A stretch of DNA of 33,208 bases from Chloroflexota bacterium. GTDB lineage: Bacteria > Chloroflexota > Limnocylindria > Limnocylindrales > CSP1-4. Shown here piece by piece: positions 1 through 33,208 of the stretch. The notes under the pieces were generated by a model. The model ran no database searches. It saw only the letters and a list, made by a program, of their open reading frames with translations, and was not told where the DNA came from. The position numbers were made by a program, and so were the translations under genes. Position 1 is the first letter of the stretch. The number at the start of each line of letters is the position of its first letter. The DNA lies in NCBI GenBank assembly GCA_003158675.1, contig PMKN01000016.1:1-33208 (forward strand), given 5' to 3'.

Positions 1-1
1 C

Positions 2-1579
2 CTCGACAACCTGATGCTCAACCCTACGCTGACCGACCTGATCGGCGGTATTCAGACAGTCACTCTGGGCGACGAGGAGGCGCGGCGCCGCCGCTCGCAA
101 AAGAGCGTCCTGGAGCGCAAGGCGCCGCCCACGTTCGACGTCATCGTGGAGATCCTCGATCGCGAGAAGGTCACCGTCCACGCGGACGTAGCCGAAACCG
201 TGGACGCGATGCTGCGCGGCGACCCCACCTCGGCCGAGTTGCGCTGGCGCGACGAGGGCGGCGTCCATCGCTCGCAGTCGCGGCCCAAGCCGTCGCCGCG
301 CGAGGCGCTGACGAGCGACCGTTTCGGCAGCGACCGATTCGCGGGCCTCGTGGGCGCCGGGGCCGGGTGGCGGACGGAGCCGGGCTGGCGAGGCGCGGGC
401 TCGTACCACGCCCCGTCGGACTGGCGCGAGATGGATCGGGGAGCGGCGCGCCAGGGGTATAGGCCCGGCGCCGGCGGGGGCTGGCGGACGCCGGTCCGCG
501 GCGCTCGAGAGGTGCGCGACCCGTCCCGCCGCACACGTGGACCGGAAGGGGCGAGCGGCGGCGGCACCCCTGGCCCCTCAGGCGGGTCTGGCGGGGCACC
601 GGACCGGCCTGGCGGCGCGGCCCACGCGGGAACGAGCGCACCCTTCGCCACGGGCCCCGGTGCGCGGATGCTACCCGGGGAGCGGTTCGCGGCGTCGCCG
701 CGCAGCCCGCTCGCGGCGCCCCCCGCGCCGTTCAAGGTCGGAGAGCTAGCGGATCGCGGCCCGATCGAGCGCGGTCCCGTCGAACGCGGTACGCCAGCTC
801 CGCCCGAGCCGCGCGCCCGCGAGCTGCGCGAGCTGGAGCGGCAGCGCTCATGGGCTCAGCAGGCGACCAGGGCCCTCAACGACTACCGTGCCGACGAAGT
901 CGGCGAGGAGCCGCCGGCGGAGGTCGAAACCGGGCGGACGGGAGCTGTCCGGCAGCCGTTCGAGCCGGACGGCCACGACACTGGCGAGGAGCGCGAGGAT
1001 CTCCAGGACGAGGAGCCGGTCGAAGACGACGAAGCCGTTGCCGACCTGGTTAGAAATGGGGCGGCGAACGGCGCCTCGCAGGAGGACGACGGCAGCCCGG
1101 TCCTCCGCGTCCGTGAAGGAGGATCCATTCTGCCGACGCTTCGGGTGTTGCCCCACGGCATCAGCCGCAAGCGCCTGGAGCAGGCTATCAGGGAGCTGCA
1201 GCTGCCCGTGATCATCGCCCGCGACCCGGCCGAAGCGGACGTGGCCATGACCCTCAAGAGCGAGTACCGGCAGAAGACCGCGGGCCTGCGCGAGGCCGAG
1301 GATCGCGGCCTGCCGATCTATGTCCTCAAGAGCAACACAATCGTCCAGATGCAGGCCAGCCTGACTTCGATCTTCTCGCTCGAGGTCGACCCCCGCGAGG
1401 CCGCCCTGCGCGAGACCGAAGAAGCGATCGGTCTGGTGATGCAGCGCATCGAGCCGGTCGAGCTTTCGCCGCAGAATGCCTACATCAGGCGGCTCCAGCA
1501 TCAGATGGCGGAGCGCGCGAACCTTATCTCCCGCTCTCGGGGGCGCGAGCCCTACCGACGCGTCCGCCTCTACCCCTGA
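2..1579 (+). CDS. R3H-domain AAA-type ATPase, C-terminal part (5' truncated by window)
   Basis: The frame is open to the window edge (Leu-Asp-Asn-Leu precede the first Met), so the N-terminal ATPase core lies upstream. What is visible starts at the end of that core (TVTLGDEEARRR, then APPTFDVIVEI, the usual sequence after the ATPase in this family). A long Gly/Pro/Arg-rich, probably disordered linker of about 250 residues follows. Next comes a conserved block (LPHGISRKRLEQAIRELQLP, then VYVLKSNT-like IYVLKSNTIVQMQ) and a C-terminal R3H nucleic-acid-binding module of about 45 residues with the Arg-x3-His-like RRLQHQ core and a closing SRGREPYRRVRLYP. The family (Ycf45/SpoIIIAA-like with R3H) is known from Chloroflexota, Firmicutes and cyanobacteria; its role is not firmly established, and single-stranded nucleic acid binding is inferred from R3H. 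The linker is longer than I would expect. The gene lies 77 bases upstream of tmk on the same strand. Confidence 0.85.
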   Translation, partial: LDNLMLNPTLTDLIGGIQTVTLGDEEARRRRSQKSVLERKAPPTFDVIVEILDREKVTVHADVAETVDAMLRGDPTSAELRWRDEGGVHRSQSRPKPSPREALTSDRFGSDRFAGLVGAGAGWRTEPGWRGAGSYHAPSDWREMDRGAARQGYRPGAGGGWRTPVRGAREVRDPSRRTRGPEGASGGGTPGPSGGSGGAPDRPGGAAHAGTSAPFATGPGARMLPGERFAASPRSPLAAPPAPFKVGELADRGPIERGPVERGTPAPPEPRARELRELERQRSWAQQATRALNDYRADEVGEEPPAEVETGRTGAVRQPFEPDGHDTGEEREDLQDEEPVEDDEAVADLVRNGAANGASQEDDGSPVLRVREGGSILPTLRVLPHGISRKRLEQAIRELQLPVIIARDPAEADVAMTLKSEYRQKTAGLREAEDRGLPIYVLKSNTIVQMQASLTSIFSLEVDPREAALRETEEAIGLVMQRIEPVELSPQNAYIRRLQHQMAERANLISRSRGREPYRRVRLYP

Positions 1580-1644
1580 GCCGAACCTACCGCCCGCGGG
1601 GCGCGCCGCAGATTGAGGGGCCTTCCGCCTGGCGGCGGCTCGGA

Positions 1645-1650
1645 TAGACT
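1645..1650 (+). promoter_or_regulatory. Candidate -10 hexamer (TAGACT) for a leaderless tmk mRNA
   Basis: TAGACT fits the TAnnnT pattern and ends 6 bases before the tmk ATG, the distance at which transcription would start on the start codon itself. No purine-rich ribosome site is visible in the 15 bases before the ATG. Inference only; tmk could instead be co-transcribed with the R3H gene. Confidence 0.35.
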
Positions 1651-1656
1651 CGTGGA

Positions 1657-2397
1657 ATGCACCTCGACGGCGGCCGCCGACGCGGCTTCTTCCTGACCCT
1701 CGAGGGCCCGGAGGGCTCCGGCAAGTCCACCCAGGCTCGACGGTTGGCGGCCACGCTTACCGCAGCCGGCCGGCGCTGCGTCGTCACACGCGAGCCGGGT
1801 GGGACGGCCCTTGGCGAGGCGGTCCGCCAGATTCTCCTGCACTCGGTCGAGCTGTCGCCGGTCCCCGCCGCCGACGCGCTGCTCTTCAACGCCGCTCGGG
1901 CGCAGCTCGTGGCCGAGGTCATCGAACCCGCCCTTTGGCGCGGCGAGGTCGTGATCTGCGATCGCTTCGCCGACTCCACGCTGGCTTACCAGGGCTACGG
2001 GGCCGGCCAGCCTCTCGAAGCCCTGCGGTCGCTCCAGCAACTCGCGGTCGGCGATCTCACTCCGGACCTGACCGTCCTGATCGACGTTCCCGTGGAGGAA
2101 GGTCTGGCCCGCAAGGATGGCGGAGAGACCACGCGCTTCGAGGAGCGGGTCGAGGTGGCGTTCCACCGCCGCGTGCGCGAGGGTTTCCTCGCTCTTGCGG
2201 CCGCAGATCCGGCCCGCTTCGTCGTAGTGGACGGTCTCCACACGCTCGATCTCGTCGAGGCGGCAGTGTTGCGGGCCGCCGAGCCCAGGCTCGCCGCGTG
2301 GGACGAGTTACGGGCCGTGGAGTCCCGGCGCGGGACAACGGTACCGTCGGCACTGGTGAGTGAACCGGATCGCGGTTCGTTGCGAATGAAGAGATGA
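1657..2397 (+). CDS. tmk: Thymidylate kinase (dTMP kinase)
   Basis: Phosphorylates dTMP to dTDP with ATP in the dTTP pathway; cytosolic. The 246-residue product has a P-loop GPEGSGKST at residues 17-25, the substrate-binding REPGGT motif shortly after, the DRF motif in VVICDRFADSTLAYQG near residue 102 and the TVLIDVP strand before the LID segment. About 30 C-terminal residues exceed the usual length of around 210. There is no Shine-Dalgarno before the ATG; a TAGACT hexamer ends 6 bases upstream, so the mRNA may be leaderless. The stop overlaps the next start as ATGA, coupling it to the sigma factor gene, an unusual partner. In Firmicutes tmk neighbours the c-di-AMP receptor gene darA/pstA; here a homologue of that gene lies about 2.9 kb downstream. 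Confidence 0.95.
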   Translation: MHLDGGRRRGFFLTLEGPEGSGKSTQARRLAATLTAAGRRCVVTREPGGTALGEAVRQILLHSVELSPVPAADALLFNAARAQLVAEVIEPALWRGEVVICDRFADSTLAYQGYGAGQPLEALRSLQQLAVGDLTPDLTVLIDVPVEEGLARKDGGETTRFEERVEVAFHRRVREGFLALAAADPARFVVVDGLHTLDLVEAAVLRAAEPRLAAWDELRAVESRRGTTVPSALVSEPDRGSLRMKR

Positions 2398-3080
2398 GGG
2401 ACCCGGTGGCCGCGCCGCAGCCGCTGGATCCACAGCAGGGCCCGGCGGAGGGCCAATCGGAGGCCGAGTTGATGCGGCAGGTCGCCGCCGGAGAGATCGG
2501 CGGACTCGAGACAATCTACGATCGCTACCACGCGATCGCGTACGCGGTCGCCCTTCGCATCACCACCGAAGTCGGGCTGGCCGAGGACGTGGTCCAGGAT
2601 TCGTTCCTGGGCCTCTGGCGCAACGCCGCCCGATACGCCGAGGACAAGGGCAGCGTCAAAGGCTGGCTGCTGGCCATCGTCCGTCATCGGGCCATCGATT
2701 CCATGCGCCGCCGCCGTAACGGCGTTGCCATCGCGGACGAGACCGAAGAGCCGCTTCCGACAGCGCTGACCCTGCCCGATATCTGGCCCGAGGTGGCCGG
2801 ACGGCTCGACGCCGAGCAGATTCGCCTCGCGCTCCGAATGCTCCCCTTGGCCCAGCGAGAAGCCATCGAGATGGCCTATTTCGATGGTCTGACGCAACGT
2901 GAGATCGCGTCCAAGACAGGCGCCCCGCTCGGCACCGTGAAGAGCCGGATGCGACTGGGCCTGGTTTCGATGCGGCGCGAACTGACCGGCTCCGGCGACG
3001 ATTCCGACGGCATGGGCTCGCCACTTGGGGCTGCGGCGGCCTCCTCGCCGCCTTGGATCGGCCCAAAAGGCGATGGCTGA
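2394..3080 (+). CDS. ECF-type RNA polymerase sigma factor (SigK-like, paired with RskA-type anti-sigma)
   Basis: Directs RNA polymerase to a stress or envelope regulon; held inactive at the membrane by the product of the next gene. The 228-residue protein has sigma region 2 (YDRYHAIAYAVALRI, then AEDVVQDSFLGLWRN and GWLLAIVRHRAIDSMRRRR) and region 4 with a helix-turn-helix (QREAIEMAYFDGLTQREIA, then GTVKSRMRLGLVSMRREL). About 25 Pro/Gln-rich residues precede region 2. The start overlaps the tmk stop (ATGA) and its own stop overlaps the anti-sigma start by 8 bases, so expression of all three is probably coupled. The target regulon cannot be told from the window. Confidence 0.93.
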   Translation: MRDPVAAPQPLDPQQGPAEGQSEAELMRQVAAGEIGGLETIYDRYHAIAYAVALRITTEVGLAEDVVQDSFLGLWRNAARYAEDKGSVKGWLLAIVRHRAIDSMRRRRNGVAIADETEEPLPTALTLPDIWPEVAGRLDAEQIRLALRMLPLAQREAIEMAYFDGLTQREIASKTGAPLGTVKSRMRLGLVSMRRELTGSGDDSDGMGSPLGAAAASSPPWIGPKGDG

Positions 3081-3942
3081 GATGACTCTCGACTGCGAAC
3101 TCGTGCGCGATCTGGCCCCGGGCTTCGTCCTGGATGCGCTTGATTCGGCCGAGATGGACGCGGTGCGCGAGCACCTCGCGACCTGCCGTGAGCCGCACCC
3201 CGAGCTTCGCGAGCTCGGCGGCGTAGTGGCGTATCTGGGCAGCTCCTTGGCGCCGGAAGAGCCGTCGGCGCGCCTCAAGGAGGCGGTCCTGGCGGCCGCC
3301 CGAGCGGACTTGCGCGCCCCGGCGGCGACCCTTGGGACTGTCGCCAACGCTCCTGCAGTCGCCGCTCCCATCTCGTCAGCCGCCTCCGCCGAAGGGGAAC
3401 CGCGCAGGGTCGTCTCGATCGCTTCCGCCCGGTCCAGTCGGATTCGGCGCGTCGGGACTTGGGCAACTCGCATTGCGGCCGGATTGGCGATCGTGGCCCT
3501 CGTCGGGTATGCCTTCGCGCTGCAGGGCGATCTGAATCGCGCTCACACCGCGATCGACAACTCCAACAAGGTCCTCAACGCGATGGCAAATCCGCAGGCC
3601 CGCTCCGCCGTCCTCTCTCAGACCGGGAGCCAGGCCGCCGGGAAGGCCGTCCTCCTGCCGAGCGGGCACGTGCTGGTGTATCTGAACGGGCTTCAGCCCA
3701 CCGCCGCGGATGCGGTCTACATGGTCTGGCTGAGCGTCGACGGCGGTGCCACGACCAAGGCCGGCTCGCTCGCGTTGGACGACCAGGGCAAAGGCTTCGT
3801 GGAGATGGACAACGTCCCCCCGTCGAGCTCTCTGTGGGTCATGGTCTGCAGAGAACCGAACGCCGGCGTTGCCAAGCCCACCGGTCCGGTGATCGCGGCC
3901 GGAACCATTTATGTCTACGACTTTCCGAGTGAACGCCCGTAG
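3073..3942 (+). CDS. RskA-type anti-sigma factor, single-pass membrane protein
   Basis: Predicted to bind and silence the upstream sigma factor, anchored in the cytoplasmic membrane. The ATG at 3073 overlaps the sigma stop by 8 bases (a second Met follows at 3082). The 289 residues comprise a cytoplasmic anti-sigma domain (DCELVRDLAPGFVLDALD, then a zinc-finger-like HLATC), a Pro/Ala-rich linker, one membrane segment (RIAAGLAIVALVGYAFAL, about residue 140) and an extracytoplasmic RskA C-terminal domain (GHVLVYLNGLQP, VYMVWLSVDGG, GTIYVYDF). The zinc-finger motif is incomplete: the expected HxxxCxxC reads HLATCREPH, so the second cysteine is missing and zinc binding is doubtful. Family knowledge says release follows regulated proteolysis. 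Confidence 0.88.
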   Translation: MAEMTLDCELVRDLAPGFVLDALDSAEMDAVREHLATCREPHPELRELGGVVAYLGSSLAPEEPSARLKEAVLAAARADLRAPAATLGTVANAPAVAAPISSAASAEGEPRRVVSIASARSSRIRRVGTWATRIAAGLAIVALVGYAFALQGDLNRAHTAIDNSNKVLNAMANPQARSAVLSQTGSQAAGKAVLLPSGHVLVYLNGLQPTAADAVYMVWLSVDGGATTKAGSLALDDQGKGFVEMDNVPPSSSLWVMVCREPNAGVAKPTGPVIAAGTIYVYDFPSERP

Positions 3943-4042
3943 TCTGATCCCCTGGCTTGGCCGGCCGGAATGGGGCCTGGGCCTCGCTCCACGGCTGGAT
4001 AGCCGGCCTGCGCTGAGCTAATGGCGGCGCCTCCGCCCGCCC

Positions 4043-5092
4043 CTAGTCGGTTGCGCCAGGCTCCGTCGAGGCCATCTCGGCGACCACTCTCCCGCCGCCG
4101 GCCTTGCTGGCCGACTGCGTCGCCCGTTCGGCGACCGCAAGCAGCTCCTCGGGCGTCCGGCCGTCCATTGGGAAGCTAGCGATCCCCGCCGAAACGGTGA
4201 TGGCGCCGTCCTTCGCCGGCGGCAGTGCGGCAATGCCACGCACCAGCCTCTCCGTCACGATGAGGCCGTCCGGGCCCGGAGCCAGGAGCATGAACTGGTC
4301 GCCGGCGTAGCGCGCAACCGTATCGACGAGCCGGACCGATTCGGCGAGGATCTGGGCCACGCGGCGGAGAGCGTCGTCTCCGGCGGCGTTCCCGCCCGTC
4401 CGCTGGATCTCCTCGAAGCGGTCGACCTGGAACAGAGCGATCGACAGCGCCGCACCCTGGCGGCCGGCGCGGGCCACTTCCATCTCGAGCAACCGATCGA
4501 CGGTGCGGCGGTTCGCCAGGCCCGTGAGCTGATCGATGTTGGCGAGGCGGTCGAACCATTCGGCGCGCTCGGAGCCCATCGCGAGAGCCAGCGCTCGCTC
4601 CACGGCCACGGCCGCAAGGTCCGCGAACGGCTGCACACCCGCCAGGATCTCGCCGCCGGGAAGCGGCCCCGCGAACCCCAAGGCCATCGTCCCGAGCGAT
4701 ATCTCGATTCCGTCGCGACGCGCGATCAGCGGCACCACGAAGGCGGTCTTAGCGCCGCGAAGCACCGGCACGCGGCCTGCGTCGTCCACTTCCAACGGGT
4801 GCCTCGATCGGGCGGCACTGGCAAGCGGATCGTGGCTTGTCGTCGCGTCCTTGACGGTCCCGGCATCCGCAGCGGCGTCAGGGGCAACCCGCAAAGTGAC
4901 CGCCAGCTCCAACTCGTCGCGGTCCGAGTCGAGGATGTATACCGCCCCGGCGCGGGCCGTGGCGCGTTCGGCGGCCAGACCCAACAATTCGGCCAGAGTG
5001 TCGTCGAGGTCGTCGCCGCGCGCGACTGCGGCGGCAGCGGCCGCAAAGAACTCACTTTCGGATCGGGGCTGGTGCGGCGTTTCCTTCGACAC
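4043..5092 (-). CDS. GAF-like sensor with degenerate GGDEF domain
   Basis: A 349-residue soluble protein. The N-terminal half looks like a GAF-type ligand-binding domain (AAERATARAGAVYILDSDRD, then FVVPLIARRDG). The C-terminal half is a GGDEF fold (WFDRLANIDQLTGLANRRTV, DDALRRVAQILAESVRLVD). The signature GG(D/E)EF reads AGDQF at residues 263-267, and the usual FKxxND motif reads FEEIQR, so both metal/substrate motifs are altered. Diguanylate cyclase activity is therefore doubtful; it may be a c-di-GMP or GTP-binding receptor or a regulator. The start is taken as GTG at 5092 because AGGGGAG lies 6 bases upstream; the frame stays open beyond it, but that stretch is antisense to the conserved gene at 5261 and does not look coding. 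Transcribed divergently from the c-di-AMP receptor gene. Confidence 0.8.
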   Translation of the reverse strand: MSKETPHQPRSESEFFAAAAAAVARGDDLDDTLAELLGLAAERATARAGAVYILDSDRDELELAVTLRVAPDAAADAGTVKDATTSHDPLASAARSRHPLEVDDAGRVPVLRGAKTAFVVPLIARRDGIEISLGTMALGFAGPLPGGEILAGVQPFADLAAVAVERALALAMGSERAEWFDRLANIDQLTGLANRRTVDRLLEMEVARAGRQGAALSIALFQVDRFEEIQRTGGNAAGDDALRRVAQILAESVRLVDTVARYAGDQFMLLAPGPDGLIVTERLVRGIAALPPAKDGAITVSAGIASFPMDGRTPEELLAVAERATQSASKAGGGRVVAEMASTEPGATD

Positions 5093-5223
5093 GGATGCTC
5101 CCCTGCGGCTGGCGGCACGGACCTGCGGCGGCGGACGACCTGTGGCGATTGTAAGGCCGCGTCTCCGCGCGCGCGATGGGGCGCCGCGGCCCGCGACTCG
5201 CCTCGCCCGCGCGTGCGCGACGG

Positions 5224-5254
5224 TTGCCGCCGAGCCTGCGAGTGCACCTATACT
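5224..5254 (+). promoter_or_regulatory. Candidate promoter giving a leaderless pstA-type mRNA
   Basis: TATACT at 5249-5254 closely matches a -10 box, and TTGCCG at 5224-5229 is a possible -35 box with a 19-base spacer. The -10 ends 6 bases before the GTG at 5261, so transcription would begin at about the start codon; no ribosome site is visible before the GTG. It lies in the 168-base region between two divergent signalling genes. Confidence 0.45.
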
Positions 5255-5260
5255 CGGGCC

Positions 5261-5590
5261 GTGAAGCTCGTCGTCGCGGTCGTTCACAACGAGGACGCCA
5301 AGGCTCTCATCGATGCCCTGCTCAAGAGCGAGTATCGGGCGACCTGGCTCCACAGCTCCGGCGGCTTCCTCAAGCAGGCGAACGCAACCGTGCTGGTCGG
5401 AGCCGAGGAGGCCCAGGTCGAGGAGATTCTGGGCATTGTCCGCGCCAACTGCCATTCGCGCACGCAGACGATGAGTCCGATCCCGCCGATCATGGAGCCG
5501 GGCGAATTCTTCCTGCCCTATCCCATCGAGGTCGAGGTGGGCGGCGCGGTCGTCTTCGTCCTTCCGGTCGACCGGTTCGAGCGGATCTAG
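5261..5590 (+). CDS. PII-like cyclic di-AMP receptor (PstA/DarA family)
   Basis: A 109-residue PII-like protein of the family whose Firmicute members (PstA/DarA, DUF970) bind c-di-AMP as a trimer. Family features visible are the N-terminal strand KLVVAVVHNEDAKALIDAL, the ligand-loop motif SSGGFLKQANATVLVG and the C-terminal strand VEVGGAVVFVLPVDRFER. Length matches the family. The GTG at 5261 is preferred because the family N-terminus starts there and it abuts a -10-like box; the frame is open much further upstream but through the divergent promoter region. The Nudix gene follows 23 bases downstream. Its partner pathway is unknown; in Bacillus the gene lies beside tmk, which is also nearby here. 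Confidence 0.88.
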   Translation: MKLVVAVVHNEDAKALIDALLKSEYRATWLHSSGGFLKQANATVLVGAEEAQVEEILGIVRANCHSRTQTMSPIPPIMEPGEFFLPYPIEVEVGGAVVFVLPVDRFERI

Positions 5591-5613
5591 CTGACAGGCA
5601 AGCCGGGGTATCG

Positions 5614-6111
5614 ATGAGCCCATTTCGGCCGGACCTGGTGGACGTCTGGATCTTCCGAGCCGCGGCGCCCGGGCCCGGCGTCGAGATCCTCATGCTGCGC
5701 CGTTCACCGGGCCGGATTCTGCCCGGCCTGTGGCAGTGCGTGTCCGGTTCTCTCGAGGCTGGCGAATCGGTGACCGACGGCGCCTTGCGCGAGCTGCGTG
5801 AAGAAACGGGTTTCGGAGGCCGCGAGATCGAAGGGTTCTTCGACCTGGACCAGGTGAACCAGTTCCACGAGCCGTCGGTCGGGGCGATCGTGACGGCCGC
5901 CATCTTCGCGGTGCGTGTTTCGGACGGGTCCGAGCCCGCTCTCTCCCACGAGCACGACGCGATGCGCTGGGCCGCGCCCGCTCAGGCGTTCGAGCTGGCG
6001 GTCTGGCCGGCATACCGCGAGTCGATCCGGCGCATCGAAGAGAACCTTCTGGACGCTGAGCGCGCGATCTGGTTCGAACTTACGCTGGCGGGGGAGCGGG
6101 CCCGCCGCTAG
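5614..6111 (+). CDS. Nudix hydrolase
   Basis: Hydrolyses a nucleoside-diphosphate-linked substrate with Mg or Mn; the substrate cannot be deduced. The 165-residue protein has a perfect Nudix box from G45 to F67 (G-x5-E-x7-RE-x2-EE-x-G: GSLEAGE at 45-51, RELREETGF at 59-67). The N-terminal strand carries VWIFRAAAPG and LMLRRSPGRILPGLWQ, as in dihydroneopterin triphosphate and dATP pyrophosphohydrolase-type Nudix proteins, but this is only resemblance. It starts 23 bases after the c-di-AMP receptor gene, so the two probably share a transcript. Confidence 0.9.
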   Translation: MSPFRPDLVDVWIFRAAAPGPGVEILMLRRSPGRILPGLWQCVSGSLEAGESVTDGALRELREETGFGGREIEGFFDLDQVNQFHEPSVGAIVTAAIFAVRVSDGSEPALSHEHDAMRWAAPAQAFELAVWPAYRESIRRIEENLLDAERAIWFELTLAGERARR

Positions 6112-6214
6112 CCGCCCGGCGACGAGCCGGCTTCGATCTGGCGCAAACGGCCTCTTCGAACCACACTGAGCCGGGCCGATACCCGTTTCGGCCGGTTGGA
6201 GCCTCTTATGTGAT
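6112..6214. other. Short intergenic region before the second ECF sigma gene
   Basis: These 103 bases separate the Nudix gene from the sigma gene. It presumably holds the sigma operon promoter, but I see no convincing -35/-10 pair or terminator. Confidence 0.3.
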
Positions 6215-6769
6215 GTGAGGGCCATCACGGAACCGCTCGACAGGAACCACGACAACCGGGCCGCGGTAACGCGGCCCTCCAGGGCTGTGCCGGCGGCACC
6301 GACTCCGGAGTGGGTCGCGACGCTGCACGTCCACGGTCCGCTGCTCCTGGCTGCGGCCCGGGCTATTACCCGGGACGAGGCCGAAGCTGAAGACCTGGTC
6401 CAGATCACTTTCGAGCGGGCGCTTCGTGCGGGGCCGGCGATCCGGGACGCGGGTGCAATTCGCGCCTGGCTCCTGACCGTCCAAACGCGCGAGGCACTGC
6501 GGGTTGTTCGGCGGCTGCGTCGAACGCTGCGGCTCGACCCGGAGGTCCACGAGCTGCCTATGGGCGGCCCCGACGCCTCCCAATCGATCGAGCTCGACGA
6601 GGCGTTGGGTCGCCTGTCCCGCCCGATCCGAGCCGCCGTGGTCCTCCACCACATGGTCGGACTCTCCGTGCGCGAAACGGCCGATGCCCTCGGCGTCACG
6701 GAGAACACGGCGAAGGGCCGGCTCAAGACCGGCCTCGCACGGCTCCGGGAGTTGCTCGATGAAGACTGA
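6215..6769 (+). CDS. ECF-type RNA polymerase sigma factor
   Basis: A 184-residue sigma factor with region 2 (LLLAAARAITRDEAEAEDLV, QITFERALRAG, IRAWLLTVQTREALRVVRR) and region 4 (LSRPIRAAVVLHHMVGLSVR, then ETADALGVTENTAKGRLKTG and LARLRELL). A GTG at 6215 is the start that gives a reasonable N-terminus of about 30 disordered residues. The stop overlaps the next gene's start by 11 bases, so this sigma factor and the large membrane protein downstream are almost certainly made together. By analogy that protein would be its anti-sigma factor or its sensor. The regulon is unknown. Confidence 0.9.
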   Translation: MRAITEPLDRNHDNRAAVTRPSRAVPAAPTPEWVATLHVHGPLLLAAARAITRDEAEAEDLVQITFERALRAGPAIRDAGAIRAWLLTVQTREALRVVRRLRRTLRLDPEVHELPMGGPDASQSIELDEALGRLSRPIRAAVVLHHMVGLSVRETADALGVTENTAKGRLKTGLARLRELLDED

Positions 6770-9164
6770 AATGCATGGCGGCGCTTCTGCCGACGAGTCA
6801 GACGGGAAGCTCGAGGAACGACTCTCCGGGCGCTTCGCGGTCGAGCTAGGCCGCGCCGAACATGATTACCCGGCTCTGCGCGAGAAGGTGCTGGGGTCCG
6901 CGCCAGCGGCCCGGGGAAGAGGAGACGGGCGCAGGCCCTGGCCCAAACTGGCTCTGCCGGTGTGGACGGCAGCGTGCCTGGCGGTTGCGGTGCTTGTCAT
7001 CTCGGGCCTGCTCTCGGGCACGGCGACCGGCCCCACCGTCGCGCCGGGGAGTTCTGGGCCGGGCTCGTCCGGCGTCGCCCTTGCCTCGGACGGCATCCCC
7101 GACCAGATCGACGGCCAGCACGTCTACCGCCTGGCCGCGCAGGCCGACTGGCAGAACCTCAGCGGCAGCTTCCTCCTCGGCGCTTACGCGGTGGACAGGC
7201 CCATCCCGTGCGCGCCGCCGATGCCGATGTCGTCGGCGAGCGCCCAGCCCCAATCGTCGCTCGAGAACGCCCTCGTGCCTCAGTGCGGCACGGTCGAGCT
7301 GGTAGCAAGGGCGCAGGACAACAACGAGTTCTTCTGGAATCTGGCGCCGCGCGGGCTGGATCTCCTGACGGGCTGGCTCGACGGACCCGCGATCGTCATG
7401 CGCGTCCATACCCACGATCCCGATGCGTCCGGCTGCTCGCCGGACCAGCAGACCGCGTGCGAAGCCGCGGTCGTGGTCGAGGCGGTCGTCTGGTCGGGGT
7501 CGAGTCCGGCGTCGCCAACGCCAACGGGCGCGGCCCTCGCCGCAGACGGCATCCCGGCCCAGATCGGTGGGGAGCACGTGTACCGGTTGAGTGAAGCCTT
7601 GCCCAACGGGACCGCCAGCTTCCTGCTCGGCGGGTACCCGGTCAACTACCCGGTCTCATGCCCGGCCTCCTCGCCACAGCCCACGGCCGAGGCGGATCTT
7701 GTCGGCCAGTGCGGTTGGACACACCTGGCCTCGAGCGCCGGCCAGAGCCCCGGCTCCGGCCTCTTCACGCTGGCGCCCCGAGGATCGGACTTGCTCACGC
7801 CCTGGCTCGGTGGGCCGGCCGTTGTGGTCCGGGTCCACACGCACGATCCGGCCGCCGCCTCATGCTCTGCCGACGCGAAGGCCGCGTGCGAAGGGGCCGT
7901 GGTTGTCGAGGCGGTCGTCTGGCCTGTGGTCCCAACCCAGCTCGCCGGCGAGCGCGTCTATCGCGCCGCGGACCAGGATTCGTTCCCCACGTCCGGTAGC
8001 TTCCTGCTCGGCGGGCCGTTCACCAAGCCCGCATTCATGCCGCCGTGCCCGATGCCCGCCGACAAGAACGCGGCCGAACAGCAGCTCCTGCCGTACTGCT
8101 ACCTGCGGACTCTCGACGGCATCCAGATCGCGCCGGAGAGCAACATCGACGCGGCCACCGACGAGATCGTCGTGGCCCGTGTCCACGTCAACGATTCGCA
8201 GGCGGCCGAATGCCCCGCCTCGGACCGCGCCCAGTGCCAGGCCTCGGTCGTGGTTGAAGGTGTGGTCTGGCCGACCGCGGGCCCGAGTGAGACCGCAGTC
8301 CCGACCCCAAACGCCACCACGCCGAACGTGGCTTCATCGCAGGGCACGGGGCCGGCAACGAGCGCGGGGGACGGGGCGCCCACAACGCTCAACGGCCAGA
8401 CGGTGTATCGCGCCGCGAACCTGCCGGCCCAGCCGACGTTCCTTCTCGGCGGCAAGCTCGCTCGCGACACGACCTGCGCCGCTCCGGCGACGCCTCTCGC
8501 GAAGCCACCGGCCTGCGGTTTCTGGACGCTCGATGGTTTGAAGGTCGGGACGATGGTGGACGTCCCGGGCTCGCTCGATGAATCGCCGATTGTGGCGCAG
8601 GTCACGAGCAGTCGAGCGGTCGCCGTCTGCCCGGGCGGCTCCTGCTGGAACCAACTGCTGGTCATCACCGCGATCGTCTGGCCCGACCTGCCGGTCTCGA
8701 CGCCGCCCGCGCCGCCGAGTCCGCTGGCGCCGGCTCAGGCGAGTCCTTCGACCCCGTCATCGTCCGCGACCGACCAGCTTGGGTCCGACGGCGTGCCTAT
8801 CACGCTGGCTGGCCAGCCCGTGTACCGGGCGTCGAACCTGCCGGCTGCGCAGACGTTCTTGCTAGGCGGCGACCTGACCCGCGACCCGGCCTGCTACGCA
8901 CCTTCGCAGACGGCGCCACCGGCAACACTGCCGACCTGCAGCTTCTGGGTGCTCGACGGTATCAAGGTCCGGTCGATGGTGGACCTGCCCGAAACGCTGT
9001 TTGGCCAGGCGATCGTCGCCCAGCTCGAGCGCGGCCGCTCGATGGCGGTCTGCCAGGGCGGGTCGTGCACCGCGAACGATCTCGTCATCGAAGCGGTCGT
9101 GTGGCCGGCCAGCGACGTGGTTCCGCCACCCCCCGCGCCGTCGCCGACGCCAATGGCGAGCTGA
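6759..9164 (+). CDS. Large single-pass membrane protein with five extracellular repeats, putative anti-sigma factor or sensor
   Basis: 801 residues starting at an ATG that overlaps the sigma stop by 11 bases. About 65 cytoplasmic residues (EERLSGRFAVELGRAEHDYP and a basic GRGDGRRPWPK) precede one membrane segment (VWTAACLAVAVLVISGLL). The rest, about 700 residues, is extracytoplasmic and made of five divergent copies of a roughly 105-135-residue unit. Each opens with DGxPxxxxGxxVYR, continues with FLLGG and a Cys-containing stretch, and ends in VVVExVVW or a close variant. Copies 1-3 share RVHTHDP-like or RVHVNDS segments; copies 4-5 share VCxGGSC. Pro/Thr/Ser linkers join them. I do not recognise the repeat. 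The cytoplasmic part lacks a zinc-finger motif, so the anti-sigma role is inferred from position and topology only. Confidence 0.82.
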   Translation: MKTEMHGGASADESDGKLEERLSGRFAVELGRAEHDYPALREKVLGSAPAARGRGDGRRPWPKLALPVWTAACLAVAVLVISGLLSGTATGPTVAPGSSGPGSSGVALASDGIPDQIDGQHVYRLAAQADWQNLSGSFLLGAYAVDRPIPCAPPMPMSSASAQPQSSLENALVPQCGTVELVARAQDNNEFFWNLAPRGLDLLTGWLDGPAIVMRVHTHDPDASGCSPDQQTACEAAVVVEAVVWSGSSPASPTPTGAALAADGIPAQIGGEHVYRLSEALPNGTASFLLGGYPVNYPVSCPASSPQPTAEADLVGQCGWTHLASSAGQSPGSGLFTLAPRGSDLLTPWLGGPAVVVRVHTHDPAAASCSADAKAACEGAVVVEAVVWPVVPTQLAGERVYRAADQDSFPTSGSFLLGGPFTKPAFMPPCPMPADKNAAEQQLLPYCYLRTLDGIQIAPESNIDAATDEIVVARVHVNDSQAAECPASDRAQCQASVVVEGVVWPTAGPSETAVPTPNATTPNVASSQGTGPATSAGDGAPTTLNGQTVYRAANLPAQPTFLLGGKLARDTTCAAPATPLAKPPACGFWTLDGLKVGTMVDVPGSLDESPIVAQVTSSRAVAVCPGGSCWNQLLVITAIVWPDLPVSTPPAPPSPLAPAQASPSTPSSSATDQLGSDGVPITLAGQPVYRASNLPAAQTFLLGGDLTRDPACYAPSQTAPPATLPTCSFWVLDGIKVRSMVDLPETLFGQAIVAQLERGRSMAVCQGGSCTANDLVIEAVVWPASDVVPPPPAPSPTPMAS
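7089..7493 (+). repeat. Ectodomain repeat copy 1
   Basis: Protein repeat unit opening DGIPDQIDGQHVYRL and closing AAVVVEAVVW, with SFLLGAY after about 30 residues and RVHTHDPDASGC near the end. Contains paired cysteines near the end (GCSPDQQTAC). Confidence 0.75.
7545..7922 (+). repeat. Ectodomain repeat copy 2
   Basis: Opens DGIPAQIGGEHVYRL, continues SFLLGGYPVNYPVSC, closes GAVVVEAVVW. Closest to copy 1; has the same CxxDxxxxC spacing before the closing strand. Confidence 0.75.
7932..8270 (+). repeat. Ectodomain repeat copy 3
   Basis: Opens PTQLAGERVYRA without the DG dipeptide, continues GSFLLGGPFTKPAFMPPC, closes ASVVVEGVVW. RVHVNDS replaces RVHTHDP. Confidence 0.72.
8370..8682 (+). repeat. 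Ectodomain repeat copy 4
   Basis: Opens DGAPTTLNGQTVYRA, continues TFLLGGKLARDTTC, then CGFWTLDGLKVG, and closes LLVITAIVW. A shorter subtype with VCPGGSC instead of the HTHDP segment. Confidence 0.75.
8787..9104 (+). repeat. Ectodomain repeat copy 5
   Basis: Opens DGVPITLAGQPVYRA, continues TFLLGGDLTRDPAC, then CSFWVLDGIKVR, and closes DLVIEAVVW. Nearest relative is copy 4, suggesting a recent duplication of the shorter subtype. Confidence 0.75.
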
Positions 9165-9238
9165 TTTCGGGCCGCCTCTCGACCGATGCCCGATGATTAG
9201 CGTGCAGCACACGCCGCGCGCCAACGCCGGGAGGAGCC

Positions 9239-9550
9239 ATGTTCGTAACCGTGGTCTACGTCCACGTCAAGCCCGAGAACGTCGCGGACTTCGTCGAGGC
9301 GATCCGCCCGAACCACGAGGGCTCGGTTAGGGAGCCGGGCAACCTCCGCTTCGACATCCTGCAGTCGGTCGAGGACCCGACGCGCTTCATCGCCTACGAG
9401 GCATACGTCGACGAGGCGTCGGCCAAGGCCCACAAGGAGACGGCGCACTACCTGGCCTGGCGCGACAAGGTCGCCGATTGGATGGTCGAGCCGCGAGCCG
9501 GCGTCCGGTACGACGGTCTCTTTCCGGCGGCGCGGGAGGCGGGCCGGTAG
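9239..9550 (+). CDS. ABM-domain protein (antibiotic biosynthesis monooxygenase / LsrG-like)
   Basis: A 103-residue dimeric alpha/beta-barrel-type protein. The sequence FVTVVYVHVKPENVADFVEA, then GNLRFDILQSVEDPTRFIAY, then AHKETAHYLAWRDKV follows the ABM family closely. Members are cofactor-free monooxygenases, quinol monooxygenases or isomerases acting on small metabolites; the substrate here is unknown. A strong ribosome site (GGGAGGAG) lies just before the ATG. The alcohol dehydrogenase gene follows after 3 bases, so the two probably act in one catabolic or detoxification step. Confidence 0.87.
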   Translation: MFVTVVYVHVKPENVADFVEAIRPNHEGSVREPGNLRFDILQSVEDPTRFIAYEAYVDEASAKAHKETAHYLAWRDKVADWMVEPRAGVRYDGLFPAAREAGR

Positions 9551-9553
9551 CGG

Positions 9554-10813
9554 ATGGAAGGCTTCGAGTACGCGTCCACGCTCCGCCTGCCCGAGCTGTT
9601 GGCCGGACCAGGCAAAGTGGCCGAGCTGCCGGCCGTGGTTCGCCGGTTTGGGCGGCGGGTGCTGGTCGTGGTTCGGGAGCCGGGCTTCACCGAGACCGCC
9701 GATTGGGCACGGATCGAAGCCAGCCTGTCGGCTGCCGGCCTCGAGTTCGAGGTCGAAGGCGTCGAGGGCGAGCCTTCGCCGGCGCTGGTCGATTCGATCG
9801 TGGATCGAGTCCGCGGCCGGAAGCACCGGGAGTCCGGCGGGCTCGGGGCCGGGAACGGGCCCGTGGAGGTCGTCGTCGGCATCGGCGGCGGCAGCGTGCT
9901 CGACACCGCCAAGGCGGTCGCCGGCCTTCTGATCCCGGGCAACTCCGTGATGGACCACCTCGAGGGGATCGCGCCGGGGCTCCCGTACCAGGGTCCCGCG
10001 GTCCCGTTCGTGGCCGTCCCCACCACCGCCGGCACGGGCAGCGAGGCGACCAAGAACGCGGTTCTGAGCGTCCGTGGAGCGGGCGGGTTCAAGCGCTCCT
10101 TCCGCGACGAGGCTCTCATCGCCCGCGTCGCGATCGTGGACCCGGAGCTGCTGCGGAGTTGCGGGCCGGAGCTGATCGCCGCCAACGGGATGGACGCACT
10201 GACTCAGCTTCTCGAGTCCTACCTCTCGACTCGGGCCAATCCGGTGGCGGACGAGCTGGCCCTGCGAGGCCTTGCCGCGGCTCGCGACGGGCTGCTCGCC
10301 TGGCATGGGATGGCGGTCGCGGGATTGGGCGGTGCCGCAGCCGACGGGGCGCGCGCCGCGATGGCAACGGCCTCGCTCTGCTCGGGGATCTGCCTGGCCC
10401 AGACGGGACTTGGGGCCGTGCACGGCGTGGCATCGCCGCTTGGCGCGCTATTCCCGATTCCGCATGGCGTGGCCTGCGGGGCGACGCTGGTCGCCGCCAC
10501 TCGCGTCAACATTGCCGCGCTGGAGGAGCGCGAGCCGCAAAGCGCCGCGCTGGCAAGGTATGCCGAGGTCGGCCGGATTCTCGCGGGCAGCGTGGCCGCT
10601 TCGCCTGCGAGCGACCGCGAGGCGCGGGCGGCGCTGGTCCGGCTGCTGGCAGACTGGCGGGTCCGTCTCGCCGTTCCACGGCTCTCGGCCTACGGCATCG
10701 CCGCGGCCGACATCCCGGCCATCGTCGCCGACTCGCGCGGCAGCAGCATGAAGACCAACCCGGTCGTGCTCACCGACGACGAGATCGCCGCGATCTTGCT
10801 GGACTCGCTCTAG
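9554..10813 (+). CDS. Iron-containing (group III) alcohol dehydrogenase-like protein
   Basis: A 419-residue NAD(P)-dependent oxidoreductase of the Fe-ADH family. The nucleotide-binding motif GIGGGSVLDTAKA is near residues 110-122 and PTTAGTGSEATKNAVL near 156. The metal site normally has Asp, His, His, His. Here D214, H290 and H304 align with it, but the first histidine is Q218 (NGMDALTQLLESY instead of DALTH). Spacing of the other ligands (4 and 14 residues) is normal. The substrate is unknown; the ABM gene 3 bases upstream suggests linked oxidation chemistry. The altered ligand may change metal preference rather than abolish activity, since DALTQ variants occur in the family to my recollection. 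Confidence 0.9.
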   Translation: MEGFEYASTLRLPELLAGPGKVAELPAVVRRFGRRVLVVVREPGFTETADWARIEASLSAAGLEFEVEGVEGEPSPALVDSIVDRVRGRKHRESGGLGAGNGPVEVVVGIGGGSVLDTAKAVAGLLIPGNSVMDHLEGIAPGLPYQGPAVPFVAVPTTAGTGSEATKNAVLSVRGAGGFKRSFRDEALIARVAIVDPELLRSCGPELIAANGMDALTQLLESYLSTRANPVADELALRGLAAARDGLLAWHGMAVAGLGGAAADGARAAMATASLCSGICLAQTGLGAVHGVASPLGALFPIPHGVACGATLVAATRVNIAALEEREPQSAALARYAEVGRILAGSVAASPASDREARAALVRLLADWRVRLAVPRLSAYGIAAADIPAIVADSRGSSMKTNPVVLTDDEIAAILLDSL

Positions 10814-10853
10814 GCTTTCGCGGCGTCGCGGCAGCCGCGCCCGCAACCCGGTC

Positions 10854-11831
10854 CTATCCGAACGCCGGCAGGACCTCGGCGGCCAGGTATTCGAGGACCT
10901 CGATGCGGGCCAGCCCCGGCAGGTCCGAGACGACGATGTAGTTGACGCCCGCGTCGATCAGGCGGCCGTAAGTGTCGATGACCTGCTGCGGGCCGCCGAT
11001 CACGGCGTGAGTCCTGTATTCCGCCAGCGACTGGTCGCGCCGGTATCGCCTGGTCATCTCGTCCGGGTCCTCGCCCGCCCGCAAGAGAGTGGTCTCGACG
11101 TTCGACGACCGGATGATCGAGTCCGGGTCGCGGCCCAGCTCCTCACAGTGAGCCCTGATCACGTCGAACTTGTGGGCGTACCAGGACATGTCGTCGAGAT
11201 GGCCGCCGAAGTTGGTGGCGTCGCCGTATTGCGCCGCGAGCCGGAGCGTTATCTTCTCGCCGCCGCCGCCGATCCAGATGGGCGGGTGCGGCTTCTGGAC
11301 GCCTTTCGGCTCGTTGATGGCGCCGGAGATCTTGTAGTACTCGCCTTCGAACGAGGCGTACGGCGCGGTCCACATGGCGCGGATCACCTGCAGCGCCTCG
11401 CGCAGCATTCGCAGCCGCTCGCCCGGCGTGGGCGGGAACTGGTACCCATAGGCGAGGTACTCGTGCTCGTACCAGCCGGCCCCGATCCCGAAGTCGAGTC
11501 GCCCGTGGCTCAGCACGTCTACCGTCGATGCCATCTTCGCGAGCAACGCCGGGTTGCGGTAGCTGTTGCACGTGACCATCTGGCCGAGCCGGATGCTGCT
11601 GGTGTCCCGGGCCAGAGCGGCTGTCGCCGTCCAGCACTCGAAGGTCGTCTCGAGGACCGGCTTGAAGTAGGTGTGGAAGTGGTCGAACAGCCAGATCGAG
11701 TCGAAGCCCAGGCGTTCTGCCGTCTGGGCCACGCGGCTCATGGTTTCGTACTGCTCGATCGGATCCTCGATGTCCACCAGGTCGAGGATCCAGCCCTGGG
11801 GGACGAACAGACCGAACCGAACCGGTGCCAT
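10854..11831 (-). CDS. LLM-class flavin/F420-dependent oxidoreductase
   Basis: 325 residues with the luciferase-like TIM-barrel pattern: VRFGLFVPQG at the N-terminus, AERLGFDSIWLFDHF, LARDTSSIRLGQMVTCNSYR, NPALLAKMASTVDVLSHGRL, GIGAGWYEHEYLAYGY, and KPHPPIWIGGGGEKITLRLA. This matches the F420-dependent subgroup, in which coenzyme F420 replaces FMN; the substrate cannot be deduced. The start is the ATG at 11831, with GGAG about 7 bases upstream, and the N-terminal strand of the family begins there. Convergent with the alcohol dehydrogenase (40 bases between stops) and divergent from the B12 riboswitch operon. Confidence 0.9.
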   Translation of the reverse strand: MAPVRFGLFVPQGWILDLVDIEDPIEQYETMSRVAQTAERLGFDSIWLFDHFHTYFKPVLETTFECWTATAALARDTSSIRLGQMVTCNSYRNPALLAKMASTVDVLSHGRLDFGIGAGWYEHEYLAYGYQFPPTPGERLRMLREALQVIRAMWTAPYASFEGEYYKISGAINEPKGVQKPHPPIWIGGGGEKITLRLAAQYGDATNFGGHLDDMSWYAHKFDVIRAHCEELGRDPDSIIRSSNVETTLLRAGEDPDEMTRRYRRDQSLAEYRTHAVIGGPQQVIDTYGRLIDAGVNYIVVSDLPGLARIEVLEYLAAEVLPAFG

Positions 11832-11937
11832 CTCGATCTCCGACTGCGGCGATTGGCTACACGATACTCGGCTCCAAGAGACTCGCGGCCTGGCTGCGGG
11901 GCGGCTGTGAGGTCTGGCGGCCGCCCTCGCCGCGGAG

Positions 11938-11943
11938 TAACCT
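11938..11943 (+). promoter_or_regulatory. Weak candidate -10 box (TAACCT) before the cobalamin riboswitch
   Basis: TAACCT fits TAnnnT and would put the transcript start near 11950, just where the aptamer begins. No clear -35 box is seen. Confidence 0.25.
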
Positions 11944-11949
11944 GCCCAT

Positions 11950-12165
11950 GCCAATCGAATAGAGCCGCTCGGATCAGGGAAGCCGGTGCAAGACCGGCGC
12001 TGTCGCGCAACTGTGAGCGAGGAGCGGCTGGCCAGAGCCAAGGTCTGCCCGGAGACGGGCGGCCGAGGCGAGCCACGGGGCAACGCCCCGGAAGGCGGCC
12101 AGCAGCGTAGCCATCGGCGATGCCGGTGGCTCACGATCCGCAAGCCAGGAGACCTGACCGGACGG
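11950..12165 (+). ncRNA. Cobalamin (adenosylcobalamin) riboswitch
   Basis: The conserved core is plain: CAGGGAAGCCGGTGCAAGAC, then GCGCAACTGTGAGCG in the 5' half, and the B12 box GCAAGCCAGGAGACCTGACC at 12140-12159. Order and spacing fit the class (about 215 bases with peripheral stems between). It precedes five coupled genes ending in an ECF transporter, so ligand binding should reduce their expression when cobalamin is plentiful. Exact ends of the aptamer are approximate. Confidence 0.93.
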
Positions 12166-12200
12166 CGCAAGTCACCCACCTGCGCGGATCGGATGGGAGG

Positions 12201-12246
12201 CCTCCGGCGGCGAGGTCCCTCCGGCAGGTGGCGCTGCCGCCGGAGG
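12201..12246 (+). promoter_or_regulatory. Shine-Dalgarno-sequestering hairpin, expression platform of the riboswitch
   Basis: CCTCCGGCGGC at 12201-12211 is the exact reverse complement of GCCGCCGGAGG at 12236-12246, an 11-bp stem with a 24-base loop. The right arm contains the GGAGG ribosome site of the ATG at 12251. An alternative 6-bp hairpin (CGGCAG 12222-12227 with CTGCCG 12234-12239) excludes the stem and would free the ribosome site. This points to translational control. Pairing is seen directly; which form the ligand favours is inference. Confidence 0.7.
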
Positions 12247-12250
12247 AACA

Positions 12251-13687
12251 ATGCGCAGACACGTTGTCGCCAGCGCGCTACTGGCGAGTCTCCTCACCGC
12301 CCCGCTGACCCTGGCGGCGCTCGAGCCGGCGGCGCCTCTCCCCATCTTGGCAGCCGAGCCCACGGATTCGGAGCGGGCGACGGCCGCACTCCAGTACCTC
12401 TGGGCCGCGCAACGGCCGGACGGATCGCTCGACGGATCCATCGGCGAGACGGCCGACTTCGTGATTGGGGCGGCCGCCGCGGGCTACGATCCGGCCACTC
12501 TGCAGAGCTGCGCGGGCACGGCCACCGCTTTGGACTACCTCGCGACGGCGTCCGACGGGGCGAGTGGCGACCCGGCGAAGACCGGCAAGGCGGTTCTCGC
12601 GGTGGTCGCGGCCGGCGGGAATCCGGCCAACTTCGTCGGGCGCGATCTCATGGCCAGGCTGGCGGCGCTCTACCACTCGGACACCGGCGCTTACGGTAAC
12701 GGCTCCACATTCGGCCAATCGTTCGCGGTTCTGGCGGTCGTGGCCACTGGCGGTCCCGTGCCAGCGGCGGCGGCCGCGGCACTGAAGGCGCAGCAGGATC
12801 CAGACGGCAGCTGGAGCTTCGGGACGGCGCCCGTGGCTGCGGGACAGGGTGACACGAACTCGACGGCGATCGCGCTCATGGCTCTCGACGCGGCGGGCGA
12901 CCACTCGGCGGACACGGCGGGACTGGCCTATCTGCACTCGCAGCAACTTGCCGACGGTGGTTTCCCTTACCAGAACGACTCGACTTTCGGTCCGCCTGCG
13001 AGTGACCCGGACTCCGACGCCATCGTTCTCCAGGCTCTGGTCGCTGCCGGCCAGGACCCCGAAGGTTCGAGCTGGCTGCAGGGAGCTGACTCGGTACTGA
13101 CACAGCTGCGATCGAGCCAGGTTGCTGGCGGCGGCTTCGCGTACCCAGGTTCGGGGCCCAACGCATTCACGACGAGCGAGGTCCCTGCGGCGCTGGTCCG
13201 AATTTCCTACGCCGTGGCAGTCCAGCCCACGACCGGCCGAAGCCTGCCGCCGATCGAATGCCCGGCGGCCAGCCCGAGTCCGGCGGACAGCCCGAGTCCG
13301 GCGGACAGCCCGAGTCCGACATCGATGCTCGCGCCGACCCCGAAGCCCACCGTTCGGCCGACTGCTCGACCCACGGTCCGACCGACGGTCCGACCCACGG
13401 TCCGGCCGACCGAGGCTCCGATCGCCTCTCCGACGGCCAGCCCGACCGATTCGATGCCGCCGACCGAGCCGACCGCATCTCTCCAGGCGACCGACCAACC
13501 GACCCCGACTGGGACGCCTGCGACGTCGATGGAAGTCGCCGGCGTTACGTCCATTCCAGGCGAGCTGAACTCGGGCCCGGCCAATTCCTCGCCGGGGCCG
13601 CTCCTGTACGGCGGGGCGGCAGCGCTAGGGCTGGTCGTGGTGTTGGGCGGCGGCTGGCTCTATCTCCGCCGGCCGTGGGAACGGTGA
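12251..13687 (+). CDS. Membrane-anchored alpha/alpha-barrel protein (prenyltransferase/transcobalamin-barrel-like), probable surface cobalamin binder
   Basis: 478 residues. A signal peptide (about 33 residues ending near LAAEP) leads to an exported helical-barrel domain of about 290 residues with repeats of the prenyltransferase/squalene-cyclase type: AAQRPDGSLDGSI, AQQDPDGSWSFG, SQQLADGGFPYQ, SSQVAGGGFAYPG. A Pro/Thr/Ser stalk (about 335-430, with PTVRPT iterations) and a C-terminal membrane segment (GAAALGLVVVLGGGWLYL, then RRPWER) follow, so the domain is held outside on a stalk. The same fold forms the N-terminal domain of transcobalamin and intrinsic factor. With the B12 riboswitch upstream and the DUF4430-like gene next, cobalamin binding is the best guess. 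The ATG follows GGAGG by 4 bases. Stop and next start overlap (TGATG). A role in terpenoid chemistry is unlikely for an exported, anchored protein. Confidence 0.82.
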   Translation: MRRHVVASALLASLLTAPLTLAALEPAAPLPILAAEPTDSERATAALQYLWAAQRPDGSLDGSIGETADFVIGAAAAGYDPATLQSCAGTATALDYLATASDGASGDPAKTGKAVLAVVAAGGNPANFVGRDLMARLAALYHSDTGAYGNGSTFGQSFAVLAVVATGGPVPAAAAAALKAQQDPDGSWSFGTAPVAAGQGDTNSTAIALMALDAAGDHSADTAGLAYLHSQQLADGGFPYQNDSTFGPPASDPDSDAIVLQALVAAGQDPEGSSWLQGADSVLTQLRSSQVAGGGFAYPGSGPNAFTTSEVPAALVRISYAVAVQPTTGRSLPPIECPAASPSPADSPSPADSPSPTSMLAPTPKPTVRPTARPTVRPTVRPTVRPTEAPIASPTASPTDSMPPTEPTASLQATDQPTPTGTPATSMEVAGVTSIPGELNSGPANSSPGPLLYGGAAALGLVVVLGGGWLYLRRPWER

Positions 13688-14490
13688 TGCGACGCCGCGC
13701 GCTGTTCCTGCCCGCCGCCCTCCTGGCGGCGCTCGCTTCGGTCGCGCCGGTGGCGCCGACCGTGCCCGCCTGCGCCGCCGCGGGTTCAAACCATGCGGCC
13801 CTGGTCGTCGAGCACGGCGACGGCTCGGTGGTGACCCGTTGCGTCGCCTTCGCCGCCGACGCCATCTCGGGCGAAGAGCTGCTCAACGTGTCCGGAGTGG
13901 CGTGGTCGAGCCAGACGTTCGGCGGCTTCGGCGATGCCGTATGCGCCCTGGACACCGAGCCGGCTCACTACGTCGATTGCCCCGGCAAGGACAGATATTG
14001 GGCCGTCTTCGTAGCTCGGGGCGGTGGGGCGTGGCAGCTCGCCAGCGTGGGCATATCGACGCTGATGCTGCACGGCGGCGACGCGGCGGGATTCCGCTAC
14101 GTGCCCGCTTCGGGGGTTCCGGATGCGCCGGTATCGCCGGTGGGGGTCTGCGCCGCCGCGCCGGCACAAACCCCACGCCAATCCGTGGCCGCCAGCGCCG
14201 CAACGGCGAACGCCGCAACGGCGAGCACCGCAACGGCGCCGCCGATTGCCCTGCGGACGCCGGTCGCCGCGAACCCTACGTCGGCCGCGGCAGCCGCCAC
14301 CGCCGCGCTCGCCTTGTCGCCGGTGACGGACTCGATCGTGGCCGCCACCGCCCCACCCGGGCCCCGGGTGCCAGCTCCATCTCCATCCGGGGACCCTGAT
14401 CCCGGCCTACTTCTGGCCGCCGGCGTCGGCGGAGGACTCGCCGGACTGGCGGTCCTTCGGTTCCTCTCCGGCCGTCGTTCGCGCCGGTGA
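13687..14490 (+). CDS. Membrane-anchored DUF4430-like protein (transcobalamin C-terminal-domain-like)
   Basis: 267 residues: signal peptide (ALFLPAALLAALASVAP), one beta-rich domain of about 120 residues, an Ala/Thr-rich stalk (repeated ATA/NAATAS), and a C-terminal membrane anchor (LLLAAGVGGGLAGLAVLRFL, then SGRRSRR). The beta domain has the DUF4430-type pattern: AISGEELLNVSGVAW, a Gly-rich turn, YWAVFVARGGGAWQLASVG, STLMLHGGDAAGFRYV. DUF4430 is the family of the C-terminal cobalamin-contacting domain of transcobalamin. Cysteines in TRCVAF, AVCALD and VDCPG could form disulfides outside the cell. Translationally coupled on both sides (TGATG upstream, GTGA downstream). The most likely job is to close over cobalamin held by the barrel protein; not proven by sequence. 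Confidence 0.78.
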   Translation: MRRRALFLPAALLAALASVAPVAPTVPACAAAGSNHAALVVEHGDGSVVTRCVAFAADAISGEELLNVSGVAWSSQTFGGFGDAVCALDTEPAHYVDCPGKDRYWAVFVARGGGAWQLASVGISTLMLHGGDAAGFRYVPASGVPDAPVSPVGVCAAAPAQTPRQSVAASAATANAATASTATAPPIALRTPVAANPTSAAAAATAALALSPVTDSIVAATAPPGPRVPAPSPSGDPDPGLLLAAGVGGGLAGLAVLRFLSGRRSRR

Positions 14491-15362
14491 GCAGGCCGTC
14501 GGTGCAAGAGTCATTGGCGCCCAGAGGTGGAACTCTCGCCCCTCGGGCATGGGTCGTCTGGTCGCTCGCCGCGGTCACCGTCGCCCTCGTCAGCGACAAC
14601 CCGGTCTATCGCGGACTGGTCGCGCTCGTGGCCCTCAACGTTCTGCTCGTGTCGCTGCCGCCGGGTCGGCGCCTCGGCACCCTGGGTGTCACCGTCCTGG
14701 TGGCAGCGGCCCTCGCCGCGCTGATCAACGTGCTCGCCAGCCATACGGGAGCCAATGCGCTGGTCCGCCTGCCCGCCGGCTTGCCGCTCGTGGGTGGGCC
14801 CCTGACGCTCGAATCGTTGGCTTTCGGCGGCGCGCTCGGACTCGGGCTCGTTGCGGCACTGTTGGCGGTGGCTCCGCTTGCGCTCGTTCTGGAGCCGCAT
14901 GACGTCGTCGACGCCATGCCCGCCTCGCTGGAGCGGACCGGCGTTGCGGTCGCCACCTCGCTCAACCTGGTCTCCGGCTTCGGGCGGACCTTCACCGAAG
15001 TCCGCGATGCCCAGCGAATGCGCGGCTGGAAGCCGGGTGGGCTGAGGTCCTGGAACGAGGTCCTCGTACCCACGGTGCTGACGGCCATCGAGGATTCGGT
15101 CCGGCTGGCGGAGGCGATGGAGGCTCGGGCGTTCGGGGCCGGGCGGCGCACCAGCTACGCGGCGCCGAGCTTCCGGCGGCTGGACGCCGTCGTGGTGGTG
15201 GCGGCGCTTTCAGCCGCGGCCTTGTTCGTGGGCCTGCGCCTCGCCGGCGCGCCGATGGACTGGTATCCGTACCCGACCCTCTCGCTGCCGCCGGTCCACC
15301 CGCTCCTGGTCGTCGGCTGTCTGGGTCTGGCGTTGCCGGCGGTCGTCGGGCGGCCGGAATGA
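14487..15362 (+). CDS. ECF transporter T component (CbiQ/EcfT-like transmembrane coupling protein)
   Basis: 291 residues with about five to six membrane segments (for example WSLAAVTVALVSDNPVYRGL, TLGVTVLVAAALAALINVLA, LGLGLVAALLAVAPLALVLE). The cytoplasmic coupling helices carry the two Arg signatures of the family: DAQRMRGW and MEARAFGAGRR, which bind the Q-loop grooves of the ATPase domains. GTG start overlaps the upstream stop by 4 bases (GTGA), and its stop overlaps the ATPase start (ATGA). It transmits ATP-driven movement to the S component encoded two genes on. Confidence 0.9.
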   Translation: MSRPSVQESLAPRGGTLAPRAWVVWSLAAVTVALVSDNPVYRGLVALVALNVLLVSLPPGRRLGTLGVTVLVAAALAALINVLASHTGANALVRLPAGLPLVGGPLTLESLAFGGALGLGLVAALLAVAPLALVLEPHDVVDAMPASLERTGVAVATSLNLVSGFGRTFTEVRDAQRMRGWKPGGLRSWNEVLVPTVLTAIEDSVRLAEAMEARAFGAGRRTSYAAPSFRRLDAVVVVAALSAAALFVGLRLAGAPMDWYPYPTLSLPPVHPLLVVGCLGLALPAVVGRPE

Positions 15363-16750
15363 GCGTCGCGGTGGCCCGCCTGGCCGGCGTCTCCTACTGG
15401 TATCCGGACCAGGACGAGCCCTCGCTGCGCGCGGTCGACTTGGAGATCGAGCCCGGACTGACGCTGGTGGCCGGCGATTCGGGCGGTGGCAAGTCCACTC
15501 TGCTGCGGCTCTTCAGCGGCCTCGTGCCGCAGTTCCACGGCGGGCGCATCTCTGGCCGGGCGGAGGTTGCGGGCCTGGACCCGTTGCGGACGCCAATCGC
15601 GCGGCTCGCCCAGCGTGTGGGCCTCGTGTTCCAGGACGTCGAAACGCAGTCGGTCTACGGCACGGTCGAGCGCGAGATCGCATTCGGCCTGGAGAACCTG
15701 GGTGTGGCCCGCGCGGAGATGCACGACCGCGTGGACGAGGCGATGGCTTCGCTCGGGATCGAAGGCCTGCGCAGCCGGCGCCTCTCGACCCTCTCCGGCG
15801 GGGAGCGCCAGCGGGTGCAGCTGGCCTCGGTCCTCGTCCTCCGGCCGGCGCTCGTCGCCCTGGACGAGCCCACTTCCCAGCTCGATCCGTGGGGCGCCGC
15901 CGCGGTTCTGGCGGCCTGCCGCGGCCTCGCGGACGAAGGACGCGCGGTTGTCGTCGCCGAGCATCGCCTCGAGATGGTGGCGCCGGCCGCCGACCGAACG
16001 CTGACTGTGGATCACGGCCAGGTCATGGCCGGGGTCGCGGGCGGGGTTGCGGGCGCGTCGAATCGTCCGCACGTGAGGATGCCGCGGACGCGCACCTCGT
16101 CCGACGACACCGCGTGGGAGCTAAGCGGCGTAGCCGCGGGCCATGTGCGCGGCCGCACTCAGGAGCCGGTGCTCAGCGACATCTTCCTGGCAGGCGGCCG
16201 CGGCGAGGTCGTGGCGCTGCTCGGCCCCAACGGCTCCGGCAAGACGACGCTGCTGCGGACGCTGGCGGGGTTGCTCCCTCCGCTCGCGGGCGCGGTGCGG
16301 CGGCCCGCCGGCCGCACCGCATATCTGCCGCAGAACCCCGGCGCGCTGCTCCACCTGCCCACGGTCCGAGACGAAGTTGCCCTGACTCTCCGCCGCACCG
16401 GCAGCCGCGAGGCGCCCGCCAAGATGCTCGACGCCTTCGGCCTTACCCGACTCTCAGATCGCTACCCGCGCGACCTGAGTTCGGGGGAGCGGCAACGAGC
16501 CGCGCTGGCGGCAGCTCTTGCCGGCTCGCCCACCCTGGTCCTGCTGGACGAACCGACCCGCGGCATGGATGCGGCCGCGCGTCGGTCGCTGGCCGCGGCG
16601 GTCCAGACCCTCACGGCGGGCGGCGCGGCTGTCGTCCTGGCCACACACGACACGGACCTGGCGGCCACGCTCGCCGATCGAACGGTCGAACTGCGCGCCG
16701 GTCGTGCCGCGGAGCGGGCCGAAACCCCAGCCGCCGGATCTCGTCGATGA
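15359..16750 (+). CDS. ECF transporter fused ATPase (two ABC domains, EcfA-EcfA')
   Basis: 463 residues containing two complete ABC ATPase domains. Domain 1: Walker A GDSGGGKST (39-47), Q-loop VFQDVETQSV, signature LSGGERQRV, Walker B ALVALDEP, switch VVAEHRLE. Domain 2: Walker A GPNGSGKTT (about 289), Q-loop YLPQNPGAL, signature LSSGERQRA, Walker B LVLLDEPTRG, switch LATHDTD. Both look catalytically intact. Most ECF systems use separate A and A' subunits; fused forms are known. Start and stop both overlap the neighbours as ATGA. Confidence 0.94.
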   Translation: MSVAVARLAGVSYWYPDQDEPSLRAVDLEIEPGLTLVAGDSGGGKSTLLRLFSGLVPQFHGGRISGRAEVAGLDPLRTPIARLAQRVGLVFQDVETQSVYGTVEREIAFGLENLGVARAEMHDRVDEAMASLGIEGLRSRRLSTLSGGERQRVQLASVLVLRPALVALDEPTSQLDPWGAAAVLAACRGLADEGRAVVVAEHRLEMVAPAADRTLTVDHGQVMAGVAGGVAGASNRPHVRMPRTRTSSDDTAWELSGVAAGHVRGRTQEPVLSDIFLAGGRGEVVALLGPNGSGKTTLLRTLAGLLPPLAGAVRRPAGRTAYLPQNPGALLHLPTVRDEVALTLRRTGSREAPAKMLDAFGLTRLSDRYPRDLSSGERQRAALAAALAGSPTLVLLDEPTRGMDAAARRSLAAAVQTLTAGGAAVVLATHDTDLAATLADRTVELRAGRAAERAETPAAGSRR

Positions 16751-17538
16751 GCGTCGCGGCCATCTCGTTGGCCGGAGTAGTGCTCTTCGTGTGGCCCTTC
16801 CTGGGCCTCGGCCTGCCGCCGGAGGTGCCCGCCCTGGCGGTCACGCTCGGCGCCGTGGCGTCGCTGGCGCTGTTGGAGACCGGTACGAGGCGCCTCGATT
16901 CGGGCCGGCTCGCTCTGCTCGCGGCGCTGGCCGCAATCGATGCCGCGCTCCGATTGGCCCTGGTGAACGGCGTGGCCGGCTTCAGCCCGATCTTCTTCCT
17001 GGTCATGTGCGCCGGTTACGAGTTCGGGGCCTCGTACGGGTTCCTCGTCGGCGCCTTCTCGTTGCTGGTCTCGGGCCTCGTCACGGGCGGGATCGGGCCC
17101 TGGCTTCCTTACGAGACGTTCGCGGTTGGCTGGGTCGGCGCCTCGGCCGGCCTCACCGGTTCGGTCGTGCGCCGCTTCGGGCGCGGTCGCCCCCTCGATC
17201 ACGGCCGCCGAATCGGGGCGCCGGGCATGCCGCCAGGCAGGCTGGACCTGGCCGTCCTCGTCGTCGTGGCGATCGTGACGGGCTTCGCGTACGGCGCTCT
17301 CATGGACATCTGGGGTTGGGTGGCCTTCGCTCGAGGCGTCGAGAACATCGGCTGGATCCCCGGCCTTTCGGCCGCCGACTCGCTGGCCCAATTCGGCCGC
17401 TACTACGTCGTGACCTCGTTTGGATGGGATGCCTTTCGCGCAGTGGGCGACGCGCTGGCCGTGGTCGCCCTGGGTACGCCGGTGCTCATGGCCCTGAGCC
17501 GGCTTCGGGCCCGTCTCGGCTACGAGATCCTGGACTGA
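16747..17538 (+). CDS. ECF transporter S component, probable cobalamin-specific
   Basis: 263 residues, mostly membrane segments (LAGVVLFVWPFLGLGLP, IFFLVMCAGYEFGASYGFLV, GAFSLLVSGLVTGGIGPWLP, then YETFAVGWVGASAGLTG), a basic loop (GRGRPLDHGRRIGAPG) and further membrane helices to the end. The G-x-GPWLPYETFAVGWVGA segment is characteristic of one S-component group that I associate with B12-regulated ECF systems. Substrate specificity is inferred from the riboswitch and from the two exported proteins. It is longer than typical S components (about 180-200). Its 3' end overlaps the convergent glycosyltransferase gene by 19 bases. Confidence 0.85.
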   Translation: MSVAAISLAGVVLFVWPFLGLGLPPEVPALAVTLGAVASLALLETGTRRLDSGRLALLAALAAIDAALRLALVNGVAGFSPIFFLVMCAGYEFGASYGFLVGAFSLLVSGLVTGGIGPWLPYETFAVGWVGASAGLTGSVVRRFGRGRPLDHGRRIGAPGMPPGRLDLAVLVVVAIVTGFAYGALMDIWGWVAFARGVENIGWIPGLSAADSLAQFGRYYVVTSFGWDAFRAVGDALAVVALGTPVLMALSRLRARLGYEILD

Positions 17539-18875
17539 GGGGCGCCTGGAGCGACCTGGGCACCGCCGTCCCCCGCAGCGCCCAAACGAGCATCGGCTAC
17601 CGGCATCGTCAGACGCCGGGCCAGAACCAGCCATAGGGCCAGCAGCCCGTACAGCCCCGACGACTGGAGCAGCGTGACCAGCGCCGGCAGCGCCGTCTTC
17701 GGCGGCGGCGACATCCACAACACGGTCCACACCGCGGCGGTCCCGAGCCAGAACGCCAACAGCGCCAGATCGGTTCGTCCCAGGCTGCGTAGGCGCAGGT
17801 CGACTGCGTCGAACGCCAGCAGCAGCCCAAAGGCCGGCAGCACCAGCGCCCCGTTCCAGAAGCTGTTCTTCGGCGCCCCGATCACGCCCGCCACCAGCGC
17901 CAATGCCAGGCCCAGCGCCAGGCCCCGTCTCGTGGTCAGACGATCGCGGGCCCGCCACAACAGCGCGAGCGTCACCAGGCCGAAGGCCAGCGTCGCCGCA
18001 AGCATAGGCAGGCGCGGGTCGAAAGCGTGCTCGAAAGGCGGCAAGGTGCGGTCTGACGGGTTGACGAGCCGGGTCACGAAGCCGTTGAGCGACTGGTTCG
18101 TGAAGTACGAGTCCGGTTCCAGGATCTTGGCAAAGCTGCCACTGTCCTGAGCCGCCCACGGTGCCAGGAGCGTTGCTGCCACGACGGCGCCGAGTGCCCC
18201 GGCGGCGGTCCCAACCGCTGCGCCCCACCGCCGCCCGACTGTCAGCGGCACGACGACAACGCCCGGGAACAGCTTGACAATCGCCGCTAGGCCAATCAGA
18301 ACGCCGCCAAACGTCCGCCGTCCGGGACCGACCGCGCCGATCGCCAGGACCAGGCCGCCGGCCATCAGCGGCAAGAGGAGCAGGTTCGACTGGCCGTTCG
18401 CGACCGTGCCGAAGATCGGTGGGTACGAGCCGGCGGCGAGAGCCAGCCCAAGACGACGTCGCGCCAGCGCTGGCTCCCAGCCGTGAGCCCAGCCGATCCA
18501 GAGGGCCACGGTCAGCCCGAACGCCGCCACCGACAGGCCCAGGAACAACTCCAGGCTGAGTGCGAACGGCAGCATGGCAAACGGGACCATGAAGATCGCG
18601 AACGGCAGCGGATACGAATAGCCCGTGCCGACGAGAAAGGCCATCTGCTCGGACCGGGCGAGATCGCGCATGGCCTGTACGTCGTAGGGCGACTGCCCGT
18701 CCAGAAGCATCTTGCCGGCGAGCCAGAAGTGGTGGAAGTCGTTGAAGCTGCCGTAGAGGCTGGTCCAGACCCACTGGATCACCGGCACGAGCATCGCTGC
18801 GATTGCCAGCAGCACGACATCGCGCCGGTGCGCCGTCACGGCCGAGAGTGCCTCCGAGCCGCGGACCCGCCTCAC
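17520..18875 (-). CDS. GT87-type (DUF2029) polyprenol-phosphate-dependent glycosyltransferase-like membrane protein
   Basis: 451 residues with about ten to twelve membrane segments. The N-terminal loop carries the family signature FNDFHHFWLAGKMLLDGQ, then SPYDVQAMRDL, where the acidic residue after the first membrane helix is the probable catalytic base in this GT-C fold group. Later parts (GRRTFGGVLIGLAAIVKLFP, GVVVVPLTVGRR) match the DUF2029 pattern. Known relatives are mannosyl- or arabinosyltransferases in actinobacterial envelope synthesis; the sugar here is unknown. The GTG at 18875 is chosen because GGAGGGG lies just upstream; open frame before it is not conserved-looking. Convergent with, and overlapping, the ECF S component. 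Confidence 0.85.
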   Translation of the reverse strand: MRRVRGSEALSAVTAHRRDVVLLAIAAMLVPVIQWVWTSLYGSFNDFHHFWLAGKMLLDGQSPYDVQAMRDLARSEQMAFLVGTGYSYPLPFAIFMVPFAMLPFALSLELFLGLSVAAFGLTVALWIGWAHGWEPALARRRLGLALAAGSYPPIFGTVANGQSNLLLLPLMAGGLVLAIGAVGPGRRTFGGVLIGLAAIVKLFPGVVVVPLTVGRRWGAAVGTAAGALGAVVAATLLAPWAAQDSGSFAKILEPDSYFTNQSLNGFVTRLVNPSDRTLPPFEHAFDPRLPMLAATLAFGLVTLALLWRARDRLTTRRGLALGLALALVAGVIGAPKNSFWNGALVLPAFGLLLAFDAVDLRLRSLGRTDLALLAFWLGTAAVWTVLWMSPPPKTALPALVTLLQSSGLYGLLALWLVLARRLTMPVADARLGAAGDGGAQVAPGAPQSRIS

Positions 18876-19308
18876 GCTTCCCCTCCAGGATTGGCTCAAA
18901 CAAGGACGGAGCCTAGCACAGCCGGCAGGCGCCTCGATCATGCCGCCACGTGAGCGCACCGCCCATCGACGTGACCGGGACGAGGAACCTCGAGCGCACC
19001 GGTACACAGCCCGACGCCCTCCCGGAGGGAGATCGGGAGGGCGTCATGGAGCGGGGAGAGGTGGATGGGACGCGGCGCGGAGGAGGCCGAGGTCCGTGTC
19101 CCGTATGCGTATTTGTGGCATCGGATCCTTTAGGAATCCTGAAGACGGCCGAACGGCATGGCCGATATTGGGCCAGTCCCGGCTCGCCGTGCCAGGCGGC
19201 GCCTCGGCCGCGAGCCGGCGTCGCAGCGCGCCAGACAGCAGCATTCGGCATCTTGCCTGTAGAGTTTCCTGCGGCAACCGCCATCATCCAGCACCAAGGA
19301 ACGTCCCC
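18876..19308. other. Structured 433-base region between the glycosyltransferase and aminotransferase genes
   Basis: No convincing gene. On the plus strand it contains a chain of stable hairpins. A GTGACCGG/CCGGTACAC stem (18971-19008) encloses CGAG-GAAC-CTCG. A perfect 12-bp stem lies at 19013-19045. CGGCC/GGCCG pairs near 19146-19164. An 8-bp CCGGCTCG/CGAGCCGG stem lies at 19179-19218. AAGGA before the GTG at 19309 is the ribosome site of the aminotransferase. It could be a 5' leader with a regulatory RNA for either divergent gene; I could not match it to a known riboswitch. Confidence 0.5.
19013..19045. terminator. Perfect 12-bp hairpin without U-tract (terminator or leader element)
   Basis: GACGCCCTCCCG at 19013-19024 pairs perfectly with CGGGAGGGCGTC at 19034-19045 around a 9-base loop. 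No T-run follows on either strand. Its place in a divergent intergenic region, not behind a gene, argues for attenuation or an RNA domain rather than an ordinary terminator. Confidence 0.5.
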
Positions 19309-20514
19309 GTGGCCCTGCCGCTTCGCTCCCTGACGCCAGCTCCGCCGGACCCGATCCTCGGCTTGACCGAGACCTTCCGTGCGGACCCACGCCCCGACAA
19401 GGTCAACCTCGCGGTCGGCGTCTACGTCGACGATGCCGGCGTCACGCCGGTCATCCCGTCCGTGCTGGAAGCCGAGCGCCGCCTGCTCGAGAAGGCCGGC
19501 TCGAAAGGCTACCTCCCGATCGATGGGCGCCCTGGCTACAAGAAGGCAGTCCGGGACCTGATCTTCGGAGCCGACCACGAGATCGTCGTGAGCGGCCGAT
19601 CCGCCACCACGCAGACCCCGGGCGGAACCGGCGCCCTGCGCGTGGCCGCGGACTTCCTGCTCCAGACCGGCTCGTCGAAGACGATCTGGCTGAGCGAGCC
19701 CACCTGGCCGAATCACCCCCAGCTATTCTCGCTGGCGGGGTTCGCGCTGCGGACGTATCCGTATCTGGACTCGTCAGGTCGCGGCGTGGACGTCGTGAGG
19801 ATGCTGGCCGCGCTCCGCTCGGCGACTACGGGTGACGTGGTCCTGCTCCACGGCTCCTGCCACAACCCGAGCGGCGTGGACCCGGACGCGGAGGCCTGGG
19901 CGGCCATCGCCGAGGTCATCACCGAGCGCGAGCTGGTACCCGTGGTCGACTTCGCCTACCAGGGTTTCGGCTTCGGCTTGCGAGAAGACGCCGACTGGCT
20001 GGCTGGCCTGGCCTGCCCCGGCGCCGAGTTCCTGATCTGCTCGAGCTTCTCGAAGAACTTCGCCCTCTACAACGAGCGCGTCGGTGCGCTGACCGTCGTC
20101 GCGGCCGATGCCGCACGCGCCGCCTCGGCTCTGAGCCACCTCAAGATCGCGATCCGGTCCAACTACTCGAACCCGCCGGCGCACGGCGGCGATATCGTGG
20201 AGACGATCCTCACCGACCCGGTCCTGCGGGCCCAGTGGGAACTTGATCTGGCCGGCATGCGCAACCGCATCCTCGGCAATCGGGCGGCGCTCGTGAAGGC
20301 TCTGGTGGCGGCCGGAGTTCCGGGCAACTGGGACCCGATCCAGCGCCAGCGCGGCATGTTCGCTCTGCTCGGGCTTTCGGCCGACCAGGTGGCGCGCCTG
20401 CGAGACGACTTCGCGGTCTACGTCGTCGGCAAGGGCCGGATCAATGTCGCGGGGCTCACGCCCTCGAACATCGATCACGTCGTAGCCGCGGTCAAGGCGG
20501 TCATAGAGGGCTGA
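19309..20514 (+). CDS. Class I pyridoxal-phosphate aminotransferase (aspartate/aromatic amino acid type)
   Basis: Transfers amino groups between aspartate or aromatic amino acids and 2-oxoglutarate. 401 residues matching the AspC/TyrB (I-alpha) group: DPILGLTETFRADPRPDKVN at the N-terminus, LAVGVYVDDAG, GSKGYLPIDGRPGYKKAV, TQTPGGTGALR, the HGSCHNPSGVDP substrate loop, VVDFAYQGFGFG with the PLP-ring aspartate, and the PLP lysine K249 in SSFSKNFALYNERVGA. C-terminal GRINVAGLTPSNI holds the substrate-carboxylate region. The GTG at 19309, preceded by AAGGA, gives the family N-terminus exactly; the frame upstream is open but non-homologous. Aspartate versus tyrosine preference cannot be settled by eye. 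Confidence 0.93.
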   Translation: MALPLRSLTPAPPDPILGLTETFRADPRPDKVNLAVGVYVDDAGVTPVIPSVLEAERRLLEKAGSKGYLPIDGRPGYKKAVRDLIFGADHEIVVSGRSATTQTPGGTGALRVAADFLLQTGSSKTIWLSEPTWPNHPQLFSLAGFALRTYPYLDSSGRGVDVVRMLAALRSATTGDVVLLHGSCHNPSGVDPDAEAWAAIAEVITERELVPVVDFAYQGFGFGLREDADWLAGLACPGAEFLICSSFSKNFALYNERVGALTVVAADAARAASALSHLKIAIRSNYSNPPAHGGDIVETILTDPVLRAQWELDLAGMRNRILGNRAALVKALVAAGVPGNWDPIQRQRGMFALLGLSADQVARLRDDFAVYVVGKGRINVAGLTPSNIDHVVAAVKAVIEG

Positions 20515-20589
20515 CGGTCTGCCGCCATTTCGGCTGCCTCGTCGGAGAACGTTCCTGTGGTCCGCGACGTCAGTCGGAATGGAGGGCTG

Positions 20590-21195
20590 ATGAAGGCCCC
20601 ACGAGGCGATGACCGAGCGGAAGATGGGCAGGCTGTGGCCGCGGACATTGCGGTGGAACGGGGACGGGTCGACGCCGCCAGCGAGTTCTCGCGGCTGGCC
20701 GATCGCTACCTCGACACCGCCTATCGGCTGGCCAGTGTCATCCTGGGTGATCCGACCGAGGCCGAGGACGCCGCTCATGACGCGGCGGTCCTGGCCTGGC
20801 GGCGGTTCGGGACCCTTCGAGATCCGGCGCGCTTCGAGCAATGGTTCTGCCGTATCGTCGTCAATGTCTGCCGCGACCGGCTGCGGCACCGGCGGCGCCA
20901 TCCGGTCGTCGAGCTTTCTTCCGAGGAGGACGAGCGGGCCGACCTACAGACGTCCGACAGATCCGGCCAGCTACTGGCGCGCGACGCCCTCGACCGGGCC
21001 TTCGTCCGCCTCGAGCCCGATCACCAGATCGTGGTCGCGCTCCGCTTCTACCGGGATCTGACTGTGGACGAAATCGCCCGCCGCCTCGAAATCCCGGCCG
21101 GAACCGTGAAATCGAGGCTCCACCACGCTCTGCGCCGCCTTCGCACGGAGATGGAACGCCAGGGTTGGCGCGAGGAGGCCTCCGATGAGGCGTGA
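20590..21195 (+). CDS. ECF-type RNA polymerase sigma factor
   Basis: 201 residues: region 2 (YLDTAYRLASVILGDPTEAE, DAAHDAAVLAWRRFGTLRDP, FEQWFCRIVVNVCRDRLRHR) and region 4 (AFVRLEPDHQIVVALRFYRD, LTVDEIARRLEIPAGTVKSR, then LHHALRRLRTEME). The ATG at 20590 is favoured by GGAGGG five bases before it; a GTG at 20557 is possible. The stop overlaps the next gene by 11 bases, the same junction design as the sigma gene at 6215. The cluster continues with two paralogous membrane proteins and a lipoprotein, none recognisable as a standard anti-sigma factor. Confidence 0.92.
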   Translation: MKAPRGDDRAEDGQAVAADIAVERGRVDAASEFSRLADRYLDTAYRLASVILGDPTEAEDAAHDAAVLAWRRFGTLRDPARFEQWFCRIVVNVCRDRLRHRRRHPVVELSSEEDERADLQTSDRSGQLLARDALDRAFVRLEPDHQIVVALRFYRDLTVDEIARRLEIPAGTVKSRLHHALRRLRTEMERQGWREEASDEA

Positions 21196-22339
21196 TCGGG
21201 CCTCGGGGGAGCCGCCGGAGAGCGACCTGCGCGAATGGCTGCGGGCCCGGGATGCCGGTCCGGCCCCGGACCGGCTCCGGATGCGCGTGGCGCACGTCAC
21301 CCGGGATGCGCCGCCGCGACGGTCTACGTGGGCGCTCCTCCGACCCGTCTCCGCGCTCGCTGTGACGGCCGCCGGCACGGTCGCCGTGACGGTCTTGATC
21401 CTCATTGCCGCCACGACGCGCGGCCCGGCCGGCCCGCTCGCCGGTGGCCTGGCCCAGAGCGCCGGCCCGACCCCGACCTCTTCGACCGACACGCTCGGCC
21501 TCATGCCCATCGGCCCTTGGCCCCGCACCGGTCCCGTCCTGGCGCTGCCGATCGACGGGCTGCCGTTCGCGTTGCTGGTCGCCCTGCCGTTCGTTGCTGC
21601 GCTCCTGCTGATCATCTATCTCGCCTGGCGCTCCTTCGCCGACGCGCATCTTTCGATCGTTCAGGAAGGATTCTGGGCCCGCCTCTGGCAGATACGACCT
21701 CCCGGCGTCTGGGCCAGTCGCGTGGCAGTGGTGCTGGTGGCGGCGGCCCTGGTCGTCGTCGGCTGCGACCTGGTCCAGTTCGGCCAGGCCAATCCCCTGA
21801 CCTACGGCAACCTCGAGAGCTCGGATGCGGTTCGCACGCTCGGCTCCAGGATGGGCGTGGGTGGCGGCGAGACATACATGTCATTCGTCCCGGGTGGCCA
21901 GCTGAGCATCATGCTGGACCTGTCGAACCAGGGCGAGCTCCCGTTGACGGTAACCTCGTTCGACGCGGCCCTATTCGGCGAGCAACCTGCCGCGACGTTC
22001 ATCTCGTCTGTCGAACTGCGCCTACCGCAGGGGGCGACGATGGGCGGCGCCGGCCCCGACGACTACTACTCCGAAGCCTTCCACCCCTTCGAGATACCGC
22101 CCCAGGGATCCTCTTCGATGCTCATGGTCCTGCATCTCAAAGACTGCCCCGCGGTGGCGCCGGGCCCGACTCCCGGCCCTGATCCCTTCTCTGTCCACGG
22201 CTACCTGCCCACTACTGGTTACGTCACCATCGGGACGCTGCCGTTCCGCTACAGCGTGCTGGGCACCGAACGACAGACGGATCTTCTCCTGAACGACTCA
22301 CTTGGGTTGGTGTTCGGCTCGGACGTGGTGACCTGCTGA
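21185..22339 (+). CDS. Three-pass membrane protein with extracellular beta-type domain, putative anti-sigma factor
   Basis: 384 residues. A cytoplasmic N-terminus of about 50 residues (DLREWLRARDAGPAPDRLRM) resembles the short sigma-binding tails of atypical anti-sigma factors. Membrane segments lie near 54-77, 125-147 and 177-195; the rest is extracytoplasmic, with an immunoglobulin-like strand pattern (GGQLSIMLDLSNQGELPLTV, HPFEIPPQGSSSMLMVLHLK, ending SDVVTC). The exposed domain is clearly paralogous to that of the next gene. Start overlaps the sigma stop by 11 bases; stop and next start overlap as TGATG. I know no named family for it; the anti-sigma role is inferred from position. Confidence 0.82.
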   Translation: MRRDRASGEPPESDLREWLRARDAGPAPDRLRMRVAHVTRDAPPRRSTWALLRPVSALAVTAAGTVAVTVLILIAATTRGPAGPLAGGLAQSAGPTPTSSTDTLGLMPIGPWPRTGPVLALPIDGLPFALLVALPFVAALLLIIYLAWRSFADAHLSIVQEGFWARLWQIRPPGVWASRVAVVLVAAALVVVGCDLVQFGQANPLTYGNLESSDAVRTLGSRMGVGGGETYMSFVPGGQLSIMLDLSNQGELPLTVTSFDAALFGEQPAATFISSVELRLPQGATMGGAGPDDYYSEAFHPFEIPPQGSSSMLMVLHLKDCPAVAPGPTPGPDPFSVHGYLPTTGYVTIGTLPFRYSVLGTERQTDLLLNDSLGLVFGSDVVTC

Positions 22340-23160
22340 TGCCCGAATTCGTCGTCGATGCGATTCTGGCCGGGGTGGCGATCGTGGTGGCTATCGCCAT
22401 CGGGCTGGTCATACTCGACGCCGTGGCGCTGACCCGAGAGGATCTTCGGGCGCAGGCCGTGGCGCCGCGCCCCATGCTGAGCCGGGCGGCCAGGCTGCGC
22501 CGGCTGGCTGTCGTTGCCGTCGTCGTGGCGATCGTGGCGGCCGCGGGGGCGGGCTTTCAGGTAATCGAAGGCGATTCGCTCCTGGCCTCCGGACCGGCCG
22601 ACGGTTCGGGTTCTCTGTATCTCGGCACCGCGCCGACGACCTACCGCGGCCCGGACGACCTCGTCTTCGCGGCGGTGCCGGGCGGCGACATCCAGGTGAA
22701 GTTCAGCCTCGTGAATACGGGCGCCTTCCCGCTGACGGTCACCACGATGAACGAACCTCTCAATGGCAGCTCGGTGTGGGAGGCGGACGGCTATTTCGCT
22801 TCGGGATCGGTTGCGCCCGCAGGTCAGCCGAGCGACGGCGCGACCCATCGCTTCGAGATCCCGCCCCACGCAACCGTGCCGGTCGTCGCGCACCTCCACC
22901 TCAGGAAGTGCCGCCCCTCGACCTCGGAGACCGGGGCGACTCCCTCGACTCCCACTCCCGCAGGAACGCCTTCGGCGTGGGCGGCTGTGACGGCCGAAGC
23001 AGGTGGGTTCATGTCCTTCGGCAGCCTCTCGATCGCCTATGAGATGCTCGGGATGACGCACACTTCCACTGTTGCGCTGCCCGCCAATCTGGTCATGATC
23101 GACGCGAATTCGGTTCTCTGCCCCAGCGCCGCAGGCTCCCCGCCGACGAACTACCCGTAG
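22339..23160 (+). CDS. Two-pass membrane protein with extracellular domain, paralogue of the preceding gene
   Basis: 273 residues: an N-terminal membrane segment (VDAILAGVAIVVAIAIGLVI), a short cytoplasmic loop with many Arg, a second membrane segment (LAVVAVVVAIVAAAGAGF), then an extracytoplasmic domain. That domain aligns with the upstream protein: GGDIQVKFSLVNTGAFPLTV against GGQLSIMLDLSNQGELPLTV, HRFEIPPHATVPVVAHLHLR against HPFEIPPQGSSSMLMVLHLK, and a closing Cys. It lacks the cytoplasmic sigma-tail-like N-terminus, so it may be a partner or sensor rather than the anti-sigma factor. No known family recognised. Confidence 0.8.
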   Translation: MPEFVVDAILAGVAIVVAIAIGLVILDAVALTREDLRAQAVAPRPMLSRAARLRRLAVVAVVVAIVAAAGAGFQVIEGDSLLASGPADGSGSLYLGTAPTTYRGPDDLVFAAVPGGDIQVKFSLVNTGAFPLTVTTMNEPLNGSSVWEADGYFASGSVAPAGQPSDGATHRFEIPPHATVPVVAHLHLRKCRPSTSETGATPSTPTPAGTPSAWAAVTAEAGGFMSFGSLSIAYEMLGMTHTSTVALPANLVMIDANSVLCPSAAGSPPTNYP

Positions 23161-23233
23161 CCAATTGAACCGGCCCCTCGGTTTCGGCGTCTGGGGGACG
23201 TTCACGATCCGCCGCAAACAGGGGTGCTCGACA

Positions 23234-24157
23234 ATGTCTCAGAACTACCGCCCGGTCAGCTCGCTGGCACGCTGGGTTGGGACCACAGGCGCGGTTCTCA
23301 TGCTGGCTGCCGGGTGTGTCACGGCCGGTGGCAACGCCAGCCCCACCGGTGCCTCCGGCGCGCCGACGCCCCCGGCGCCGACGCCGAGTGGATCGCCCTC
23401 GCCGAGCGCCCCCTCATCGGCGAGCGGCTTCTACCTGCGGGCCTGGCAGACTCAGGCCCTGGCGCCGCAGTACACCTTCAGCTTGCTGCCGATCGCCACC
23501 ATCTCGGATGGCCAGTTCATCGACGGCGTCGTCGCTGTTCCGGCCATCTACCCCGGGCCGCTGTGGATCGGGCTGTCGGCTCAGCCGATCTCCGCGGCCG
23601 GCATCGACGCCATCGTGGCCGAGGCGCGCAAGGATGGACTTCTCGGCGCGAAGTCCGACTTCAGCGGCGCCCCGATGCCAGGCTCGATTACGGGCCATCT
23701 GCAGCTGGTCGTCGATGGTACGACCTACGACCTGACAGGCTCGCCGGACGCGGCAACAGGGACCGGTGCCTCGCCGGCTCCGGGAACGGCGGGCGCATTC
23801 GCCGCCTTCTGGCAGAGACTCACCGGGCTGGGCATGTGGCTGGCCGATGATCTCGGGCCGTCGGCTCCGTACGAGCCCGACCGCCTGGCCGTTCTGGCCA
23901 TCCCACCGGCCGATGCCACCAGCGGCATCACGCCCAATGAAGTGCCGTGGCCGCTGGCGACGCCGTTCTCGAAGTTCGGGACCGCCATGGGCAACGAGAC
24001 CTCCCGGTGCGCGGTCGTTGCGGGCGCCGATCTCGCTCTGCTCGAACCGCTCGTCAAGCAGTCCAACCAGCTGACCCGCTTCGTCGACAGCGCGAAAGTC
24101 AAGGACACGCTGACGGTCCGGGCTATGGTTCCGGGCGAGCCCGATCCGTGCGCGTAG
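23234..24157 (+). CDS. Lipoprotein of unknown function
   Basis: 307 residues with a lipoprotein signal (GAVLMLAAGC, lipid-bearing Cys at about residue 28). A Thr/Pro/Ser-rich spacer follows (GASGAPTPPAPTPSGSPSPS), then a globular domain with FYLRAWQTQALAPQYTFSLL and SITGHLQLVVDGTTYDLTG. The ATG at 23234 is chosen because it puts the signal peptide at the N-terminus; an in-frame ATG at 23165 would add 23 residues before it. It lies 73 bases after the paralogous membrane proteins on the same strand and may be the outer partner of that sigma-linked system. No family recognised. Confidence 0.75.
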   Translation: MSQNYRPVSSLARWVGTTGAVLMLAAGCVTAGGNASPTGASGAPTPPAPTPSGSPSPSAPSSASGFYLRAWQTQALAPQYTFSLLPIATISDGQFIDGVVAVPAIYPGPLWIGLSAQPISAAGIDAIVAEARKDGLLGAKSDFSGAPMPGSITGHLQLVVDGTTYDLTGSPDAATGTGASPAPGTAGAFAAFWQRLTGLGMWLADDLGPSAPYEPDRLAVLAIPPADATSGITPNEVPWPLATPFSKFGTAMGNETSRCAVVAGADLALLEPLVKQSNQLTRFVDSAKVKDTLTVRAMVPGEPDPCA

Positions 24158-24239
24158 CCGCTCAGTAGCGCCGCCGGGCCCATGCGGGAAGGGCCGAAAG
24201 GGTATTGCGTCGTCGCCAGGGCCGGTCGATGCTGGCCGC

Positions 24240-25991
24240 ATGAGACAGCTGCCGCGATCGGTCAAGAGCCTTCGTCCGAGCGGGATCGTGCAGGTCCAGC
24301 AGTCCGGCGCCGATCTGCTGGAGAGGCCTCTGCTGAACAAGGACACCGGGTTCGACGAGGCGGAGCGTGACATCTTCGGCCTGCGCGGCCTGCTGCCGTC
24401 GCGTGTGGCCACGATCGACGAACAGGTCTGCCTGGAACTCGAGCACATCCGCCGCAAGAGCGACGACCTGGAGCGGTTCATCGGTCTGTCGTCTCTGCAG
24501 GACCGCAACGAGACGCTCTTCTATCGGGTGCTCCTCGAGAACCTCGAAGAGTTCATGCCGATCGTCTACACGCCCACGGTCGGTCGGGCGTGCCAGAGCT
24601 TCAGCCACATCCTGCGGCGGCCACGCGGGTTGTGGATCACGCCCGCGGACCGCGATCGGATCCCGGATCTGCTGCGCAACGCCCGGCCCGATTCATTCGC
24701 GAGCGGCGTGGGGGTCGATGACGTTCGCCTGATCGTCGCCACTGACAACGAGCGCATTCTCGGCCTGGGCGATCAGGGCGCGGGCGGCATGGGCATCCCC
24801 GTCGGCAAGCTCTCCCTGTACACCGCCGGCGCGGGCATCTACCCCTCACACACCTTGCCCGTCTCACTCGACGTCGGCACGGACAACGAGGATCTCCTGG
24901 CCGATCCGGCGTACGTGGGCTATCGCCAGCGCCGACTCAGAGGGGCCGAGTACGACGACTTCCTGGAGGCCTTCGTCGCGGCCATTCTCGACGTCTGTCC
25001 GCGGGCGATCTTGCAGTGGGAGGACTTCAAGCAGCACAACGCGATCCGGATCCTGGACCGCTACAGGCACCGCATCACCAGCTTCAACGACGACATCCAG
25101 GGCACAGGCGCAGTGGTCCTGGCCGGGATCCTGGCCGCTGTCCGGGCCGTCGGCCGGCCACTTGCCGAGCAGCGTTTCGTTTTCCTGGGTGCAGGTGCCG
25201 CCGGCACCGGCATTGCGCGGCTCGTTCGCGCGGCGTTGATGGCGGACGGCCTGGACGCAGCCAGTGCCAAACGAGCGATCGTCACCGTCGACACGAAAGG
25301 TCTCGTGTTCGCAGACCGAGACCCGCTCGACGACGACAAACGCGAGTTCGCGCTGTCGGGCGAGGAATTGGCCTCGTACGGATTCGCCGCGCTGAGGCCG
25401 GCGGCTCGACTCGATCTGGCGGCGGTCGTCGCCGCCGTCAAGCCGACGATGCTCATCGGCACAAGCGGCGTGCCTGGGGCCTTCACGGAAGTCGCGATCC
25501 GCGAAATGGCCGCCCATGCCGAACGGCCGGTCGTCTTCCCGCTCTCGAACCCCACGGCCAAGACCGAGGCGGTTCCGGCCGACATTCTGGCCTGGACAGA
25601 CGGCCGTGCCCTCATCGCCACCGGCAGCCCGTTCGAGTCGGTGAATGTTGGCGGCACGGACCACGTGATCGGCCAGGCCAACAACGTCTTCATCTTCCCC
25701 GGTATGGGTCTTGGGGCGATCGTCGCGGAGGCCCGCGAGATCACCGACGAGATGTTCCTCCTCGCGGCCCGAACTCTGGCCGGCATGGTCAGCCCGGAGC
25801 GGCTCGCGGTGGGCGCCTTGTATCCGGCCGTCTCGGAACTGCGCCAGGTCTCTCGCGAGATTGCCGCCAAGGTCGTCTGCCAGAGCCGCGATTGCGGTGT
25901 GGGGCGGCTCTATCGCGACGACGAAGTCTTCGACGCGGTGGATTCGGCCATGTGGTACCCGGACTACCTGCCGTATCGGCCGGCATCCTAG
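24240..25991 (+). CDS. NAD-type malic enzyme (oxaloacetate-decarboxylating malate dehydrogenase)
   Basis: Converts malate to pyruvate and CO2 with reduction of NAD(P); 583 residues, the long form typical of MaeA/SfcA and eukaryotic malic enzymes. Landmarks: GFDEAERDIFGLRGLLPSRV, EEFMPIVYTPTVGRACQSFS with the catalytic Tyr, TDNERILGLGDQGAGGMGIP (VGKLSLYTAGAGI follows), metal-binding WEDFKQHNAIRILDRY, SFNDDIQGTGAVVLAGI, Rossmann FLGAGAAGTGIARLV, and PLSNPTAKTEAVPADILAWT. NAD versus NADP use cannot be fixed by eye. No ribosome site is obvious before the ATG. The neighbouring alanine dehydrogenase also acts on pyruvate. Confidence 0.94.
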   Translation: MRQLPRSVKSLRPSGIVQVQQSGADLLERPLLNKDTGFDEAERDIFGLRGLLPSRVATIDEQVCLELEHIRRKSDDLERFIGLSSLQDRNETLFYRVLLENLEEFMPIVYTPTVGRACQSFSHILRRPRGLWITPADRDRIPDLLRNARPDSFASGVGVDDVRLIVATDNERILGLGDQGAGGMGIPVGKLSLYTAGAGIYPSHTLPVSLDVGTDNEDLLADPAYVGYRQRRLRGAEYDDFLEAFVAAILDVCPRAILQWEDFKQHNAIRILDRYRHRITSFNDDIQGTGAVVLAGILAAVRAVGRPLAEQRFVFLGAGAAGTGIARLVRAALMADGLDAASAKRAIVTVDTKGLVFADRDPLDDDKREFALSGEELASYGFAALRPAARLDLAAVVAAVKPTMLIGTSGVPGAFTEVAIREMAAHAERPVVFPLSNPTAKTEAVPADILAWTDGRALIATGSPFESVNVGGTDHVIGQANNVFIFPGMGLGAIVAEAREITDEMFLLAARTLAGMVSPERLAVGALYPAVSELRQVSREIAAKVVCQSRDCGVGRLYRDDEVFDAVDSAMWYPDYLPYRPAS

Positions 25992-26200
25992 AAGTCCGGA
26001 CGGCTCTCGCCAGAGGGCAAGCTGGGAATTCGCGGTTACGAGGGCAGTACCTACGGCTGGATGCAGCTACGGCGGAAGACCGTCAAGTTGGCGTCGCCAA
26101 GCGCCGAAACCTTGGATACGTTCGGAAACCGACCTATCCCGTTCTGTCTCGGCACGAACTGCCGAGATCGACTTACTGGACGGGCGCGAAGGAGACGACT

Positions 26201-26761
26201 GTGGCCGTTGGCCTGTTCGACCCAGTGGCAGGGAGCACCGGAATCGTCGTATCCCGAAAGCGTCCCGGTCACTTCGTCGCGCTGACCGAGGACGGTCGGA
26301 TCGACGCGGTGCTCGCCCAGGGCGGCATCAAGCTCGCTGCGGCGCTGGAGAAGCGCGCCGCGATCGGCGTCAGCAACGCGCAACAGGGTTCCAACGACCT
26401 GTCCGTGTCCCTCGTGCCGGCACCGAGCGTGAAGACCGTCGACCCTTACGACATCTCAATCGTCATGCCGGCCGAAGACGGAGAGCCTGTGGTCAGCGAG
26501 GCGGACCGCGACGCCTGGTCCAGGTTCCGGGTCGCATACGACGTGACCCTGGAAGCCACACCTTTCAAAGTGTCTGGCGTGCTGCTGCTGCTTCCGTCGC
26601 AGGACCCGTACTCCCTAACAGAGCGCGGCACCGAGCTATTCGTGCCGGTCTTCTCGCCGACCGTCCAGGCTAACGGAGTCACGCTCCGAGACACGCCGCG
26701 CGACGCTGTCCTCGTCAACCGCTCGCACATGCGCAGGGTCAGCGCGACGGCGCGGCGCTAG
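26201..26761 (+). CDS. Conserved-looking orphan protein, 186 residues
   Basis: No family recognised. It starts at a GTG with a strong ribosome site (AAGGAG, 6-base spacing). The sequence is soluble, without signal peptide or membrane segment: FDPVAGSTGIVVSRKRPGHF, EDGRIDAVLAQGGIKLAAAL, then a strand-rich half with FRVAYDVTLEATPFKVSGVL and LLLPSQDPYSLTERGTELFV ending in VLVNRSHMRRVSATARR. The alternating strands suggest a small beta-rich fold. Codon use and composition match its neighbours. It stands alone between malic enzyme (209 bases upstream) and alanine dehydrogenase. A longer open frame upstream is the shadow of the malic enzyme gene. Confidence 0.7.
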   Translation: MAVGLFDPVAGSTGIVVSRKRPGHFVALTEDGRIDAVLAQGGIKLAAALEKRAAIGVSNAQQGSNDLSVSLVPAPSVKTVDPYDISIVMPAEDGEPVVSEADRDAWSRFRVAYDVTLEATPFKVSGVLLLLPSQDPYSLTERGTELFVPVFSPTVQANGVTLRDTPRDAVLVNRSHMRRVSATARR

Positions 26762-26959
26762 TTCGCCCCGACAACCGGCCACGGGCCGCCGCAACGCGAG
26801 TTCGACCGCCAGACGGCGCGACCCTGGACCAGTCGCGCCGTCTGCTCGTCCGTAGGGCAGGATCGGTCGCAAGTGAGAGAATGCCGGCAACGGCCTCCAG
26901 GTTGATACGTGCGCCCGCTGGGGGCCTCGCTAAGTGGCTGATCGCCCGGAGAGGTCGAG
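26762..26959. other. Intergenic region before alanine dehydrogenase
   Basis: These 198 bases hold a perfect hairpin at 26811-26843 and a purine-rich GAGAGG ribosome site just before the ATG at 26960. No other structure seen. Confidence 0.4.
26811..26843. terminator. Perfect 11-bp hairpin, probable transcription terminator
   Basis: AGACGGCGCGA at 26811-26821 pairs with TCGCGCCGTCT at 26833-26843, loop of 11 bases. It lies 50 bases after the orphan gene stop. There is no T-tract on either strand (the following bases are GCTCGTCC), so it would be an atypical terminator. Confidence 0.5.
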
Positions 26960-28078
26960 ATGCTCGTCGGCGTGCCCCGCGAGATCAAGGACAACGAGTT
27001 CCGTGTAGGCCTGACGCCGAGCGCCGTGCGGGAGCTGACGTCGCACGGCCACCACGTCATCGTCCAGGCTGGCGCCGGCGAGGTGATCGACCTCGACGAT
27101 GAGCGCTACCGAGCCGCCGGCGGCGAGATCGTCACGACCGCAGACGAGGTCTACGGTCGCGCCGAGCTGGTGGTCAAGGTGAAGGAGCCGCAGCCGTCGG
27201 AGATTTCGATGCTGCGAGAGGACCAGGTCCTGTTCACGTACCTGCACCTGGCTCCCGATGCGAGCCAGACTCAGGGCCTGTTGAAGGCGGGCTGCGTGGC
27301 GATCGCATACGAGACGGTCACCGACGAGCGGGGCGGGCTGCCGCTGCTCGCCCCGATGAGCGAGGTCGCGGGCCGGATGTCGATCCAGGCGGGCGCCCAT
27401 GCCCTGGAGAAGGAGGCGGGCGGGCGGGGAGTGTTGTTGGGTGGCGTCCCCGGCGTACCACCGGCCAAGGTCGTGGTTCTGGGCGGCGGGGTCGTCGGCA
27501 TGAACGCCCTCCGCATGGCCCTCGGCCTGGAGGCCGACGTGACCGTTATCGACCGCTCGTTGCCGCGGCTCAAGGAGCTCGATCTGGCATTCGCGCCAGC
27601 ACTCAAGACGCGATACGCCACCGTGGACGTAATCGAGGAGAGCGTGCTGGCCGCCGATCTGGTAATCGGCGCCGTTCTCCTCCCCGGCGGCACGGCTCCT
27701 CGGTTGGTCACACGCGAAATGGTCCGGGCCATGAAGCGCGGCTCTGTGGTTGTGGATGTCTCGATCGATCAGGGCGGTTGCTTCGAGACGTCGCGGCCCA
27801 CGACCCACTCCCATCCGACGTACGTCGTGGATGGCGTGGTCCACTATTGCGTGACGAACATGCCGGGCGCTGTGGCCAGGACCTCGACGTTCGCCCTGAA
27901 CAACGCCACCTTGCCCTTCACACTGGCGCTGGCGGACAAGGGCTGGCGCAACGCCATCGCCGACGATTGCCACCTGCGGGATGGCCTCAACGTCTGCTGC
28001 GGTCACGTCACCTACCGGGCCGTCGCCGATGCGCACGGCCTCGAATACACGACGCCGGAAACGCTCCTGGGGATCTGA
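26960..28078 (+). CDS. ald: Alanine dehydrogenase
   Basis: Reversibly deaminates L-alanine to pyruvate and ammonia with NAD. 372 residues, normal length. Family landmarks are PREIKDNEFRVGLTPSAV, the substrate lysine in LVVKVKEPQ, the catalytic histidine in FTYLHLAPDA, APMSEVAGRMSIQAGAHALE, the NAD-binding Rossmann motif VVVLGGGVVGMNALRMALGL, and VVVDVSIDQGGCFETSRPTT, then HYCVTNMPGAVARTST. GAGAGG lies upstream of the ATG. The next gene begins 5 bases after the stop, so the two share a transcript. No Lrp-type regulator gene, often adjacent to ald elsewhere, is present in the window. Confidence 0.96.
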   Translation: MLVGVPREIKDNEFRVGLTPSAVRELTSHGHHVIVQAGAGEVIDLDDERYRAAGGEIVTTADEVYGRAELVVKVKEPQPSEISMLREDQVLFTYLHLAPDASQTQGLLKAGCVAIAYETVTDERGGLPLLAPMSEVAGRMSIQAGAHALEKEAGGRGVLLGGVPGVPPAKVVVLGGGVVGMNALRMALGLEADVTVIDRSLPRLKELDLAFAPALKTRYATVDVIEESVLAADLVIGAVLLPGGTAPRLVTREMVRAMKRGSVVVDVSIDQGGCFETSRPTTHSHPTYVVDGVVHYCVTNMPGAVARTSTFALNNATLPFTLALADKGWRNAIADDCHLRDGLNVCCGHVTYRAVADAHGLEYTTPETLLGI

Positions 28079-28083
28079 TACCG

Positions 28084-28779
28084 ATGCGGTTCGATCTGTA
28101 CCTGGAGTCGGGGCCGCAGCACAAGCGAACTTGGGTTTCCGTGCCCGGCTTGCCAGGGACCGTGGCCTTCGGTCCGACAAGCGAGCAGGCGATCGAGAAT
28201 ACCCGCGCGGCGATCAGCGACCGGATCGACTTCCTGCGCCGACACGGCGACGACCAGCCGAACCCCGAGCCCATCGAGCTCCACGTCGCGGAGCACGTCA
28301 TCGAGCGCAAGGTCCTCGGCTTTGGACAGCAAGTCTTCGCCACGGATCGTGAGCCGCTTACCGCGGAGGAAACCGCCCGCCAGCTGCAATGGTCGGAGTG
28401 GTCGAGGCAGGAGCTCGTCGCCGCCGCGAGAGCCCAGCACCTGACCCTGACCGAACCCCCGGCCACCGGCGGCCGGTCCGCGGCGGCGATCCTCTCGCAC
28501 GTCGCCGGAGCGGAGTGGGCCTACATCAACTCGACGCTGGGCACGCTGCCTGGCGCTTCGGCCGCCCTGGCGGCGATAGAAGGATCAGGCGCCGATCCCT
28601 GGGCGGCACTTGCCGCCGAGCGGGATGTCGTGATGAGCCGTCTCCGAGCCATGACCCCGGAGGAGCGAACCCGACTCGTCGAGCGCGAGGGCAAGCCGCC
28701 TCGCACGGCCCGCCGCATGCTGAGGCGGATGCTCGAGCACGAATGGGAGCACGTTCTGGAGTTGCGGGCGCGACTTTAG
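28084..28779 (+). CDS. HicB-like N-terminal domain fused to a DinB-like putative metal-binding domain
   Basis: 231 residues. The first 55 or so look like a HicB-type beta-alpha fold (VSVPGLPGTVAFGPTSEQAI, then ENTRAAISDRIDFLRRHG). The rest is a four-helix DinB/YfiT-like domain: LQWSEWSRQELVAAARA, AILSHVAGAEWAYINSTLG, and the C-terminal MLEHEWEHVLELRARL. Histidines in ILSHVAGAEW and EHEWEH are spaced as the metal ligands of the DinB superfamily. Such proteins are often thiol- or mycothiol-dependent transferases; the substrate is unknown. Located 5 bases after ald, so co-expressed with it. Confidence 0.75.
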   Translation: MRFDLYLESGPQHKRTWVSVPGLPGTVAFGPTSEQAIENTRAAISDRIDFLRRHGDDQPNPEPIELHVAEHVIERKVLGFGQQVFATDREPLTAEETARQLQWSEWSRQELVAAARAQHLTLTEPPATGGRSAAAILSHVAGAEWAYINSTLGTLPGASAALAAIEGSGADPWAALAAERDVVMSRLRAMTPEERTRLVEREGKPPRTARRMLRRMLEHEWEHVLELRARL

Positions 28780-28828
28780 AGCGTGGTCCTCCGGGTCCAG
28801 AGTCGCAGGCCCCTGCTGGGGCGGCTCG

Positions 28829-29434
28829 CTAGGAAACGCCCAGGACGACCCGAGCGATCTCCGGATCGACCTCGTCCGCGAGCATCGCCGCCAGCCGGTC
28901 GGCGGCGCGCTGTGCCAGCGGAGTGCCCCACGTGAAGCGCGAGTTGACCGAGGCGAGATCGTAATCGTCCAGCCGAGACTGGCTGAACCTGGCGCGATGG
29001 CGTTCGCAGGCTTTCGCCGTCAAATCGGCCTCGTTTTCGATGCCGAAACCGGTGATGTAGTGGTCGCCGATCTTGGCCACGACTTCGGTGGGGCCTGTGC
29101 CGTTGGCGTAGAAGCCTACGGTCTGCACGGCATCACGGCCGAGCCAGGTGGCTATTGCGGCCACCAGGACAGCTGACGCCTTGGCTTCGCGCCACCCGTC
29201 GCCGCGGATGATCTGGGCGATGGTCCGGCCGATGTTGGCCGCTTCCTCCGAGACGAGGACCGCCATGATCTCGCGGTTCAACGAAACAACCGGTTGGCTC
29301 GGGCCTTTGCCGGATGGTCCATTCTGTCGCTGACGATCTACTTGTTCCACAGGTTCACTCTTGGTTTTCTGGGCCGTATGCGCGTTCACCTTAGACGAGC
29401 CTGCTGGCCCGTCAAGTGCAGTCTTCCGGTTCAC
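28829..29434 (-). CDS. Orphan protein, unknown function, uncertain start
   Basis: Up to 201 residues from a GTG at 29434; an internal ATG at 29266 would give 145 residues. The C-terminal 145 residues are the convincing part (EEAANIGRTIAQIIRGDGWR, AIATWLGRDAVQTVGFYANG, HYITGFGIENEADLTAKACE, ADEVDPEIARVVLGVS). The first 56 are polar and low-complexity and lie in a lower-GC stretch. No ribosome site is clear at either start. I recognise no domain. Convergent with the ald operon (49 bases between stops). Confidence 0.55.
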   Translation of the reverse strand: MNRKTALDGPAGSSKVNAHTAQKTKSEPVEQVDRQRQNGPSGKGPSQPVVSLNREIMAVLVSEEAANIGRTIAQIIRGDGWREAKASAVLVAAIATWLGRDAVQTVGFYANGTGPTEVVAKIGDHYITGFGIENEADLTAKACERHRARFSQSRLDDYDLASVNSRFTWGTPLAQRAADRLAAMLADEVDPEIARVVLGVS

Positions 29435-29592
29435 TCTGACGGTACTTTTGGGTTTGTGCCAGTGGGTCTCCGGTCAGATGCGAACGGTGCCGAACCGCAC
29501 TTCACGGAGCCTGGCCGATCCTACTCACCCGCAGCCGCCTACCCTCCTTGCGGGTGCAGGCCGCAAGAATCTGAATTGTAACGCGTGGCGAA
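29435..29592. other. Lower-GC intergenic patch
   Basis: The region from about 29280 to 29590 is visibly poorer in G and C than the rest of the window. GGTTCACTCT occurs twice in direct orientation (29352-29361 and 29428-29437). No gene, clear promoter or mobile-element ends seen. Confidence 0.35.
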
Positions 29593-31233
29593 CTAGCCGG
29601 CAGCCCCAAATGCCTCCGCCACGACGAGCTGCGCTTGGCTGAGAATCCGCTCCAGATGCCCTTCGCCCAGGAAGCTCTCGGCGTAGATCTTGTACGCGGC
29701 CTCGGTCCCGGAAGGGCGCGCCGCGAACCAGCCGTGTTCCGTGGCGACTTTGACCCCGCCGATCGGTGCGTCGTTGCCAGGCGCGCGCGTCAGGACCGAG
29801 ATCACCCGCTCGCCGGCGATCTCGGAGGCGCTTATGTGCTCCGGTGACAGCCTCGCCAGGATGGCCTTCTGTTCAGGTGTGGCCGGAGCGTCTATCCGCC
29901 GGTAGGCGGGCGCCCCGAACCTGGCGGTCAGCTGGCCATATGACACCGCAGGATTCTGGCCCGTCTTGGCCGTCAGCTCCGCCGCGAGCAGACACGCGAT
30001 CAGCCCGTCCTTGTCGGTGGTCCAGACGGTTCCGGCACGGCGCAGGAACGACGCCCCGGCGCTCTCCTCGCCGCCGAAGCCGAGCGTGCCATCGACGAGC
30101 CCGTCCACGAACCACTTGAAACCGACGGGCACCTCGAGGAGCCTGCGGGGCAACTCCGCGGCGACCCGATCCAACATGCTGGTGGAGACGAGCGTCTTGC
30201 CCACGGCGACATCGGGGCGCCAGTCGCGGTGGCGGTACAGGTAGGCGACCGCGGCCGAGAGGAAGTGGTTGGGATTCATCAGGCCCGCGGCCCCCGAAAC
30301 GATGCCGTGGCGATCCGCATCCGCGTCGTTGGCAAAGGCCACGTCGAAGCGGTCCTTGAGGGCCACCAACCGGGCCATCGCATAGGGCGACGACGGATCC
30401 ATTCGAATCCGGCCGTCCCAGTCGACGGTCATGAAGCCGAACTGCGGATCCACTATCTCGTTGGTGACGGTGAGATCCAGGTGGTAGAGGTCGCGGATCG
30501 CGGCCCAGTAGTCCACGCTCGCGCCGCCCAGCGGATCCACGCCGAGCTTCAGGCCGGAGGCCCGGATGGCGTCCATGTCCACTACGTTGACCAGATCCGC
30601 CACGTAGGTGGTGGTGAAGTCGTAGCGGCCGGCCGAGACGATGGCCTGCTCGAAGGGAACGCGACTCACGCCCTTGAGGTGGACGCGCAGCAGCTCGTTG
30701 GCGTCGCTTTGAATGGCGCCGGTCACGTCCGTGTCGGCCGGGCCCCCGTTGGGTGGGTTGTACTTGAACCCGCCGTCCTCGGGCGGGTTGTGCGATGGCG
30801 TGACGACGATGCCGTCGGCCAGGCCGTCGGTTCGGTTTCGGTTGTAGGTCAGAATGGCGTGCGAGATCGCCGGGGTGGGAGTGAGTCCGTCGCCGCTGTC
30901 GACCAGAACCGAGACGCCGTTGGCGACGAGAACTTCCAGCGCAGTTCGGGTAGCCGGCTTGGAGAGGGCGTGGCTGTCCCTGCCGATGAAGAGCGGCCCG
31001 CTGATCCCTCGGCCCTTTCGATAGCGGCAGATTGCCTCTGTTGTGGCAAGGATGTGGTCTTCGTTGAACGAGCCGTTCAGAGAGGACCCGCGATGCCCGG
31101 AAGTCCCGAAGGCGACCGCCTGTGTCGGAACGTTGGGATCCGGGTGGATGTCGTAGTAGGCGTCTATCAGCCGATCGACATCGACCAGCATGGCCGCCTC
31201 TGCCGGCTTGCCTGCTCGCTCGCTAACTGCCAC
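29593..31233 (-). CDS. pgm: Phosphoglucomutase (alpha-D-glucose-1-phosphate/6-phosphate)
   Basis: Interconverts glucose-1-phosphate and glucose-6-phosphate in glycogen, trehalose and cell-wall sugar metabolism; cytosolic. 546 residues. Family motifs: [20 protein letters not shown], the phosphoserine loop [20 protein letters not shown], the Mg loop [13 protein letters not shown], the sugar-binding loop [13 protein letters not shown], and the phosphate-binding loop [19 protein letters not shown]. The GTG at 31233 has AGGAGG about 9 bases upstream; an ATG 14 codons in is also possible. All catalytic elements look intact. Confidence 0.95.
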
Positions 31234-31339
31234 GGCCGTTGGGCCTCCTGCTTCCAGATCTCTCGTCTGCCGAATGATGCCGTGCCGGAGTCCGCGTGAC
31301 CAGACCGAAGCGGCACTGGTGTCCGCGGGCGTTCAACGA

Positions 31340-32386
31340 TCAGTAGTGGAGCGTGATCGTCGACGCCTTCGCGGCTTCGCCCAGCAGTGGCATTTCCCAG
31401 GCTAACTCGATCGTGCGCAGCATCGAGTAATGGGTGGCCGTGCCGGTGAAGCGGGATCCCGGCGTCATGCCCGGGCTGGCGATGACGGTGGCGATATGGC
31501 CGCCGCCGACGGGGTCGCCGCCGCCCCTCTCGTCCCAGGTGATGAAGAGAAGTGAGTCGGCGAAGGCCGGGCTGGCGGTGATCTTCGGCACGAATGCTCT
31601 GAGGAAGTCGTCTCCGGCCCTCGTTGAGCTGCTGTGCATGTCGTTGATCTGGTTGGGGATGATCATCTCGAAGTCGGCTGCGGCGGGGTCAAAGCCGGCC
31701 AGTTTGGTGATGTTGGCGCAGCGGGCAGGGTTGCCGCTGATCGAGGCATAGCTGATCGCGGGGTTGTGCTTGCGGGCGTACTGACCGGCAGCCCCCGGTC
31801 CGTCGACGACTTTGGATCCGAGCGAGCCACCGAAGCAACTGCCGGGGTAGCCCTGGGCATACACGTGCCAGGACCGCCCCGACGCTTCGATCTGGTCGAA
31901 GAGATTCGGGACGTTGAGCCGGTAGGACCCATCGGAATGCGTACCCTGCAGACCGCCGGACGTGAGGGCGATGTAGTTGGGCTCCGAGGGATGCGCCTCC
32001 GCGTACATCTGAGTGGCCATGCCGTACCGAGCGATCATGGAGTTGAGGTACGGCGCCGCCTTCGAGCCGACGATGCTGCGGTAGTCCTTGTTCTCCATGA
32101 TGATCACGTAGATGTGGCGGAAGTCCGGCAGGCCCGAGCCCGGCGTGGGGGAGGCGGTGGGCGTCGGCGAGGCGGTCGCGGCAGGAGTGGCGCTGGGCAG
32201 GTCCGTCGGGAGACCGGTTGCAGGGGCGGCAATCTCGACCGTGGCGGACGAGTTCGGGTTCGAGGGGGCGCTCGGCGAGCCGGTCGCGTTGCCGCCGCAG
32301 CCCGCGACGATGGCCGAGAGCGCCAGCGCCCTCGCCGCCGTGCAGAGCACCGGACCGGGCCGTGTGAACATGAGCCGCATGAACAT
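31340..32386 (-). CDS. Phosphoesterase-family (PF04185-like) lipoprotein, acid phosphatase/phospholipase C type
   Basis: 348 residues from the ATG at 32386 (two further in-frame ATGs at 32380 and 32371 are possible). Lipoprotein signal ALALSAIVAGC, then a Pro/Thr/Ser spacer (PTPTASPTPGSGLPDF) and an alkaline-phosphatase-superfamily domain. That domain shows FRHIYVIIMENKDYRSIVGS, AAPYLNSMIARYGMATQMYA, HPSEPNYIALTSGG, and the metal-binding LLFITWDERGGGDPVGGGHI followed by ATVIASPGM. Family members cleave phosphate esters outside the cell, perhaps for phosphate supply. The frame upstream of 32386 is antisense-like and overlaps the terminator, so it is excluded. Confidence 0.85.
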   Translation of the reverse strand: MFMRLMFTRPGPVLCTAARALALSAIVAGCGGNATGSPSAPSNPNSSATVEIAAPATGLPTDLPSATPAATASPTPTASPTPGSGLPDFRHIYVIIMENKDYRSIVGSKAAPYLNSMIARYGMATQMYAEAHPSEPNYIALTSGGLQGTHSDGSYRLNVPNLFDQIEASGRSWHVYAQGYPGSCFGGSLGSKVVDGPGAAGQYARKHNPAISYASISGNPARCANITKLAGFDPAAADFEMIIPNQINDMHSSSTRAGDDFLRAFVPKITASPAFADSLLFITWDERGGGDPVGGGHIATVIASPGMTPGSRFTGTATHYSMLRTIELAWEMPLLGEAAKASTITLHY

Positions 32387-32475
32387 GCCCCGATTCTGGC
32401 CCTTCCGCCGAAATCCGTCGATGGCGGGGCGGCCCGGCTCGGGCAGCGAGTCGTCGGCAAACACGGCCCGTCGGC

Positions 32476-32510
32476 AAAAAGAGTGGCCGCAGGACCAGCC
32501 TGCGGCCACT
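32476..32510 (-). terminator. Intrinsic transcription terminator behind the MFS gene
   Basis: AGTGGCCGCAGG (32482-32493) and CCTGCGGCCACT (32499-32510) form a perfect 12-bp stem with the 5-base loop ACCAG. On the minus strand the stem is followed by C then TTTTT (32480-32476). It begins 22 bases after the MFS stop, in the right orientation for that gene. Confidence 0.9.
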
Positions 32511-32532
32511 GACAACGACTGGAGAGAAGAAT

Positions 32533-33208
32533 CTACTCGGCGGCTCCGACGACAGGCCCGGCGGCTCGGCTCGAAAGCCCGCTGTTTGCGTGCTGCTCGG
32601 CGTGGAAGTGGGCCCGCAACGGCTTCTCCTTGAGCGCCAGGACGGCGACAAGAGAGAGCGCTGCCGCGATGACGCCGATCCAGACCGAGTCGGCGATCGC
32701 GATCGAGAACGCCTGGTGGAAGCCGGCCGCGTACGCGGCCTGTAACTGAGCAGGCACCTGGGAGAGGATGCCGCCCGCCGGCGAACTGCCGACGGCGGTC
32801 AACGATCCAAGGTCGAACCCGGCGGGAGCCTGAGCCGGCGGCTGCGCCTGGACCGGCGTCCCGGCCGGCAGTGCCTTCACGATCGAGTCGCGGAGCAGGC
32901 CCCAGGTCAGGTTGTCGCGGAACAGCGTGAACGCCACCGTCAGTCCGACCGAAGTGCCGATCTGGCGGAAGAGCGTCAGGTCGCTCGTCGCGGTCCCGAG
33001 CCGGGCCGGCGGGACGTCGTTCTGGACGATGAGAGTGAAGATGGCCATGGTTGGACCGACGCCGAGGCCGGCGATCAGCATCCAGGACCACAGGACCAGG
33101 TTCGGGGTGTCGGCCCGGAGGTTCACGAAGAGACCCAGGCCGATGATCATCAGGATCATGGCGACGGCCAGGAGGTACTTGTATCGCCCGGTCCGGCTGA
33201 CGATCTGC
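32533..33208 (-). CDS. MFS transporter, DHA2/EmrB-QacA type, C-terminal part (truncated by window)
   Basis: The frame stays open to the window edge (QIVSRTGRYKYLLAVAMILM), so the N-terminal part lies outside. About 225 visible residues include membrane segments AVAMILMIIGLGLFVNL, LVLWSWMLIAGLGVGPTMAI, and the C-terminal IADSVWIGVIAAALSLVAVL. The motif LGTATSDLTLFRQIGTSVG is the usual GxATxxxxxxRxIGxxxG of the 14-segment drug:H+ antiporter family. The C-terminal loop before the last helix is long and Pro/Ala-rich. Probable role: proton-driven export of a drug or metabolite. The terminator at 32476-32510 ends its transcript. Confidence 0.88.
   Translation of the reverse strand, partial: QIVSRTGRYKYLLAVAMILMIIGLGLFVNLRADTPNLVLWSWMLIAGLGVGPTMAIFTLIVQNDVPPARLGTATSDLTLFRQIGTSVGLTVAFTLFRDNLTWGLLRDSIVKALPAGTPVQAQPPAQAPAGFDLGSLTAVGSSPAGGILSQVPAQLQAAYAAGFHQAFSIAIADSVWIGVIAAALSLVAVLALKEKPLRAHFHAEQHANSGLSSRAAGPVVGAAE

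Follow-up and report, generated by a model that had tools for sequence, protein, structure and literature searches.

A cobalamin-riboswitch operon of uncultured Chloroflexota encoding a predicted split transcobalamin-like surface protein next to an ECF importer

A cobalamin riboswitch followed by five genes that overlap by 1, 4, 4 and 4 bases was found on contig PMKN01000016.1 of the Chloroflexota assembly GCA_003158675.1 (lineage Limnocylindria; Limnocylindrales; CSP1-4), of which the whole stretch from 1 to 33,208 (33,208 nucleotides, forward strand; hereafter the window) was analysed. The genes encode an exported, tail-anchored alpha/alpha barrel protein, an exported, tail-anchored beta-domain protein, and the T, fused A-A and S components of an ECF transporter (Table 1). 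The riboswitch is the only Rfam match at gathering score in the window and the only RF00174 match reported in the genome, for which 150 of 207 first-look candidates were scored. The operon described in the first-pass annotation, which was made from the sequence alone, is thereby confirmed.

Table 1. Features of the riboswitch operon in the window.
Feature	Coordinates	Strand	Description	Support
Riboswitch	11954-12175	+	cobalamin riboswitch aptamer (RF00174)	covariance model, 53.1 bits (gathering score 31.5), E 1.1e-10
Hairpin	12201-12246	+	12-bp stem (12201-12212 with 12235-12246) over the Shine-Dalgarno (SD) sequence of gene 1 (SD 12242-12246); possible translational expression platform	RNA folding of same-genus loci (see text)
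Barrel gene	12251-13687	+	signal segment, predicted alpha/alpha barrel (12356-13264), P/T-rich stalk, C-terminal membrane helix (about 13592-13666)	SQHop_cyclase_C 28.4 (cut-off 26.1); PT repeat PF04886; structure model; hydropathy
Beta gene	13687-14490	+	signal segment, predicted transcobalamin-beta-like domain (13768-14154), stalk, C-terminal membrane helix (about 14401-14466)	structure model; profile-profile comparison; hydropathy
T gene	14487-15362	+	ECF T component (CbiQ family), GTG start	PF02361 25.9 bits (cut-off 25)
A-A gene	15359-16750	+	ECF ATPase, two ABC domains fused	PF00005 (ABC_tran), two stretches, 171 bits; TIGR01166 cbiO 256.8 (cut-off 211.8)
S gene	16747-17538	+	ECF S component, CbrT-like	profile of 26 sequences, 6fnp_A E 4.9e-13 over positions 51-245

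An 11-12 bp stem like the one covering the first ribosome-binding site was present in 16 of 16 same-genus loci that were folded (window included), although these sequences are near-identical and thus show conservation, not covariation. The stem is the minimum-energy fold in 6 of the 16 loci, while in the other 10 a shorter-range hairpin covers the same SD. Hydropathy analysis identified N-terminal hydrophobic segments in both surface proteins (residues 4-24 of the barrel protein and 4-31 of the beta protein) as well as C-terminal ones (448-472 and 239-260, respectively), and a further segment of the barrel protein at 157-178, which lies inside the barrel domain. The stalk of the beta protein was recognized as A/T/P-rich by eye. 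In Pfam the S component matched ECF_trnsprt only below the cut-off (20.0 vs. 30.7), and nothing was found for the beta protein at E <= 10.

The designation of the beta protein as DUF4430-like in the first-pass annotation is therefore not borne out by Pfam, and rests on fold and on a moderate profile-profile match. PF14478, which appears to correspond to the "transcobalamin-like, C-terminal" family, was matched by 1 of 49 beta domains, at E 0.15. Profile-profile comparisons of the beta family with DUF4430 gave E 2.4e-5 (76%) and 2.5e-4 (43%), against 0.84 and 0.45 for the barrel controls. The model of the beta ectodomain is confident (pLDDT 90.6) and matches 3u7z, which might itself be a DUF4430 protein, followed by 16 consecutive chains of transcobalamin, haptocorrin and intrinsic factor (ranks 3-18), all with probability 1.00; the isolated transcobalamin beta domain 5no0 was found at E 4.2e-4 (TM 0.55 by query, 0.66 by target). 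However, TM-scores to transcobalamin are 0.51-0.63 by query, and only 7 of the 500 matches have E <= 0.001. Moreover, profiles of the beta family found no transcobalamin by sequence among solved structures, and a DUF4430 profile from Peptostreptococcaceae reached 3u7z only at E 0.25 and transcobalamin at 2.2, below unrelated reductases.

The barrel model is likewise confident (pLDDT 95.6). Its best matches are squalene-hopene cyclases, and transcobalamin appears from rank 5 (E 1e-6; 4zrp_B, E 9.9e-7, TM 0.62 by query). The window barrel does not match PF01122 (not reported at E <= 10), but 8 of 47 homologous barrels do at E <= 1, and of ten scanned singly two exceed the gathering score of 25 (loci L127 and L132, with 27.1 and 26.0).

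Among solved structures, the S profile is closest to 6FNP, the B12 transporter ECF-CbrT (PMC5997447), whose chain A we take as CbrT from its length and match. The next matches were 5d0y at 3.8e-4 and the folate-type 5d3m_C at 0.0013. The specificity of the S component is not unanimous, however, since at E <= 1 13 of 26 S relatives match the folate-family S model (best 8.2e-4) and 3 a riboflavin-type model (best 4.3e-6), in libraries that may or may not include a CbrT model, and the Romboutsia S matches PF07155, riboflavin-type S, above cut-off.

We next asked whether the arrangement is conserved. In 18 loci of near relatives (17 of the same genus and one of the same family) the riboswitch was found at gathering score in 16, and the two misses (L033 and L037) have only 40 and 281 bases between contig end and barrel start. 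All five genes were detected by tblastn in 12 of the 18, four being cut by contig ends and two having the barrel only; two same-genus loci (L032 and L039) hold a barrel with riboswitch but no beta, T or S gene nearby. In loci L056-L061 (four from Chloroflexota and two from Dormibacterota) the riboswitch was found in all six, i.e., in 6 of 7 loci scanned, and in the seventh (L063) it lies just outside the stretch. A profile of the beta domain was matched in 99 of 400 Chloroflexota genomes. Of 41 of these, picked to spread over families, 36 have a riboswitch at gathering score within 6 kb upstream of the beta gene on the same strand, where 0.055 would be expected, and 2 a sub-threshold one, while three of the 41 beta loci have no riboswitch nearby. 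In 40 fetched loci we found the barrel in 33, T in 37, A-A in 31, S in 25 and all five genes in 20. Intriguingly, five of the 40 are beta-T-AA-S operons without barrel, with a lipoprotein-like beta domain (motif read by eye), and of six genomes with barrel-less loci four have no barrel match and two only weak, partial ones. Conversely, Peptostreptococcaceae have equivalent operons, some with barrel and DUF4430 in one protein (L167, for example), and a barrel-barrel-beta protein was found in locus L140 (beta E 1.4e-11 with a profile lacking it). No relatives were found in viral contigs or plasmids.

The genome of the window encodes two B12-binding domains above cut-off and no FecCD above cut-off, although it is only 82% complete and absences in it are weak; the corrin synthesis marker CbiC was found in 0 of 21 genomes. 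Taken together, we consider it likely that this is a riboswitch-controlled system for the capture and import of B12 (corrinoids). In this reading, when coenzyme B12 is scarce the first ribosome-binding site would be freed and the operon made, and the barrel and the beta domain, standing on flexible stalks outside the membrane, would bind a corrinoid between them, as the halves of transcobalamin do, and release it to the S component, which the T/A-A motor would turn inward. This supports the proposal of the first-pass annotation that the two domains clamp cobalamin outside the cell and hand it over to the S component, but binding, clamping and hand-over are inferred from sequence and models only, and the operons without barrel show that a two-part clamp is not obligatory in the family. 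It is noteworthy in this respect that separately expressed halves of human transcobalamin assemble when cyanocobalamin is added (PMC5599065).

Alternatively, the beta domain alone might be the corrinoid receptor, with the barrel serving for spacing, wall anchoring or the binding of another corrinoid form. The barrel-less operons, and the observation that the human transcobalamin beta domain expressed alone binds cyanocobalamin (PMC5599065), speak for this possibility, but we regard it as doubtful given the co-occurrence of barrel and beta in 33 of 40 loci, the barrel-beta fusions, and a predicted barrel fold resembling the cobalamin-holding half of transcobalamin. About equally tentative is the idea that a B12 precursor or other corrinoid (cobinamide, lower-ligand variants) is imported rather than cobalamin itself. 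CbrT also transports cobinamide and transcobalamin beta binds it (PMC5997447; PMC5599065), but nothing in our data separates these cases; this is a variant of the main reading.

Very unlikely, in our view, is that the barrel is an exported enzyme of the terpene-cyclase or prenyltransferase fold, as its best fold and profile matches could suggest. The DxDD motif, which is probably characteristic of class II cyclases, occurs in 0 of 47 barrels, the protein is exported and tail-anchored, and its gene follows a B12 riboswitch in 16 of 18 near loci, although isoprenoid genes nearby were not searched for. Import of cobalt by a CbiMNQO-like system, or of another vitamin, with the surface proteins as unrelated adhesins, seems even less probable. 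T and A-A are indeed CbiQ/CbiO-like, and some S relatives match folate- or riboflavin-type models, but the S profile matches ECF-CbrT far better than FolT, CbiM was matched by only 1 of 26 members (0.0019), and the absence of CbiC in the 21 genomes, the B12 riboswitch and the predicted folds of the surface proteins all argue against it.

The first-pass annotation considered a dedicated surface capture device for an ECF importer to be a new arrangement, but this claim is weakened by Burroughs et al. 2007 (PMC1796856), who predicted B12 scavenging by bacterial transcobalamin-like SLBB proteins, i.e., secreted or anchored beta-grasp domains, often with an alpha/alpha toroid, in operons with CbiO and CbiQ. 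The exported surface proteins of the window, with their predicted transcobalamin-beta fold and toroid partner beside CbiO and CbiQ, correspond to that arrangement. Low-GC Gram-positives, planctomycetes and some euryarchaea are listed there, whereas the text contains no occurrence of "Chloroflex", "ECF" or "riboswitch", and the window beta domain is not recognized by PF14478. What we add is the Chloroflexota branch, the two separate anchored halves, the CbrT-like S subunit, the counted riboswitch link, and the barrel-less operons with a lipoprotein-like beta domain. We found no paper describing this operon in Chloroflexota, or SCO2321-2325, in an open-access collection without preprints and most subscription journals, and an earlier prediction in Rodionov et al. 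2009 is not excluded.

In comparison with animal transcobalamin, intrinsic factor and haptocorrin, the barrel and beta domain have the same predicted folds, and in L140 and L167 they are found in one chain in the same order, but in the window they are separate, membrane-anchored proteins in an ECF operon and sequence similarity is very low. It is tempting to speculate, and in our estimate slightly more probable than not, that this is a naturally split transcobalamin whose two separately anchored surface halves close around a corrinoid only when it is present and pass it to a CbrT-type S component, and that it represents an ancient bacterial kit, kept in Chloroflexota, Dormibacterota and Bacillota as split, fused and beta-only forms, from which the animal B12 carriers could descend. 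ECF importers are described as using the S component itself as the binding protein (PMC5997447), a picture that a conserved surface receptor would change for B12, and the system would make the 2007 proposal of a bacterial origin of transcobalamin directly testable. In ECF-CbrT of Lactobacillus delbrueckii, whose S subunit is homologous, the module is a shared group II module, and we found no mention of a surface capture protein for it (PMC5997447), while here a dedicated module and two surface proteins are encoded. The surface lipoproteins BtuG/BtuH of Bacteroides (PMC6143338; PMC8941943) also capture B12 for an importer, but BtuG is a beta-propeller working with outer-membrane BtuB, and both fold and route are different.

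Interestingly, 46 of 47 barrels and 48 of 49 beta domains match the SCO2321 and SCO2322 families (NCBIfam NF053823 and NF040672), respectively, at E <= 1, although the window proteins score far below the curated cut-offs (67.3 vs. 300 and 28.7 vs. 85). The names of these families give no function, and the reading proposed here would provide one for them and for many DUF4430 proteins, as well as a marker for B12 dependence in poorly cultured phyla.

The cobalamin riboswitch is followed after 75 bases by five genes that overlap by 1, 4, 4 and 4 bases. Between the aptamer and the first ATG lies a 12-bp stem that covers the Shine-Dalgarno sequence, and an 11-12 bp version of it is present in 16 of 16 same-genus loci folded (window included), although these sequences are nearly identical, so that this reflects conservation rather than covariation. 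The stem is the lowest-energy fold in 6 of 16 loci, while in the other 10 a shorter-range hairpin covers the same site, and both close it.

Each of the two exported proteins has an N-terminal hydrophobic segment, a domain, a stalk and a C-terminal hydrophobic segment. AlphaFold2 models built with 47 and 49 sequences are confident for both the barrel (pLDDT 95.6, pTM 0.94) and the beta domain (pLDDT 90.6, pTM 0.86). When compared with solved structures, the beta model finds the two chains of 3u7z (RUMGNA_00854, probably a DUF4430 protein) and then 16 chains in a row of transcobalamin, haptocorrin and intrinsic factor, all with probability 1.00, before other folds at 0.93 and lower. However, the E-values are modest (1.5e-5 to 4.9e-3, with seven matches at or below 0.001) and TM-scores by query range from 0.51 to 0.63. 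The beta family is linked to DUF4430 by profile-profile comparison (E 2.4e-5, probability 76%; with a second DUF4430 alignment 2.5e-4, 43%; barrel controls 0.84 and 0.45), but not by Pfam scan.

The barrel model finds squalene-hopene cyclases at ranks 1-4 and transcobalamin from rank 5, and since many enzymes share this fold, the barrel alone would not be decisive. At the sequence level, PF01122 (eukaryotic cobalamin-binding protein) is matched by 8 of 47 barrels at E <= 1, and two of ten scanned singly are above the gathering score, but the window's own barrel is not matched. The barrel-family profile reaches haptocorrin over positions 33-284 of 300 at E 0.036, while cyclases score far better. 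On the other hand, none of the 47 barrels has the DxDD motif of class II cyclases. The specificity of the S component is not unanimous. T, fused A-A and S form a complete ECF set, and a profile of 26 S sequences finds as its best solved structure chain A of 6FNP (E 4.9e-13), the ECF-CbrT complex shown to import cobalamin and cobinamide (PMC5997447), where chain A is taken as the S subunit from its length and match. Folate-type S components follow at 3.8e-4 and 0.0013. In contrast, single members match folate-type (13 of 26, best 8.2e-4) and riboflavin-type (3 of 26, best 4.3e-6) NCBIfam models, and the S component of Romboutsia matches Pfam's riboflavin-type S above cut-off.

To investigate near relatives we searched 41 genomes, from which 18 loci were retrieved (17 of the same genus, 1 of the same family). 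A riboswitch at gathering score was found in 16, while the other two loci begin at contig ends. All five genes are present in 12, four loci are cut by contig ends, and two (L032 in genome G007 and L039 in genome G011) contain only a barrel gene behind its own cobalamin riboswitch, with no beta, T or S gene found nearby. Interestingly, G011 also has a full operon at another locus (L025). A scan of genome contigs gave 24 loci, 23 from Chloroflexota or Dormibacterota and one from Romboutsia, most of them the contigs of the first search again.

Across the phylum, the beta profile occurs in 99 of 400 genomes. Of 41 of these 99, picked to spread over families, 36 have a riboswitch at gathering score within 6 kb upstream on the same strand (0.055 would be expected by chance), two (G400, G165) have a sub-threshold one and three (G157, G251, G167) have none. 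In one genome (G383) a single contig, C60, carries four cobalamin riboswitch matches within 9 kb on one strand, one of them below gathering score. In 40 retrieved loci we counted 33 with barrel, 37 with T, 31 with A-A, 25 with S and 20 with all five genes, beta being present in 40 by construction because the loci were picked for it, and some loci ending at contig ends. Gene orders vary, including barrel-T-AA-beta-S in four. Tandem double barrels in one reading frame were observed in locus L061 and also in L103, L105, L121, L124, L136, L139, L140 and L141.

Similar gene sets are found in another phylum. Romboutsia (Peptostreptococcaceae) has riboswitch, T, A-A, S, barrel, a DUF4430-barrel fusion and a lipoprotein-like DUF4430 protein in a row, directly followed by a membrane protein that looks RND/MMPL-like by eye. 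In a sample of its family PF14478 occurs in 14 of 41 genomes, 13 of these 14 have RF00174, and in 10 of 14 at least one DUF4430 lies within 12 kb downstream on the same strand, although no chance value was computed here. Of the ten stretches read from those genomes, five hold DUF4430, barrel, T, A-A and S together (L166, L168, L169, L170, L175), while the others lack some of these, several at the edge of the stretch. Intriguingly, barrel followed by DUF4430 in one protein, which is the order of transcobalamin, occurs in one of these stretches, L167, and barrel-barrel-beta in the chloroflexotal locus L140 (beta E 1.4e-11 with a profile built without it), whereas locus L139 has beta-barrel-barrel. 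Giant surface proteins of 2744 and 2784 aa, with six and five barrel matches respectively and the second followed by DUF4430, were found in B12-riboswitch/ECF neighborhoods of the Romboutsia locus (L063, read as L175) and of L167, and could be multivalent B12 catchers.

The genome carrying the window (82% complete) encodes two B12-binding domains above cut-off and one below, and has one FecCD match below cut-off and none above. CbiC was not found in 21 of 21 genomes searched (13 of the genus, 8 of the order). The organism probably depends on imported corrinoid.

A probable mode of action is that low coenzyme B12 frees the start of gene 1, and that the two halves are displayed on stalks, close on a corrinoid and release it to the S component, with binding, closure and hand-over being inferred. 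Separately made human transcobalamin halves stay apart without ligand and assemble with cyanocobalamin, and the beta half alone binds it (PMC5599065). The present arrangement would be the natural counterpart. Five of 40 loci (L110, L111, L112, L113 and L114), however, have a riboswitch just upstream and beta-T-AA-S without barrel. There the beta protein has, as judged by eye, a lipobox-like start and no C-terminal anchor, so that beta may suffice in those.

Burroughs et al. 2007 (PMC1796856) united the transcobalamin C-terminal domain with bacterial secreted domains, noted fusions to alpha/alpha toroids and operons with CbiO and CbiQ in bacteria that usually lack key B12 synthesis enzymes, predicted B12 scavenging, and proposed transfer to animals. 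The first-pass annotation had regarded a dedicated surface capture device for an ECF importer as a new arrangement, but it is therefore a variation on what had been predicted already, strongly supported by context and fold but biochemically untested, for which we found no experimental test in the literature searched. Our analysis adds the Chloroflexota/Dormibacterota branch that Pfam does not recognise, the split and separately anchored form, the S component and its tie to CbrT, the counted riboswitch link and the beta-only form.

Coordinates of the riboswitches, genes and reading frames mentioned in the text
Feature	Sequence	Position	Strand
Cobalamin riboswitch	window	11954-12175	
Luciferase-like monooxygenase gene	window	10857-11831	-
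Frame without Pfam match	window	21235-22179	+
Frame without Pfam match	window	22339-23157	+
Frame without Pfam match	window	23165-24154	+
Barrel gene without beta, T or S nearby	L039 (G011)	5662-6948	
Barrel gene without beta, T or S nearby	L032 (G007)	5493-7193	
Tandem double barrel	L061	8001-9908	
Giant surface protein	L063	6759-14993	
Giant surface protein	L167	5027-13381	
RND/MMPL-like (by eye) membrane protein	L063	15142-16551	
Four cobalamin riboswitch matches	G383 contig C60	65430, 70507, 72105, 73956	

Within the window, a gene encoding a luciferase-like monooxygenase (PF00296) is transcribed away from the riboswitch and shares its intergenic stretch. Further along, three consecutive frames without Pfam match at 1e-8 possibly represent an unnamed operon, or might not be genes.
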